Origin: Acidobacteriaceae bacterium
Lineage (GTDB): Bacteria; Acidobacteriota; Terriglobia; Terriglobales; Acidobacteriaceae
Assembly: GCA_003138975.1 (NCBI GenBank)
Contig: PLHQ01000101.1
Coordinates: 1 to 55,909, forward strand
Reading direction: 5' to 3'
DNA length: 55,909 bases
Shown here piece after piece: positions 1 through 55,909 of the stretch. Position numbers and translations under genes: made by a program. The first letter of the stretch is position 1. Each line of letters begins with the position of its first letter. The notes beneath the pieces were generated by a model. That model made no database searches, was not told where the DNA came from, and saw only the letters and a list, made by a program, of their open reading frames with translations.

Positions 1-1911
1 GGCAGCGAAAGCGGATATCTAGTGGTTGATCCGAAAGATCCCAACATTATTTATGTAAGCGGGACTTACGGTTCCGTGGCTCGCTTCAACAGAAGCACCG
101 GCCTCAGCCAGGACATTACTCCATGGCCCGCCATGGCGTTTGATGTTGAGATCAATCAACGCAAGTATCGTGATCCCTGGACGCCTGTGCTGGTTCGTTC
201 CCCGGTTGACCCGGCAAAACTCTATCTCGGAACGCAATATGTGATGACGACCGTCGACGGCGGCCTGCACTGGCAAACCATCAGCCCCGATCTGACTGGA
301 TCGACTAGTGAGAAAACGCCGGCTTCGGCAACTCAAGTTCCTCCAACTCTTGAGAACGCCAAGGGCGAGGGTTATGGTGTGGTATTCACGATCGCACCAT
401 CACCACTCAATCGCGATTTGGTCTGGGCGGGAAGTGACACCGGATTGATTCACCTGACTCGCGATGGTGGAAAGAACTGGAAAGACGTCACGCCGCCAGG
501 ATTGAGCGCCTGGAGCCAAATATCACTGATCGAGGCTTCACATTTCGATCCTGCAGTTTCTTATGCCGCGGTCAATCGCAGCCGCATCGACGATCAGACA
601 CCTTATATATATCGCACACGTGACTACGGGGCTAGTTGGCAACTGATCACGAATGGCATCGTCGCGCCCGCATTCTCGCGCGCTGTGCGGGAAGACCCCC
701 AGACCAAGGGCCTCCTCTTCGCCGGAACCGAATTCGGAGTCTACGCATCGTTTGACGATGGCGATCACTGGCAGTCTTTGCAATTGAATCTGCCGGTGAC
801 CGGAGTTCGTGATCTCACTATCCACGGCGATGACCTGGTCATTGCCACCTACGGGCGCTCTTTCTGGATTCTCGACAACATCACCCCACTTCGCCAGGTG
901 CGGATGTTGGCTGCAAATAAGACGGGAACGCCGTGGCTGTACCATCCCGCTACAGCACTTCGCGTGGATAACGACTCGTTTCCCGGCACGCCTCTGCCTC
1001 CGGAAGAACCCGCGGCCCAGAATCCGCCGAACGGCGCGATGATCGACTATTTCCTTCCATCTCAGGCGCATGATGTTCAACTGGAAGTTCTCGATCCGCA
1101 ACAGAATCTCGTCCGACGGTTTTCTTCTGAAGGTCATTCTGTAGAAGAGCGGATCCCGACGAAGTACCTGCCGCTTCCCGTCGCCGAGCGCTGGTTCGCC
1201 AAACCGGAAGTCCTCGAGAAAACTCCCGGCATGCACCGCTTCGTCTGGGACCTTACCTGGGGCAGTTCCGGAGGCCCGACCGAGGATGAAGACGCCGACT
1301 ACCACCGTCCAAAGGGGCCAAAGGCAGTGCCAGGAATCTACCAGGTCAGACTGACAGTCGATGGAGAAGTTCAAAGCCAGTCGCTGACCGTCGTCATGGA
1401 TCCGCGCTCGCCCGCTACTTCCGAAGTGCTGGCGCAGCAGTTGCAACTGGGACGACAAATATTTGCCGAGACCAGGGAAGCCCGGCGCGCCCTGGCCGAA
1501 ATAGACTCGGTTCAGAAACAGCTTGCCGACATCCAAAGGAAGCTGGGACAGGAGAAAGCGGACGCACAAAATGCATCAGTTGCATCAGCGGTTACGGGTG
1601 CTCAATCCGCAATCGGCAAGCTTGTCATCAATAAGGAGCACGCGGCAGCAGACGCCCCCGGACTGCAGGATGCTTACACCGGTCTGGCGTCTGCTCTACG
1701 AGTAGTCGAAAGCGGGGATCGTGCCGTGCCGTCGCAAGCGATTGCGGTTTACAAAGAATCGAGCCAACAGGCGAAGACCTGCATCGCGAAGTGGAACCAG
1801 TTCAAGCAAAGGCAGTTGGCGCAACTCAACCAACAACTGGGTAAAGCGAACCTCGCTCCCATCGCGATTGCCGAGATTGAGCGCGAGGTCGAGTTCCTGA
1901 TGTCGCGCTAG
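1..1911 (+). CDS. BNR/VPS10-type beta-propeller protein, 3' part
   Basis: The frame is open from base 1, so the gene is cut at its 5' end; a GTG at 22 is internal (the preceding in-frame residues GSESGYL fit the fold). The first ~290 visible residues carry repeated sialidase/BNR-like blades of the form S/T-x-D-x-G-x-x-W (TVDGGLHW, TRDGGKNW, TRDYGASW, SFDDGDHW), each followed by a distal strand such as GTEFGVYAS, ending with ATYGRSFWILDN. This is the pattern of the large sortilin/VPS10-like glycosyl-hydrolase-annotated proteins common in Acidobacteriota and Bacteroidota. The C-terminal part holds a beta-rich stretch (HRFVWDLTW) and a charged, probably coiled-coil region. The propeller family is clear. 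The substrate cannot be told, and the 'glycosyl hydrolase' label should not be read as a proven activity. Export is likely, but the signal peptide lies outside the window. Confidence 0.8.
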   Translation, partial: GSESGYLVVDPKDPNIIYVSGTYGSVARFNRSTGLSQDITPWPAMAFDVEINQRKYRDPWTPVLVRSPVDPAKLYLGTQYVMTTVDGGLHWQTISPDLTGSTSEKTPASATQVPPTLENAKGEGYGVVFTIAPSPLNRDLVWAGSDTGLIHLTRDGGKNWKDVTPPGLSAWSQISLIEASHFDPAVSYAAVNRSRIDDQTPYIYRTRDYGASWQLITNGIVAPAFSRAVREDPQTKGLLFAGTEFGVYASFDDGDHWQSLQLNLPVTGVRDLTIHGDDLVIATYGRSFWILDNITPLRQVRMLAANKTGTPWLYHPATALRVDNDSFPGTPLPPEEPAAQNPPNGAMIDYFLPSQAHDVQLEVLDPQQNLVRRFSSEGHSVEERIPTKYLPLPVAERWFAKPEVLEKTPGMHRFVWDLTWGSSGGPTEDEDADYHRPKGPKAVPGIYQVRLTVDGEVQSQSLTVVMDPRSPATSEVLAQQLQLGRQIFAETREARRALAEIDSVQKQLADIQRKLGQEKADAQNASVASAVTGAQSAIGKLVINKEHAAADAPGLQDAYTGLASALRVVESGDRAVPSQAIAVYKESSQQAKTCIAKWNQFKQRQLAQLNQQLGKANLAPIAIAEIEREVEFLMSR

Positions 1912-1912
1912 C

Positions 1913-2161
1913 TTAAGCGATGTCTTTAGAAGCAGCGCACCACGTTAGTTCTATGTCGTTTTCAATAAGGGCCTTGCGGAAGTGCGAATAGACAAGATTC
2001 TTCAACCGCATGTTGGCTTTCCAGCCGTCGAAGAAGGCCGCAAGTAGCTGCTGTTCGGCGTCGCTGCAAACCTCCAGCAACCTGAACTCTCCCTTCTCGT
2101 CGGCGTTCCAGCGCCGCTGGGCATCTAGGAAGTTCCGCTGAGCCGCCTCCATCTGATTCAT
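1913..2161 (-). CDS. small protein of unknown function (82 aa)
   Basis: Not recognised. The 82-residue product is mostly charged and predicted helical (EAAQRNFLDAQRRWNADEKG), with no signal peptide or membrane segment. Its ATG overlaps the TGA of the upstream 108-codon gene by one base (TGATG), the usual sign of translational coupling, so the two are likely co-expressed and may act together. It ends 2 bases from the stop of the convergent BNR gene. The coupling and the charged composition support a real gene; no function is proposed. Confidence 0.6.
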   Translation of the reverse strand: MNQMEAAQRNFLDAQRRWNADEKGEFRLLEVCSDAEQQLLAAFFDGWKANMRLKNLVYSHFRKALIENDIELTWCAASKDIA

Positions 2162-2487
2162 CAGTCCTCGTGGAAAAACGAATTCAGTTCCTCACATAGT
2201 TGTTTGGTGAACACCAACAACGGGCACCGGCCTGTCCGGTTGAGGATGCACTGGCTGTTTCGCGTGAATATCTCGTATGCCGCCGCTGGTGTAATCATCT
2301 TGCGGGGAATCGGACGGTCATCGCCGCGCGCCAAGGCCAAGATCTTGCCCGCGAGTTCTCGGCGGGTGTCTAGATCGGCGGAAGGGCACAATACCTTCAA
2401 GCACGCGAGGACAGCCAGGACACGCTGCTGTGCAAGATTTGCTGTCGCCGTGGCGTCGTGGCGGCTCGGATGCTTGTAGGGACTCAT
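2161..2487 (-). CDS. small protein of unknown function (108 aa), first gene of a two-gene unit
   Basis: Not recognised. The product is 108 residues, with a hydrophobic helical segment (LAQQRVLAVLACLKVL) and a C-terminal part rich in Cys and Arg (NSQCILNRTGRCPLLVF). It is too short and polar to be a clear membrane protein. It precedes the 82-codon gene with a one-base stop/start overlap. Upstream lies a 245-base gap containing two inverted copies of GTATACAAAC, with a tiny ORF on the other side transcribed away, the layout of a divergently regulated small module. No strong ribosome-binding site is visible before this ATG, so the start is less certain than the existence of the frame. Confidence 0.55.
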   Translation of the reverse strand: MSPYKHPSRHDATATANLAQQRVLAVLACLKVLCPSADLDTRRELAGKILALARGDDRPIPRKMITPAAAYEIFTRNSQCILNRTGRCPLLVFTKQLCEELNSFFHED

Positions 2488-2565
2488 GGTATTCGGAAAG
2501 GCTCTTCAGACCACGAAAGGAGCGCCAGCTCAGGACATTTTCGCGACTTGATTGGGGCACTATCA

Positions 2566-2672
2566 GTATACAAACGCAATTCCGAGAATCACTAGGTTTG
2601 GCGCACATCTTCAGTAACCACACTTCAGTGGGGCCTCCATTCCTAGTGAATCCTGATTTTTGGTTTGTATAC
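2566..2672. promoter_or_regulatory. inverted 10-mer pair (candidate operator) in a divergent gap
   Basis: GTATACAAAC at 2566-2575 and its exact reverse complement GTTTGTATAC at 2663-2672 are 87 bases apart in the only sizeable gap between the leftward small-gene pair and the rightward 43-codon ORF. Each arm begins or ends with the self-palindrome GTATAC. Two spaced copies in a divergent promoter region suggest a looping or two-site operator. This is inference; no cognate regulator is identifiable nearby. Confidence 0.35.
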
Positions 2673-2731
2673 TTTGAGTGCGGGCATAGATAAATCCCCC
2701 TATCTGCGATCACTCAAACAGGAGGCGTGGC

Positions 2732-2863
2732 ATGACGATTCTGAAAGATAGGAACGGTAATCCCCAAGGTGTCATTCGAGAGGGCGCTCTTGAGACCCTT
2801 GTGCAGATGGCGACGGATGATGTTCGACGGCGAGAGAGGCTTTCCTGTCCGAGTGCAGAATAG
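2732..2863 (+). CDS. 43-codon small ORF with good ribosome-binding site
   Basis: An ATG at 2732 follows AGGAGGC (2720-2726), a near-perfect Shine-Dalgarno at the right spacing. The frame runs 43 codons to a TAG. The product starts MTILKDRNGNPQGVI and is charged and hydrophilic throughout (ATDDVRRRERL), with no signal peptide or membrane segment. I do not recognise the family. The ribosome-binding site, the position opposite a small-gene pair and the shared inverted-repeat gap favour a real microprotein, but length alone gives little statistical support. Confidence 0.4.
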   Translation: MTILKDRNGNPQGVIREGALETLVQMATDDVRRRERLSCPSAE

Positions 2864-2875
2864 GAAGCCCAGCTC

Positions 2876-3556
2876 TCAGTTTAGCGGCGGTGGGGTCATC
2901 CCCGCGAACGCCGTCCGGAGAAATTTCCCTTGGGCATCGAAATTCCAGGTGAATATAGCAAATCCTGCACGCTCGCAGGCGTGGCATCCGTTGAGCAACG
3001 GATAGCCCACCACAAACTGTATTCCTCCACTCGGCCCAGCCTGCGAGTTAGGCCATATCTTCCCATCACGATCTCCCGGCCAAACATCGACCTTGGGAAA
3101 TTGATTCTTGAGATCTTGAAACTGGGAACTCTGCTCCATCGTTTTTCTGTCGAGCAGCTTCAGATCCTCGACGTTGATGATAGGTGGCCGTCCATTCACC
3201 AGCAAAAGACCATAGTTGGTGTTGGCTCGCAGGGGATACGTGACCCATGCGAAGGCAACAGGGCTCTGGTTTTGGAACCCGGTCATAATACCGAACTCGC
3301 CGTGGCTCTGCTTGTAGAGTTCGCGCGTAAAGCTTACGGCCGCGGTTGGAGCACCGGCTTTCGCCATCTGGTCGATCATGCATTCGCGAACGCCAGGGTG
3401 GGATGACTTGTCGCAGGCAGCATGGGCTATGGCGAGGAACTGCGGCGAGACTTGCCATACGGCCGACTCACCAATCTTCGGCAGGCTGCCCGGCGATTGT
3501 GCCGTCGAGCATCCAGCCAAAAAGGCCATAATTAGCAACAGTCGGGCATGACGCAT
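2876..3556 (-). CDS. lipoprotein of unknown function
   Basis: The start is placed at the ATG at 3556 because it gives a textbook lipoprotein signal: MRHARLLLIMAFLAGCS, with lipobox LAGC and Cys16 as the lipidated residue. The longer frame upstream has no export signal. The mature part (~210 aa) is globular and soluble-looking and contains scattered Cys (AACDKSSHPGVRECM, and NGCHACERAG near the end) that could form disulfides or bind a metal. The CHAC motif lacks the following His of a haem site. It converges on the 43-codon ORF (12 bases between stops). No family is recognised; lipid anchoring is the only confident statement. Confidence 0.7.
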   Translation of the reverse strand: MRHARLLLIMAFLAGCSTAQSPGSLPKIGESAVWQVSPQFLAIAHAACDKSSHPGVRECMIDQMAKAGAPTAAVSFTRELYKQSHGEFGIMTGFQNQSPVAFAWVTYPLRANTNYGLLLVNGRPPIINVEDLKLLDRKTMEQSSQFQDLKNQFPKVDVWPGDRDGKIWPNSQAGPSGGIQFVVGYPLLNGCHACERAGFAIFTWNFDAQGKFLRTAFAGMTPPPLN

Positions 3557-3607
3557 GTTCTTCCCTCGGAGCCGACATTCTATACCTTGTCGGCGGTTCA
3601 AGCATTG

Positions 3608-3654
3608 GATCACGCGAGTCTAACCGTGGGGGTCGCGGATGACCCCGCGTGATC
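3608..3654. repeat. bulged inverted repeat upstream of the lipoprotein gene
   Basis: The right arm GACCCCGCGTGATC (3641-3654) pairs with GATCACGCG (3608-3616) and GGGGTC (3629-3634) on the left, leaving a 12-base bulge (3617-3628) on the left strand and a 6-base loop. It sits about 50 bases upstream of the lipoprotein start and 150 bases before the pseudogene stretch. It lacks a T-run on either strand, so it is not a typical terminator. It could be a palindromic repeat remnant or an operator. Confidence 0.4.
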
Positions 3655-3802
3655 AAGTGGCTACGGAAGCAGGCGAAGAACCGATTCCAGGAAGAGGGGC
3701 GAAAAGCTTCGAAGATTAGTAGCAGCGAGTGTAAGCAGACCCTCGGCTAAGACGGATGTCTCGACGCGCTCGAACAGTAATGGAAGTGATGGCGCTCAGA
3801 AC

Positions 3803-3978
3803 ATGAAAACAGTTCAGGTAATCACGCTGTAGGGCAGGAGCTTGCCGCTAGCCTTGGCTGGAAGCTGCTGGATCGCGAACTGATCCTCGAACTTGCTCGC
3901 CGAACTCATGTGCAGCCTTCCGAGGGGTTGGTCGGGATATCGATTTTCGAAATCGAGTTTAGTCACGCGCTGATGTGA
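3803..3978 (+). pseudogene. cytidylate kinase-like gene remnant
   Basis: An ATG at 3803 begins MKTVQVITL and then stops (TAG 3830-3832). Two bases later, in another frame (3835-3975), the sequence resumes as QELAASLGWKLLDRELILEL and ARRTHVQPSEG. In intact cytidylate kinase-like family proteins the order is M-x-x-V-x-I-T-I-S-R-E-x-G-S-G-G-x-x-[LI]-A-x-x-L-G-W-x-x-x-D-R-E-L. Here the glycine-rich P-loop segment is missing and replaced by a short out-of-frame join. The remaining ~150 residues are gone after EIEFSHALM. This is a clear 5' fragment with an internal deletion. From 3979 to 4410 I see no recognisable gene. Confidence 0.6.
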
Positions 3979-4410
3979 TCGCAGTTACAGAATACGTTAT
4001 CGGGCATGAGTAACCTGAGCGATTAATACTCTGACCACACGGCCGGAGGCGCCTATGTCCCGGGTCGCTTTGCTGCTGATTGTTTTCCGCGTGCTCACGG
4101 GCCCTTTTTCTCGATCCTCGAAGCATGCAACGGGTGTCCTCCTTCCACGAATTGCCAGCATGCTGGAGGACTCTCCTACCCATGCATCGGCCATTTCAAA
4201 GAAATCGGAAGATCTGCTTGTTAGCTGGCTAAGCTAGGCGCGTGTGTTGGTGCTGCACGTGTAGTCAGAAACGAGGACAATGAGTGTCGCGCAAGGGTGA
4301 GAACGGTGCTTAGCCGTTGTTCGTCGCAGGACGCCAGCCACAGCGCGCGCCCATACCGCGGTAGCTACCGCAGAACAGAGCGACCAACGTTTCGCTCACG
4401 AGGCTCGTGT

Positions 4411-4764
4411 ATGAGCTCTCTCAAGAAGGTACAGCGTGCCGGGATCTTGAAGCGGCTGCGTCAGAACAAAAAGTACTGGGCAAGCATTTTCTATTCCGGA
4501 AATCGAATTGAAGATGTGGCCTATGCCCAGGATTTCGCATCCGTGCTTCAGGAGGCTGGCTGGAGGGTCTCAGGTCCTGAGGCCAGCGAGAGGATATTCG
4601 CAGATGGCCTCCGCATCGGAGTGCGAGATCCACGCGACCCCTGCCCTAGCGCCCGCCTCCTTCTGGATACATTCATTGCCGTTGGCATAGGCGCAAGCAC
4701 AGCGCCGGCGGGAGATTTTCTTTCTACCTCCGTGCCGATCCACTGTTGCTTGTTGGTCGGTTGA
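4411..4764 (+). pseudogene. conserved-hypothetical C-terminal fragment
   Basis: From the ATG at 4411 the frame gives ~117 residues, including ASIFYSGNRIEDVAYAQDF, LQEAGWRVSGPE and GLRIGVRDP, and ends CCLLVG. The layout 'AYAQDF..xLQEAGWxVxGP...GLxIGVxDP...A..LL..F.A.GI' resembles the soluble C-terminal part of acidobacterial hypothetical proteins whose N-terminus carries two membrane helices; those helices are absent here. With decayed genes on both sides I read it as a truncated remnant rather than a complete gene, but a functional short protein is not excluded. The family assignment is from memory of the pattern. Confidence 0.4.
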
Positions 4765-4814
4765 TGATAAGCGGGCTACGGCCAGACTGGCTCCGAAGAT
4801 GTTAGATACTCGGA

Positions 4815-5123
4815 GTGATCGAGAACAGGGATACAAATCACCAAGACCTTTACTCTGGCCTCATCCGTCTGCACATTCTTCACCATGCATGTGAGGGCGA
4901 CATTTTCGGCCTCGGGATGATTGAGGAACTGGGACGGCACGGCTATAAGCTCAGTTCCGGCACGATGTACCCGCTGCTCCACTCTCTAGAGAAGCGGGTC
5001 AGCATTCCTGATGATCGGGTTAAGGGGCCGGATAGTGCGGCGTTCACTACTGCCGCCGGTGACGAGTCTTGTTTCATGTCACCGCTGACCGGGATTCGTT
5101 CTCCCACAGTGGTCATTCGTTGA
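4815..5123 (+). pseudogene. truncated PadR-family transcriptional regulator
   Basis: Residues ~11-60 (DLYSGLIRLHILHHACEGD, then FGLGMIEELGRHGYKLSSG, then MYPLLHSLEKR) match the winged-helix core of the short PadR repressors, including the 'GTxYPLLHxLE' recognition-helix region. After residue ~60 the frame loses similarity. The expected wing and dimerisation helix appear only as scraps in another frame (GRIVRR), so the gene is broken by a frameshift or deletion near 4995-5040. PadR genes in Acidobacteriota often sit beside ABC permease or kinase genes; none intact is here. Confidence 0.6.
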
Positions 5124-5177
5124 CTAGAGGATGCCACGTCCGTAAGATGAAGCGACCCGAAAGCCACGTATCTTCTG

Positions 5178-5234
5178 ATGATCGGCCAAACCATCTCGCA
5201 CTATCGTGTCATCGCGGGTGTCGGAAAAACGTGA
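5178..5234 (+). pseudogene. N-terminal stub of a serine/threonine protein kinase
   Basis: ATG 5178 gives MIGQTISHYRVIAGVGKT and a stop. The N-terminus 'M-I-G-Q-T-[IL]-S-H-Y-R-[VI]' is the hallmark opening of acidobacterial Ser/Thr kinases, normally followed by a glycine-rich loop G-x-G-G-M-G-x-V-Y. Here the frame ends exactly where that loop should be, so only the first 16 or so codons survive. It lies directly upstream of galM and may be a deletion scar. Confidence 0.55.
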
Positions 5235-5258
5235 GGTCTCCGGAGAACAAGAGAAACT

Positions 5259-6383
5259 ATGCATACGAACAGGATCAATTGCTGGGTTGCAATTTTCGCT
5301 GGTCTGATTATTCTTACGACAACGATGCAGGCAGAAACCAAGATCACGAGACAGGCGTTCGGACACACCGCTGACGGAACTCCCGTCAATCTTTATACAT
5401 TGGCCGATGGCAAGGTGGAACTGCGCATTACAAACTATGGGGGGATCATCGTTTCGCTGCGCGCGCCGGATCGAAATGGAAGATTCGACGACGTGGTGCT
5501 CGGCTACGACTCGCTCGACAAGTACATCGCCAAGACCGCTTATTTTGGAGCCATTATCGGACGTTATGCGAACCGGATCGCGCATGGCAGCTTCCAACTG
5601 GATGGCAAGACTTATTCCATTCCGAAGAACGACGGCGACAACGCTCTTCACGGGGGAATCCGCGGGTTCGACAAGGTGGTCTGGACAGCCCGTGAAATAA
5701 AAGATGGAATCGAACTCACGTATGTGAGCAAGGACGGAGATCAGGGTTTCCCCGGTGCTCTTACTACCACGGTGCGTTACACGTTGGATGGAAACGCGTT
5801 GCGAATCGAGTATTCGGCGAGCACAGATAAGGATACGGTTCTTAACCTGACCAACCATTCCTATTTCAACTTGGCGGGCCAGGCTAAGGGAGACGTCTTA
5901 CTACATGTGGTAACGATCAATGCATCCAAGATTACTCCCGTGGATGCGAATCTTATTCCCACGGGAGAACTGAAATCCGTGGAAGACACGCCCTTCGATT
6001 TTCGCACGCCCCATGTCATCGGCGAGCGAATCGATGCGACTGATGAACAGTTACACTTCGGTCAGGGGTACGACGAAAACTTCGTGCTGGATCATCCGGA
6101 GGGCCAGTTGGCCGAGGCTGCCGAGGTGTACGAGCCGACCACGGGACGAATTCTAAAAGTGCTTACCACTCAACCGGCGGTGCAGTTTTATACCGGGAAC
6201 CATCTGGACGGGTCGATTACTGGCAAGGAAGGCCGGGTCTACAGACCGCGATTCGCATTTTGCCTGGAAACGCAGCATTATCCGGACTCGCCGAACCACG
6301 CCAACTTTCCCTCTACCGAGTTGAAGCCCGGACAAGAATTTCACAGCGTGACCGTGTATCAGTTCAGCGCCGGCTCACGCTGA
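5259..6383 (+). CDS. galM: aldose 1-epimerase (mutarotase), exported
   Basis: Interconverts alpha and beta anomers of hexoses, typically glucose and galactose. The 374-residue product has an N-terminal signal peptide (NCWVAIFAGLIILTTTMQA, residues ~8-26), so it probably works in the periplasm. Family motifs are present in order: NYGGIIVSL, ANRIAHGSFQLDG, the catalytic-His region LHGGIRGFDKVVW, NHSYFNL with the second active-site His, and YDENFVLD near the catalytic Glu. Length fits the secreted GalM group (~370-390). GGAGA precedes the ATG at usable spacing. The next gene follows after ~150 bases. Substrate range cannot be read from sequence. Confidence 0.92.
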   Translation: MHTNRINCWVAIFAGLIILTTTMQAETKITRQAFGHTADGTPVNLYTLADGKVELRITNYGGIIVSLRAPDRNGRFDDVVLGYDSLDKYIAKTAYFGAIIGRYANRIAHGSFQLDGKTYSIPKNDGDNALHGGIRGFDKVVWTAREIKDGIELTYVSKDGDQGFPGALTTTVRYTLDGNALRIEYSASTDKDTVLNLTNHSYFNLAGQAKGDVLLHVVTINASKITPVDANLIPTGELKSVEDTPFDFRTPHVIGERIDATDEQLHFGQGYDENFVLDHPEGQLAEAAEVYEPTTGRILKVLTTQPAVQFYTGNHLDGSITGKEGRVYRPRFAFCLETQHYPDSPNHANFPSTELKPGQEFHSVTVYQFSAGSR

Positions 6384-6530
6384 AAGATAATGCAAGATGC
6401 GACGTCCGGAGGAACCGCAACCTTGACGGCCTTCGGGGTGGCTGTTAGTTTTCCTCCTACCAGTGAATTTCCGGGGGACATCGTTCTGAGTCGGGCAGGG
6501 AAGACGCATCAGTCGGTCGATCCTCATCTC

Positions 6531-9500
6531 ATGAGCGCGAGTCGCCGCCAGTTTCTGGTCCGTTGCTGCCAGGGAGCCTCAGCGGCGATGATTCCGGCAA
6601 GCCTACGCGATTTCGCTTTCTCGTCCACCTATTCTTTTAGTTCTCCGGTATCGCGTTCGTCCGATGGCGAGTTCCATTTGCATCCGCATTATCCCGCCCA
6701 AAGACCGCTGGACGCCACGCTGCTTAAGACACAGGCTGACCTGGACGAATTTGTCACGGAAAAATACCATGACCGGATTGCGGCGATTCTTGCGGAATGG
6801 AGTTCGAATCTGCTTCGGTCTCCGCAGGAAGCACTGGCCATCAGAGAATGTTTTGCAACGGATTTCTCAGGGACATCTCTGCGACCCACTGAGTCGCGGC
6901 CCGTGCGTTCTGATGCGGTCCTGGAAGTTCACCAAAATAAATTCGCGGCTCAACTCATTCTCGGACGAGATTCCTTTCTTCAGGAATTGCAGTTTTCGAT
7001 GAGCATCTTTTCGAAGATCGTGAGCGCGGAATTCCGGGTGACCGGGATCGAAACGACGTCAACATCCCCATCCCAACCTCCCACAACCGTGAACACTCGT
7101 GTGCGTTACGAACTAGTGGGGACTGGGAACGGTTATTACCGCGAGCAGCGCGTAGGGTATTGGGACCTGGAATGGGAAGCCTCGGCTCCTTCATCCGCAC
7201 CACCGGAATTGCGGCTTCGGAGATGGCAAACACTTGATGAGACGCGAAGCCGCTCCCACGCTCCCGTTTTCATCGACATCACTGCTTCGACCCTGGGCCG
7301 CAATCCTTCCTATGCCGCTCAGATGCTTCGAGGGGCCGATTACTGGCGGACTGTGCTCGACGGAGCCTGCGGCATCGATATCTACGGACACAATGGAGTA
7401 TCCGTCGCCGACATCGACAACGACGGGTTCGACGATCTCTACGTTTGCCAACCCGCAGGTCTTCCCAACCGCCTTTATCGAAATCGCGGAGATGGTACGT
7501 TCGAAGACATTACGGAAGCGTCTGGCCTGGGAATCCTGGAAAACACATCATGCGCGCTCTTTGCCGATTTCAATAACGATGGGCGCCAGGATGTGGTCAT
7601 CGTGCGCGCGAACGGGCCGCTTCTGTTCTTGAACGAGGGCGGCGGCAAGTTTCGCCAGAAGCCCGGAGCGTTTCAGTTCGCTAATACTCCGCAGGGAACT
7701 TTCACTGGCGCAGCCGTTGCAGACTATGACTGCGACGGATGGTTAGACATTTATTTTTGTCTCTACGTCTATTACCAGGGCACCGATCAATACAAATATC
7801 CCGTTCCTTATCATGATGCCGAGAACGGTCCTCCCAACTTCATGATGCAGAACAACCGCGACGGAACATTCCGGGACGTTACCGCGGAATCGGGCCTCAA
7901 TCAGAACAACACGCGCTACAGTTTCTGCTGCGCGTGGAGCGATTACAACCAGGACGGATGGCCCGACCTTTATGTCGTGAATGATTTCGGCCGGAAGAAC
8001 CTCTACCGGAACAACGGCGACGGAACCTTTACTGATGTTGCTCCCCATGCTGGAGTGGAGGACATCGGCGCGGGCATGAGCGTCTGCTGGCTCGATTACG
8101 ACGATGATGGCGCCGAGGATATTTACATCGGCGATATGTGGACTGCCGCCGGAGAGCGCGTTTCCACGCAAGAAATTTTCAAGAAAGACGCGCCCGAAGA
8201 TGTTCGGGCTCTGTATCGAAAACACGCGATGGGAAATTCGCTCTTTCGAAACAGCAAGCTTCGCAACGGAGAACCTCGCGACAGTGGCGGTGCCTTCGAG
8301 AATAAAACCGTGTCGGCTGGAGTTGGAATGGGCCGCTGGTCGTGGTCGAGCGACGCGTTTGACTTTGATCATGACGGCTTTGCCGACCTCTACATCGCGA
8401 ATGGTATGGTTTCCGGTGTCTCGCTCCAGGATTTAAATAGTTTCTTTTGGCGCCAAGTGGTTGCAAATTCGCCCGATCGAGCGAAGCCGTCGCGTAATTA
8501 CGAACAGGGATGGAATGCCATCAATGAACTCATTCGAGCTGACGGAACCTGGAGCGGGTTCGAGCGGAACGTTTTCTACGCGAACAACCGGGATGGAACG
8601 TTTTCCGACGTTTCCGGCGCAGTCGGACTGGACTTTTTCGAGGACGGCCGGGCATTTGCCCTTGGCGATTTCGACCAAGACGGCCGGCAGGAAGTGTTCC
8701 TGAAAAACCGTAATGCTCCGCAGTTGCGCCTGCTGAAGAATGTAGTGGAGAATCTGCCGGCGTCGATCGCTTTTCGCCTTCGCGGTACGAAGAGTAATCG
8801 TGACGCCATCGGCGCGGCGGTTACGGTGGAGAGTGAGTCGGGTCGCCGGACTCGCCTGCTTCAAGCCGGATCGGGATTTCTTTCTCAGCACAGCAAGGAA
8901 TTGTTCTTTGGCATGGGACAGGCCAAAGGCCCGGTGCGGGCGTCAATCCGCTGGCCGAGCGGCGTCGTTCAGGATTTTCATGACCTTCCGCCCAACCACA
9001 GGGTCTGGGTGGAGGAATCGTCCGAAGAGCTCCGGGTCGAACCGTTCAAGACGAAAGCGTTATTGCGCGGCCAGTTTGCTGCTGCCCCGCCGCAAGAAGT
9101 CGAACCACTCCCTAACACGGTTGAGACTTGGCTGATCGCGCCAGTAGCCGCGCCGGATCTTGCCCTTCCGGACCTGGCTGGACAAGTACGCACTCTGGCC
9201 GCACTTCGCGGAAAGCCGGCGCTGCTGAATTTCTGGGCGACGCAATCGGCGAATTGTCAGGAAGACCTGAAACTGTTCAACCGGGTCCATGCGCGGTGGG
9301 TGGCTCAAGGTCTTCAACTCCTTACCATGAATGTTGACGACCCTGCGGACCCCGAAAAATTGAGAGCGCTAGCCCGCGAGCAGCTCCTTTCATTTCCTAT
9401 CCTTCGCGGAGCGGATGACGTTGCCGGTGTTTACAACATTCTCTACCGTTACATCTTTGACCGGCATCGCGACCTCGGATTGCCAACATCGTTCCTCATC

Positions 9501-10412
9501 GACACGCGCGGCGACATCGTCAAGATTTATCAGGGGCCGGTGAACCCGGAGCATGTCGAACGAGACTCGCGGAGCATTCCTCAAACCAACGCCGAGCGGT
9601 TGGCGCGAGCACTGCCTTTTCCAGGTGCTACCGAAACGTATGAGTTTGGCCGCAATTATCTCTCCTACGGCTCCGTTTTTTTCCAGCGAGGTTATTTCGA
9701 TCAAGCCGCAGCATCCTTCCAGCTTGCTCTGCGCGACGATCCGTCGAGCGCTGAGGCCTGCTATGGCCTGGGAAGCGCTCAGCTGAACCAGCAAAAGACC
9801 GTCGAGGCACGGCAGAGCTTTGAACACGCCGTCAAACTTCGCGCCAGCTACCCCGATACTCTGGCAAACGCCTGGAACAACCTCGGTCTTCTCGCGACGC
9901 GGGAAGGTCGGACGGACCAGGCGATACTGTGCTTTCAGGAGGCGTTGCGTTCAAGTCCAGATCATCTGATTGCCCTCAGCAATCTGGGCAACGCATATCG
10001 CCTGCAGAAAAATTGGGGTGAGGCTCGCAAGACTTTTGAACGGGCTCTTGAAGCCAGCCCCAGCGATCCCGAGGCGAACTATGGCTTGGGGATGGTCTTT
10101 GCCCAGGCCGACGATCCCGAGCGTGCTTACGAGTATCTGCAGAAGGCGTTGAAGTCTCGTCCCGCTTACCCGGAAGCGTTGAACAACCTTGGAATACTTT
10201 ATTTACGAACCCAGCGACGAGACGAGGCAGTCGCGAGCTTCGAAGAGTGCATCCGACTCGCGCCCGCCTTTGACCAGTCTTATCTGAACTTGGCCAGAGT
10301 CTATGCTGTCGAAGGCGCGCCGGAGAAAGCTCGGACCATTCTGCTCGAACTTCTGAAGCAACATCCGGATCACGCGCAGGCGCAAAGCATGCTGGCGCAA
10401 GTTCCGCAATAA
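6531..10412 (+). CDS. exported FG-GAP / ASPIC / thioredoxin-like / TPR mosaic protein (CRTAC1-like)
   Basis: The start is set at ATG 6531 because it opens MSASRRQFLVRCCQGASA, a twin-arginine-type signal; the longer frame has none. The 1293 residues fall into four blocks. Residues ~283-730 hold at least seven FG-GAP/VCBS calcium-loop repeats (DIDNDGFDD, DFNNDGRQD, DYNQDGWPD, DFDHDGFAD). Residues ~745-830 form an ASPIC/UnbV domain (RWPSGVVQDF, LPPNHRVWVEE). Residues ~876-1003 are a TlpA-like thioredoxin fold with cis-Pro LPTSFLID. Residues ~1036-1290 are TPR repeats. The thioredoxin CxxC is replaced by SANC, so it cannot form the usual active disulfide. CRTAC1-like multidomain proteins are frequent in Acidobacteriota; the function is unknown, probably protein or carbohydrate binding at the cell surface. 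Confidence 0.85.
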   Translation: MSASRRQFLVRCCQGASAAMIPASLRDFAFSSTYSFSSPVSRSSDGEFHLHPHYPAQRPLDATLLKTQADLDEFVTEKYHDRIAAILAEWSSNLLRSPQEALAIRECFATDFSGTSLRPTESRPVRSDAVLEVHQNKFAAQLILGRDSFLQELQFSMSIFSKIVSAEFRVTGIETTSTSPSQPPTTVNTRVRYELVGTGNGYYREQRVGYWDLEWEASAPSSAPPELRLRRWQTLDETRSRSHAPVFIDITASTLGRNPSYAAQMLRGADYWRTVLDGACGIDIYGHNGVSVADIDNDGFDDLYVCQPAGLPNRLYRNRGDGTFEDITEASGLGILENTSCALFADFNNDGRQDVVIVRANGPLLFLNEGGGKFRQKPGAFQFANTPQGTFTGAAVADYDCDGWLDIYFCLYVYYQGTDQYKYPVPYHDAENGPPNFMMQNNRDGTFRDVTAESGLNQNNTRYSFCCAWSDYNQDGWPDLYVVNDFGRKNLYRNNGDGTFTDVAPHAGVEDIGAGMSVCWLDYDDDGAEDIYIGDMWTAAGERVSTQEIFKKDAPEDVRALYRKHAMGNSLFRNSKLRNGEPRDSGGAFENKTVSAGVGMGRWSWSSDAFDFDHDGFADLYIANGMVSGVSLQDLNSFFWRQVVANSPDRAKPSRNYEQGWNAINELIRADGTWSGFERNVFYANNRDGTFSDVSGAVGLDFFEDGRAFALGDFDQDGRQEVFLKNRNAPQLRLLKNVVENLPASIAFRLRGTKSNRDAIGAAVTVESESGRRTRLLQAGSGFLSQHSKELFFGMGQAKGPVRASIRWPSGVVQDFHDLPPNHRVWVEESSEELRVEPFKTKALLRGQFAAAPPQEVEPLPNTVETWLIAPVAAPDLALPDLAGQVRTLAALRGKPALLNFWATQSANCQEDLKLFNRVHARWVAQGLQLLTMNVDDPADPEKLRALAREQLLSFPILRGADDVAGVYNILYRYIFDRHRDLGLPTSFLIDTRGDIVKIYQGPVNPEHVERDSRSIPQTNAERLARALPFPGATETYEFGRNYLSYGSVFFQRGYFDQAAASFQLALRDDPSSAEACYGLGSAQLNQQKTVEARQSFEHAVKLRASYPDTLANAWNNLGLLATREGRTDQAILCFQEALRSSPDHLIALSNLGNAYRLQKNWGEARKTFERALEASPSDPEANYGLGMVFAQADDPERAYEYLQKALKSRPAYPEALNNLGILYLRTQRRDEAVASFEECIRLAPAFDQSYLNLARVYAVEGAPEKARTILLELLKQHPDHAQAQSMLAQVPQ

Positions 10413-10435
10413 AGTGTCAGCCCACCCTGAACTGG

Positions 10436-11515
10436 CTAATTTCTTGGGGTGGGTGCGGTCAGCAGATTCACAAACATCTTGTAAAACCTATCGAGGTCGA
10501 GATCATCCTGCACCTCGACCGGCTGTAACTCGACCTTAGGCTTTTCGCGATCCGTCCAGCTCAGCGTGTTGCCGTAGTTAGCGCCGTGGTCCAGGTCCAC
10601 ATCCATAAAGAGCGTTTCTTTCATGGTGATCAGGCTCGGATCTAGCCACGCCGCCGCCGCCAGTTCATCCCACAGATAATTGTAGTTACCCCGCAAGCGC
10701 GCATACTTGCCGATGTACCTCGCCGCCGGAGAGTCGCTCGCCTTGATGCGGTTGATCAAGTCAGCGGTAAATCTCGTCTTCACTGAAATATCCACCGGAG
10801 TACAAACAATTTTCTTCCACGGCGCCACGAGCACAATGTGAGCCGCCTCCGGATCAAACCAGAGGTTAAATTCGTGGGTTGGAGAATTCACAAACTCTGG
10901 ATCATCAGTCCGCGGATTGAGGCTGGCGCCCATAAAGACCAGTTCCTTGGCCATGCCCGCAATTGTGGGATCGATGGAAATGGCGAGCGCGAGGTTAGTC
11001 ATCGGGCCGCCCTCGTAAATAGTGATCTGGTTCGGAAACTTGTGAACCATGCGTATGAGAAAATGAGCAGCGTCCTCATCGGACGGCTTAGTCGTGGGTT
11101 TGCCTTCCGGCATGTCTCCCAACTGGTCGGGTGCGTGATAAAACCGCGGAGTCCAGGCGCCCAGCCAAGCTACGCTGCCGTATTGTTGCTCCCATTGCTC
11201 GGTATCCTGCTTACCCCTCACCAACGGATATTCCGCCCCGGGCACGACGGGAATGTCCGTTCGCCCAATGAGTTCGAGCATGCGCAAAGTGTGCGCCAAT
11301 TCGTCGTTGAGCCATTGATCGCCGGTCACTACCGTGATACCCAAGACCTCGGTCTGTGGCGACTGGATCAAGAGCAACATCGACTGCTGATCCGTTCCCG
11401 CAGGCCCGGCCGCGTCCTGATCAATGATGATCTTCCGCTTCTCCTGGGCCCAGCTGGTGAGGCATACCATCAGCAATAACACTGTCGTCAGATAAGGTAT
11501 TCGGTAAGAGTGCAT
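10436..11515 (-). CDS. secreted nucleoside hydrolase family protein, altered metal motif (paralogue 1)
   Basis: Inosine/uridine-preferring nucleoside hydrolases cleave the N-glycosidic bond to free base and ribose. This 359-residue protein has a signal peptide (YLTTVLLLMVCLTSWAQ). It carries family landmarks GGPMTNLALAI, VFMGAS, NLWFDPEAA and a terminal-lobe WDELAAAAWLDP. The N-terminal calcium motif, canonically D-T-D-P-G-x-D-D, reads D32-Q-D34 followed by a longer GPAGTD42-Q43, so the last Asp is lost and a three-residue insertion is present. It shares most of its sequence with the gene at 13960-15039, pointing to duplication. AGAGG stands before the ATG. It converges on the mosaic protein gene (23-base gap). 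Catalysis is likely but not certain. Confidence 0.82.
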   Translation of the reverse strand: MHSYRIPYLTTVLLLMVCLTSWAQEKRKIIIDQDAAGPAGTDQQSMLLLIQSPQTEVLGITVVTGDQWLNDELAHTLRMLELIGRTDIPVVPGAEYPLVRGKQDTEQWEQQYGSVAWLGAWTPRFYHAPDQLGDMPEGKPTTKPSDEDAAHFLIRMVHKFPNQITIYEGGPMTNLALAISIDPTIAGMAKELVFMGASLNPRTDDPEFVNSPTHEFNLWFDPEAAHIVLVAPWKKIVCTPVDISVKTRFTADLINRIKASDSPAARYIGKYARLRGNYNYLWDELAAAAWLDPSLITMKETLFMDVDLDHGANYGNTLSWTDREKPKVELQPVEVQDDLDLDRFYKMFVNLLTAPTPRN

Positions 11516-11602
11516 CGATAGCCTCTGCGTTTCGAAGGTAATAAATTTACTTACGACGGCGTCATGACGTTAAACGTACAGATTGTACCGGCTTCAAGTC
11601 CA

Positions 11603-11633
11603 TTGACAGCCGGGACGGCGTGTACGCTATCTT
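11603..11633 (+). promoter_or_regulatory. possible sigma-70 promoter for the CYTH gene
   Basis: TTGACA (11603-11608) is a consensus -35 box. The best -10, TATCTT (11628-11633), lies 19 bases downstream, longer than ideal. The start codon at 11646 is only 13 bases further on, so the transcript would be nearly leaderless. Confidence 0.35.
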
Positions 11634-11645
11634 TTCAAGTCAACC

Positions 11646-12176
11646 ATGCCGACGAATATTGAGATTAAAGCAGTTTTGACAAACCGGGCTGCAGTTGAAG
11701 CAGCCGCTGTTCGGTTGAGCAGTGCTGGCCCCGAGACGATTCATCAAGAGGATTTCTTCTTTGACTGCGATCGGGCGCGATTGAAACTCCGCATTTTCGC
11801 ACCGGATCGCGGAGAGCTTATCCGTTACGAAAGAGCCGACGTCGCGGACGTGCGCGGTTCACACTATCTGGTCGCCCGCACCCCCGATCCTCTAATCCTG
11901 TACGACATCCTTGCGGCTACGCTCGGCACAACCGACGTAGTCAAGAAAACGCGAACTCTATATCTTATCGGGCAGACGCGCGTACATGTCGACGAAGTGC
12001 GCGGACTCGGCGAGTTTTTGGAGATCGAAGTCGTGCTCCGGCCTGGACAAAGCGAGGTTGAGGCAAAGAGCATCGCAACGGCTTTGCTGTCGGAGTTCGG
12101 AATCGGTCAAGAGCAATTAATTGCAGAAGCCTACGTTGATCTCCTGGCGCTGCAAGCGAGGCAAACTGGAAATTGA
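11646..12176 (+). CDS. CYTH-domain protein (class IV adenylate cyclase-like)
   Basis: CYTH proteins fold as a beta-barrel tunnel acting on triphosphate substrates (CyaB-type adenylate cyclase, thiamine triphosphatase, inorganic triphosphatase). The 176 residues fit the CyaB size. The N-terminal ExExK signature appears as N-I-E-I-K (residues 4-8) with the first Glu replaced by Asn. LKLRIF and ELIRYERAD supply the basic tunnel residues, and VHVDEVRGLGEFLEIEVVL matches the acidic metal-binding strands. Whether it makes cAMP or hydrolyses triphosphates cannot be decided from sequence. It stands alone between a minus-strand nucleoside hydrolase gene and the TPR gene. Confidence 0.85.
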   Translation: MPTNIEIKAVLTNRAAVEAAAVRLSSAGPETIHQEDFFFDCDRARLKLRIFAPDRGELIRYERADVADVRGSHYLVARTPDPLILYDILAATLGTTDVVKKTRTLYLIGQTRVHVDEVRGLGEFLEIEVVLRPGQSEVEAKSIATALLSEFGIGQEQLIAEAYVDLLALQARQTGN

Positions 12177-12196
12177 GAAAGCTCCTCCCCAATCAA

Positions 12197-12225
12197 TTGC
12201 GGATCCCGGTTCGAGCGACTAAAAT
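12197..12225 (+). promoter_or_regulatory. probable sigma-70 promoter of the TPR protein gene
   Basis: TTGCGG (12197-12202), a 17-base spacer and TAAAAT (12220-12225) make a good housekeeping promoter. Transcription would begin near 12232, about 50 bases before the ATG at 12283, which supports that start over the upstream TTG at 12253. Confidence 0.5.
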
Positions 12226-12282
12226 TTCGGACTACACGCGCAAGAATAGGTTTTGTTTGCTTTTCTGATTTGCGCTTACATT

Positions 12283-13953
12283 ATGGTCCGCTTCTATATC
12301 AACGCAGCCTGCATCATTGCGCTGAGCACGCTTTTTGCTTCGTCGATGGTTCATGGCCAATTCGTTCAAGAGCAGGAGCTTGAGGCAAAAGCGGCACCGA
12401 CCGAGGTGGCGACGCTGCAGGGGATCGTGCGAGACTCGGACAACCACCCGGTTGCCGGTGCCACCGTTTGCTTGCAGGCCCAGGACACGCAGATTCTCAC
12501 TGCGCATACCGATTCAACAGGAGCCTATTTTTTCCCCGCGGTTCACCAAGGGACGTATATTCTGCGCGCGGAGCTGGCTGGCTACGACCAAGCAGATTCC
12601 GGCCCGTTTGTTCTCGAAGCGAGAGCATCCAGAACGATTGATCTCACTCTAAACTTTTCAAAGGCAGCCACGACGAAGAATTCGTCGGAGACGCGGCCTG
12701 AGTTCTTCGACGAACCGCACTTCACCGTGGCGGGTGTTACCGATACCACCAGTCTCGGCGGTCATGGTTCCGATACGATTGTGCGAAACCGAGAAGCGCT
12801 GGCCCAGGAAACTGCTTCTCTCAGCAAACAACCGCACGCCAGTTCCGCGGCAAACTCCTCCAGCGCTGCGACGGAAAAATCTCTGCGTGACGCCGCTGCT
12901 CACCAGCCTGAGGACTTTGATGCAAATTACCGTCTGGGTAAGTGGCTGGTCGATGAGGAAAAGGCCCAGGAAGGGCTTCCATACCTGGAACGGGCCTCCC
13001 GGCTGAACCCCGGCGGCTTTGACAACATCTACGAACTGGCGCTCGCTTACGCCGGAACCGGGGATTACGGTCACGCGCGCACTGACGCGCGAGCTCTGCT
13101 GGCCGCCGGGGACAAATCTCTTCAAGAAAAAGCCGAACTGCATCATTTGCTCGGCGATGTTGACGAAAGACTAGGGAATGCCCTTGAAGCCGTCCGAGAG
13201 TATCAGAATGCGGTCGAACTCGACCCGAGCGAACCGAATCTCTTCGATTGGGGAGCTGAACTCCTCACGCATCATGCGGCTGAACCTGCCATTGAAGTTT
13301 TCACGAAAGGCAATCAGCTGTTCCCGCGTTCCCCCCGGATGCTGGTCGGCCTGGGTACGGCTTGGTACTCTCTCGGTTCCTTCGACCAGGCAGCACAGCG
13401 TTTCTGCGAGGCCTCCGACTTGAATCCCACCGATCCGAATCCCTACCTGTTCATGGGAAAAATGCAAGCGGTGGAGACCGCGCAGTCACAGGCGATTCTG
13501 GAACGACTGGGGCGGTTTGCCAGCCTCGAGCCTCAGAATGCGCTGGCCAATTACTACTACGCGGTCAGTCTGTGGAACCGACGCAAGTCGCCGGAGGAGG
13601 TCGCGGATGTGGATCGAGTAAAGTCGTTGTTGGAGAAGGCTGTCCATCTCGATCCCAAACTCGGGCTCGGCTATCTGGAGTTGGGTGTTATTTATTCGGA
13701 GCAAAAAGATTTTCCGAAAGCAATCTCAGCCTTTCAACGAGCAATCGAAGCTACTCCGCAACTGGAACAAGCGCACTACCGTCTTGCGCAGCTCTACCGT
13801 CAGGCAGGAGAAACCTCAAAGGCTCACGCAGAGCTGCAACTCTACGAGCAGATATCGGCTGAAAAAAACCAAGAGATCGAGCGACAGCGGCACGAACTGC
13901 AGCAGTTTGTATATCAGCTGCGAGATAGGACGGCCGCCTCACAGACGCAATAA
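12283..13953 (+). CDS. exported carboxypeptidase-regulatory-domain plus TPR protein
   Basis: The ATG at 12283 gives MVRFYINAACIIALSTLFAS, a clear signal peptide ending MVHGQ; the earlier TTG adds ten residues with no benefit. Residues ~40-130 form a CarboxypepD_reg/Cna-B-like beta-sandwich (LQGIVRDSDNHPVAGATVCL, DSTGAYFFPAVHQGTY). After a low-complexity Ser/Ala linker (~130-200), residues ~205-530 are TPR helices (NYRLGKWLVDEEKAQEGLPY, AVELDPSEPNLFDWGAELL, ATPQLEQAHYRLAQLYRQ). The last ~25 residues are coiled-coil-like. TPR proteins of this build in Acidobacteriota are envelope scaffold proteins of unknown role. It ends 6 bases from the convergent nucleoside hydrolase gene. Confidence 0.8.
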   Translation: MVRFYINAACIIALSTLFASSMVHGQFVQEQELEAKAAPTEVATLQGIVRDSDNHPVAGATVCLQAQDTQILTAHTDSTGAYFFPAVHQGTYILRAELAGYDQADSGPFVLEARASRTIDLTLNFSKAATTKNSSETRPEFFDEPHFTVAGVTDTTSLGGHGSDTIVRNREALAQETASLSKQPHASSAANSSSAATEKSLRDAAAHQPEDFDANYRLGKWLVDEEKAQEGLPYLERASRLNPGGFDNIYELALAYAGTGDYGHARTDARALLAAGDKSLQEKAELHHLLGDVDERLGNALEAVREYQNAVELDPSEPNLFDWGAELLTHHAAEPAIEVFTKGNQLFPRSPRMLVGLGTAWYSLGSFDQAAQRFCEASDLNPTDPNPYLFMGKMQAVETAQSQAILERLGRFASLEPQNALANYYYAVSLWNRRKSPEEVADVDRVKSLLEKAVHLDPKLGLGYLELGVIYSEQKDFPKAISAFQRAIEATPQLEQAHYRLAQLYRQAGETSKAHAELQLYEQISAEKNQEIERQRHELQQFVYQLRDRTAASQTQ

Positions 13954-13959
13954 CGAAGA

Positions 13960-15039
13960 TCACTGCGCGGCGGGAGTGGGGGCGCTCATCAGGTTCACGA
14001 ACATTCGGTAGAACTTTTCCAAATCCAGGTCCACCTGAATTTCGACTGGCTGCGCAGCGAGTGACGGCTTGTCCTTCTCCGTCCAGGTCAGCGTGTTTCC
14101 ATATCCCGCGCCGCGGTCGAGGTCCACCTCCATATAGCGAGTCTCGCTCTTGGTGATCAAAGTCGGGTCGATCCACGCCGCCGCAGCGAGCTCGTCCCAC
14201 ATGATGTCGGCGCCGGGAGAATACATGGCAAACCGCGACACATAGCGAGCGAGCGGTGTCGCGGTCCTCTCGATCTGCTTGACGATGGCTGGCGTTAAAC
14301 GAGTCTTGATGGAAATGTCCGTGGGCGTGCAAACAATCTTCTTCCAGGGCGCGCGTAGCACAACTTGTGCCGCTTCAGGGTCAAACCAGAAATTGAACTC
14401 GTGACGCGGATTGTTGGCGAACTCGGGGTTGTCCGTGTTCGGGCTCAGGCTTCCACCCATGAAGACCAATTCCCGTGCCAGTTCGGGGAACTGTGGATCG
14501 ATTGAAATCGCGAGCGCCAGATTAGTCATCGGGCCGCCCTCGTAGATCGTTACCTCGTGCGGATATTTGCGTACCATCCGGATCAGAAAATGCGCGGCGT
14601 CCTCGCTGCTGGGTTTAGTCGTAGGCTGGCCTTCGGCGAGTGCAGGCACGACGAAGGGCTCGTGCCACCACCGATCGTCCCATGCGCCCGCGTATGCCAC
14701 TTTTCCATACCGCTCCTGCCACAGTTGGGTTTCCTCGCGGCGGCGTACCAGAGGGAACGCGGCTCCTGGGACCACAGGAATGTCCGTACGCCCGATAATC
14801 TCCAGCAAGCGAAGCGTGTGCGCCACCTCTTCGTCGCGCCACTGATCTCCGCTCACGACCGTGATCCCTAACACGTCTGCCTGTGGCGACTGAATCATCA
14901 CCAACAGCGTCTGCATGTTGCTGCCACCCGGGCCCGAGCAATCCTCGTTGATGATTACTTTGCGCCGCGGCTGCGCGAACGCGAAGCAACTGGCGAGCAC
15001 AAAAAATAGCACTGTTTGAGCGATCTTACAAACGTGCAT
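13960..15039 (-). CDS. secreted nucleoside hydrolase-like protein, degenerate metal motif (paralogue 2)
   Basis: This 359-residue protein is clearly paralogous to the product of 10436-11515: same length, signal peptide (TVLFFVLASCFAFAQ), GITVVSGDQW, RTDIPVVPGA, GGPMTNLALAISIDPQ, NFWFDPEAAQVVLRAPWKK and WDELAAAAWIDPTLITKSE. The N-terminal Asp cluster is more decayed here: N31-E-D33, then GPGGSN41-M-Q replaces D-T-D-P-G-x-D-D, keeping one Asp. Loss of calcium ligands argues for changed chemistry or a binding role. It lies 104 bases downstream of the TonB-dependent receptor on the same strand, behind a terminator-like hairpin, so the two may share a transcript. Confidence 0.8.
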   Translation of the reverse strand: MHVCKIAQTVLFFVLASCFAFAQPRRKVIINEDCSGPGGSNMQTLLVMIQSPQADVLGITVVSGDQWRDEEVAHTLRLLEIIGRTDIPVVPGAAFPLVRRREETQLWQERYGKVAYAGAWDDRWWHEPFVVPALAEGQPTTKPSSEDAAHFLIRMVRKYPHEVTIYEGGPMTNLALAISIDPQFPELARELVFMGGSLSPNTDNPEFANNPRHEFNFWFDPEAAQVVLRAPWKKIVCTPTDISIKTRLTPAIVKQIERTATPLARYVSRFAMYSPGADIMWDELAAAAWIDPTLITKSETRYMEVDLDRGAGYGNTLTWTEKDKPSLAAQPVEIQVDLDLEKFYRMFVNLMSAPTPAAQ

Positions 15040-15085
15040 CGATTGTCCTGTTTTCCGTAGTCAGTCACGACCTCGGTCGGTAAAA

Positions 15086-15123
15086 GTTGCGGGCAGACCG
15101 GTTCGTTCCAGTCTGCCCGCAAC
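15086..15123 (-). terminator. hairpin terminator or attenuator after the TonB receptor gene
   Basis: A perfect 13-base stem (15086-15098 with 15111-15123, GTTGCGGGCAGAC) closes a 12-base loop. On the minus strand it is followed by TTTTACC. It begins 20 bases after the receptor stop codon. No promoter is evident in the ~46 bases before the downstream nucleoside hydrolase gene, so partial read-through (attenuation) is plausible. Confidence 0.65.
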
Positions 15124-15142
15124 ACAACTCAACTCAGCGACT

Positions 15143-18100
15143 CTAAAATTTCAACCTGAGCGCAAACTGTACCAAGCGAGGATTATTCACTGTGTTATTG
15201 ACCACTCCAAAACTGGACGGTGTATTTATATCCTGCTCTCCCGTGCCGGCGACACCGTTGAGGTAGAACTGGGCGTGGTTTAAGAGGTTAAAGAACTCAG
15301 CCCGGAATTGCAGACCCATGCCCTCGCGAAGTGCCAACGGAAAATCCTTGATGATCGAGAAATCGGTATTTACAAAACGAGGACCATAGACGGGAGCGCG
15401 GGGGGCAATCCCAAGTTCGCCGAGGGGGGCTTTTGCGAAAGCACAAGGGTTGAACCAATTCTGCAGGGTATGGATCCTCGTAGGGCAGCCTGTCTGGCCG
15501 CCTTCGTTGCCGGCCTGGTTAGGATCGCCCACAAGGTTGGGACGCTGAAAGGTGTTTCCGTTATAAGAGAAGAAGACGCCTGATCCATCCGCGCTATCGA
15601 CCACAAACAGGGGGAAACCGGACGTCGCCCTTTCAATTAAATTCACCTGCCAATTTCCAAGAATGGCATTCGCAGCCCCGCTCCAGTTACTGCCGTACTT
15701 CTTGCCCTTGCCGAAAGGCAAGTCATAGAGGATGCTGGCGGTAAAACTATCATTGAGGTTCAGCTGAGACAAGCCCCAATCCAACTTGTTGAATCCGGGG
15801 AGAGGGTAGTACATCGCGCCAGGATTGGTACCCAAGCCATCGGTCAGGCCAGAATCGAAATTGCGGGAATAGGTGTAGCCGATCAAAGCATAGAGGCCAT
15901 GCCGCGCGCTCTTGGTTTCAGCTTTGACTTGAAGAGAATCATAACGGGCGGCGCCGATGCTGTTGTTGGTGTCGACGCTCTGAAAGGGTGCGGCGTACGG
16001 AAAGGACGGGAAGCCACAGCCGACGGTGTAACCGGCAATTGCGCCGCAAGCGCTGGGCGAGGAAAGGTTTTCGTTTAGCTGACTCACCAGAACGTGCGCG
16101 CTGCGGGAGCCGGCGTAGCCGACCGTCAGCACCACATTTGCGGGCAACTGACGTTCAACATTCAGATTGAATTGCTGAACCATTCCCTGCCTGAAGTTGC
16201 GGTTCTCCGACTGAATCGTTCCCGTATACGACTGAGGGTTTACTGGAGAACTGTAAACGGCGCCGGTCGCCGAGACCGGCGTAGTAGAAGGCGTGCCAAC
16301 CGGAAGTAGGAAGCCATTCGAAAGACCGCAGCCGGTGCTGCCAAAGGGAGTGCAAACACCCGTGGGGAAAGGATCTACTTCCGCATAGTAGGGAGGGTTC
16401 TGCCACAATCCTTGCCCGCCCTGATTCCACGCGGAATCGTGGAAGATGGCGTATCCACCACGCACCGAGGTTTTCTCGCTGCCCATGGGCTTCCACGCGA
16501 ATCCGATGCGCGGCTCCAGGGCAGTTTTGTCAAATTGAATACCTACAGCTCCATCGGTAGGGATGCAAACCGTGCAGCCGCTGATGCCCGGGCTATTCTT
16601 CGGAACATACCACTTGAGGCTCGCAACATCGAAGTTCGCCTGCCGATTGGCCTCCTCGGTTTCAGGCGTCGCCAAGGCCCAGGCAAATCCAAGATTCAAA
16701 GTCAGGTTGCTGGTAACGCGCCAGTTGTCCTGCACGAAGGGACGAAACAGTTTCCAGCGGCGGCCGGTTGTAGCGCCCAGGAATGTCTGATCATGGGCCG
16801 CAAAAACGCCGAGACTACCCAGCAGTAAATCGCCCATGTTGTCGCCGGTAGCCGAGCCTGCGTTTACGATGTAACCATCCTGAAACGCATTGTTTCTTAC
16901 ATTCATTTCATTGGCGCGAAACACCAGGCCAACTCGTATCTCGTGCTTTCCGTGAATCGAGTCCAGCGTATCGGAGAGCGAGTAGACGTTGGTGCCGCCC
17001 TGGTAGGGCGCGTATCCGCGATCGCCGACAGAAAAGTAAGCGGACATCTGGAACGAAGTCAGTCCGCAGCTTACGCATTCCTGCGGCGCCTGATTCAGGC
17101 TGGCGGGATAGCCGGTTATGCCGTCGCACTGGCTGGCGAGATCCGCGCCCGGGATGCCGAGGACCGCTGCTTCGCACGTTCCGGTGCCATACGAAAGAAT
17201 GTGGTTGAAGATCCTGCTGTATCCGGCAGTGACCTGGTTAATCAAGTTTGGCGAAAATACGTGGGTCTCCGTCACCACCGCATTGCGCCCGTGGTTTTCA
17301 ATGTGTTGGTTGCTGCCAAAGGCGTTGGCCTCCGACCACGTCGGCGAACCGCCGGGGACAAAGTTCGTTGCCTGGTCGTAGCTGAAGCGCGCGAAGATCG
17401 AATCCTTGCTGGAAAAATTGTGGTCGACGCGAACGTCCCAAGTTCCTTCGTTGAGCTTCCTCACCGGCTGGTTGGCGTAGTTGAACCCTAAGGAAGGGTT
17501 CGCATTGGGAGCAGGATAAAGCTGAATCACCTTGGCGCCAATCGGGTTAATCAGGGCAGCTGGAATGATGGCGCAAGGGGTACCACCGGGCGCTTGGCTG
17601 CCGTCGGGAAGCACGGGCTCAGGCGTCGTGGGGTTCGAGCACAAGAACGTCGTGGGTTCTGTCCCCGTGGCGTACGGGTTGTTGAGCTGCGTCAAGCCAA
17701 ACGGATTGCTAGTTAGATTGTAATTACCGCTCGCATCGGGCGTCGCCATTGCAGTGGTGGGTACGAAGCCGGTGAAGGGTACGCCTTCGCGCTGCATTTT
17801 GGCCTGATAATCGAGAAAGAAAAACGTTTTGTCCTTCTGGATGGGGCCGCCCAGCGAACCTCCAAACTGGTTCAAGTTAAATTTTTGCTTCGATGTAAAG
17901 AAATAGCGAGTAGCATCCAGGGATGTATTGCGAAAGAACTCAAACAGGGAGCCGTGAAACTGATTTGATCCTGATTTCGTAGTAACCAAAACTGTGGGAC
18001 CAGAACGCTCTCCGTATTCCGCGGAGTAGTTGTAGGTGAGAACTTTAAACTCCTGGATGTCATCGATCGAGGAGAAAATCGCGATTCCGCCTTCATCCAG

Positions 18101-18733
18101 TTGGTTGTTGTCGTTGCCGTCGAGCAGCCAGTCGGTTTCCTGTTCGCGCGAACCGCCCGAGGAAAGCGAAAAAGATCCGCGAGTGGCGGCTTCGCTGCTG
18201 GCAGCGCTTGTGAAGAAGCTGACTGGGCTGGTTGATGAGGTCGTGCCAGGCGTCAGGGTTGCCAGCTGAACAAAGTTGCGACCGTTCAACGGGAGGTCCG
18301 CGACTTGCTCGGAGGTGATGACTTGGCCGAGCGTTGGATTCGCGGTCTCCACAGCCACTGCGGTACCGCTGACCTCAACTGACGTGCTGACCGATGCAGG
18401 TGCAAGCGAGAAATCCAATTCGCGATGCTCATCAACCTGGAGCCGAACATCCCTTTGTTCCGTAGTCTGAAACCCATGGGCCTCCACTCGAATCGTGAAC
18501 CGCGCCACAGGCAGCAAGGGAATCAGGTAATGCCCCGAATCGTCGGTTTTCGCCTCGCGAGAAAGACCGGTGTCCTGTGAGGCGACCGTCACCGTGGCCC
18601 CCGAGATCACAAGTCCGGCCTTGTCGGAAACGGTGCCGGAAAAACTGCCGGTTGCCTGGCCGTACAGAAGCGGGCAGACCGCGAACACAAGCGAAAGGAA
18701 AAAGACACCGAGCAGCGCCCTCTTATTCAGCAT
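15143..18733 (-). CDS. TonB-dependent receptor, Oar-like, with carboxypeptidase-regulatory domain
   Basis: An outer-membrane active-transport or binding protein energised by TonB. The ATG at 18733 is chosen because AAGGGGG lies just before it; the upstream in-frame start has no such site. Its 1196 residues start with a signal peptide (LLGVFFLSLVFAVCPLLYGQ) and continue with a CarboxypepD_reg-like domain (~30-115; GTVSDKAGLVISGATVTVAS). A plug domain follows (~120-260; QVADLPLNGRNFVQLATLTP), then a large barrel ending ...FALRLKF with the terminal Phe needed for outer-membrane insertion. Acidobacteria encode dozens of these Oar-like proteins. The ligand is unknown. A secreted nucleoside hydrolase gene follows on the same strand, which suggests a nucleoside or nucleic-acid-derived ligand. 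Confidence 0.9.
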   Translation of the reverse strand: MLNKRALLGVFFLSLVFAVCPLLYGQATGSFSGTVSDKAGLVISGATVTVASQDTGLSREAKTDDSGHYLIPLLPVARFTIRVEAHGFQTTEQRDVRLQVDEHRELDFSLAPASVSTSVEVSGTAVAVETANPTLGQVITSEQVADLPLNGRNFVQLATLTPGTTSSTSPVSFFTSAASSEAATRGSFSLSSGGSREQETDWLLDGNDNNQLDEGGIAIFSSIDDIQEFKVLTYNYSAEYGERSGPTVLVTTKSGSNQFHGSLFEFFRNTSLDATRYFFTSKQKFNLNQFGGSLGGPIQKDKTFFFLDYQAKMQREGVPFTGFVPTTAMATPDASGNYNLTSNPFGLTQLNNPYATGTEPTTFLCSNPTTPEPVLPDGSQAPGGTPCAIIPAALINPIGAKVIQLYPAPNANPSLGFNYANQPVRKLNEGTWDVRVDHNFSSKDSIFARFSYDQATNFVPGGSPTWSEANAFGSNQHIENHGRNAVVTETHVFSPNLINQVTAGYSRIFNHILSYGTGTCEAAVLGIPGADLASQCDGITGYPASLNQAPQECVSCGLTSFQMSAYFSVGDRGYAPYQGGTNVYSLSDTLDSIHGKHEIRVGLVFRANEMNVRNNAFQDGYIVNAGSATGDNMGDLLLGSLGVFAAHDQTFLGATTGRRWKLFRPFVQDNWRVTSNLTLNLGFAWALATPETEEANRQANFDVASLKWYVPKNSPGISGCTVCIPTDGAVGIQFDKTALEPRIGFAWKPMGSEKTSVRGGYAIFHDSAWNQGGQGLWQNPPYYAEVDPFPTGVCTPFGSTGCGLSNGFLLPVGTPSTTPVSATGAVYSSPVNPQSYTGTIQSENRNFRQGMVQQFNLNVERQLPANVVLTVGYAGSRSAHVLVSQLNENLSSPSACGAIAGYTVGCGFPSFPYAAPFQSVDTNNSIGAARYDSLQVKAETKSARHGLYALIGYTYSRNFDSGLTDGLGTNPGAMYYPLPGFNKLDWGLSQLNLNDSFTASILYDLPFGKGKKYGSNWSGAANAILGNWQVNLIERATSGFPLFVVDSADGSGVFFSYNGNTFQRPNLVGDPNQAGNEGGQTGCPTRIHTLQNWFNPCAFAKAPLGELGIAPRAPVYGPRFVNTDFSIIKDFPLALREGMGLQFRAEFFNLLNHAQFYLNGVAGTGEQDINTPSSFGVVNNTVNNPRLVQFALRLKF

Positions 18734-18826
18734 TACAACCCCCTTTCGGCGGCCCCACACCGAATAACGAATAGAGTCTCCGTTTACGCAGGCGAAGATT
18801 TTGGAGGTCTTGGAACATAGACAGGC

Positions 18827-18856
18827 CTTATAAATGGCGACTCCTTACGAAGTCAA
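18827..18856 (-). promoter_or_regulatory. sigma-70 promoter of the TonB receptor gene
   Basis: On the minus strand TTGACT (18856-18851) and TATAAG (18832-18827) are 18 bases apart, a strong match. The predicted start lies near 18820, leaving an ~87-base leader before the ATG at 18733. Confidence 0.55.
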
Positions 18857-18934
18857 GACTTTTCCGTGATGGTAGAGTCTTACTCTCAGCCAAATTTCCG
18901 CACCGGCACAGAAGAATATCCGCAGTGACGTCTC

Positions 18935-19888
18935 TCACCGTTTCGCCGCGCTTAATTCTTTGGAGCGGACGTTCCATTCCGAGTCGAAGCGCGCCCGATC
19001 GTAAAAAGATTTTTGCGTTCCCACGCCCGTCGTCGAAAGCCCGGCGTACAGATTGGCGCGCCGCACTGCCTCCGGTTCCGGAACTCCTTCGGCGAGAAAC
19101 ACGGCAAAGCTGCCAATGAATGCGTCGCCCGCTCCCGTACTGTCGACGCTTTTTACGGCAAACGCAGGCACATGTTCGCTGGCCGCACGACTTGCAAGGA
19201 GAGATCCTTTGGCGCCCAAGGTGATGATGACGCGATGAATGCCCTCGTTCAGCAGTTTATTGGCGCATTTTCTTGCGTCGTCAACGTTCCGTACCGCAAT
19301 ACCGGTGATGCTCTCGGCCTCACTCTCATTGGGGACGAAATAGTCGAGGCTCGCTAGCGCGCCCATGTCTACCGGCTGCCCGGGTGCAGGGTTCAGAATG
19401 CAACGAATCCCGTGTTTCCGAGCGAACGCAACGGTGTAGTAGACCGTTTCCAGGGGAATCTCAAACTGGAGCACGATGCAGTCTGTGCTTTTCAACATCT
19501 CCGCAGCGGCGTCAACATCAGCCGGTTTCAGCGCGTCGTTCGCCCCCTTCACCACGAGAATGCGGTTTTGTCCGTTCGGCTCGACGAAGATCGGAGCAAC
19601 TCCACTGGACCAGCCTTCCACCTGCTTGACGTGGGTTGTGTCAATACCGAGCTTCTCGAAGTTTTCGATGGTGGCTGGACCAAAGAGATCGCTGCCAACT
19701 CGTGCCACCATGAATACATCCGCACCACAGAGACGGCCGGCGACCGCCTGGTTCGCGCCCTTTCCACCAAATCCCAGATCGAATCTCTGGCCGAAGATGG
19801 TTTCTCCGGCATTCGGAAACCGGTCCGCGAATGTAGTCAGATCAATGTTGGCACTGCCCACCACAGCAACTCGAGGTCGACGGGACAT
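18935..19888 (-). CDS. rbsK: ribokinase
   Basis: Phosphorylates D-ribose to ribose 5-phosphate with ATP, feeding ribose released by nucleoside hydrolases into the pentose phosphate pathway. The 317 residues fit RbsK (~305-315). Family signatures are intact: GSANIDLTTFADRFPNAGET, the sugar-binding GFGGKGANQAVA, NPAPGQP, and the PfkB C-terminal signature DSTGAGDAF with the catalytic Asp and anion hole. It follows the ALDH16 gene on the same strand with a 112-base gap, so it may be a distal member of the deoC unit. The context of four nucleoside hydrolases supports ribose over other PfkB substrates; 2-deoxyribose is a possible alternative. Confidence 0.9.
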   Translation of the reverse strand: MSRRPRVAVVGSANIDLTTFADRFPNAGETIFGQRFDLGFGGKGANQAVAGRLCGADVFMVARVGSDLFGPATIENFEKLGIDTTHVKQVEGWSSGVAPIFVEPNGQNRILVVKGANDALKPADVDAAAEMLKSTDCIVLQFEIPLETVYYTVAFARKHGIRCILNPAPGQPVDMGALASLDYFVPNESEAESITGIAVRNVDDARKCANKLLNEGIHRVIITLGAKGSLLASRAASEHVPAFAVKSVDSTGAGDAFIGSFAVFLAEGVPEPEAVRRANLYAGLSTTGVGTQKSFYDRARFDSEWNVRSKELSAAKR

Positions 19889-20000
19889 GATGGATTCAGA
19901 GAATTCTGCGACCGCCGAGTCTATTTGGCGGACCTAGTTGTGTCAATGGAATAGCTATGAGTAGGAGAAGTCGATGACGAGGCACGCAGCTTGTGCGGCA

Positions 20001-22379
20001 CTACTCGCCGAAAGGAACCCAAATGTTCTTTACCTGAGTTGCATGTTGCAGGAACCATCGGCCTTCGCCTTGCTTCGCATCAAACCAGTCGATGACGCGG
20101 CCTTCGTTGGTGAACACCTGTTTCAGATTCCCTACGGAGAACGATTTCGCTGCCGCAGCGCTGGATTCGTCCGAAAAACACCAGATTGCATCCACATCGT
20201 CGTGTTCCGCGAGGGTCTTGAGCAGTTGAGAGGTGTATCCCGTGACGATATTGACGGCGCCACCCGGCAAATCACTTGTGTCGAAGACCTGATAGAGGTC
20301 TCCGATGATGAGTGGATACGTTTCTGAGGGAACCACGACGGCAGTATTGCCGGTGGCCAAGACCGGTAAGACGACGGACAATAAACTCAAAAGCGGTGCA
20401 TCGTTGGGACAAATAATTCCAACGGTTCCGATCGGTTCATTCATGGCGATTGCGATTGTTCGCGATGGCGGGTTGTGTACCGCACCATCGAATTTGTCGG
20501 CCCAGGCGGCATACGAAAATATGCGCTCGATGCTGGCCGCGACTTCTTTGGCGGCCTGAGTTTCGCCAACGAATGCCGACATCCGGCGAGCGATTTCTTC
20601 CCGCCGAAGCGACAGATTTTCTGCCATGTAATAGAGAACTTGTGCGCGATTGTGGGCCGTAGTCTTGGCCCAACTTGCTGCTTTGCGGGCAGCCTCGACA
20701 GCGTTCCGAATATCTTTTCGATTGCCCAGCGGAGCTTCGCCGAGCAATTCGCCATGCTTGCCGCGCACTTCAAAGCTGTAACCGGAATCGGGCCGCGCTT
20801 GCTCGCCGCCGATGTAGAGCTTCACGGTGCGGTCGATCGCTGAATCTGGCTGTTGTCCAACGGTTGAACCGTCGGGTTTAGGCTCGGTAGCAGGGAGCAA
20901 ACCAGCGCGTTTAAACCAGGTCGGTTCGAGATACGCAAGCAGACCTTCCCGGCCTCCTTCGCGGCCATAACCACTCTCACGATAGCCGCCGAAGCCGCAT
21001 GCAGCGTCGAACATATTCGTGCAATTCACCCACACGACGCCGGCCTTAATTTGCGCCGCCACTTGCAGAGACACATTGATACTCTCGCTCCACACGCAGG
21101 CTGCCAGACCGTAGGCAGTATTGTTCGCCAGTTCTACCGCTTCGGCAGGAGTGCGGAACGTCATGGCAGCGAGTACGGGACCGAAAATCTCCTGCTGCGC
21201 GACTATCGATGCCGGATGCACATTGCTCAACAGGGTTGGAGGGAAATACAGCCCACGCGACGGCATTTCGATTTGCGGTTGCCAGCAACTGGCGCCTTCC
21301 GCAACTCCTTGATCTACGAGGCGACGAATGCGTTCGAGTTGCACTGGAGCAACGATCGCGCCAATATCGATGGCTTTATCCAGCGGCGGACCAACGCGAA
21401 GCGCGCTCATGCGGTCGCGAATCTTCTCGATGAGAGTTTCGGCAATGCTCTCTTGCATCAGCAGGCGCGAGCCGGCGCAGCAGACTTGACCTTGGTTGAG
21501 CCAGATTCCATCCACCAAGCCTTCCACGGCGCTATCAATGTCGGCATCTTCGAAAACGACAAAGGGAGATTTGCCGCCCAGTTCCAGCGAAAGCCGCTTG
21601 TGACTCTCAGCAGTCGTACTGCGGATCGCGCGACCGACCTCTGTGGATCCGGTGAACGCAATCTTGTCGACGCCGGGATGCTTTACCAGCGCCTCGCCGG
21701 TGGAACCATCGCCGGTGACGATATTGACGACCCCCGTCGGAAGGCCGATTTCCTGGCAAATCTCGGCAAACGCAAGCGCGGTAATGGGCGTGAACTCCGC
21801 AGGCTTCAGCACAACAGTATTTCCCGTGGCCAGCGCGGGCGCAATTTTCCACGCTAGCATCAGTAGCGGGAAGTTCCAGGGGATGATCTGGCCGACGACT
21901 CCACAAGCCGTGTAGCCTGGAAACTCAGTCTCCAGCAGTTGTGCCCATCCAGCGTGATGGTAGAAATGGCGAGCTACGAGCGGGACATCGATGTCGCGGC
22001 TCTCACGAATCGGTTTACCGTTGTCGATGGTTTCAAGCACCGCAAGCCGTCGCGAATGTCTCTGAATGGCTCGGGCCAAGGCATACAAATATCGAGCCCG
22101 CGTGTGCGGTGTGAGAGACTGCCATGTCGGAAACGCGTTTCGCGCAGCCTGGACCGCGGCGTCGATATCTGCAGCTGACCCCTGGGCGACCGTCGCAATT
22201 TTCTCTCCTGAAGAAGGATCGGTCGAGTCGAAGAACACGCCTTCGACTGGTTGGCGCCACGTGCCGTCGATGAAGTGGCCGAAATGTCGTTGATGCCGGT
22301 CGAGCCAGACCAGCGCGTCCTTTGGGTCTTCGGGCGCCGGGCCGTATTCCATGGCAAGGAATTTTTCAGCTATGCTCAT
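20001..22379 (-). CDS. ALDH16-type two-domain aldehyde dehydrogenase
   Basis: NAD-dependent aldehyde oxidation; from context the substrate is probably acetaldehyde made by DeoC. At 792 residues it is two aldehyde dehydrogenases in one chain. Residues ~35-495 are a complete enzyme: GQIIPWNFPLLMLAWK, general base E266 in ELGGK, catalytic C300 in NQGQVCCAGS, EIFGPV and the closing FGGYRESGYGREGG. Residues ~516-792 repeat only the NAD-binding half (IGTVGIICPNDAPLL, VLATGNTAVVVPSE) and lack any GQxC, EIFGP or FGG segment. A full ALDH plus a truncated, non-catalytic ALDH domain at ~800 residues is the ALDH16 architecture, including animal ALDH16A1. It lies 45 bases after deoC, same strand, so it is co-transcribed. 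Confidence 0.85.
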   Translation of the reverse strand: MSIAEKFLAMEYGPAPEDPKDALVWLDRHQRHFGHFIDGTWRQPVEGVFFDSTDPSSGEKIATVAQGSAADIDAAVQAARNAFPTWQSLTPHTRARYLYALARAIQRHSRRLAVLETIDNGKPIRESRDIDVPLVARHFYHHAGWAQLLETEFPGYTACGVVGQIIPWNFPLLMLAWKIAPALATGNTVVLKPAEFTPITALAFAEICQEIGLPTGVVNIVTGDGSTGEALVKHPGVDKIAFTGSTEVGRAIRSTTAESHKRLSLELGGKSPFVVFEDADIDSAVEGLVDGIWLNQGQVCCAGSRLLMQESIAETLIEKIRDRMSALRVGPPLDKAIDIGAIVAPVQLERIRRLVDQGVAEGASCWQPQIEMPSRGLYFPPTLLSNVHPASIVAQQEIFGPVLAAMTFRTPAEAVELANNTAYGLAACVWSESINVSLQVAAQIKAGVVWVNCTNMFDAACGFGGYRESGYGREGGREGLLAYLEPTWFKRAGLLPATEPKPDGSTVGQQPDSAIDRTVKLYIGGEQARPDSGYSFEVRGKHGELLGEAPLGNRKDIRNAVEAARKAASWAKTTAHNRAQVLYYMAENLSLRREEIARRMSAFVGETQAAKEVAASIERIFSYAAWADKFDGAVHNPPSRTIAIAMNEPIGTVGIICPNDAPLLSLLSVVLPVLATGNTAVVVPSETYPLIIGDLYQVFDTSDLPGGAVNIVTGYTSQLLKTLAEHDDVDAIWCFSDESSAAAAKSFSVGNLKQVFTNEGRVIDWFDAKQGEGRWFLQHATQVKNIWVPFGE

Positions 22380-22424
22380 TCGCGCTTTTCGCTTTCTTTC
22401 TCGATCGTCGCCTGTGCAGGCCGA

Positions 22425-23486
22425 CTACGCAATCGGATGGCGGTAATCCGCCGAGTAACGACCGGTGGCGAAGTGTTCCAACTGCCGTTCAATGTCGTTC
22501 AATAGTCCGCTTGCCCCGAAGCGGAAGAGTTCCGCTTTCATCCAGGGCGTTCCCAGTTCTTCTTTCATCAGCGCCAACCATTCCGTGGATTGCTTTGCCG
22601 TGCGAATTCCCCCAGCGGGTTTGAAACCAACAGCCATGCCTGTTTCCTGGGCATATTCGCGAATGGCTCGCGTCATAACGAATCCAACGGGAAGTGTGGC
22701 GTTTGTCGATTCTTTGCCGGTGGAAGTTTTGATGAAATCCGCGCCTGCCATCATCGCCACGAAGCTGGCGCGCGCTACGTTGCGCAAGGTGAGCAGGTCG
22801 CCCGTGCCCAGAATCGCCTTCATGTGGCAGTGTCCGGAGGCCTGCTTGAATTCAGCCACCTCATCGTAAAGTTCTTGCCACCTGCCACCGAAGACGTGAG
22901 CTCGCGTGATTACAATGTCGATCTCATCCGCTCCTGCTTCCACCGAGCGGCGAATTTCTTCAACACGCTCATGCACTGGCGACAAACCGGCGGGGAATCC
23001 CGTGGAAACGGCGGCCACTCGAACGCCGCTCCCCTCAAGCGCTCGGACCGCAGTTTCAACGAAGCGGTGGTAGACGCAAACGGCGGCTACCTTGATGTTG
23101 AGTTCTTCGATCGGAAGACGCTTTAGAAGTTCCTGCTGAATCGGTTGCCGCGCCTTGGCGCACAGTCGGCGCACACGGTCTTCCGTGTCGTCTCCGGAAA
23201 GTGTCGTCAGGTCCATGCAGGAGATCGCGCGCAGAAGCCACGCGGCTTGCCATTCTTTCTTTACGGTTCGACGCGCAATATGCGTTTGCGCTCTGCGTTC
23301 CACTGCGCTGGTGTTTACGCGAACCTGTTTTACCCAATCAAGATTCAAAGGAATGCGGCGATTTGAAAGCAGAGGGCGGCCGGAGAGCGTAGCGATGGGC
23401 GCTTCTGAATCTGGCGCAAGTTTGCCCGGCGCCCCGTCATTCGGGCGGTCTGCAACCCCGTAATGCTTCTTGCGCTCCTCTGACAC
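22425..23486 (-). CDS. deoC: deoxyribose-phosphate aldolase, eukaryote-like long form
   Basis: Cleaves 2-deoxyribose 5-phosphate to acetaldehyde and glyceraldehyde 3-phosphate, the last step of deoxynucleoside catabolism. Class I Schiff-base motifs are complete: VCVYHRFVETAVRAL, VSTGFPAGLSP, ADEIDIVI, MKAILGTGDL, FIKTSTGKESTNATLP with the Schiff-base Lys, and GFKPAGGIRTAKQS. The 353 residues exceed the E. coli enzyme (259) by a ~90-residue N-terminal extension containing MDLTTLSGDDTEDRVRRLC, and the C-terminal FRFGASGLLNDIERQL resembles animal DERA. The GTG at 23486 is the first start; its ribosome site is weak and a later start is possible. It is the first gene of deoC-ALDH16, divergent from the ureidopropionase gene. 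Confidence 0.93.
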   Translation of the reverse strand: MSEERKKHYGVADRPNDGAPGKLAPDSEAPIATLSGRPLLSNRRIPLNLDWVKQVRVNTSAVERRAQTHIARRTVKKEWQAAWLLRAISCMDLTTLSGDDTEDRVRRLCAKARQPIQQELLKRLPIEELNIKVAAVCVYHRFVETAVRALEGSGVRVAAVSTGFPAGLSPVHERVEEIRRSVEAGADEIDIVITRAHVFGGRWQELYDEVAEFKQASGHCHMKAILGTGDLLTLRNVARASFVAMMAGADFIKTSTGKESTNATLPVGFVMTRAIREYAQETGMAVGFKPAGGIRTAKQSTEWLALMKEELGTPWMKAELFRFGASGLLNDIERQLEHFATGRYSADYRHPIA

Positions 23487-23530
23487 CGCTCTTGCATTGT
23501 ACGGCAGAAGGTCAGTCGGCCGCAGTTTTC

Positions 23531-23554
23531 TGCTATAGTTTCGTTCCTCGGAGG
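23531..23554 (+). promoter_or_regulatory. extended -10 promoter and Shine-Dalgarno of the ureidopropionase gene
   Basis: TGC-TATAGT (23531-23539) is an extended -10 element with no good -35, and GGAGG (23550-23554) stands 9 bases before ATG 23564. The spacing decides this ATG over the earlier in-frame ATG at 23492, which would overlap the divergent promoter region. Confidence 0.45.
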
Positions 23555-23563
23555 TCCCGTCTC

Positions 23564-24457
23564 ATGCCTAGAATTGTGCGCTGTGCCTTGATTCAAGCTA
23601 GCAATGCGCTCAGCACGGAGCGCCCACTTGCCCAGATCCGCAAGGCAATGATCGACAAGCACCTGAAATTGATCGAACAAGCGGCGCGAAAAAAAACACA
23701 GATCCTGTGCCTGCAGGAACTTTTCTACGGCCCTTACTTTTGCGCGGAGCAGAATGCACGCTGGTATGAACTGACCGAGCGCGTGCCGAATGGCCCGACG
23801 GTGCGCATGATGCAAAAACTTGCCGCGAAACATCGCATGGTGATCGTGGTTCCGGTTTACGAGGAGCAGATGCCCGGAGTTTATTTCAACACCGCCGCGG
23901 TGATCGATGCCGACGGCCGCTATCTGGGGAAATACCGTAAGCATCACATCCCGCACTGCCATCCGGGATTCTGGGAGAAGTTTTACTTTACTCCTGGCGA
24001 TCTGGGCTATCCCGTCTTTGAGACAAAATATGCTCGGGTCGGCGTTTACATTTGCTACGACCGACATTTTCCGGAGGGCGCACGCATTCTGGGATTGAAT
24101 GGAGCAGAGATCGTTTTCAATCCTTCGGCTACAGTCGCTGGTCTCTCAGAATATCTGTGGGAATTGGAGCAGCCCGCGCACGCCGTAGCCAACGGTTATT
24201 TTGTGGGCGCAATCAACCGCGTAGGTGTCGAGAAACCGTGGAGCATTGGAGAGTTCTACGGCAAGAGCTACTTCTGCAATCCGCGCGGCAAGATTATCGT
24301 TCAGGCCAGCCGGGACAAAGATGAAGTGGTAGTGGCAGACCTCGATTTGGACATGATCGCTGAAGTCCGTAAAGTCTGGCAATTCTTCCGTGATCGTCGG
24401 CCGGAAAGTTACGGCCCCATAACGGCCCAGACGGGAGAGGCCGCGGCGGCGGACTAA
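23564..24457 (+). CDS. pydC: beta-ureidopropionase-type carbon-nitrogen hydrolase
   Basis: Nitrilase-superfamily amidase. In the reductive pyrimidine pathway this enzyme hydrolyses N-carbamoyl-beta-alanine to beta-alanine, CO2 and ammonia. The 297-residue product has the Glu-Lys-Cys triad at E52 (CLQELFYGPYF), K126 (KYRKHHIPH) and C164 (VGVYICYDRHFPE). HCHPGFWEKFYFTPGD and INRVGVEKPW are typical of the ureidopropionase/N-carbamoylputrescine amidase branch. Dihydropyrimidinase and an NCS1 base transporter are encoded in the next 5 kb, which favours ureidopropionase. N-carbamoylputrescine amidase (aguB) is the main alternative; the agmatinase-family gene is 30 kb away, so that reading is weaker. 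Likely co-transcribed with the transporter (66-base gap). Confidence 0.82.
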   Translation: MPRIVRCALIQASNALSTERPLAQIRKAMIDKHLKLIEQAARKKTQILCLQELFYGPYFCAEQNARWYELTERVPNGPTVRMMQKLAAKHRMVIVVPVYEEQMPGVYFNTAAVIDADGRYLGKYRKHHIPHCHPGFWEKFYFTPGDLGYPVFETKYARVGVYICYDRHFPEGARILGLNGAEIVFNPSATVAGLSEYLWELEQPAHAVANGYFVGAINRVGVEKPWSIGEFYGKSYFCNPRGKIIVQASRDKDEVVVADLDLDMIAEVRKVWQFFRDRRPESYGPITAQTGEAAAAD

Positions 24458-24523
24458 AGCGAAACATCTCCACAGTTTATTCATAGCTGGATCGTGACGG
24501 TCATTCCCTGAACCCAAAAACTC

Positions 24524-25963
24524 ATGACGACGCCCGCACACCCTCATCCTCGATCACGTATCGAATCCAGCCCTCTCTACAATGCTGACCTTGCGCCCGC
24601 CCAGGCCGACCGCCGGCACTGGGGGACCTATAACTTCGCGGCGCTATGGGTTTCGATGTCCGTCAACATTCTTACCTACATGCTGGCGGCCAGTTTGATT
24701 CAGGGCGGGATGAACTGGAAACAGGCGGTGATGACGATTTTTATTGGCAACGTGATCGTGCTGGTGCCCATGCTGCTGAATTCGCACCCCGGAGCCAAGT
24801 ACGGAGTGCCGTTTCCAGTGTTGGCTCGCGCTTCGTTTGGAGTGCTGGGTGCCAACGTGGCCGCCGTCCTTCGTGCGCTGGTGGCGTGCGGATGGTTCGG
24901 TATTCAGACTTGGATTGGCGGTGAAGCGATCAGCACCCTGCTCGCCACGCTCGCGCCAGGATGGAAGAATTTCCCATACGCCACGGCCCTTTGCTTCTTT
25001 CTGTTCTGGCTGATCAACCTCGCCGTCATTCTGATGGGAATCGAATCCATCCGGATCCTACAGGGGATCAGCGCACCTGTATTACTAGGAGTCGGTTTGC
25101 TGCTCTTGGGATGGGCCTACCACGCTGCAGGCGGATTCGGTCCCATGCTGGCCGCGCCCTCCAGGTTTAGCAACTTTGCCGACTTCCTGAAGTTTCTGAT
25201 CCCAGCCTTGAACGGTACCGTAGGATTCTGGGCCACAGTCTCGCTGAATATTCCTGACTTCACGCGATTCGCTCGGAATCAGCGAGAGCAGATCATTGGC
25301 CAGGCGCTGGCGCTGCCGACGACCATGACTCTTTACGCTTTTATTGGGATCGCCGTGACGTCAGCCACAGTCGTGATTTACGGCACGGCCATCTCAGATC
25401 CGGTGCAATTGCTTAGCCGTTTTCATTCTCCCGTGGCCGTGGTGATCTCCCTGATCGCGATTCTGCTGGCTACTCTGAATGTCAATATCGGGGCGAACGT
25501 CGTATCGCCAGCAAACGACTTCTCCAATCTGTGGCCGCGGAGGATCAGCTTCCGAACCGGTGGGGTGATCACCTGCTTGATGGGTATCGCGCTGATGCCG
25601 TGGAAACTACTAGCCGATTACAACACGTTCATCCTCGGTTGGCTCGGTGGCTATGCCGCGTTTCTCGGGCCAGTCGCGGGCATCATGATCTGCGACTATT
25701 TCCTGGTTCGCAAGTGTGCTCTGCAAGTTGATGACCTGTATCTTCGCGGCGGAATCTACGAGTATTCCAAGGGATTCAATTGGTGCGCGATGATTGCCCT
25801 TGCGCTCGGAGCAGGGACGGCACTCGTCGGGCTAGAGGCTGCGTCAGTGCGTCTTCTTTATGACTACTCCTGGTTCGTGGGCTTTGCTGTTTCCTTTTTG
25901 ATCTATTATGCGATGATGAAATTTCACCGCCCACCAGTGCTTTCCCCAATGGCAGCCTCATAA
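24524..25963 (+). CDS. NCS1-family nucleobase/hydantoin permease
   Basis: Inner-membrane cation symporter for nucleobases or related compounds (cytosine, uracil, allantoin, hydantoin). The 479 residues predict about 12 membrane helices. NCS1 landmarks are present: WGTYNFAALWVSMSVNIL in TM1, GAKYGVPFPVLARASFGVLG, the TM3 CGWFGIQTWIGGEA, NIPDFTRFARN in the TM6 region, and NVGANVVSPAND-like NIGANVVSPANDFSN in TM8. Placement between ureidopropionase and dihydropyrimidinase genes suggests uracil, thymine or dihydropyrimidine uptake. Its stop is 2 bases from the convergent LLM gene. Confidence 0.9.
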   Translation: MTTPAHPHPRSRIESSPLYNADLAPAQADRRHWGTYNFAALWVSMSVNILTYMLAASLIQGGMNWKQAVMTIFIGNVIVLVPMLLNSHPGAKYGVPFPVLARASFGVLGANVAAVLRALVACGWFGIQTWIGGEAISTLLATLAPGWKNFPYATALCFFLFWLINLAVILMGIESIRILQGISAPVLLGVGLLLLGWAYHAAGGFGPMLAAPSRFSNFADFLKFLIPALNGTVGFWATVSLNIPDFTRFARNQREQIIGQALALPTTMTLYAFIGIAVTSATVVIYGTAISDPVQLLSRFHSPVAVVISLIAILLATLNVNIGANVVSPANDFSNLWPRRISFRTGGVITCLMGIALMPWKLLADYNTFILGWLGGYAAFLGPVAGIMICDYFLVRKCALQVDDLYLRGGIYEYSKGFNWCAMIALALGAGTALVGLEAASVRLLYDYSWFVGFAVSFLIYYAMMKFHRPPVLSPMAAS

Positions 25964-25965
25964 CT

Positions 25966-26976
25966 TTAGCCTTTCGTTTTCTCCGTTTTCTGGAACTCCG
26001 GCAGAACATCGCGCTGATAGATGTCGAGCGATTGTTCCTCATCCCCGCACATTAGATAAAGATTGAACTGCGTTACCCCTACGCTGGCCAATTCTCTTAA
26101 TTTCTCGTGATGAGCCTTAACCGGCCCGACGACGCAGAAACGATCGACTACTTCGTCAGAAACGAAATTCGCGTTATCACTTTCAACCACGCAATGGTGA
26201 AGGTAGTCGTAACCGCCGCGGTCTTGCACGTACGAAGTTAGCGCTGGAGGCAAGTCTTCTGGCTTGTACTGCCGAATGAGATCCATAACGTGGTTGGAAA
26301 CCAGCGCGGGGAACCAGCGTACACGTTCGCGCGCCACGGCCAAATCACCAGAAACCCAAACCGGAGCCGCTGCCATCACTTCGATCTGGCTCGGATCACG
26401 GCCCGCGGCGCGTGCACCTTCTTTCACGAAGCCAAGGCACCAGGAAATCAAATCAGGATCGGCAAACTGCAAAATGATCCCGTCCGCAACCCGTCCAGCC
26501 ATGTGCAACACTTTGGGCCCATAGCCAGCGATCCAAACTCGCGGAGGAATCTTCGCCCAAGTGAGTCGCGTAAGTTGGCCTTCGTATTCAATTTCCCGAC
26601 CACCGGTGAGAACACGGAAAATCTTTACCGCAGTTTCCAACTGCGACCAACTCACCGGCTTCTTGCCGAGCACGCGTCTCGAGCTGTCTCCACGTCCAAT
26701 GCCCAGTTCCATCCTGCCGCCGGAAATCAGATTTAGTGTTGCGAACAGGCTCGACGTTACCGTGAGATCGCGAACTGCTGGATTGGTAACGAGCGTGCCC
26801 AGCCGCATCCGCTGCGTGTTCGCAGCCATTAGAGTGAGCAACGGGTACGGGTCCATCCACAAAACGTGGGAGTCGAAGAGCCACCCGTATTGGAAACCCG
26901 CAGCTTCGGCCTGCCGTGTCAGGCCGAGAATGCGCTCGACCGAAATGTCTGGCTTTAGCGTAATACCAAACTGCAT
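25966..26976 (-). CDS. LLM-class flavin/F420-dependent oxidoreductase
   Basis: Luciferase-like TIM-barrel oxidoreductase using F420 or FMN. The 336 residues begin MQFGITLKPDISVERILGLT and contain RMRLGTLVTNPAVRD, GRMELGIGRGDSS (cofactor phosphate region), PRVWIAGYGPKVLHMAGRVA and VGVTQFNLYLMCG, fitting the F420-dependent branch with few nearby relatives I can name with certainty. AGAGG precedes its ATG. It is inserted in opposite orientation between the NCS1 transporter (convergent, 2 bases) and dihydropyrimidinase (divergent, 98 bases), which ties it to pyrimidine metabolism. RutA, which opens the uracil ring, is also an LLM protein but differs in size and motifs. Substrate unknown. Confidence 0.8.
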   Translation of the reverse strand: MQFGITLKPDISVERILGLTRQAEAAGFQYGWLFDSHVLWMDPYPLLTLMAANTQRMRLGTLVTNPAVRDLTVTSSLFATLNLISGGRMELGIGRGDSSRRVLGKKPVSWSQLETAVKIFRVLTGGREIEYEGQLTRLTWAKIPPRVWIAGYGPKVLHMAGRVADGIILQFADPDLISWCLGFVKEGARAAGRDPSQIEVMAAAPVWVSGDLAVARERVRWFPALVSNHVMDLIRQYKPEDLPPALTSYVQDRGGYDYLHHCVVESDNANFVSDEVVDRFCVVGPVKAHHEKLRELASVGVTQFNLYLMCGDEEQSLDIYQRDVLPEFQKTEKTKG

Positions 26977-27074
26977 GGCCGGCCTCTTCTCATCACTTCC
27001 GGGAATTATGTGGAAGTGAAAGGCGGCAGTTTAGCATAGAATTCTTTTTACCTCAGCCGTGGTTTGAGGATTCG

Positions 27075-28472
27075 ATGGGCTTTGACGCGATCATCGGCAG
27101 CGGATCGGTGGTGACTGCAACGGACACCTACGTCGCGGATGTCGCAATCGCGGATGGCAAGATCGTAGCGATCGGCAGAAACCTTCCCCGAGAGAATGCC
27201 ACGAGGGTGCTGGACGCGTCAGGCAAATATGTTTTCCCCGGCGGCATCGATGTCCACACGCATCTGGATATGCCTTTCGGAGGTACCACCAGCGCCGACG
27301 ATTTTGAAACTGGAACACGAGCCGCAGCATTCGGTGGAACCACCACGCTAATCGACTTCGCCATCCAATACAAAGGCCAGCCGTTAAGCAGAGCCTTCGA
27401 CACATGGATGGACAAAGCCTCAAAGAAGGCCGTGTGCGACTATGCCTTTCACTGCATCGTTACCGATATCAGCAATGGTCAATTGCAGGAGATGAATGCC
27501 CTGGTGAGCGAAGGAGTGACCAGCTTCAAACTCTTCATGGCCTATCCCGGTGTCTTCATGCTCGACGACGCCAGCATTTTCCGGGCGCTGCAGACAACAG
27601 CAAAGAACGGCGGCCTCATTTGCATGCACGCCGAAAACGGAAGTGCGATCGACGTCATCGTGCAGCAGGCGCTGGCAGAAGGGAAGACGGCTCCAAAGTA
27701 TCACGCTCTCACCCGGCCCACCACGGCGGAGGCTGAGGCCGTATCGCGCGCCATTGCGTTATCGGAGATGGCGGGGGCTCCGATCTACATCGTGCATTTA
27801 AGCTGCAATGAAGCTCTCGACAAAGTGCGGGAGGCTCGCGACCGCGGCCTTCCGGTCTATGCTGAAACCTGCCCGCAGTATTTGTATCTTTCGATCGAAA
27901 ACTTTGACGTGCCCGATTTTGAAGGCGCGAAATATGTATTTACGCCGCCGCTTCGCGAAAAATGGCATCAGGAAAAACTTTGGAACGGCCTCAAGCGGGA
28001 TCATCTACAGGTGGTCTCTACCGATCACTGTCCATTCTGTTTCAAGGAGCAGAAAGAACTCGGACGCGGCGATTTCACCAAGATTCCGAACGGCGGCCCA
28101 GGTGTTGAACATCGCATGAGTTTGATCTATTCCGGGGGCGTGGCTCAGGGACGTTTTAGTGTGAATCGGTTCGTCGAGCTCGTTTCCACGACTCCGGCAA
28201 AGCTTTTTGGTTTGTATCCGCGCAAGGGAACGATCGCAGTCGGCAGTGACGCTGATCTTGTGGTCTTCGATCCCAACCGCAAACACACGATCAGCGCCAA
28301 GACTCACCATATGCGCGTGGATTACTCGATGTTCGAAGGCATTCAAGTGACAGGTATGCCGGACGTCGTTCTCTCTCGCGGGTGTGTCGTGGTCGACGGA
28401 GAGAAGTTTCTAGGCCATGCTGGGCAGGGGGAATTTCTAAGGCGGTCCACCTATTCGCAAGTGAACGGCTAG
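27075..28472 (+). CDS. hydA: dihydropyrimidinase (D-hydantoinase)
   Basis: Second step of reductive pyrimidine degradation: opens dihydrouracil or dihydrothymine to the N-carbamoyl amino acid. The 465-residue amidohydrolase has the complete binuclear zinc set: H61 and H63 (DVHTHLDMPFGG), carboxylated K152 (SFKLFMAY), H185 (HAENGS), H241 (IVHLSCNEA) and D317 (STDHCPF). NGGPGVEHRMSLIYSGG is the substrate loop typical of dihydropyrimidinase rather than dihydroorotase or allantoinase. GAGG stands 5 bases before the ATG. It converges on a nucleoside hydrolase gene. With 23564-24457 it gives two of the three enzymes of the pathway. Confidence 0.93.
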   Translation: MGFDAIIGSGSVVTATDTYVADVAIADGKIVAIGRNLPRENATRVLDASGKYVFPGGIDVHTHLDMPFGGTTSADDFETGTRAAAFGGTTTLIDFAIQYKGQPLSRAFDTWMDKASKKAVCDYAFHCIVTDISNGQLQEMNALVSEGVTSFKLFMAYPGVFMLDDASIFRALQTTAKNGGLICMHAENGSAIDVIVQQALAEGKTAPKYHALTRPTTAEAEAVSRAIALSEMAGAPIYIVHLSCNEALDKVREARDRGLPVYAETCPQYLYLSIENFDVPDFEGAKYVFTPPLREKWHQEKLWNGLKRDHLQVVSTDHCPFCFKEQKELGRGDFTKIPNGGPGVEHRMSLIYSGGVAQGRFSVNRFVELVSTTPAKLFGLYPRKGTIAVGSDADLVVFDPNRKHTISAKTHHMRVDYSMFEGIQVTGMPDVVLSRGCVVVDGEKFLGHAGQGEFLRRSTYSQVNG

Positions 28473-28502
28473 TTCAAGGGATCTCGCCCTGCGTGCACGA
28501 TT

Positions 28503-29468
28503 CTAGCGCAGAGCCAAAAAAAGAGCTTCCTTCCAACGTTTCGTGTCAATTCTCCAACACACTTTGGTTTTGCGTTCCGTGTGCAAAGCCGGCGCCCAAA
28601 CCGTTCGGTTACGATCATCTGCTGCCACATCGAGACGATCAACAACAGTCATCCCTCGGGTCAATTCGCTTTGTGTCTCCACATCCACGTGGTGCTCACT
28701 CCACTCCGTTCCTACACTCGGATCGAGAGCAATGCACATCGCAACCGGATCAGGCAGACAAATTCCATCTTCTCCGGTCTGCACTTTGTACGCGTGGCGG
28801 GCGTGACTATTGCATTCGATGGCAAACCGGCCAAGCTTGCTGCCGAATCCTTGAATCAGTTCGATATCGGTCTGATTTATAACAGCTTCTGCGCGAGAGA
28901 GTTGCCAGCCAATCAGCTCAACGGGAAATCCGCTCAGCATGACGATGCGCGCAGCCTCTGGGTCCACCCAGATGTTGTATTCGGCTGCTGGCGTCACATT
29001 TCCTTCACAGCACGGAGCTCCTCCCATGACCACGCAGCGGCCGACTTTTGCGGCAATTGCCGGCTTCTTGGCCAGCGCGAGAGCCACATTAGTAAGCGGC
29101 CCCAGGGTGACAAGGACGAGTCCGGGGTTCGCTTCGACCGTTTCGATGATTGCGTCAACAGCGTGAAACTCTTCGGGCGAACGACGAGGCACCGGGTAAT
29201 TGTGATCTCCAAGTCCGTCACGACCATGAAACCACGTGGCATTTGTATACGTGCGCAGCAGCGGCTTCTCCGCGCCAACATAGACCGGAACATTTTCCCC
29301 GCAAAGTCCAACGGTATAGAGCGCGTTGCGAGTGGCCTGCTGCACGTCAACATTCCCGGCCACCGTCGTGATCGCAGCCACGCAGACGTGGGAGGCTCGT
29401 AGCGCCATGATGAGAGCGACGGCATCATCGGACGCTGTATCGGTATCGATCAGAAATGTGCGCGGCAC
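28503..29468 (-). CDS. cytoplasmic nucleoside hydrolase (IUNH family)
   Basis: Hydrolyses ribonucleosides to base and ribose. The canonical calcium motif is present as DTDTASDDAVAL, with TTVAGNVDVQQATRNAL, TLGPLTNVALAL, CVVMGGAPCCEGN, EYNIWVDPEAARIVM and the C-terminal DPVAMCIALDP supplying the last metal ligand. No signal peptide is seen. The ORF is open far upstream, but similarity starts just before the DTDT motif, so a GTG at 29468 (321 aa) is used; another GTG at 29492 is possible and neither has a strong ribosome site. It is divergent from the permease gene (~120 bases) and likely shares its regulation. Confidence 0.88.
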   Translation of the reverse strand: MPRTFLIDTDTASDDAVALIMALRASHVCVAAITTVAGNVDVQQATRNALYTVGLCGENVPVYVGAEKPLLRTYTNATWFHGRDGLGDHNYPVPRRSPEEFHAVDAIIETVEANPGLVLVTLGPLTNVALALAKKPAIAAKVGRCVVMGGAPCCEGNVTPAAEYNIWVDPEAARIVMLSGFPVELIGWQLSRAEAVINQTDIELIQGFGSKLGRFAIECNSHARHAYKVQTGEDGICLPDPVAMCIALDPSVGTEWSEHHVDVETQSELTRGMTVVDRLDVAADDRNRTVWAPALHTERKTKVCWRIDTKRWKEALFLALR

Positions 29469-29587
29469 GCGCGTAGGATAGCAGACCCTCACACCCGGCT
29501 GAGGTCTGCGTGCATACTTGTCGGGTGGTCGAAAGAAGAGTACAGTTACACACTTTCCAGCCCCTACAACGTCTGAAGGAGAACCGA

Positions 29588-30565
29588 TTGTTCGCACCAT
29601 CAAGTCTGAGCATTGCGCTGTTGATGATGATTACGAGCGCTGTTTGCTGGGGGTCGTGGGCAAATACTTATAAAGGCGTAAAGGGCTACCGTTTCGAGCT
29701 TTTCTACTGGGACTATGCGATTGGCATCTTCCTGATCTCACTTGCACTTGCTTTCACGATGGGAAGCACGGGTCACGATTCCTCCAGCTTCCTGAACAAT
29801 GTCCGCGCGGCGGACCCTTCGAACATCGTCAATGCGCTCATCGGAGGGGCGCTGTTCAACCTCGCCAATCTCTTGCTGGTGGCTGCCATCGACATGGCCG
29901 GGCTTGCCGTGGCCTTTCCCATTTCAATCGGCATCGCTCTGGTGGTTGGAGTTGTTCTGAGTTACGCGCTGCAGCCTAGGGGAAACCCCGCTTTCCTGGC
30001 GGTTGGCGTCGCGTGCGCCTTCCTCGCGGTCCTCTTGGATGGCAAGGCTTATGGGAGTCTCGCGGCCGCCGGGCGTTCCATCTCAAGAAAGAGTTTGATC
30101 ACATGTGTCGTGTCGGGCATTCTAATGGGTCTCTGGGCCCCGTTTATGACGCATGCGATGACGCGCGGCAACACGTTAGGGCCTTACAGCGCTGCTGTAT
30201 TCCTCACGCTCGGAGCATTGCTCTCTTGCTTTATCTGGAACATTTATTTTATGAAACATCCGCTGGTAGGAGAGCCCGTAAGTTTTAACGGCTTTTTCAG
30301 CGGGCCTGTCTCGGGCCATCTGCTGGGGTTCTTTGGCGGATGCATCTGGGGCGTGGGCACGGTTTTCAATCTGGTAGCCGCGAGCTTTACCGGCGTTGCG
30401 ATTTCCTACGCGATCGGCCAAAGCGCTCCGATGGTTGCAGCGCTCTGGGGAATTCTAGCGTGGAGAGAATTTGAGAACTCCGGACCTCGAGCGAAAGCTT
30501 ACCTTGCCCTGATGTTCGTCTTTTACGGTCTGGCAATCTTCCTGGTCGCTCGAGCGAACGGCTAG
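29588..30565 (+). CDS. GRP/ureide-permease-like DMT-superfamily transporter
   Basis: Inner-membrane permease with about 10 predicted helices (325 aa). The start is put at TTG 29588 because AAGGAG lies at proper spacing and the product then begins with the first membrane segment (LSIALLMMITSAVCWGSWAN). CWGSWANTYKGVKGYRFELFY followed by WDYAIGIFL is typical of the glucose/ribose porter and related ureide permease group of the drug/metabolite superfamily; GAISYAIGQ-like AISYAIGQSAPMVAALWG is the conserved last pair. Flanked by two nucleoside hydrolase genes (divergent on the left, convergent with a 7-base gap on the right), it probably imports ribose, a nucleoside or a ureide. Substrate is inference. 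Confidence 0.82.
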   Translation: MFAPSSLSIALLMMITSAVCWGSWANTYKGVKGYRFELFYWDYAIGIFLISLALAFTMGSTGHDSSSFLNNVRAADPSNIVNALIGGALFNLANLLLVAAIDMAGLAVAFPISIGIALVVGVVLSYALQPRGNPAFLAVGVACAFLAVLLDGKAYGSLAAAGRSISRKSLITCVVSGILMGLWAPFMTHAMTRGNTLGPYSAAVFLTLGALLSCFIWNIYFMKHPLVGEPVSFNGFFSGPVSGHLLGFFGGCIWGVGTVFNLVAASFTGVAISYAIGQSAPMVAALWGILAWREFENSGPRAKAYLALMFVFYGLAIFLVARANG

Positions 30566-30572
30566 GCTCCGC

Positions 30573-31625
30573 CTATTTTCCTCTAACACGGCTCACAAAC
30601 ATCTGCAAAAATCGGTCGGCATCGGAAGCCATGCATACTCGTGCATTCGGTTTTAGTTCGATGACGCCCTCGATCTCGTAGTGGTCTCCATGCAGCACGT
30701 TGTTCTCGTTCGAGCCCATACGGTTCGCCACGGTTTCTCCGCGAGTAAACTCGCCTTTGGTTTCCACGTCGACATGCATATCTTTGAGCGTGCCCAGAGT
30801 CGGATCCAAAGCAATTCCCACCGCCAGCGGGTCATACATCGCGGCACCGGTGTATCCGCTCTTTTCGCTGCGGTTCAAATAGAAGTCGGCAATCTTAGCG
30901 ATAAAGTCGCTCTGTGGCCCGTGGGAGGTCTGAAGCTCTGCAAGATATTTTCGCGTAATCAAAGTTCGCTCACCCACGTCGGAGCCGACCATCGTCACCA
31001 TCCAGCCGGCGTTGAAGACAATTTGCGCAGCCTCAGGGTCGTTATAGACGTTCGCTTCCGCTGCTCCGTTGACGTTCCCGCCCGTGATCGAGCCGCCCAT
31101 GATAACGATATCTTTTACAAGGAAAGCAATCGAAGGATCCTTCGAAACCGCAAGCGCAATATTGGTTAGCGGCCCGACCGGAATCAGCATAATCTCATGC
31201 GGATACTTGTGGACCATTTCAATGATGAGATCCGGGCCAAACCGGGGATCCGCTTTGCACTTCGACGGCGGCAGTTCAACATTGGCGAGGCCATTTTGTC
31301 CATGCCAGAACTGCGCTGTGATCAGCTTCTGATTCAGCGGATGTTGTGCTCCTCCCGCGACGGTAATATCGCAGCGTCCCGCCAGCGAAACGATTTTCAG
31401 CGCATTCTCCAATCCTTGCCGCGCGTCCACGTTGCCCGGCACAACGGTCAGTGCTTCGACCTTAAGCTCCGGAGAATTCAAGGCCAAAATAATGGCCATG
31501 GCATCATCGGTACCCGGATCGGTGTCGATAATCACTCGCTTGGGCGAGACTTGTGTAAACGCATTGGTCGCAAGAATAAGAAAGACGAGCGAAATCAGGA
31601 TTGATGTAATCCGAACTTGCTTCAC
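30573..31625 (-). CDS. exported nucleoside hydrolase (IUNH family)
   Basis: Canonical nucleoside hydrolase: DTDPGTDDAMAII, VPGNVDARQGLENAL, PVGPLTNIALAV, IVIMGGSITGGNVNG, EANVYNDPEAAQIVF and YDPLAVGIALDP give all the calcium and ribose contacts. The start is GTG 31625 because the upstream nupC gene ends at 31658 and AAAGGA lies 9 bases before this GTG. The 350-residue product then opens with a hydrophobic export signal (ITSILISLVFLILATNAFTQ), so it is likely periplasmic, unlike the protein from 28503. It is the last gene of cdd-pdp-nupC-iunH, 32 bases after nupC. Confidence 0.9.
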   Translation of the reverse strand: MKQVRITSILISLVFLILATNAFTQVSPKRVIIDTDPGTDDAMAIILALNSPELKVEALTVVPGNVDARQGLENALKIVSLAGRCDITVAGGAQHPLNQKLITAQFWHGQNGLANVELPPSKCKADPRFGPDLIIEMVHKYPHEIMLIPVGPLTNIALAVSKDPSIAFLVKDIVIMGGSITGGNVNGAAEANVYNDPEAAQIVFNAGWMVTMVGSDVGERTLITRKYLAELQTSHGPQSDFIAKIADFYLNRSEKSGYTGAAMYDPLAVGIALDPTLGTLKDMHVDVETKGEFTRGETVANRMGSNENNVLHGDHYEIEGVIELKPNARVCMASDADRFLQMFVSRVRGK

Positions 31626-31657
31626 AGGAAGAAGTCCTTTCTGAATGCCAACGAGGT

Positions 31658-32887
31658 TTATAGCAGCATGCCCGCGATCGATGCCGACATCAGATTCGCC
31701 ATCGTTCCCGCCAGCATCGCGCGGATTCCGAGTCGAGCCAGTTCGCTCTTCTTGTTCGGCGCAAGCGCTCCAATGCCGCCGATCTGGATTCCGATGGAGC
31801 TGAGATTGGCGAAGCCGCACAGCGCGAACGTGGCAATGGTGAATGAGCGCGGATCGAGCGCCGCTTTCATCGGTCCAAGCATGGAAAACGCCACCAGTTC
31901 ATTCAGCACCATGCGTGTGCCGAGCAAAGTTCCAATCACCCCGCAGTCGTGCCAGGGAACGCCAATCACCCAGGCAACCGGAGCGAAGACAGCTCCGAAA
32001 ATCTTTTCCAGACTTTCCGGAAACCAGGCCAACCAATGGTGAACTCCACCAAGAATGCCGTCCGCAAGCGCGATCAGAGCCAGGAACGCAATCAGCATGG
32101 CAGCGATGTTCAAAGCCATATGCAGGCCGTCGGTCGTTCCCCGGGCGACCGCGCCGAGTAGATTCTCTTCCTTCTCGGTTTGCTCTTCGCCTTCGGGCAT
32201 GACAACTCGCCCGGCGGTTCTCGGCTGCTCGGTTTCAGGCACCAGCATCTTCGCCATTAGCAGAGTGCCGGGCGCGGTCATAATGACCGCGCTCAGGAGG
32301 TGTTTGGGTTCTATGCCAAATGCGATATAAGCCGCCATGATCCCGCCGGAGACATGAGCCATGCCGCTGGTCATCACGGTCATGAGTTCCGAGCGTGTCA
32401 GATCGGGCAGAAACGGCCGGATGGTTACCGGCGCTTCCGTTTGTCCCATGAAAATACTGGCCGCGATGTTGAGCGACTCCGCACCGCTGGCGCCCATCAC
32501 CCGCGTCATGACCCAGGCGGCAATCTTAATGACGAACTGCATGACGCCGAAGTGATAGAGCACAGCGAAAAACGCGCAGATGAAAATGATGGTCGGCAGT
32601 ACCTGAAAGGCAAAATAGAAGCCGAGATGGGAACCTTGCTTCCCGAGATCGCCGAAAACAAACTGCGAGCCGACATAAGAGTAGCTAAGCAAACGGCTGA
32701 CGGCGTCGCCGGCTTTCTGAAAAACCCGCCGTCCGGCGTCGATTCTCAACACACATACGGCAAAGGCGAACTGCAAACCTAGGCCCCACGCCACAGTCTT
32801 CAGGCGAATGGCACGCCGATTGGTTGAAAAGGCATAGGCCAATCCGAGCATGGTCAAGAGGCCGAGGATTCCAGTAAAGCGTCCCAT
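31658..32887 (-). CDS. nupC: NupC-type concentrative nucleoside transporter
   Basis: CNT-family cation-coupled nucleoside importer in the inner membrane. The 409 residues carry multiple helices and the family motifs GASGAESLNIAASIFMGQTE, AHVSGGIMAAYIAFG, GTRMVLNELVAF and FALCGFANLSSIGIQIGG. The ATG follows the TGA of the phosphorylase gene directly (TGAATG), indicating coupling. A ~25-residue charged insert in the middle (TEQPRTAGRVVMPEGEEQ) is normal for the longer CNT proteins. Placement after pyrimidine nucleoside phosphorylase and cytidine deaminase points to pyrimidine nucleosides. Confidence 0.93.
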   Translation of the reverse strand: MGRFTGILGLLTMLGLAYAFSTNRRAIRLKTVAWGLGLQFAFAVCVLRIDAGRRVFQKAGDAVSRLLSYSYVGSQFVFGDLGKQGSHLGFYFAFQVLPTIIFICAFFAVLYHFGVMQFVIKIAAWVMTRVMGASGAESLNIAASIFMGQTEAPVTIRPFLPDLTRSELMTVMTSGMAHVSGGIMAAYIAFGIEPKHLLSAVIMTAPGTLLMAKMLVPETEQPRTAGRVVMPEGEEQTEKEENLLGAVARGTTDGLHMALNIAAMLIAFLALIALADGILGGVHHWLAWFPESLEKIFGAVFAPVAWVIGVPWHDCGVIGTLLGTRMVLNELVAFSMLGPMKAALDPRSFTIATFALCGFANLSSIGIQIGGIGALAPNKKSELARLGIRAMLAGTMANLMSASIAGMLL

Positions 32888-34243
32888 TCAGTTTTTCTCT
32901 CCGCTTTTTCCGATTACACGATGGATCAACGGTCTCTTCTCGCGCACGGGCAAATCAGCAATTTGATAGCTTGCTTCCAGTAGCTGCTGGGCGCGAGCCG
33001 CGCGCGTTTCTGCATTGTAGTGAATTGTCGCCAATGTCTCGCCCACGGAAACGGCATCCCCAACTTTCTTGTGAAGCACGATTCCCACCGCCGGATCGAC
33101 GGAATCCTCCTTGCGTTCGCGGCCGCCTCCGAGAATCACACATGCGGTTCCAACCTGCTCGCACTGCAAAGATGCCAAATATCCGTTCTTCGGGCTGGAA
33201 ACTATCGTTGTGTGACGAGCCTGCGGGAGCTTCTTTGCATCGTCAACTACTCGCGGATCGCCGCCCTGCAGTTCCACCATCTGACGAAACCGATCGAGCC
33301 CTTTGCCGGAAGCGATCAGTTTCTCGCTCTGTGTCTTTCCGTCCTCCACCTCGTCAGCCACTCCGCCTAGATGCAGCATCCATCCCGCAAGCTCGATGCA
33401 GAGTTGACGCAAATCTTCCGGTCCTTCCCCGCGCAGAACTTCCACCACTTCGACAACCTCAAGCGCATTGCCAATCATGCGGCCTAGTGGCTGATCCATG
33501 TCCGTGATGAGAGCAACCACCTTTTTGCCCATCCGCTCGCCGGTTTCCACCATCAGTTCCGCTAGGAAGGCGGCGTCTTTTTCACCTTTCATGAACGCCC
33601 CGGAGCCGGTCTTTACGTCGAGGACGAGCGCATCGATGCCCTCCGCAAGTTTCTTACTCATGATGGACGCGCAAATGAGATAAGGGCTTTCCACCGTGCC
33701 GGTCACGTCGCGCAATGCATAGAGCTTGCGATCGGCTGGAGCGATTTCAGCCGTTTGCCCAATCATGGCGCAACCACACGCCTCGAGTACGCGGCGAAAT
33801 TGAGCGACAGGAAGATTGACGTTGAAGCCCGGGATCGCCTCAAGCTTGTCCAACGTTCCTCCGGTATGTCCGAGACCGCGGCCGCTGATCATAGGAACTG
33901 CTACACCCGCAGCGGCTGCAAGAGGTGCTAGCACAAGCGAAGTCTTGTCGCCCACGCCGCCCGTTGAGTGCTTGTCAACTTTTCTTGCCGCTAGTGACGA
34001 CAGATTAAGGACTTCCCCCGAGTGCAGCATGGCATCGGTCAGCGAAGCTGTTTCGGCGCGCGTCATGCCGCGCAAAACAACTGCCATCAGCCAGGCCGAA
34101 ACCTGATAGTCGGGAATGTCACCGCGGGTGTACGAGTTTACGAGGTAGTCAATTTCATCCCGAGACAACTCGCCGCCGTCCCGCTTCTTACGGATCACAT
34201 CAATGGCGCGAAAAGTCTGCGCTGAAGCAGAGGTTGGATTCAC
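32888..34243 (-). CDS. deoA: pyrimidine-nucleoside (thymidine) phosphorylase
   Basis: Phosphorolysis of uridine or thymidine to base and (deoxy)ribose 1-phosphate. The start is GTG 34243 because its GTGA overlaps the cdd stop codon, the standard coupled junction; longer starts would run into cdd. The 451 residues match the family: IRKKRDGGELSRDEIDYLV, the phosphate-binding KHSTGGVGDKTSLVLAPLAA, SGRGLGHTGGTLDKLEAIPG, KTGSGAFMKGEKDA and a C-terminal alpha/beta lobe. Whether it is strict thymidine phosphorylase or a broad pyrimidine enzyme (pdp) is not decided by sequence. Middle of cdd-deoA-nupC-iunH. Confidence 0.93.
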   Translation of the reverse strand: MNPTSASAQTFRAIDVIRKKRDGGELSRDEIDYLVNSYTRGDIPDYQVSAWLMAVVLRGMTRAETASLTDAMLHSGEVLNLSSLAARKVDKHSTGGVGDKTSLVLAPLAAAAGVAVPMISGRGLGHTGGTLDKLEAIPGFNVNLPVAQFRRVLEACGCAMIGQTAEIAPADRKLYALRDVTGTVESPYLICASIMSKKLAEGIDALVLDVKTGSGAFMKGEKDAAFLAELMVETGERMGKKVVALITDMDQPLGRMIGNALEVVEVVEVLRGEGPEDLRQLCIELAGWMLHLGGVADEVEDGKTQSEKLIASGKGLDRFRQMVELQGGDPRVVDDAKKLPQARHTTIVSSPKNGYLASLQCEQVGTACVILGGGRERKEDSVDPAVGIVLHKKVGDAVSVGETLATIHYNAETRAARAQQLLEASYQIADLPVREKRPLIHRVIGKSGEKN

Positions 34244-34692
34244 TGCAGGCGGAATCCTTCCGGAAGAAGTTCGGTAATATGAGCCTGCTTCGGCCCCTTG
34301 GTGCCTTGGAAGAAGATGGTTGCGTCGGGACCGAATTCGTAGATGACCTGGCGGCACGCGCCGCACGGCGAACAGGGCACGCCGTGGTCGTTAACTACAG
34401 AGACTGCGCGGATCTCGATCTTAGGACCGAGTTGCGCGACGGCCGAAAAAATCGCCGTGCGCTCGGCGCAGTTAGTCATTCCGTAGGAGGCGTTCTCCAC
34501 ATTACAACCGGAAAAGACTCTGCCGTTCGAGAGCAGGATGGCGGCCCCCACCCGGAATTTCGAATAGGGTGCGTGTGCGTTCTTCATGACTCGCTTGGCG
34601 GACCGCAGCAGTCTTGCCGGCACCTTGGCAGGCATCGTTTTCTTGCGCATAACGGAGAACATCTCGCGGCGAACGGAGAAATCGAGGGCCAT
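34240..34692 (-). CDS. cdd: cytidine deaminase
   Basis: Converts cytidine and deoxycytidine to uridine and deoxyuridine, supplying the phosphorylase encoded next. The 150-residue homotetrameric-type enzyme has the zinc set: CNVENASYGMTNCAERTAIF with the zinc Cys and catalytic Glu, and PCGACRQVIYEF with the two remaining Cys. YSKFRVGAAI is the substrate loop. The ~20-residue N-terminal extension is slightly longer than usual, and an internal ATG at 34635 could also serve. First gene of a four-gene unit; a 126-base gap separates it from the TrpF-like gene. Confidence 0.94.
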   Translation of the reverse strand: MALDFSVRREMFSVMRKKTMPAKVPARLLRSAKRVMKNAHAPYSKFRVGAAILLSNGRVFSGCNVENASYGMTNCAERTAIFSAVAQLGPKIEIRAVSVVNDHGVPCSPCGACRQVIYEFGPDATIFFQGTKGPKQAHITELLPEGFRLQ

Positions 34693-34818
34693 TGTAAACC
34701 CTGACGAAGCAGTACAGTTCTTTTTATTGATTTCGATTTAAACAGTGCGGACAATCCAGAAGATAACGGCGTGTGTTTTGGCGGAGGAAGCTGAGCGCAC
34801 GAGGGGAGTTGGCTGTGC

Positions 34819-35493
34819 TCAAACGCGGCTTGCGAAGTTTAAGTTGGCAAAGAGCGCCTGCAATTTTTCTTCATCCAGCTTTCCTTCGCGGCGAACGCCA
34901 GTGCAGATATCGAGTCCGAATGGACCAACTTGCTGCACTGCGTCCCGTACATTCTCCGGTGTCAGTCCACCGGCCAGAAAGAGTGGAATGTCGATCTGTT
35001 CTCGAATTTGACGACTCAACGTCCAATTATGCCTCCGCCCAGTGCCGCCCAGTTCTTTAATTGTGAGCTTAGGTTTCCCAGAGTCGAGCAGAATCGCGTC
35101 GACATGCGCTGCCACCGCGATCGCTTCCTCAATAGATTCCTCCCCGCTCACGTGCACGACCTGCACAATCGAGATCCCCAGCAGCGCCCGGCGCAGATCT
35201 TCGTAAGAACCTTGAATCAAGCGATCCACAATCTGGATTGTATTGGTGCGGCAGCGGCGCTGCTGGGCGATGATGCTTTCCGCATCTTGCTGTGCGGTGA
35301 GCAGGAACGTTCCGATCGGTGGAGGGACTGAGGCGGCGATTTCCGCAATCTGTTCTTCTGAGATCACACCGGGTCCGCTGGGCATGGCGGAAACCAGTCC
35401 AACTGCGGCGGCGCCGTGCTCAATGGCCATCCTGGCCTCGTCACGGCTTGAGATACAGCAGATTTTGACCCGCGGCCGCTTGCTTGCCCGCAT
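34819..35493 (-). CDS. phosphoribosylanthranilate isomerase-like TIM-barrel protein
   Basis: TrpF family by fold: RVKICCISSRDEARMAIEHG (catalytic Cys region), DAILLDSG (catalytic Asp), GGTGRRHNWTLS, PLFLAGGLTPENVRDA and GLDICTGVRREGKLDEEKLQ follow the TrpF order over 224 residues. Odd points: the usual KICG-I/M-T is KICC-I-S, and the stretch normally reading GFVF...SPR is GLVSAMPSGPG. No other trp gene is nearby; it lies with nucleoside genes upstream of cdd. It may be a true isomerase for tryptophan synthesis or a paralogue acting on another phosphoribosyl compound. The ATG at 35493 is preferred to a TTG 42 bases upstream. Confidence 0.75.
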   Translation of the reverse strand: MRASKRPRVKICCISSRDEARMAIEHGAAAVGLVSAMPSGPGVISEEQIAEIAASVPPPIGTFLLTAQQDAESIIAQQRRCRTNTIQIVDRLIQGSYEDLRRALLGISIVQVVHVSGEESIEEAIAVAAHVDAILLDSGKPKLTIKELGGTGRRHNWTLSRQIREQIDIPLFLAGGLTPENVRDAVQQVGPFGLDICTGVRREGKLDEEKLQALFANLNFASRV

Positions 35494-35667
35494 CCTGAGA
35501 TTATGCGACGTCCGGTGGACCAGGGGCCAGCCCAATCGGAATTGCTTTTGTTCTCGCTCGGAGCTAGCATATCCCCATTATTTTTCTCCGCCCGGCATCT
35601 TTAGCTTCGGCTTCACAACAGGCAAGTTCTTGCTTGATCTTTCGTTCTTGATTTTAAGGAGGATGTT

Positions 35668-37173
35668 ATGGGCATCGCAGTGTCGCCGCAGATTCACCCG
35701 CAAGTCGCTGATTTCATCGATAAACCCCGCAAAATGTTGATCAACGGCAAATGGGTAAACTCCATTTCCGGCAAGACTTTTCCAACTTACAATCCTGCCA
35801 CCGGCGAGATTCTCGCGCAGGTGGCGGAAGGTGATCGCGAAGATATTGAACAGGCGGTGAAGGCGGCACGCAAGGCCTTCGACCACGGCCCGTGGCGGCG
35901 GATGACAGCATCCGAGCGTGGACGCCTGATCTGGAAGCTCGCCGATTTACTCGAGGCGCATACCGAAGAGTTCGGCTATCTGGAAAGTCTCGACAACGGT
36001 AAGCCTCTCGCCATAGCGAAGGCAGCGGATGTTCCGTTGGCCGTAGATTTGTTTCGCTATATGGCCGGATGGGCTACAAAAATCGAGGGCAATACCATTC
36101 CGCTTTCCGTACCGTATACGCCCGGCGCGAAGTATCTCGCCTATACCGTGCGAGAGCCGGTGGGAGTCGCAGGACAGATCATCCCCTGGAACTTTCCCCT
36201 GCTGATGGCAGCATGGAAGCTGGGACCTGCGCTGGCTTGCGGCTGTACGGTCGTTTTGAAGCCAGCCGAGCAAACCCCGCTTTCGGCACTGCGTCTGGGC
36301 GAACTCATCATGGAAGCGGGGTTCCCCGAAGGAGTGGTAAACATCGTACCGGGTTATGGCGAGACCGCAGGCGCAGCGCTGGCCGCTCATCCAGATGTGG
36401 ACAAAATCGCGTTCACCGGCTCCACCGAAGTTGGCAAGCTGATCGTGCACGCGGCGGCTGGCAACTTGAAGAAGGTGTCGCTGGAACTTGGCGGCAAGTC
36501 TCCGAACGTTGTGTTCAAGGATGCCGATCTTGAATCGGCTATCCCCGGCGCGGCGAGCGCGATCTTCTTCAATCAGGGCCAGTGTTGCTGCGCGGGATCG
36601 CGTCTCTACGTCGAGAAGCCGGTCTTCGACCGAGTCGTGGAAGGCGTCGCCGACTACGCAAAGAAAATCACTGTGGGCTCGGGTCTCGATCCGGAAACGC
36701 AGATGGGTCCGCTCGTTTCGCAAGAGCAGTTAAGTCGAGTCTGCGGTTATTTGGAGGCGGGATTCTCCGAGGGTGCCACCGCCTTGGTTGGCGGCCACAA
36801 GAAAGGTGACAAAGGCTATTTCGTGGAGCCCACGGTCCTCGTGAATACTCGTGAAGACATGAAGGTTGTGCAGGAGGAAATCTTCGGGCCGGTGGTCGCG
36901 GCCATGCCCTTCGACGATCCCGAGGAAATTCTGCCCCGCGCCAACGACAGCGAATACGGCCTGGCCGCCGCCGTCTGGACGCGCGATATCGGCAAGGCCC
37001 ACCGCACCGCGGAATATCTACGGGCAGGTACGGTGTGGATCAACTGCTACAACATTTTCGACGCGGCGCTGCCATTCGGTGGCTACAAGCAATCCGGATG
37101 GGGCCGTGAGATGGGGCACGATGCCCTTACCCTGTACACTCAGACCAAGGCGATTTGCTCAAGAATAGCCTGA
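35668..37173 (+). CDS. aldehyde dehydrogenase (ALDH1/2-like)
   Basis: NAD(P)-dependent oxidation of an aldehyde to the acid. The 501 residues are a standard single-domain enzyme: GQIIPWNFPLLMAAWKLGPA, FTGSTEVGK, general base Glu in LELGGKSPN, the catalytic Cys in FFNQGQCCCAGSRLYV, EEIFGPVVAAMPF and FGGYKQSGWGREMG. AAGGAGG (35656-35662) gives a very strong ribosome site 5 bases before the ATG. It is monocistronic, divergent from the TrpF-like gene and closed by a strong bidirectional terminator. Sequence resembles acetaldehyde/retinal-type dehydrogenases; the substrate is not known. Confidence 0.92.
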   Translation: MGIAVSPQIHPQVADFIDKPRKMLINGKWVNSISGKTFPTYNPATGEILAQVAEGDREDIEQAVKAARKAFDHGPWRRMTASERGRLIWKLADLLEAHTEEFGYLESLDNGKPLAIAKAADVPLAVDLFRYMAGWATKIEGNTIPLSVPYTPGAKYLAYTVREPVGVAGQIIPWNFPLLMAAWKLGPALACGCTVVLKPAEQTPLSALRLGELIMEAGFPEGVVNIVPGYGETAGAALAAHPDVDKIAFTGSTEVGKLIVHAAAGNLKKVSLELGGKSPNVVFKDADLESAIPGAASAIFFNQGQCCCAGSRLYVEKPVFDRVVEGVADYAKKITVGSGLDPETQMGPLVSQEQLSRVCGYLEAGFSEGATALVGGHKKGDKGYFVEPTVLVNTREDMKVVQEEIFGPVVAAMPFDDPEEILPRANDSEYGLAAAVWTRDIGKAHRTAEYLRAGTVWINCYNIFDAALPFGGYKQSGWGREMGHDALTLYTQTKAICSRIA

Positions 37174-37192
37174 AATCGTCGGGGAAAAAATT

Positions 37193-37222
37193 AGGACGGC
37201 GGGTTGACCGCCGTCCTTTTTC
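37193..37222. terminator. bidirectional rho-independent terminator
   Basis: Perfect 10-base stem AGGACGGCGG / CCGCCGTCCT (37193-37202, 37208-37217) with loop GTTGA, followed by TTTTTCT on the plus strand and preceded by GGGGAAAAAATT, which gives TTTTTT after the hairpin on the minus strand. It serves the convergent aldehyde dehydrogenase and pyrR genes. Confidence 0.9.
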
Positions 37223-37246
37223 TCTCTGCCGCTCTTCTCGGCTGGT

Positions 37247-37816
37247 CTATTTCTCCATCAAGAGCACTTTCTCTGCATCGTCAATCTCAGTTAACTTGAC
37301 CTCAATCACTTCATTCATTGTGGTTTGAACATTGCGGCCGACGAAGCTGGCCTCGACGGGCAACTCACGGTGTCCGCGGTCAATCAGTACACACAACTGC
37401 ACCCGCCGCGGTCTGCCGTGGGAAAACAGCGCGTCCATTGCCGCGCGCACCGTTCGCCCTGTGAACAGCACATCGTCAACCAGAACGATATTCTTGTCCT
37501 CAATCGAAAACCCGATCTCGCCTTCCTGGACAACCGGTTTTGGTCCAAGCGTTGAGAGATCGTCGCGATAGAAAGTGATATCCAGTGTTCCGACCGGAAC
37601 CTCAGCATTCTCGATGCGGGTGATGATTTTGCCCAGGCGTTCCGCGATCGGTACGCCGCGGCGGCGAATTCCGATTAATCCGAGTCCGTTGATGCCGTCG
37701 TTCTTCTCAACAATTTCGTAAGCTAGACGCACCAAGGTGCGCTCAATTTCTGAGGCTGACATCAGTTGCGCTTTCTGGTGCAGCGCGGTCTTGCGCGGAG
37801 AAGGTTTCACGTTCAT
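37247..37816 (-). CDS. pyrR: PyrR, bifunctional pyr regulator / uracil phosphoribosyltransferase
   Basis: In Firmicutes and others PyrR binds pyr mRNA when UMP is high and also has uracil phosphoribosyltransferase activity. The 189-residue product has the PRPP loop NIVLVDDVLFTGRTVRAAMDAL, GLGLIGIRRRGVPIAERL, LDITFYRDDLS and VLIDRGHRELPVEASFVGRN, all family-typical, with a ~12-residue N-terminal extension. No pyrB, pyrC or other biosynthetic gene follows; it ends at a strong terminator, so it is monocistronic here. In a pyrimidine salvage island, the phosphoribosyltransferase role (recapture of uracil) is attractive. A GAGG lies ~10 bases before the ATG. Confidence 0.92.
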   Translation of the reverse strand: MNVKPSPRKTALHQKAQLMSASEIERTLVRLAYEIVEKNDGINGLGLIGIRRRGVPIAERLGKIITRIENAEVPVGTLDITFYRDDLSTLGPKPVVQEGEIGFSIEDKNIVLVDDVLFTGRTVRAAMDALFSHGRPRRVQLCVLIDRGHRELPVEASFVGRNVQTTMNEVIEVKLTEIDDAEKVLLMEK

Positions 37817-37908
37817 GGTTGAATGGGCCTCGCGGATATATGTTTGTTAACCAATGAGCTCACTTCACTTTAGTGGCAACCTGGCATATCTGCAAGGCAG
37901 CCCCAAAA

Positions 37909-39744
37909 TCAGATGCCCGTTGGTTCCGTCGGAGTCATGTCTTCGGCAGGGGTATGGGTAAGACCTGCGAAGCCAAGGTTTTGGACCTTCACAGTCTGCG
38001 TCAGAACACCAGTATCATTTTGCAGAGTTTGCAGGGTGATCTCGTGAGGCGCGGCCAGGGTTCCTTCCGCCGGCAAAATTCCTATGCCCTGATTTCGCCC
38101 TCCGGCCTTGGCGCGGTAGAGTGCGGTGTCTGCGAGCTCAATGGCCTCTTCCGCGCAAATGGCCTCGTAAGCGCGCCGACTCCACGGGAAAGGAGCCCAT
38201 CCTACAGAACAAGTCTTCCGCACATGAACCCCGTGTCCGAGATCAAAAGCCTCCGATGCCATGACATCGAGAATGCGATCACAGAACGCAGGCGTCCCGG
38301 AGGGGTCCGCAGAACGGGACATGATCAGGAATTCTTCTCCTCCCCAACGCACCAGAACATCGGACATGCGCACAACCCTGCTCAGACGCTCAGCCACCAA
38401 CTGCAGCAGGCGATCACCCGCGGGATGACCATGCACATCGTTGACTTCCTTGAAGAAGTCCATGTCGACCATGAGAAATATCAGGTCGCGATGATCCATT
38501 TTCCGAATTTCGCTACCGCGAGCCCGCTCGTAGTTTCGCAACACCTGGCCCGCTTCCGCCGTCAGAATTTCTTCCAGGTAGCGCCGGTTCCACACACCTG
38601 TCAACGCATCCGTGTAAGAAATCTCCTGTAGTTCAAGGTTCTTGCGTTGTAGTTCCAGGCTGTGCCACCGGAGAGACTGTTCTTTACTCTCCAATTCGTC
38701 TTTCAACTTGCACATCTCATCAAGGTTATGGCGCGACAAACGCAGCAAGTGAAGCAATTCGCGGTCCATCCAATGCTGTTTGAGGAACACCAGTGTGCCC
38801 ATCAAAACCATTGCTGCCGCGGTCAGCACAAGGCGGTAGGACCGCACACGTGGTGGGGCCTCTCCGCCGAACTCTGCCCAGGCCACCATAAGCGGCGTAG
38901 AAAATACCGCCAGCATCGCCAACCGCGTTGTCCACATACTGTGGTCCCGCTGGGGTACCTGGTCGGCAGGCCGGCCGGGCAAAGACCCGCGTGCCATGAA
39001 ACCCACTGCCGCGAACCACGCCATGGCCGCGACCAACGGAACATCGTATAGGCTGCCGGTGTAGTACCGGTGAAAATCAATGGCTACACTAGCGAGAATC
39101 GAGCCCATACTGTAGAGCAATGCAGCTTTGAGAAACTGCCCATAGATTGTGCGCCAGGAGCCTTGGCTGCGCTTCCAGACGAGTCTGAGGCCCACAATCA
39201 GGACGATCTGTTCGCACGCATAGAGCACATCGAAACTACGTCCATACACGTCCTCGTTCGGCGCAACATACTGCCACGGAATCACGATGAACAGATACAG
39301 GTAAAGCCACCACGTTAGCAGCAGAAAGAAATCGACCGATCCCAGCCGCAAGGAATGTTTGTTCCGCAGCAGGTGCGGCTGCACCACCAATGCTGCCATC
39401 ATAGGAACGATATGCAGGAAGAGAACTACATCTGCCACAAATGGGTTCGGCGCCTCCTGCCGCAGAAAGACCTCGAAGTAGGTCCAGAGAACCTGCGCGC
39501 AAAGCCACATTCCGCAACCCAACGCCATGAGAGCCCAAAAGAGCTGTTCTTTCTTATCGCGGGTTCTGGTGTTTGAGAGGATGGCAAGCGTTGCGCATAA
39601 AAGCAGGACACACTGCGTGAGATCACCGAAGGCGGTTAATCCAACGCCGCGCGCGGCCAACAGCGACACCACGGCGTGAACGCATACCACTGCGCACACG
39701 GTTCCCGTCCACTTGCTCGGTTGCCGCACGGAGATCAATCCCAC
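37909..39744 (-). CDS. membrane-bound diguanylate cyclase (GGDEF)
   Basis: Makes cyclic di-GMP. About nine membrane helices occupy residues ~8-330, then a coiled-coil linker (DELESKEQSLRWHSLELQRK), then a GGDEF domain (~375-560) with DALTGVWNRRYLEE, the metal site VDMDFFKEVNDVHG, the active loop RWGGEEF and, five residues upstream, RMSD as an intact inhibitory I-site. So it should be active and feedback-inhibited. The true start is unclear: the frame is open into kynU. GTG 39744 (611 aa, just before the first helix) is used; ATG 39876 would overlap kynU by 44 bases. It sits 88 bases after kynU on the same strand and could be read through from the kynurenine operon. Confidence 0.85.
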   Translation of the reverse strand: MGLISVRQPSKWTGTVCAVVCVHAVVSLLAARGVGLTAFGDLTQCVLLLCATLAILSNTRTRDKKEQLFWALMALGCGMWLCAQVLWTYFEVFLRQEAPNPFVADVVLFLHIVPMMAALVVQPHLLRNKHSLRLGSVDFFLLLTWWLYLYLFIVIPWQYVAPNEDVYGRSFDVLYACEQIVLIVGLRLVWKRSQGSWRTIYGQFLKAALLYSMGSILASVAIDFHRYYTGSLYDVPLVAAMAWFAAVGFMARGSLPGRPADQVPQRDHSMWTTRLAMLAVFSTPLMVAWAEFGGEAPPRVRSYRLVLTAAAMVLMGTLVFLKQHWMDRELLHLLRLSRHNLDEMCKLKDELESKEQSLRWHSLELQRKNLELQEISYTDALTGVWNRRYLEEILTAEAGQVLRNYERARGSEIRKMDHRDLIFLMVDMDFFKEVNDVHGHPAGDRLLQLVAERLSRVVRMSDVLVRWGGEEFLIMSRSADPSGTPAFCDRILDVMASEAFDLGHGVHVRKTCSVGWAPFPWSRRAYEAICAEEAIELADTALYRAKAGGRNQGIGILPAEGTLAAPHEITLQTLQNDTGVLTQTVKVQNLGFAGLTHTPAEDMTPTEPTGI

Positions 39745-39832
39745 TTTAAAAGTGTATGTTCGTGCCTCGGTCCTGCAGACATTACTGAGGTAATCGACGA
39801 AATAGCTGGAAATATCCTCAGAGGCAGGCTTT

Positions 39833-41104
39833 CTAGTCAATCTCGGCCGTGAACCGTTCAGCAAACCTGAAAACATCCTGGCTGGAGTTGTACAGGGGCA
39901 CGGGCGCCACGCGGAACGTATCAGGCTCTCTCCAATCACCCAGGATCCCTTCCCCAGCCAGCCGTTCACATAATGCCTGCCCGTGGCGCAGAATTCGGAT
40001 TGAAAGTTGTGACCCGCGCCGCTCTTTTTCTTGCGGAGTGACAATTGAGAAGCTCGAAGAAATTCTCTGATTCAGCAAGAACTCCAAATAACTGGTTAAC
40101 AAAACACTCTTCCTCCGCAAGCGTTCGATGCTCGCTTCGTGGAAGATATCCATCGATGCTCGCAGGACAGCCATACTTACGATCGACGGATTGCTCAATT
40201 GCCAGCCATCAGCACCGGTCATCGCCCGAAAGCTCGGTCCCATCTGAAAACGTGACGCTTCGTCGTGCCCCCACCATCCCGCGAACCGTGGCAAATCCCA
40301 AGAGCGGGCGTGCCGCTCGTGAACAAAACAACCGGCAACGCATCCCGGCCCCCCATTCAGATATTTGTAGCTGCACCAAACGGCGAAGTCCGGATCCCAC
40401 TCATGCAGTCTCAAATGCAAGTTGCCAGCCGCATGGGCCAGATCGAAACCGACCACGCAGCCCCGCGCATGACCAGCCCGCGTTATCCCCGCCATATCGA
40501 ATGCTTGACCCGTCGCATAATTCACTCCTCCCAGCAAGATCAGTGCGATCTCATCCCCTGAACGCTCAATCAAAGACTCAATTTGCTCATCGCGAAGACA
40601 AGACTCGCCTGGGAGCGGAGTTAACTCGATCAGTGAAGTTGCAGGATCGAAGCCGTGGAAATGAATTTGCGACTTCACTGCGTATTGATCGGAAGGGAAC
40701 GCACCCCGCTCTATAAGGATTTTGTGTCGTCCCGGCGTAGGACGGTAAAACGACACCATCATCAGGTGCAGATTCACCGTGAGTGAATTCATCACCACAA
40801 CCTCGACGGGCTTCGCCCCTACCAGCGCTGCTGTCTGCTCTGTAAGCAGCCTGTGGTAGGGCATCCACGGATTTCTTGCGCGGAAATGAGCCTCTACGCC
40901 CAGTTGCGCCCAATCTTTAAGTTCCTGCTGAATATATGCGGCCGCAGCTTTGGGCTGCAGCCCGAGCGAGTGGCCACACAGGTATACGCACTTACCGCCC
41001 GCATGTTTAGGCAACAAGAACCGCTCGCGATAGTCCCTGAGAGGATCGCATTCATCCATCGCAACGGCAAAATCCTTGCCCGATTGAAACTGGACGTCGG
41101 TCAC
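39833..41104 (-). CDS. kynU: kynureninase
   Basis: PLP enzyme that splits 3-hydroxykynurenine (or kynurenine) to 3-hydroxyanthranilate (or anthranilate) and alanine. GTG 41104 is used since its GTGA overlaps the stop of the monooxygenase gene; a TTG 30 bases earlier is the alternative. The 423 residues show DPLRDYRERFLLPK, CGHSLGLQPK, MNSLTVNLHLMM, VGFDLAHAAGNL (PLP Asp), the Schiff-base Lys in WCSYKYLNGGPG, and GWWGHDEASRFQM, all family hallmarks. Last catalytic gene of the kynurenine operon. Confidence 0.95.
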   Translation of the reverse strand: MTDVQFQSGKDFAVAMDECDPLRDYRERFLLPKHAGGKCVYLCGHSLGLQPKAAAAYIQQELKDWAQLGVEAHFRARNPWMPYHRLLTEQTAALVGAKPVEVVVMNSLTVNLHLMMVSFYRPTPGRHKILIERGAFPSDQYAVKSQIHFHGFDPATSLIELTPLPGESCLRDEQIESLIERSGDEIALILLGGVNYATGQAFDMAGITRAGHARGCVVGFDLAHAAGNLHLRLHEWDPDFAVWCSYKYLNGGPGCVAGCFVHERHARSWDLPRFAGWWGHDEASRFQMGPSFRAMTGADGWQLSNPSIVSMAVLRASMDIFHEASIERLRRKSVLLTSYLEFLLNQRISSSFSIVTPQEKERRGSQLSIRILRHGQALCERLAGEGILGDWREPDTFRVAPVPLYNSSQDVFRFAERFTAEID

Positions 41105-42468
41105 GGCCGCAGCTCCAAAGACGTGAGATCGCAACGAATCAACTTCTCCGCCAGATCCCAGTCGAGATCCTCCACGCGATCAATAGCTTCGCAAAGTTGA
41201 GCCAGCATCCGGTCCTGAACCGCGCCGCGCGTCAGGGCAACGGAGTAGGGAATGCGATGAAACGTCACCATCGCATACTTCGGCACGAAGAGTTGAGGAT
41301 ATTTTGCTTCCAGCGCCAATTCCACTTTCTTTCGAAACAAAAACCGCGCGTCCGCGACTCGATCGCGCATCTCCGTAAAATTTTCAATTGCCATGTCCGC
41401 GATTGCGTCGGTATTGACCTTACGCTCCTTCTCGAACTCAGCGAACACTCGCGGCCAGTCTGCTCCGTGCCGGTCGAGCAACTCGACCAGACAGGTACAG
41501 TCCTCAAGTCCGCAGTTCAAACCCTGCCCGAAGAAAGGAACGATGGCATGAGCAGCGTCCCCCAGAAGCAGAGATCCTCCTTCCAGATGCCAGGGGGAGC
41601 ACTTGATCGTGACCATTGCGCCCGTGGGGTTAGTAAAGTAGTTGTCCGCCAATTCCGGCATCAGCCGAAGAGCGTCAGGGAATCGATCCTCAAAGAACCG
41701 AACCACATTCGAACGCGTGCTCACGCTCGCGAAACTGGCTGCCCCCTCAAACGGAAGAAACAGAATGCAAGCGAAAGTGCCGTCGATATTGGGCAACGCG
41801 ATCAGCATATGATTGCCCCTCGGCCAGATGTGAAGAGCGTTCGTCTCCAGCAGATGCTTGCCGTTAGCCCCAGCAGGAATCGTCAACTCCTTATAGCCGT
41901 AATCGAGGTACTGTTGGGAAAAGTTGAAACGGTTTAGCTTGAGCATCTCTGTCCGAATCGCTGATGCGGAACCGTCGCAGCCGATCACAACGCCGGTGTC
42001 TCGGTTCACCACTCTACTAGTGTTTTCATCGCGGAATCGAACAGCGCCGGTCTTCAGGTCGTATCCCATGCAGCGTTGGTTGAAGTGAATAGCCACACTC
42101 TGTTCCTCAGCGGCATTCATGAGAGCGACGTTCAGCTCCCCGCGCGAAATCGAGTTGATGACCTCCGTTTCATCTTTCCCATAAGGCTGAAAAGTGAGTT
42201 CACCGGCAATCGAATGCATCATCCGGCCCTTCATCGGGACAATGATGCTTCGCATCCGCTCCCACAGCCCGGCCTGCTGCAATGCGTGAATGCCACGAGT
42301 CGAGAGAGCGAGATTGATCGAGCGGCCCGCACTCGTGCGCACCCTCCGCATGTCCGGACGCCGCTCGTAGAGTTCCACCGCGAATCCGCGTTGCCTCAGA
42401 AGAATGGCGAGAAGGGGACCAGTCAAGCCGGCGCCGATCAGCGTCACTTTCTCAGGGCACGATTTCAT
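41101..42468 (-). CDS. kmo: kynurenine 3-monooxygenase
   Basis: FAD- and NADPH-dependent hydroxylation of kynurenine to 3-hydroxykynurenine. The 455-residue product carries the FAD fold GAGLTGPLLAILLRQRG, RSINLALSTRGIHAL (family signature), VIGCDGSASAIR, and the second FAD motif GDAAHAIVPFFGQGLNCGLE. Bacterial and animal KMO share the FGQGLNxGLED signature seen here. A TTG at 42513 adds 15 residues and lies 4 bases after a TAAGGC near the previous stop; ATG 42468 is preferred because KVTLIGAGL then sits in the usual position. It overlaps kynU by four bases. Confidence 0.94.
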   Translation of the reverse strand: MKSCPEKVTLIGAGLTGPLLAILLRQRGFAVELYERRPDMRRVRTSAGRSINLALSTRGIHALQQAGLWERMRSIIVPMKGRMMHSIAGELTFQPYGKDETEVINSISRGELNVALMNAAEEQSVAIHFNQRCMGYDLKTGAVRFRDENTSRVVNRDTGVVIGCDGSASAIRTEMLKLNRFNFSQQYLDYGYKELTIPAGANGKHLLETNALHIWPRGNHMLIALPNIDGTFACILFLPFEGAASFASVSTRSNVVRFFEDRFPDALRLMPELADNYFTNPTGAMVTIKCSPWHLEGGSLLLGDAAHAIVPFFGQGLNCGLEDCTCLVELLDRHGADWPRVFAEFEKERKVNTDAIADMAIENFTEMRDRVADARFLFRKKVELALEAKYPQLFVPKYAMVTFHRIPYSVALTRGAVQDRMLAQLCEAIDRVEDLDWDLAEKLIRCDLTSLELRP

Positions 42469-42517
42469 ACCAGATGAATACAGGATCTTCGATGAACAAG
42501 CGAAATGAGGCAACGCC

Positions 42518-44380
42518 TTACTCGGTCAGCAACGTCCTCGCCTCCCACAATTCCGGGAAGAACTTCTTGTCGAGTGTCAGCTTCAAATAAGACGCTCCCG
42601 CACTTCCCCCAGTCCCCATGCGGACGCCGATGATGCGCTCGACCAGTTGAATGTGGCGCAACCGCCAACTCACCACCAGTTCGTCGAATTCTGTGAGCCG
42701 CTCGCACACATCGATCCAGTCGCGATGATGGTGCTCATCCTTATAAAGTGCGTGCACCGCCCGGGCACGGGCTTCGAATCGTTCCCGTTCGGTCGAGCCC
42801 TCGTGGGCGGGCGGCAGCATGCCCATCGCCTGTAATGCCCCAAAGAACACGTCGCGCAGCGAGGGCTCCTCCAACCGGCGCTTCAGACTTGCGTAAGCCT
42901 CCGGAGTGGGTCTGTGATAGCGGAGCATTTTCTCGTCCTTCAAGCCGCACAGGAATTCAATCTCTCGAAATTGCTCGGACTGAAATCCGCTGGCTGGCTC
43001 CAGCAGACCACGAAACGCAAGAAAATGCGTAGGCAGCATCGTTTCCAGAATCGTGAACTGCTCCACCAGCACCCGCGTGATCTCCGTACACCGGCGGAGC
43101 AGCCGCGCTGCTTCGTAAACTTCGTCATGCGATTGTGACGCGGCGCCAGCTCTTCGCAAGTTTGCGACCACGGCATCAAGATCGTGCAGCAATTCCTTGA
43201 ACCACAGTTCGTAGGTCTGATGCACAAGGATGAATAACAGCTCGTCGTGATGGGGTGGCGAAGACTGTGGCTGCTGCAACTCGAGCAATTCCGGAACTCT
43301 TAGATACGAGCTGTACGTCAACTGCCCCGGCTCGGGCGCAATCGGCGAAGAGCCGAGAACTCTCTTATCCGCGGCCTCTGGCGACTCGGCTTCAAGTTTC
43401 AGGAACCGCGTTGCATTCCCGCTCAGCAATTTAGCCTTGGTATGCTGCGGTAAATTGCTTTGTCGAATGAGCGAGCCCACGCGTTCTTCGCCCAGAGGAA
43501 AAGGATAGTCCGAGCCGAGCATCACCTGATCCGCTCCCATTGTTCCCACTAGGAATTGCAGCGCGCGCTGGTCGAACACGGCAGAGTCTGTGTAGAAGCG
43601 GTTGAGATAGTGGCTCGGCGGGTGTTGGCAGTCACCACGCGCGACCGGCTGATGATGCCAGGCATTTTCCAGCCGCCCGAGCAAGAATGCGAAACTTCCG
43701 CCGCCATGCGCGAAACAAATTCGCAGTGAGCTCGGCAGCCGGTCCAATGCGCCACTCAAAATCAGTGCCACCACCGACAGCTGTGTCTCCGCCGGCATGC
43801 CCACCGTCCACGGCATCATGTATTTCGGCATCCGGTCCCGCGCAAACATTTCCCATGGATGGACGAGCACCGCAGCGCCCTCATCGGCGCAGTGATGCAA
43901 GAAAGTGACGACCCCGGGATCATCGAGATTCTTACTTCCTATGTGATTACCAATTTGCACACCTACATGTCCGGCCTGCATGCACCGGCTGAGCTCCTTA
44001 CAAGCAGAGTCAACATCCTGTAGCGGGACTTGGCAAAAAGACTTCAACCTGCTTTTTCCTCGGCTGCAAAGTTCAAGCGCCGCGTCGTTGAACAATTGCG
44101 CACAGTCAAGCGCGTGTTCCACCGGACGCTCATACGCAAACAGCACCGGCGTGGCAGAGATAATCTGCAGGTCAACACCATCCCGATCCATTTCCTGCAG
44201 CCGGACGTCCGGATCCCAACATGCCGAGCAAATATGGCGGAAGAATCGATCTCCCACCATAATGTCCGCCTTCCCCGGCTCGGTATGTTTGATCCAAGGC
44301 CAGTTCGGCGTGCTATAGCGCGCCGCGAGGTCAGGCCATGAGCTTGGGAAAAAGTGATTATGAATGTCGATGACTTGCAT
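42518..44380 (-). CDS. ACMS decarboxylase-tryptophan 2,3-dioxygenase fusion
   Basis: One 620-residue chain holds two enzymes of tryptophan breakdown. Residues 1-~330 are 2-amino-3-carboxymuconate-6-semialdehyde decarboxylase, with zinc ligands H7, H9 (IDIHNHFF), H174 (VHPWEM) and D291 (LGSDYPFPLG) and proton-transfer H225 (AHGGGSF). Each position is within about three residues of the Pseudomonas enzyme. A ~22-residue linker (EAESPEAADKRVLGS) follows. Residues ~353-620 are tryptophan 2,3-dioxygenase: F383 and H387 (LLFILVHQTYELWFKELL), R457 (FLAFRGLL), haem-axial H576 (SWRLRHIQLVERIIG) and GTGGSAGASYL. Both halves look full-length and catalytically complete with no frameshift. Stand-alone genes are the norm. 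It starts 3 bases after nbaC. Confidence 0.95.
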   Translation of the reverse strand: MQVIDIHNHFFPSSWPDLAARYSTPNWPWIKHTEPGKADIMVGDRFFRHICSACWDPDVRLQEMDRDGVDLQIISATPVLFAYERPVEHALDCAQLFNDAALELCSRGKSRLKSFCQVPLQDVDSACKELSRCMQAGHVGVQIGNHIGSKNLDDPGVVTFLHHCADEGAAVLVHPWEMFARDRMPKYMMPWTVGMPAETQLSVVALILSGALDRLPSSLRICFAHGGGSFAFLLGRLENAWHHQPVARGDCQHPPSHYLNRFYTDSAVFDQRALQFLVGTMGADQVMLGSDYPFPLGEERVGSLIRQSNLPQHTKAKLLSGNATRFLKLEAESPEAADKRVLGSSPIAPEPGQLTYSSYLRVPELLELQQPQSSPPHHDELLFILVHQTYELWFKELLHDLDAVVANLRRAGAASQSHDEVYEAARLLRRCTEITRVLVEQFTILETMLPTHFLAFRGLLEPASGFQSEQFREIEFLCGLKDEKMLRYHRPTPEAYASLKRRLEEPSLRDVFFGALQAMGMLPPAHEGSTERERFEARARAVHALYKDEHHHRDWIDVCERLTEFDELVVSWRLRHIQLVERIIGVRMGTGGSAGASYLKLTLDKKFFPELWEARTLLTE

Positions 44381-44383
44381 TCT

Positions 44384-44911
44384 TTACTTACCCGGATGAA
44401 TCCTGCCGCAATGCTTGCATTTGCGTCGACTCTCGTTGCTGTAGAACTGTTCAAATAGAGGCGGCAAATCTTTGACAATGCTCTTCAGCTTTAGTTCCGC
44501 CCGATAAATCAGCTGATGGCAGTTCGGGCAGTACCATTCGAATGCGTCCAGTGATCCCTCCGGGCGCGGCACCTCGATGACGACTCCGATCGTCTCTGCC
44601 GCCCGCTGTGGTGAATGGCGCATGTGCTTCGGCAAAAGAAATATCTCGCCTTCTTTGACCGGTATTTCCAGCGGCGGCTTTCCGGGCGTTTCCATGATGC
44701 GGAGAACAATCGTGCCCTTTAGTTGGTAGAAGAACTCCTCTGTGGGATCGTCGTGATAGTCGCGCCGCTGATTTGGCCCGCCCACCACCGTCACCATCAT
44801 TTCGCCATCTTCCCAAACTTGAGCGTTTCCGACCGGAGGCTTGAGCTTCTCTTTGTTCTCGTCGATCCACGACTGAAAGTTGAACGCTTTCAGAGTTTTT
44901 ATAGATGCCAT
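44384..44911 (-). CDS. nbaC: 3-hydroxyanthranilate 3,4-dioxygenase
   Basis: Non-haem Fe(II) enzyme that opens the 3-hydroxyanthranilate ring to ACMS, the substrate of the decarboxylase encoded next. The 175 residues are a cupin: GGPNQRRDYHDDPTEEFFYQ provides Fe ligands H53 and E59, and PKHMRHSPQRAAE provides H99. The C-terminal rubredoxin-like iron site of bacterial enzymes is intact at C128-C131 (YCPNCH) and C165-C168 (KCKHCG). Positions agree with Ralstonia HAO shifted by two to four residues. Only 3 bases separate it from the fusion gene. Confidence 0.95.
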   Translation of the reverse strand: MASIKTLKAFNFQSWIDENKEKLKPPVGNAQVWEDGEMMVTVVGGPNQRRDYHDDPTEEFFYQLKGTIVLRIMETPGKPPLEIPVKEGEIFLLPKHMRHSPQRAAETIGVVIEVPRPEGSLDAFEWYCPNCHQLIYRAELKLKSIVKDLPPLFEQFYSNESRRKCKHCGRIHPGK

Positions 44912-44922
44912 TGTGTCTCCTA

Positions 44923-45342
44923 TTACTGTGGCTTGTAAGCCATGGCCTTGATCTCGATCAGCAGGTGCGGATGCGGCAACTGGTGCACCGCCACGGTCGT
45001 TCTTGCTGGACCGTCGTATCCGAAGAACTCGCCATACACCTCGTTATAGCCGGCGAAATCATTCATGTTCACGAGATACGCGGAAATTTCGACCACGTCT
45101 TGCAGCCCTGCTCCCGCGCTCTGCAAAATGTCGCGAATGTTTTCGATCACCGCGCGCGTTTGCTCGCGTATGTCAAGCCTCGTGGCCCCGAGTGGATCGA
45201 CTTCGGCGCCTGCAATCGTGTTGTCGGAACGGCGTGCGCTTGCCCCGGAGACGAACAAGAAGTCACCCGCCCGTTTAACGTGCGGATACTTGCCGCGCGG
45301 CGTCGCTTTCCCTTTGACGACTTTGCTCTCCGTCGTGCTCAT
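44923..45342 (-). CDS. RidA-family 2-aminomuconate deaminase
   Basis: In bacterial kynurenine and 2-nitrobenzoate pathways this YjgF/RidA-type protein deaminates 2-aminomuconate to 4-oxalocrotonate. ATG 45342 (139 aa) is used; the longer frame adds a low-complexity N-terminus. Visible are [20 protein letters not shown], the trimer-interface region [20 protein letters not shown] and the binding-pocket Arg in [15 protein letters not shown]. [18 protein letters not shown] is characteristic of the deaminase subgroup rather than general RidA. It sits between the semialdehyde dehydrogenase and dioxygenase genes, 11 bases from the latter. Confidence 0.88.
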
Positions 45343-45396
45343 CTTGTCCCGGTCGGCCGATCTCGCCGCGGCTGCATTCGCGTGCAACTGTAAAGC

Positions 45397-46851
45397 TCAG
45401 AGCCGAATGCAAATATTATTCAGCTCCGAATAGAAATTGAGTGAATGCATCCCGCCTTCGCGGCCAATGCCAGAAAGTCCAGCACCCCCAAATGGCGTTC
45501 GCAGATCGCGCAAGAACCAGCAATTCACCCACGTGATGCCCACATTCATTTGCTGCGCTACACGATGACCGCGCTTCAAATCGCTGGTCCAGATCGAAGC
45601 CGCGAGGCCGTATTTGGTATCGTTGGCCATAGAGACGGCTTCCTCTTCAGAATCGAACGGCGCGATGTGACACACGGGACCAAAGATTTCTTCCTTCACG
45701 CAGCGAGCCGTCTCAGGCAGTCCAGTATAGATGGTTGGCTGCACGTAGAAGCCGTGATCCCGATCGTCGCCAAATTTCGGAACTCCTCCGCCAGTAACCA
45801 CCGTCGCCCCTTCTTCCCGCGCCAATCGGAAGTAGGAGAGCACTTTGTCGCGATGTTGCGCAGAAATCAGCGGTCCCAGGTTCGTCTCTTCGTCGTTCGG
45901 CCAGCCCGAATGCAGGCGCTCCGCTTTCCGTTTCAGCGCCTCCACAAATGCGCTGAAAATTCTCCGTTCCACATATGCTCGCTCTGCACACAAGCAGACT
46001 TGCCCCGTATTGAGGAACACCGCGTCGGATAATCCGCTGATGGTCTCTTCAAAATTGCAATCCGCGAATACGATTGCCGCGTTCTTTCCACCCAGTTCAA
46101 ACGAAATTGGTTTCACCGTGGGCGCGACCGCTTTCATGATGGCAGCTCCAGTTTTTGATTCTCCCGTAAATGTGATCGCGTCCACGTCAGGATGTTGAGT
46201 GAGAAACTCTCCCGCAGACCCCGGCCCAAATCCATGAACCACGTTATAAACGCCATGCGGAATTCCGGCGTCCTGCATCGCCTCGGAAAGAAGCGTTGCC
46301 GTCGCCGGAGTTTCTTCCGAAGGCTTGACGACCACGGTATTCCCGCAAGCTAGCGCGGGCGCGACTTTCCAGGTGAGCAGCAGGAGCGGCAAATTCCACG
46401 GCGTGACAATACCGACGACTCCCAGCGGTTTGCGCACCGCATAGTTCAGGGCATTTGCCCCGTCGAGTGTTTCCGTCTGAAACGATTCCAGTCCGGCCAT
46501 CTTCACTAAGTCGGCAAAGACGCGGAAATTTGCCGCCGCGCGAGGGATGTCGAGATTTGAAGCCAGGGAAACTGGCTTTCCCGTATCAGCGACTTCGGCT
46601 TGAACGAAGCAATCGAATCGCTTCTCGATCGCATCCGCAACCTTGTGCAATCGCGCCGCCCGCTCGCGGACTGCGAGCCGTCCCCACTCCCCATGCAACG
46701 CCAGCCGAGCGGCATGCACGGCCCCACCCACTTGAGCTTCGTCGGCTGCCGTCACTTTCGCAATCGTCGTCCCGTCCGCCGGATTTATATCCGCGAACTC
46801 TTGTTTCCCGGGCACGAAACTGCCGTCAATGTAATTTTGAATTAACTTCAC
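45397..46851 (-). CDS. 2-aminomuconate 6-semialdehyde dehydrogenase
   Basis: Oxidises 2-aminomuconate semialdehyde, the ACMS decarboxylase product, to 2-aminomuconate. GTG 46851 is used: it is preceded by GGGG at good spacing and lies just downstream of a promoter, while the longer frame runs back into rmlD. The 484 residues contain GIVTPWNLPLLLLTWKVAPA, FTGESKTG, FELGGKNAAIVF with the base Glu, the catalytic Cys in LNTGQVCLCAERAYV, EEIFGPVCHIAPF and FGGAGLSGIGREGG. NTGQVCLCAER is typical of hydroxymuconic/aminomuconic semialdehyde dehydrogenases. First gene of the kynurenine operon. Confidence 0.9.
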   Translation of the reverse strand: MKLIQNYIDGSFVPGKQEFADINPADGTTIAKVTAADEAQVGGAVHAARLALHGEWGRLAVRERAARLHKVADAIEKRFDCFVQAEVADTGKPVSLASNLDIPRAAANFRVFADLVKMAGLESFQTETLDGANALNYAVRKPLGVVGIVTPWNLPLLLLTWKVAPALACGNTVVVKPSEETPATATLLSEAMQDAGIPHGVYNVVHGFGPGSAGEFLTQHPDVDAITFTGESKTGAAIMKAVAPTVKPISFELGGKNAAIVFADCNFEETISGLSDAVFLNTGQVCLCAERAYVERRIFSAFVEALKRKAERLHSGWPNDEETNLGPLISAQHRDKVLSYFRLAREEGATVVTGGGVPKFGDDRDHGFYVQPTIYTGLPETARCVKEEIFGPVCHIAPFDSEEEAVSMANDTKYGLAASIWTSDLKRGHRVAQQMNVGITWVNCWFLRDLRTPFGGAGLSGIGREGGMHSLNFYSELNNICIRL

Positions 46852-46874
46852 GAGATCCCCGGCGGGCTTTCGCA

Positions 46875-46903
46875 ATCGTAGCAGCCAGGCGGAAACGAGG
46901 CAA
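46875..46903 (-). promoter_or_regulatory. sigma-70 promoter of the kynurenine operon
   Basis: On the minus strand TTGCCT (46903-46898), a 17-base spacer and TACGAT (46880-46875) lie in the 64-base gap between rmlD and the dehydrogenase gene. Transcription would start near 46868, about 17 bases before the GTG, so the operon need not depend on rml transcription. Confidence 0.5.
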
Positions 46904-46915
46904 TGTGAGTGGCAG

Positions 46916-47752
46916 TTAACCGCGTCTTTGCTGCAGGTACCGCTGCAACGCGTCTCGCCAGGAAGGCATTTCAATTCCTAGAGCTCGCATACGAGAAGGT
47001 GACAATACGGAATACGCCGGTCGCGGCGCAGGCCGCGCCATCTGCGCACTGCTCACCGGCCGAACACTTGTCGTAAGCCCCGCGCTCCGGACGATCTCTT
47101 GCGCAAACTCAAACCAGGTGCACTCTCCCGCGTTGGTGACGTGCACGATCCCGTTTGCGTTCTGCCTGCACAACTGAATGAGCCCCCGTGCGAGGTCGAT
47201 CACGTATGTGGGACAGCCACGCTGGTCGTTGACCACATCAAGCGCCGGACGACTTGCCGCGAGCTTCAAGATCGTGTCGGGGAAACATGTTCCACCGACA
47301 CCAAACAGCCACGACGTCCTCACGATGCAGCAACCCGGCATCCACTCGAGAAGTTTGATCTCCGCCTCAGCCTTGGTTCGTCCGTATATACTCTGCGGAT
47401 TCCGGGAGTCGCCGGTCTCATAGGGAGTGGTCTTCTTTCCATCGAATACATAATCGGAACTTAAGAAGAGAAGCCGCGCTCCAGCTTCCCGCCCCGCAAC
47501 CGCGACATTCACCGCACCATCGCGGTTCACCGCGAAAGCCAAATCCGGATTGCTCTCACAGCCATCCACATCCGTGTATGCTGCGGACAACACGACCCAT
47601 TCCGGATTTGTCTCCCGCACCAGTTGCTGCACGCGCTTCGCGTCGCGGATATCTGCATCTCGCGAGCCGAGTCCAATGACCGCATCCTTGCTCCACTCAC
47701 GCATGAGCGCCTGGCCGAGCAGTCCGGACGCTCCAAAGATTGTGACTCTCAT
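46916..47752 (-). CDS. rmlD: dTDP-4-dehydrorhamnose reductase
   Basis: Last step of dTDP-L-rhamnose synthesis, an NAD(P)H reductase. The 278 residues are a short-chain-type fold: GASGLLGQALMREW for the dinucleotide, SAAYTDVDGCESNPD, SSDYVFDG, the catalytic YGRTKAEAE (Tyr-x-x-x-Lys), RTSWLFG and DQRGCPTYVIDLA. Fourth gene of rmlBACD; 18 bases follow rmlC. Confidence 0.94.
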   Translation of the reverse strand: MRVTIFGASGLLGQALMREWSKDAVIGLGSRDADIRDAKRVQQLVRETNPEWVVLSAAYTDVDGCESNPDLAFAVNRDGAVNVAVAGREAGARLLFLSSDYVFDGKKTTPYETGDSRNPQSIYGRTKAEAEIKLLEWMPGCCIVRTSWLFGVGGTCFPDTILKLAASRPALDVVNDQRGCPTYVIDLARGLIQLCRQNANGIVHVTNAGECTWFEFAQEIVRSAGLTTSVRPVSSAQMARPAPRPAYSVLSPSRMRALGIEMPSWRDALQRYLQQRRG

Positions 47753-47770
47753 TGATCTATTCGAACCGAT

Positions 47771-48322
47771 CTACTCAAAACTCTCGGCGTCGGACAATGT
47801 CAGGCCTCGCCGATCTTTCGCCGATACGATCGGCTCAACGTCCAGTTCCCAATTGATCTTCAGTTGAGGGTCATTCCAGGCTAGTGTTCGCTCATGCTCT
47901 GGCGCGTAAAAATCGGTCGCCTTGTAAAGGACGTGAGCTTTCTCCGATAGAACTCGGAATCCGTGTGCAAAGCCCACCGGGATCCACAACATTCGATGGT
48001 TCTCACCTGACAATCGCACGGCTTCCCAGCGCCCAAAGTTCGCAGAACCTCGGCGCATGTCGACGGCAACATCCAGAATTTCACCTTCCACTACCCGTAC
48101 CAGTTTTCCTTGCGGGTGCTTCACCTGATAATGCAGGCCTCTTAGAACATTGCGGGAAGAGCAGGAATGATTATCCTGTACGAACCTTTCGCTAATTCCC
48201 GCATCTGCCATGGTTCGCTGGTTGTAGCTCTCGAAGAAAAAACCGCGCTCATCTCCAAACACCCGCGGTTCCAGCACAAACACCCCGGGAAGGGAAGTCA
48301 AGACTTTGTTCACGGCATTCAT
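47771..48322 (-). CDS. rmlC: dTDP-4-dehydrorhamnose 3,5-epimerase
   Basis: Epimerises C3 and C5 of dTDP-4-keto-6-deoxyglucose. The 183-residue cupin has FGDERGFFFESYNQ, the catalytic His in VLRGLHYQ, GEILDVAVDMRRGS, and IPVGFAHGFRVLSE with the second active-site region. Length and order are standard. It lies 29 bases after rmlA and 18 before rmlD. Confidence 0.95.
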   Translation of the reverse strand: MNAVNKVLTSLPGVFVLEPRVFGDERGFFFESYNQRTMADAGISERFVQDNHSCSSRNVLRGLHYQVKHPQGKLVRVVEGEILDVAVDMRRGSANFGRWEAVRLSGENHRMLWIPVGFAHGFRVLSEKAHVLYKATDFYAPEHERTLAWNDPQLKINWELDVEPIVSAKDRRGLTLSDAESFE

Positions 48323-48351
48323 GGCAGGGCAAGTCCCCGAAACCGGATTGA

Positions 48352-49251
48352 TCAGAACACTTTCTCTCGCAAGAGCTGAAGCAAGTATGTGCCGTAGCTA
48401 TTATTCTTCATCGAGTTTCCGACCTTCTCTACCTGTTCCGCCGTAACGTAACCTGAACGGAGCGCAATCTCTTCGGGGCAAGCCACCATCAGCCCCTGCC
48501 TCTTCTCGATCGCCTGAATGTAGAGCGATGCCTCCATCAACGACTCATGGGTTCCGGTGTCGAGCCAGGCCATTCCTCGGCCCATTACAACCACCTCCAA
48601 CTGGCCGCGCTCCAGATATGACTTGTTCACGTCGGTGATCTCCAGTTCGCCCCGCGCACTGGGCCGCAACGACTTCGCGATCTTCACGACCTGATCATCG
48701 TAAAAATAAAGTCCGGTTACCGCGTATCGCGATTTCGGTTGCCGAGGCTTTTCTTCAATGCTGAGAGCCCGGCCGGCTCCGTCGAATTCCACCACCCCGT
48801 ATCTTTCGGGATCATGCACTGGATACGCAAACACGCGCGCGCCCTTCGTTTTGCTCGCGGCCTCCCGAAGGTCTTTCCCCAGGTCATGCCCGTAAAAAAT
48901 ATTGTCGCCCAACACCAGGGCGCAGGCACTGTTTCCCAGAAAAGTCTCGCCCACTAAAAAAGCCTGCGCGATTCCTTCCGGCTTAGGCTGAACCTTGTAT
49001 TGCAAGTGGATCCCAAACTGGCTTCCGTCCCCCAGCAAGGCTTGAAACTTGGGCACGTCCTCTGGCGTACTGATAAGGAGGATGTCGCGAATGCCCGCCA
49101 ACATCAGCGTGCACAGCGGGTAATAAATCATGGGCTTGTTGTAGACCGGAAGCAAGCTTTTGCCCATGGCGTGGGTCACGGGATACAAACGCGTACCCGA
49201 TCCTCCGGCCAGAATAATTCCTTTATAGGTCGTGCTGGTTGATGTTTGCAT
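48352..49251 (-). CDS. rmlA: glucose-1-phosphate thymidylyltransferase
   Basis: Makes dTDP-glucose from glucose 1-phosphate and dTTP, the entry step of rhamnose activation. The 299 residues carry the nucleotide signature [67 protein letters not shown] and [10 protein letters not shown]. Starts 8 bases after the rmlB stop. Short form of ~300 residues, as in classical RmlA. Confidence 0.96.
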
Positions 49252-49259
49252 TTTGCGAA

Positions 49260-50339
49260 TTACTTGCGAGGCACTGAAGAAGAATATTGCGTTTCAATCC
49301 ATTTGCGATAGCTGCCGCTGGTAACCCCGCGGACCCACTCGTCGTTTTCCAGATACCATTTCACCGTTTTGCGAATGCCGCTGTCGAAGGTTTCCTTGGG
49401 ACGCCAACCGAGCTCCCTTTCAATCTTACGTGCGTCCATTGCATAACGCCGGTCGTGTCCGGGACGATCCGTGACAAAGGTGATCAGACTGCGGCGGGAA
49501 GACGCAAGCTTCCCGGCCATCTCGTCGACAATATCGCAAATCGTCTCGACGATCTCGAGGTTGCGCTTCTCGTTCCAGCCGCCAATATTATAAGTTTGTC
49601 CCACTCGCCCTCGTTGCAAAACCGTGGCTATCGCATCGCAATGATCCCCCACGTAAAGCCAGTCCCGAACGTTCTGACCATCTCCATAGACCGGCAGCGG
49701 CTTACCGTTGAGAGCGTTGAATATCATCAAAGGTATTAGTTTTTCTGGAAATTGAAAGCGCCCATAGTTGTTGGAGCAATTCGTGGTCAGCGTGGGCAAA
49801 TCGTAAGTGTGTTTATAAGCGCGCACCAGGTGATCGGAGGCCGCCTTCGACGCAGCGTACGGACTGTTCGGAGCGTAAGGAGTGGTCTCGGAAAAAGGAG
49901 GATCCGCTGGCCCCAGCGAGCCGTAGACCTCGTCTGTGGAGACGTGAAGAAAACGAAAGTCCACTCGATCCTTCGCATTCAGCTTTTCCCAGTAGGCGCG
50001 CGTCTCTTCCAGCAGGGCGAAAGTTCCATCGATATTTGTACGGATGAAATCTTCGGGTCCTCTTATCGAGCGGTCGACATGGCTTTCGGCCGCAGAATGC
50101 ACCACCGAGCGTGGCTTTCGCCGATCGAACAGGCTGCGCAACACTGACCGGTCCGCAATATCCCCCTCCACGAACTCGTACCGCCGGTCATGTGCAACGG
50201 ATGCTAGATTGTGAAGGTTACCTGCATAAGTGAGCTTGTCCAAGTTCAGGACAGCAGCCACTTCGCGCTCCATCCAACGCAGGATGAAGTTGGATCCGAT
50301 GAAACCTGCTCCGCCGGTGACGAGGATCGTGTTATCCAT
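49260..50339 (-). CDS. rmlB: dTDP-glucose 4,6-dehydratase
   Basis: Converts dTDP-glucose to dTDP-4-keto-6-deoxyglucose with bound NAD. The 359 residues include [10 protein letters not shown] (NAD), [22 protein letters not shown] with the catalytic Asp-Glu pair, and [17 protein letters not shown] (Tyr-x-x-x-Lys). ATG 50339 places the GGAGFIG motif at the normal position; an upstream GTG at 50369 would add ten residues. First gene of rmlBACD, ~75 bases downstream of a hairpin terminator, with TACAAT (50409-50414, minus) as a possible -10. Confidence 0.95.
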
Positions 50340-50413
50340 GAGTGGCAATGCCGCTGAATTGTGTGGCACACTGCGTTTTCAAAGTGTCGGCCTCAAAGTG
50401 GACGTTCCATTGT

Positions 50414-50443
50414 AAACAAAAAGGACGGGAAAGATCCCGTCCT
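50414..50443 (-). terminator. rho-independent terminator upstream of rmlB
   Basis: Stem AGGACGGG / CCCGTCCT (50422-50429 with 50436-50443), 6-base loop, followed on the minus strand by TTTTTGTTT. No minus-strand protein gene ends here: the next one to the right stops at 51335 with an opposite-strand gene between. It therefore ends a short minus-strand RNA or acts as an attenuator in the rmlB leader. Confidence 0.7.
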
Positions 50444-50758
50444 GATGGATTTCCACTTGCCCGGTCGACATAGATTCTCTCCTCCAGGCAGGAGAGGCCG
50501 CGAAACGCCATTCGCGACCAGTATCAGTGGAGCACGATTGCTGCGGAGATTGAACGAGTTTATTTCGAAATGATGGGCTGGAATTCGACAGAGCGTGCAG
50601 CCAGAAAACCGAGCGGACGCGTGGCAGCGCCGGCGCAGGGTTCGCGACAGAAGGCCGCCGTGCACCATGGCGATCCCCGCCAGGCAGAGTGGCTTGCCGG
50701 GGGTCAGCCCAGCCACTCCTGACGCGTAGATAAGCTCGCAAAGTTTCAGGCGTCTCAT
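50444..50758 (-). ncRNA. candidate structured RNA or rmlB leader
   Basis: The ~315 bases before the terminator have no convincing protein and several perfect hairpins: CTCTCCT/AGGAGAG (50475-50494), CGCGAAA/TTCGCG (50497-50514), a long-range AGTGGCT/AGCCACT pair near 50680-50720 flanked by CAGG/CCTG, and GACGC/GCGTC near 50724-50756. A short ORF on the same strand runs through the terminator and looks spurious. I tested it by eye against RNase P, tmRNA, 6S and SRP RNA signatures and found none. Boundaries are approximate. It may be a trans-acting small RNA or a regulatory 5' leader of rmlB. Confidence 0.4.
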
Positions 50759-50813
50759 AATGTCAATTTGAAAACTCTTGGCAGCGCCTGTATAAATCTG
50801 AGGACGGAACTTC

Positions 50814-51203
50814 GTGCCTGACGCCCCACCCAATCCCGGCCGCAATCTACGCCGTCGCCCCCCCACACTTGTAGCGGCTGGCCTGCTTCTCGCGGCTCTC
50901 GCACTGGTCGTCCTTTATACGACGCGCGGAGCGTTCCTGAGTCCATTAGCATTGGTAGTCGTCGCTGCCATCGGCTTAGCCGCATTGCTCTTGCAACTTC
51001 GCCTCCGACCGGACCTTTCTTCTTCAATTCGAGGTCCGCTTTGGCTCAACGGGCTTGGTGTGATCTTCGCTTTGGGGGCGGTGTTCGCGGACTTTCTTCA
51101 TCTCAACGCGGCACTGGTGCCGATTGCCGCACTTGCTGCCGTCGTGTCTTTTGCGGTAAGCGGCATCATCGTCCTCAGCGCTCTGCGCAAAAAGCGGGTC
51201 TGA
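50814..51203 (+). CDS. small membrane protein of unknown function (4 helices)
   Basis: Begins at GTG 50814 and encodes 129 residues. After a Pro/Arg-rich cytoplasmic start, four hydrophobic helices follow (LVAAGLLLAALALVVLYT, LALVVVAAIGLAALLLQL, NGLGVIFALGAVFADFL, ALVPIAALAAVVSFAVSG), ending in a basic tail (RKKRV). No family is recognised. It is monocistronic and followed by a hairpin. Confidence 0.6.
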   Translation: MPDAPPNPGRNLRRRPPTLVAAGLLLAALALVVLYTTRGAFLSPLALVVVAAIGLAALLLQLRLRPDLSSSIRGPLWLNGLGVIFALGAVFADFLHLNAALVPIAALAAVVSFAVSGIIVLSALRKKRV

Positions 51204-51233
51204 AGAAAGGCTTCGGCCTTCCGGCTTCAGCAC

Positions 51234-51266
51234 GCCTTCGTTGTCGAAGGCATACTCTGGTTTTTC
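51234..51266 (+). terminator. weak terminator-like hairpin
   Basis: Stem GCCTTCG/CGAAGGC (51234-51240 with 51245-51251), loop TTGT, then ATACTCTGGTTTTTC, so the T-run is about 9 bases from the stem. It lies 30 bases after the membrane-protein stop. Further inverted CGGCCTTC/GAAGGCCG copies flank it up to 51310. Confidence 0.4.
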
Positions 51267-51334
51267 GGCTGGAATCTGAGAACAAGAAACGCTAAATGCC
51301 CCGAAGGCCGAGAGCTAGGGCCGGAAGCCTGCAG

Positions 51335-52192
51335 TTACGGCTTAAACTCCACCGCGACCGTCGTCTCCGTTACTACCGGTTGGCCGTCCACGCGGTAAGG
51401 TTCGAATCGCCACCACCGCAGCGCATCCATGGCGGCCTGCGCCAGGATCTCGGGGCCGTTCAGGGCGCGCACGTCTACCACCGAGCCGTCGCGTCCGACG
51501 ATGACATCCAGCACGATTACTCCATGCAGCTTTCCCGGCCGCGCGGCTGCGGGATAGTCGGGATCCACCCGGTGCGTCACTCGCTTCTCCATCACATCGG
51601 CGGGAACGTGAGCTTGAGGCTGGGTTGTAGTGTCGTCTTTCAGCAGTCCGGACTCCAGATTTTCCCACCCGCGATTCCAGTGCCACCACAGAACGACCAA
51701 CAAGATTGCGGCAGCCACGGACAAGAAGACCCATCCCGGGCCACGGCCCTTGCGCGCAGGAGGCCGCCCACCGGCTGAGCCTCGACCTTCCGAAATTTTC
51801 TCCATCGGAAGCTTCGTATACTGCCCCGGCTCCGGCTCTGCTTTTGTCTCTTTTGTCCAACCGAGTATTGACGCCTGCTGCTCCTCCGTCAGCCCGATAA
51901 ACTCCATCCCGCACCGGAGCTTGTCGTGATACCGCACCAGCGCTCGCATGCGCAGCGAGGCCGCGGGCAAGGGTAGCTGAATCTCCACTCCCACCGACTC
52001 ACCCGGCAGCAATTCTCCCGCCATTACGGCACCCACCCCAAACACGCCCAAGTTCTCCGACCGCCCGGGAACAGTATCCGGAATTCCTGAACGCAGCACC
52101 GTCACATCCAGCGGGGCGTGCACGCGGTATCGCAAGCCGCGCCGCCGCCGCGACGGTTGATCCGGCCCTTGTGCTTTTGCGCCTGCTTCCAT
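51335..52192 (-). CDS. PilZ-domain / TonB C-terminal fusion protein
   Basis: Residues ~16-120 form a PilZ-like domain: RRRRGLRYRVHAPLDVTVLR supplies the RxxxR part of a c-di-GMP site, and ENLGVFGVGAVM stands where [DN]xSxxG is expected, with Ser replaced by Gly. After a Pro/Gly-rich linker comes one membrane helix (VFLSVAAAILLVVLWWHW, ~160-178) and a TonB C-terminal domain (~205-285; HRVDPDYPAAARPGKLHGVI, DALRWWRFEPYRVDG). So the PilZ part faces the cytoplasm and the TonB part the periplasm. ATG 52192 is preferred over a GTG 21 bases upstream. A c-di-GMP-responsive TonB-type protein is the inference; ligand binding is uncertain because of the Gly. Confidence 0.82.
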   Translation of the reverse strand: MEAGAKAQGPDQPSRRRRGLRYRVHAPLDVTVLRSGIPDTVPGRSENLGVFGVGAVMAGELLPGESVGVEIQLPLPAASLRMRALVRYHDKLRCGMEFIGLTEEQQASILGWTKETKAEPEPGQYTKLPMEKISEGRGSAGGRPPARKGRGPGWVFLSVAAAILLVVLWWHWNRGWENLESGLLKDDTTTQPQAHVPADVMEKRVTHRVDPDYPAAARPGKLHGVIVLDVIVGRDGSVVDVRALNGPEILAQAAMDALRWWRFEPYRVDGQPVVTETTVAVEFKP

Positions 52193-52208
52193 CTCAAAAA
52201 TATAATCC

Positions 52209-52304
52209 ACCACGGAGTCACCCTTCGACTGTCGCTCAGGGAAGGCTCTGTCACGGAGGAGAACACGTCAAAAAGGTTTGTCCTTGTCTCCGTACTTCCG
52301 TGGT
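52209..52304. repeat. palindromic repeat element
   Basis: ACCACGGA (52209-52216) pairs with TCCGTGGT (52297-52304), and an inner ACGGAG (~52253-52258) pairs with CTCCGT (~52288-52293). The ACCACGGAG...CTCCGTGGT design recalls the dispersed palindromic elements between genes in many soil bacteria. It occupies the gap between the PilZ-TonB gene and rpiA. Copy number elsewhere is unknown. Confidence 0.45.
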
Positions 52305-52314
52305 AAATCGGTCC

Positions 52315-53001
52315 TTACTTGTCGCGAGCCCACAACTCGACAATCTCGCTGCCATTGGCCAGGAGCACCACGCTGGCCATGCCAATGAAGAGCCCATGCT
52401 CTACCACTCCCGGCATGTCGCTAAGCTGTCGCGCCAGGCTATCAGGATCCGGGATCTGTCCGAAGCGGCAATCTAGGATGTGATTGTTCTCGTCGGTTAA
52501 GAACGGCTTCCCGCCGGTGTCTCGACGCAACTCGACTGCTGCGCCCAGTGCCTCAATCCTTTTCGCCACTAGCGCCTGCGCGAACTTGACCACTTCCACC
52601 GGCAGCGGAAACTTTCCCAGCACCGGAACTCTCTTCGTTGCGTCGGCAACGATTACAAGCTGGCGGGTTGCCGAAGCCACAATCTTTTCCCGGAGCAGTG
52701 CCCCGCCGCCACCTTTAATTAAACGCAATTGCGGATCGACCTCATCCGCGCCATCGACAGTCACATCGATCTGCTGACATTCATCCAGCGTGGTGAGCGG
52801 AATTTCCAGGCTCTCGGCCTGCTCGCGCGAGCGATCCGAGCTAGGAATGCCGAGTATCCGCAGACCGTTCTTCACCTGCTCGCCCAGCAGTTGAATGAAA
52901 TATGCGGCCGTCGATCCTGTACCCAAACCGACTACTTGACCATCTTTGACGAACCGCAGGCTGGAGCGTGCCGCCGCTTCTTTTTCCTGATCGTTGGCCA
53001 T
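52315..53001 (-). CDS. rpiA: ribose-5-phosphate isomerase A
   Basis: Interconverts ribose 5-phosphate and ribulose 5-phosphate. The 228 residues show VGLGTGSTAAYFIQLL, IPSSDRSREQAE, DVTVDGADEVDPQLRLIKGG with the catalytic Asp and Glu, GGGGALLREKIVAS and the closing VEHGLFIGMASVV. Normal length. It could handle ribose from the nucleoside island, but it is 20 kb away and conserved in nearly all bacteria. Confidence 0.95.
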   Translation of the reverse strand: MANDQEKEAAARSSLRFVKDGQVVGLGTGSTAAYFIQLLGEQVKNGLRILGIPSSDRSREQAESLEIPLTTLDECQQIDVTVDGADEVDPQLRLIKGGGGALLREKIVASATRQLVIVADATKRVPVLGKFPLPVEVVKFAQALVAKRIEALGAAVELRRDTGGKPFLTDENNHILDCRFGQIPDPDSLARQLSDMPGVVEHGLFIGMASVVLLANGSEIVELWARDK

Positions 53002-53054
53002 AGTGTTTCTTGGTGTTGGAACCGCTGGAGCGCGCTGCCGACCGTGCCGCTTGC

Positions 53055-53432
53055 CTAACCTAAACTCTTCTCCACGTAAACCAAATACCCAGCCAATGCC
53101 AGTCCGAACAAAACTGTCAGAATCGTAACCAGATCCACAATAAATCCCGCAGGCTCAAACCTTCCCTCATCGAGTTGCGCTCGCGTTCTTCGATAGCGCA
53201 TCAGACCTGCCACCACCATCGCGACACCTGCAAGAATTGAGCTTGTCCCCATCCAAACCGAGAACCCCGTTGCCTTGGACACTTGGCCCTGAAATGCCGT
53301 CAACTGCCGCATAGCGACGGCAAACCGCCCAATCGCGAAACCGAATACCACAATCGCAACACTGGTGCGCACCCACGCCAGAAACGTGCGTTCATTGGCT
53401 AAATGGTCACGGGCTCGGTTGGAATTTTCCAC
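53055..53432 (-). CDS. DUF202 (YidH-type) membrane protein
   Basis: Three predicted helices after the family signature RDHLANERTFLAWVRTS. GTG 53432 (125 aa) is used because GGAAG lies at proper spacing and the length is normal for DUF202; a TTG at 53519 would add a hydrophobic Val/Ile run and overlap the DUF302 gene. Function unknown in the family. It lies 46 bases after the DUF302 gene and 53 before rpiA, same strand. Confidence 0.8.
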   Translation of the reverse strand: MENSNRARDHLANERTFLAWVRTSVAIVVFGFAIGRFAVAMRQLTAFQGQVSKATGFSVWMGTSSILAGVAMVVAGLMRYRRTRAQLDEGRFEPAGFIVDLVTILTVLFGLALAGYLVYVEKSLG

Positions 53433-53478
53433 TTGGCTTCCGATGACGATCACAATCACAACGACGATGACGGCAGCA

Positions 53479-53865
53479 TTATTCCACAGCCTTCGCCACC
53501 AGTGCTCCCACTCCCGCAATATTCTTGACCAATTCCTCAGGTACGCCGTGCCGTTGTTGCAAGTACTCAGGACTCGTATAGTAGACCCATACCTTGCCTT
53601 TCTCGTCCTCTGACACCAGGGCCTTCAGTGGCAGATCGATGGCCGCTGCTGGCGCGGCGAGCATTACCGGCGTTCCGCCTTTCGGACTGCCAAAAATCAG
53701 AACCTTCGTCGGACGCATCTTCATCCCAACTTTCGCTGCCTCGCCGCTATGGTCGATCAGAGCGAATAACTTCAAGCCCCGCTCGGCAAGAATGGATTCG
53801 AGACGCTGCACGGTTTCATCCACCGTGTGCCGGCTTGCAACCTGCATCAGACCGTTTCCTTCCAT
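53479..53865 (-). CDS. DUF302 domain protein
   Basis: 128 residues. The DUF302 fold is recognised from HTVDETVQRLESILAERGLKLFALIDHSGEA, MRPTKVLIFGSPKGGTPVML, the mid AAIDLPLKALVSEDEKG and VWVYYTSPEYLQQRHG. These small alpha/beta proteins are often found with copper or redox genes; the biochemical role is not known. Eighteen bases from the agmatinase-family gene and likely in one unit with DUF202 and rpiA. Confidence 0.85.
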   Translation of the reverse strand: MEGNGLMQVASRHTVDETVQRLESILAERGLKLFALIDHSGEAAKVGMKMRPTKVLIFGSPKGGTPVMLAAPAAAIDLPLKALVSEDEKGKVWVYYTSPEYLQQRHGVPEELVKNIAGVGALVAKAVE

Positions 53866-53883
53866 AATCTCACTCCTATTACC

Positions 53884-54693
53884 TCAGCAGTGTGCCCCAA
53901 TCATCTTGCCCAGAATTTCTTTCAATATTTTCGCCGCCACGGTTGCTGTCGTTCCCGACACATCCTGCTCCGGATTGAACTCAACGATATCAGCCCCAAC
54001 AACAGTTCCCTCAATCGCATGCAAATGAGCGATCGCTTCCCGCACCGTCATGCCGCCCGGCTCGCGATGCGAGATTCCGGGCGCAAAAGCCGGATCGAGC
54101 ACGTCCATGTCGAACGAAATATAAGTCAGACCGTGAATGTTCAGCTGGTCATAGGCGGGAAGTCCCGACATAGGGACGATCTCCACGCCGAATTTTTCCG
54201 CCTGCTCACGCTGGTGCCGGTTCAAGGTGCGGATTCCAATTTGCACCAGTCGCTTCGCCAATCGCTCCTCCATGATGCGCGCGAAGGGGCAGGCATGTGA
54301 GACCCGGCTGCCCTCGAACTCGTCGTACAGATCCGGATGGGCATCGAAATGGACGATCGTCAGTTCGGGATAGTGTCGCGCAAACGCCTTCAGGATGGGG
54401 TACGTAACTGAATGGTCGCCTCCGAGCGAGACCGGCTGCTCGGCTTTCTCCAGCAACTCCGAAACCGCACGCTCAATCTCTGCGAAATCGTCGGCGACCT
54501 TATCCCGCGAATCGCTCAAGTGCAAGTCGCCCGCGTCCGCAAACGCACTGGCAGCGCCCACGTCCACGCCCAGCTCCGACCATTTGTTCGAAGCATCGCT
54601 GCGCCAGGCCTCGCGGATCTTTACCGGGGCTCCCGCAGGCCCGCGCAGATACGACGAGTTAACATCCAGCGGTATTCCCAGAAGAGTCGGCAT
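53884..54693 (-). CDS. agmatinase / arginase-family ureohydrolase
   Basis: Binuclear Mn hydrolase cleaving a guanidinium group to urea. The 269 residues keep the metal motifs: GGDHSVTYPI, HFDAHPDLYDEFEGS, and SFDMDVLDPAFAPGIS, plus a closing D-I-V-E-F-N-P. The DAHPDLYD and SFDMDVLDPAFAPG forms and the short length fit agmatinase/formimidoylglutamase-like members more than arginase. No neighbour settles the substrate. First gene of a leftward unit with DUF302, DUF202 and rpiA. Confidence 0.85.
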   Translation of the reverse strand: MPTLLGIPLDVNSSYLRGPAGAPVKIREAWRSDASNKWSELGVDVGAASAFADAGDLHLSDSRDKVADDFAEIERAVSELLEKAEQPVSLGGDHSVTYPILKAFARHYPELTIVHFDAHPDLYDEFEGSRVSHACPFARIMEERLAKRLVQIGIRTLNRHQREQAEKFGVEIVPMSGLPAYDQLNIHGLTYISFDMDVLDPAFAPGISHREPGGMTVREAIAHLHAIEGTVVGADIVEFNPEQDVSGTTATVAAKILKEILGKMIGAHC

Positions 54694-54883
54694 GCGTTTC
54701 CATCGCTCCCGCCACAGACGACCCAGTCTACATTGCTTTCCACTTAAGCCTCTCCTACAGGAAAAACCCTAGAAGGTTGGCAATCTGTGGAAATTTATTA
54801 ACCCGCCGTTAACGTTTGTTCAAATCGTTGAAGATTTTGCTCACTGCTCTGGGCATATTGCTCGGCCGCTAACCGTTGCATTT

Positions 54884-55909
54884 GTGGATTTCTTTTCATA
54901 TGGAATTCACAATCGTGTCGGCATGTGGCCTGGTCCAACCTTCGAAGTGCGAAAAGGCCAGCCTCTTTCCATCAAATGGTCCAACCAACTGCCCACCAAA
55001 CACTTCCTTCCCATCGACTACACCATCCACGGCTCCGAGGAAAACGTTCCTGAAGTCCGCACCGTGACGCACGTTCACGGCGCTCAAGTCCTGCCGGAGA
55101 GTGACGGCTACCCCGACTCCTGGTTCACCTCCGATGGCAAAACCGGCTCCGTCGCGGGCGCCAATCCCACCCACCACCCGAACGAGCAGTCCTCCCGCAT
55201 GCTCTGGTATCACGATCATGCTCTCGGCATCACTCGTCTCAATGTCTATGCCGGATTGGCCGACTTCTACGTGATTCGCGACGATCAGGAAGACGCCCTC
55301 AACCTTCCCAGTGGTCCCTACGAAATCCCGCTCATGATCCAGGACCGAAGTTTCGGAGTTGATGGCTCGCTGCTCTACCCCCCCGGCCAAGAACGGCACC
55401 CACCCCCTGTGGATGCAGGAATTTTTCGGCGACACAATCTGCGTGAACGGCAAAGCCGCACCCTTCCTCGAAGTCGAGCCCCGCAAATACCGCTTTCGCA
55501 TGGTGAACGGTTCGAACTCCCGTTTTTTTCACCTGACGCTGGTTCCCGCCGATGCCGCTGGCAAGCCCAATGGCAAGCCCGTGGACGCTCCGCCCTTTCG
55601 TCAAATTGGAACCGATGGCGGTTTGCTGCCCGCCCCATTAAGCATGCATTACTTGATCTTCTCGCCAGGCGAACGCTTCGACCTCATTATCGATTTCTCT
55701 GAGCACAAAGGAGAGAACCTCGCCCTCATCAATGACGCGCCCGCTCCCTACGCACGCGGCGGCGAAATCGTGCCGTCTGACGTCATGCTTTTCAAGGTCA
55801 TCAAGCCGTTCTCCGGAAAAGATTCCAGCTCGCTTCCGGATACGCTCGTGACCTGGTCCCCGCTCGACCCCGCCCACGCAGTCCGCGAAAGGACGCTAGC
55901 CCTCACCGA
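54884..55909 (+). pseudogene. multicopper oxidase (CotA-like), 5'-truncated and frameshifted, open at window end
   Basis: From ~54900 the frame matches spore-coat laccase-type multicopper oxidases: MWPGPTFEVRKGQPLSIKW, the copper-ligand motif THVHGAQVLPESDGYPDSW, and MLWYHDHALGITRLNVYAGL. The first ~50 residues of such enzymes are missing: upstream codons carry no homology and the only start is a GTG at 54884. At a run of seven C (55378-55384) the frame breaks. The next frame continues as KNGTHPLWMQEFFGDTICVN, FRMVNGSNSRFFHLTLVP and SPGERFDLIIDFSEH, open to base 55909. The run needs six C to stay in frame. Either a homopolymer sequencing error or a real mutation; the missing N-terminus favours a pseudogene. 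Confidence 0.8.

Follow-up and report, generated by a model that had tools for sequence, protein, structure and literature searches.

Within the window (the whole stretch of DNA that was analysed, 55,909 nucleotides), a kynurenine operon was found on the minus strand with the gene order AMSDH-RidA-HAO-[ACMSD::TDO]-KMO-KYNU, in which ACMS decarboxylase (ACMSD) and tryptophan 2,3-dioxygenase (TDO) are encoded by a single open reading frame (Table 1). As a catabolic operon it is complete for KMO, KYNU, HAO, ACMSD, AMSDH and 2-aminomuconate deaminase, with 3 bp between the HAO stop and the fusion start and 4 bp between the fusion stop and the first possible KMO start. The TIGR03216 model matched by AMSDH carries the name 2-hydroxymuconic semialdehyde dehydrogenase, and as the AMSDH domain begins at approximately residue 43, the true start of this gene probably lies near position 46850. 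For KMO, no NCBIfam model scored above its own cut-off among the best 25 of 56 matches. Upstream of the operon lies a dTDP-rhamnose gene set (RmlD, RmlC, RmlA, RmlB-type) and downstream a GGDEF protein, an arrangement shared by 10–11 and by 8, respectively, of the 16 loci L059–L074, which also carry both halves of the fusion. An Rfam scan of the window gave no RNA element at gathering score.

Table 1. Genes of the kynurenine operon and parts of the ACMSD::TDO fusion within the window
Feature	Position	Strand	Evidence and remarks
AMSDH, 2-aminomuconate 6-semialdehyde dehydrogenase	45397..46974	minus	PDB 7bzv/4i1w; TIGR03216 above cut-off
RidA-family 2-aminomuconate deaminase	44923..45387	minus	best PDB match 6izh, E 2.8e-58; ORF start TTG (start tentative)
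HAO, 3-hydroxyanthranilate 3,4-dioxygenase	44384..44911	minus	NF009763 and TIGR03037 above cut-off
ACMSD::TDO fusion ORF	42518..44380	minus	620 aa, stop included in coordinates; ATG start 3 bp past HAO stop
ACMS decarboxylase (ACMSD) domain, residues 1–330	43391..44380	minus	Pfam Amidohydro_2; PDB 2hbv; Foldseek 4epk/2hbv
Linker, residues 331–352	43325..43390	minus	pLDDT <50, variable length, distal part resembling a TDO N-terminus
Tryptophan 2,3-dioxygenase (TDO) domain, residues 353–620	42521..43324	minus	Pfam Trp_dioxygenase; PDB 2nw7; Foldseek
KMO, kynurenine 3-monooxygenase	41101..42513	minus	PDB 6lkd, E 3.3e-101; start tentative
KYNU, kynureninase	39833..41134	minus	TIGR01814 above cut-off; Pfam KYNU_C

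An earlier note, made from the letters of the sequence, had placed a complete ACMSD and a complete TDO in one frame at positions 42518–44380. This frame is present on the minus strand, the corresponding frame of the plus strand containing several stops, and Pfam and PDB matches agree with both domain identities. Pfam Amidohydro_2 covers residues 4–329 (114.5 bits against a gathering score of 26.4) and Trp_dioxygenase begins at residue 352 (188.3 bits against 34.9), while in a PDB sequence search Pseudomonas ACMSD 2hbv matched residues 4–329 (E 1.1e-120) and Xanthomonas TDO 2nw7 residues 351–617 (E 2.7e-55). The fusion scored below the curated cut-off of the bacterial TDO equivalog model TIGR03036 (237.7 against 390.7 bits), and its TDO half is therefore classed in the Pfam TDO family, outside the TIGR03036 equivalog. 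No second TDO or ACMSD gene was detected in the source genome (G000) at E≤0.001, the sole match being the fusion itself.

The catalytic residues named in the earlier note were all recovered by mapping the fusion onto the PDB chains 2hbv and 2nw7, with R48, R236, Y356, Y359 and L360 as additions. In the numbering of Pseudomonas fluorescens ACMSD, the residues taken here to be the metal ligands (H9, H11, H177 and D294) and the catalytic histidine (H228) correspond to H7, H9, H174, D291 and H225 of the fusion, and R51/R239 correspond to R48/R236. The title of PDB 4ifk calls R51 and R239* essential. P. fluorescens ACMSD (2hbv, 4epk, 4ifk), with approximately 52% structure-aligned identity, thus shares its metal ligands, catalytic histidine and substrate arginines with the fusion, but is a separate enzyme where the chain studied here continues into TDO. 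Within the TDO half, F383, H387, R457, H576 and GTGGS (589–593) are present, and Y356, Y359 and L360 correspond to Y24/Y27/L28 of the N-terminal arm of Xanthomonas TDO; the sites of a TDO are presumed to be the haem histidine, F51/H55/R117, GTGG and this substrate arm. The structure-aligned identity to Xanthomonas campestris TDO (2nw7, 7p46) is 37–39%, with the haem histidine, F51/H55/R117/T254 and the Y24/Y27/L28 arm retained; it differs in that the N-terminus of the TDO is attached to ACMSD in the fusion and in Y113, replaced by F in the fusion and in most of the standalone TDOs compared. When repeats of the same genomes are counted, the key TDO residues were kept in 54 of 54 fused rows and those of ACMSD were complete in 48 of 51. 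The position after GTGG was S in 46 of the 54 TDO rows, T in five and unaligned in three.

An AlphaFold2 model built on a 41-sequence alignment, used in place of an earlier poor model from 29 close sequences (mean pLDDT 69), had a mean pLDDT of 83 with two mostly confident domains. Values below 50 were confined to no single part, being found in the linker (332–349) and in two stretches of the TDO (462–466 and 587–592), and the pTM of 0.56 leaves the relative orientation of the domains undefined. Foldseek matched the model to ACMSD structures (4epk/2hbv) over the whole domain with a TMt of approximately 0.95 and to TDO structures at 0.75–0.82. Both domains of the fusion are probably active. The three incomplete ACMSD rows all belong to one genome, G463 (L074), in which the metal ligand H174 is replaced by N although the fusion persists, and in which ACMSD activity may have been lost. 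It should also be noted that HAO, RidA and AMSDH were not found within 6 kb either side of this fusion, where a kynureninase-like gene of 28% identity lies on the opposite strand. The TDO half of L074 (6004–7902) has a 25-codon insertion in common with that of L179 (G672), and in both loci KMO follows the fusion, with no close KYNU beyond KMO in the stretches examined.

Among 37 genomes of the genus, the records of which are Candidatus Sulfotelmatobacter or Acidobacteriaceae MAGs with several titles naming palsa or bog, the fusion forms one uninterrupted frame (residues 1 to 619 or 620) in 29, is in pieces in three and is absent from five. Separate TDO and ACMSD genes in its place, the outcome named beforehand as speaking against the fusion, were found in none of the 37. 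An assembly or sequencing artefact deleting a stop and a start might be suggested by the origin of these sequences from MAGs and by the broken-looking frames of two genomes (G015 and G022, apparently frameshifted; the third, G032, is interrupted by two contig ends). However, the same open frame recurs in 29 genomes from separate assemblies, including the near-complete G014, G019 and G035, with differing linkers, and such independent orthologues rule the artefact out, leaving its probability next to nil. The frame is confirmed as a real and conserved joint of ACMSD and TDO. HAO was found in 38 of 45 genus genomes, the seven without it being G001, G006, G011, G020, G030, G456 and G459, and all five genomes lacking the fusion also lack HAO, so that the kynurenine pathway seems to have been gained or lost as a whole within the genus.

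The linker could be measured between fixed anchors in 31 of 35 sequences examined, including that of the window, where it is 26 residues long; across these 31 it ranges over 20–33 residues in nine lengths and contains no in-frame stop. For 21 pairs of orthologues compared with the window, the median pN/pS was 0.13 in ACMSD (1–328) and 0.10 in TDO, as against 0.75 in the linker, ratios which are rough as synonymous sites are near saturation, and by this measure purifying selection is seen to act on both domains with the linker drifting. The linker of the window ends in SSPIAPEPGQLTY, which was compared with QSPIKPESDQLTY of the standalone TDO N-terminus, standalone TDOs beginning with M..SPIKPESDQLTY. 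This resemblance makes the distal half of the linker look like what was once a TDO N-terminus.

A long linker that is predicted to be disordered would be suited to cleavage, and it could be argued that proteolysis there, or internal initiation, frees a separate TDO so that two proteins arise from one frame. An in-frame GTG is located six codons ahead of the TDO LTY motif in 5 of the 31 sequences, once with GGAG upstream (L022), and TTG codons at fixed leucines within the TDO are common. Yet no junction start codon in the 31 linkers combined a conserved position with a ribosome-binding-like sequence, as judged by five simple Shine-Dalgarno-like strings within 15 bases upstream, and 6 of the 31 have no start codon near the junction at all. 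An internal TDO start was rejected on this basis, and the production of a separate TDO by either route is considered very improbable, translation as one chain being what the uninterrupted frames point to.

Beyond the genus, the fusion was also found in lineages with other record titles (L072, L073 and L074). The order Bryobacterales, to which G462 belongs, has it in 4 of 250 genomes, complete in G462, G463 and G677 and cut by a contig end in G672. The fused operon has the same gene order in the Bryobacterales records L073 and L178, which together with the patchy occurrence would suggest that the whole operon was transferred between orders. Across 396 genomes of its own phylum, the fusion was seen among the matches listed only in the two sampled genus members (G000 and G014). 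One half or both were matched at E≤1e-40 in at least 122 of the 396, and at least 12 of these (G079, G093, G151, G178, G196, G204, G289, G321, G329, G377, G385 and G415) carry separate ACMSD and TDO genes within approximately 4 kb on one strand with ACMSD first. Scanning 84,980 species genomes by pattern gave, among 80 of 534 related loci, at least 17 with both halves (L059–L074 and L076), all with record titles of Acidobacteriota type. At E≤1e-60, a threshold which fusions of weaker similarity would escape, none was seen among the genomes sampled from three further phyla, those of G464 (Burkholderiales record; 398 genomes, 10 with any match at all), G469 (Hymenobacter record; 385 genomes, 52 with a match) and G468 (Phycisphaerales record; 382 genomes, 55 with a match). 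Twelve long-open-frame matches from these three phyla were inspected, none of which had both halves in one frame and eleven of which represent one half only. In one genome of the phylum of G468, G1794 (L182), TDO and ACMSD are separate genes on one strand with a gap of approximately 0.7 kb, and TDO precedes ACMSD, opposite to the order in the fusion.

To place the two halves, their closest non-fused relatives were compared. For ACMSD, these are among the matches listed those of Pseudomonadota (L077–L090), with 60–66% identity, and in many of these loci ACMSD is preceded by AMSDH, RidA and HAO, ordered as in the fusion operon and, in some, with the genes directly adjacent; ACMSDs of other Acidobacteriota (L034–L058) have 41–48% identity. 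In a quick tree built without bootstrap, the fused ACMSDs grouped as a single clade (SH-aLRT 95) nested within a larger one that holds Pseudomonadota along with three Actinomycetota rows (SH-aLRT 100). For TDO, the closest non-fused relatives among the matches listed are standalone enzymes with 71–79% identity from Acidobacteriota, a Deltaproteobacteria-titled MAG and a Nitrospira-titled MAG, most of them near a kynureninase-like gene. In L089, L091, L092, L095 and L033, the latter gene is 25–26% identical to the kynureninase of the window. The first TDO tree placed the standalone L033 beside two Bryobacterales fusions (support 93/89), and the fused TDOs formed one group in 3% of bootstrap trees of this first set and in 42% of those of a smaller set, for which forcing them into one clade was not rejected (AU p 0.558). 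A single origin of the joint is the simplest reading, allowed by the TDO half without being proven from it. No significant ACMSD relic was found upstream of the nearest standalone TDOs in seven stretches, the only significant ACMSD-like match near standalone TDOs being one of 24% in L091, downstream of its TDO. A match in L089 and L091 from query residue 325 was considered as an ACMSD remnant and rejected as an alignment across a variable stretch.

These comparisons indicate that the halves differ in ancestry, the ACMSD appearing to derive from a Pseudomonadota-type AMSDH-RidA-HAO-ACMSD block and the TDO from a clade of standalone TDOs. Pseudomonadota lower-pathway blocks (such as L077, L105 and L110) have AMSDH, RidA, HAO and ACMSD in the same relative order as the fusion operon, but ACMSD is separate there, other DNA often lies between AMSDH and RidA, and it is in the fusion operon that TDO, KMO and KYNU follow. 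It is concluded that ACMSD, which closes an imported lower block, was apparently joined end-to-end to TDO, which opens an upper block of TDO-KMO-KYNU, and that with the loss of the ACMSD stop and the TDO start the old TDO N-terminus would have become half of the linker. The fusion sits where two operon modules with distinct histories meet, and this accounts for the joining of enzymes whose steps do not follow one another.

In the kynurenine pathway, the product of TDO, N-formylkynurenine, reaches the ACMSD step by way of kynurenine formamidase (KFase), KMO, KYNU and HAO. The two enzymes are thus non-consecutive, as the earlier note had said, and since four enzymes lie between them direct channelling is out. 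Known TDOs are tetramers. According to the available text of PMC10143591, the ACMSD monomer is inactive because substrate arginines are supplied by the neighbouring subunit, the dimer is active, specific activity is greater in tetramers and larger assemblies, and the control of the ACMS split is described as unexplained. With a tetrameric TDO, and an ACMSD that has no activity as a single subunit and works better as a tetramer, it is expected that the TDO core should keep the ACMSD oligomer together. The preferred reading, which is considered reasonably probable, is that of one bifunctional chain of approximately 70 kDa, formed once by end-to-end fusion of ACMSD and TDO, with a 1:1 ratio of the two and a TDO core that gathers the ACMSD protomers. 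Its most likely consequence would be that the ratio of the entry enzyme TDO to ACMSD, which diverts ACMS from quinolinate, is fixed at 1:1; by the preferred mechanism, the TDO tetramer core would hold the attached ACMSD protomers together and thereby favour the active ACMSD oligomer.

The main rival is a nearly neutral compaction of the operon, in which adjacent genes lost a stop codon and both enzymes went on working with the joint having no function of its own. This accounts for the origin of the fusion equally well and, as an account of the whole, is regarded as possible though somewhat doubtful. The very tight spacing of the operon and the little constrained linker are in keeping with it, as is the position of the joint between two modules that differ in ancestry, an origin that needs no benefit; the loss of the ACMSD metal ligand in G463, where HAO, RidA and AMSDH are missing from the surroundings, points the same way. 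That the genes have been re-split in none of the 37 genus genomes speaks against neutrality, as does the recurrence of the fused operon order in Bryobacterales (L073 and L178), but both are weak points, the former because re-splitting is rare anyway. As to the earlier interpretation, its domain identities, intact catalytic residues and non-consecutive steps stand, and the equal dosage that it suggested may hold. It had missed the module boundary, and with an origin at such a boundary selection for dosage is unnecessary to account for how the fusion arose. Under the preferred reading of a bifunctional chain, the fixed ratio and the gathering of protomers would be consequences of the joint.

No gene for KFase was found within the operon, and the cyclase-type KFase (PF04199) was not found in the source genome in a search that was positive in 8 of 14 control genomes. 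Beside the operon of L072 lies an alpha/beta hydrolase (10620–11543, minus strand) that matches the kynurenine formamidase 4e11 (E 2.3e-18), with a lipase and a putative esterase outscoring 4e11; no homologue of it was found at 1e-15 in 45 genus genomes, in a search run without a positive control. A KFase of the alpha/beta-hydrolase type may yet be encoded in the source genome. NadA (PF02445) was likewise not found in the source genome, which is 98.6% complete, and was positive in 12 of 14 control genomes, so that the aspartate route to quinolinate has possibly been lost in this one incomplete genome. The available text of PMC10702441 deals with riboswitches located ahead of nadA in species of Acidobacterium, and its glossary has abbreviations for Koribacter and Edaphobacter; NadA would therefore be expected in relatives. 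Should the loss of NadA be confirmed, quinolinate would come from ACMS made by HAO and ACMSD would compete with NAD synthesis, and the fusion may lie at an NAD branch point of the source genome. A more far-reaching proposal, which is considered rather unlikely, is that NadA is lost, the kynurenine route supplies quinolinate and the fusion is a built-in flux divider, in which the leak of ACMS to NAD is set by protein architecture and not by gene regulation. If this were true, each TDO unit would carry one ACMSD unit kept in an active oligomer by the TDO tetramer.

Both enzymes were already known, as was this kind of operon, but no published report of an ACMSD-TDO single chain was found in the open-licence PMC literature, covered mainly by titles and abstract starts, and as far as searched the combination is unreported there. 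This agrees with the earlier note, which knew the two enzymes only as separate proteins. The transient HAO-ACMSD-AMSDH complex described in the available text of PMC10143591 also concerns what controls the partition of ACMS towards ACMSD or quinolinate, but it is a proposed, non-covalent association of consecutive enzymes, whereas the fusion ties ACMSD covalently to the entry enzyme, several steps away from it in the pathway. Exported chorismate mutase-cyclohexadienyl dehydratase fusions (available text of PMC10520331) are a comparably rare bacterial joining of two enzymes of aromatic amino acid metabolism, but of consecutive steps, unlike those of TDO and ACMSD. A parallel to the lower-pathway blocks of Pseudomonadota is the 2-nitrobenzoate onb cluster of Cupriavidus ST-14, by its description in the available text of PMC5817917. 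Most fusions unite steps that follow one another or subunits that interact. ACMSD::TDO combines the opening step of a pathway with a late one, is conserved throughout a genus and present in a second order, and has halves that appear to come from different lineages. It illustrates how an enzyme can arise from operon modules placed end to end. As ACMSD activity depends on its oligomeric state, tied here to a partner with tetrameric known relatives, the fusion is also a natural construct for asking how catabolism and quinolinate formation share out ACMS, and, found in uncultured soil bacteria, it could help to test how tryptophan is divided between food and vitamin synthesis.

A number of other features were seen in the window and in related loci. 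The kynureninase of L064 (9237–10597) is present as two overlapping ORFs, probably due to a frameshift of that assembly. A phosphoribosylanthranilate isomerase of tryptophan synthesis is encoded at 34819–35535 of the window (minus strand), approximately 4 kb from the operon for tryptophan degradation. Positions 10436–34366 represent a nucleoside-use region with four inosine-uridine nucleoside hydrolases (10436, 13960, 28503 and 30573), together with a Na+-dependent nucleoside transporter, a pyrimidine phosphorylase, a DeoC-type aldolase, an aldehyde dehydrogenase, a PfkB kinase and a cytosine/purine permease. At 6390–10412, a protein of 1340 residues combines FG-GAP repeats, UnbV/ASPIC, an AhpC/TSA-type domain and TPR repeats.
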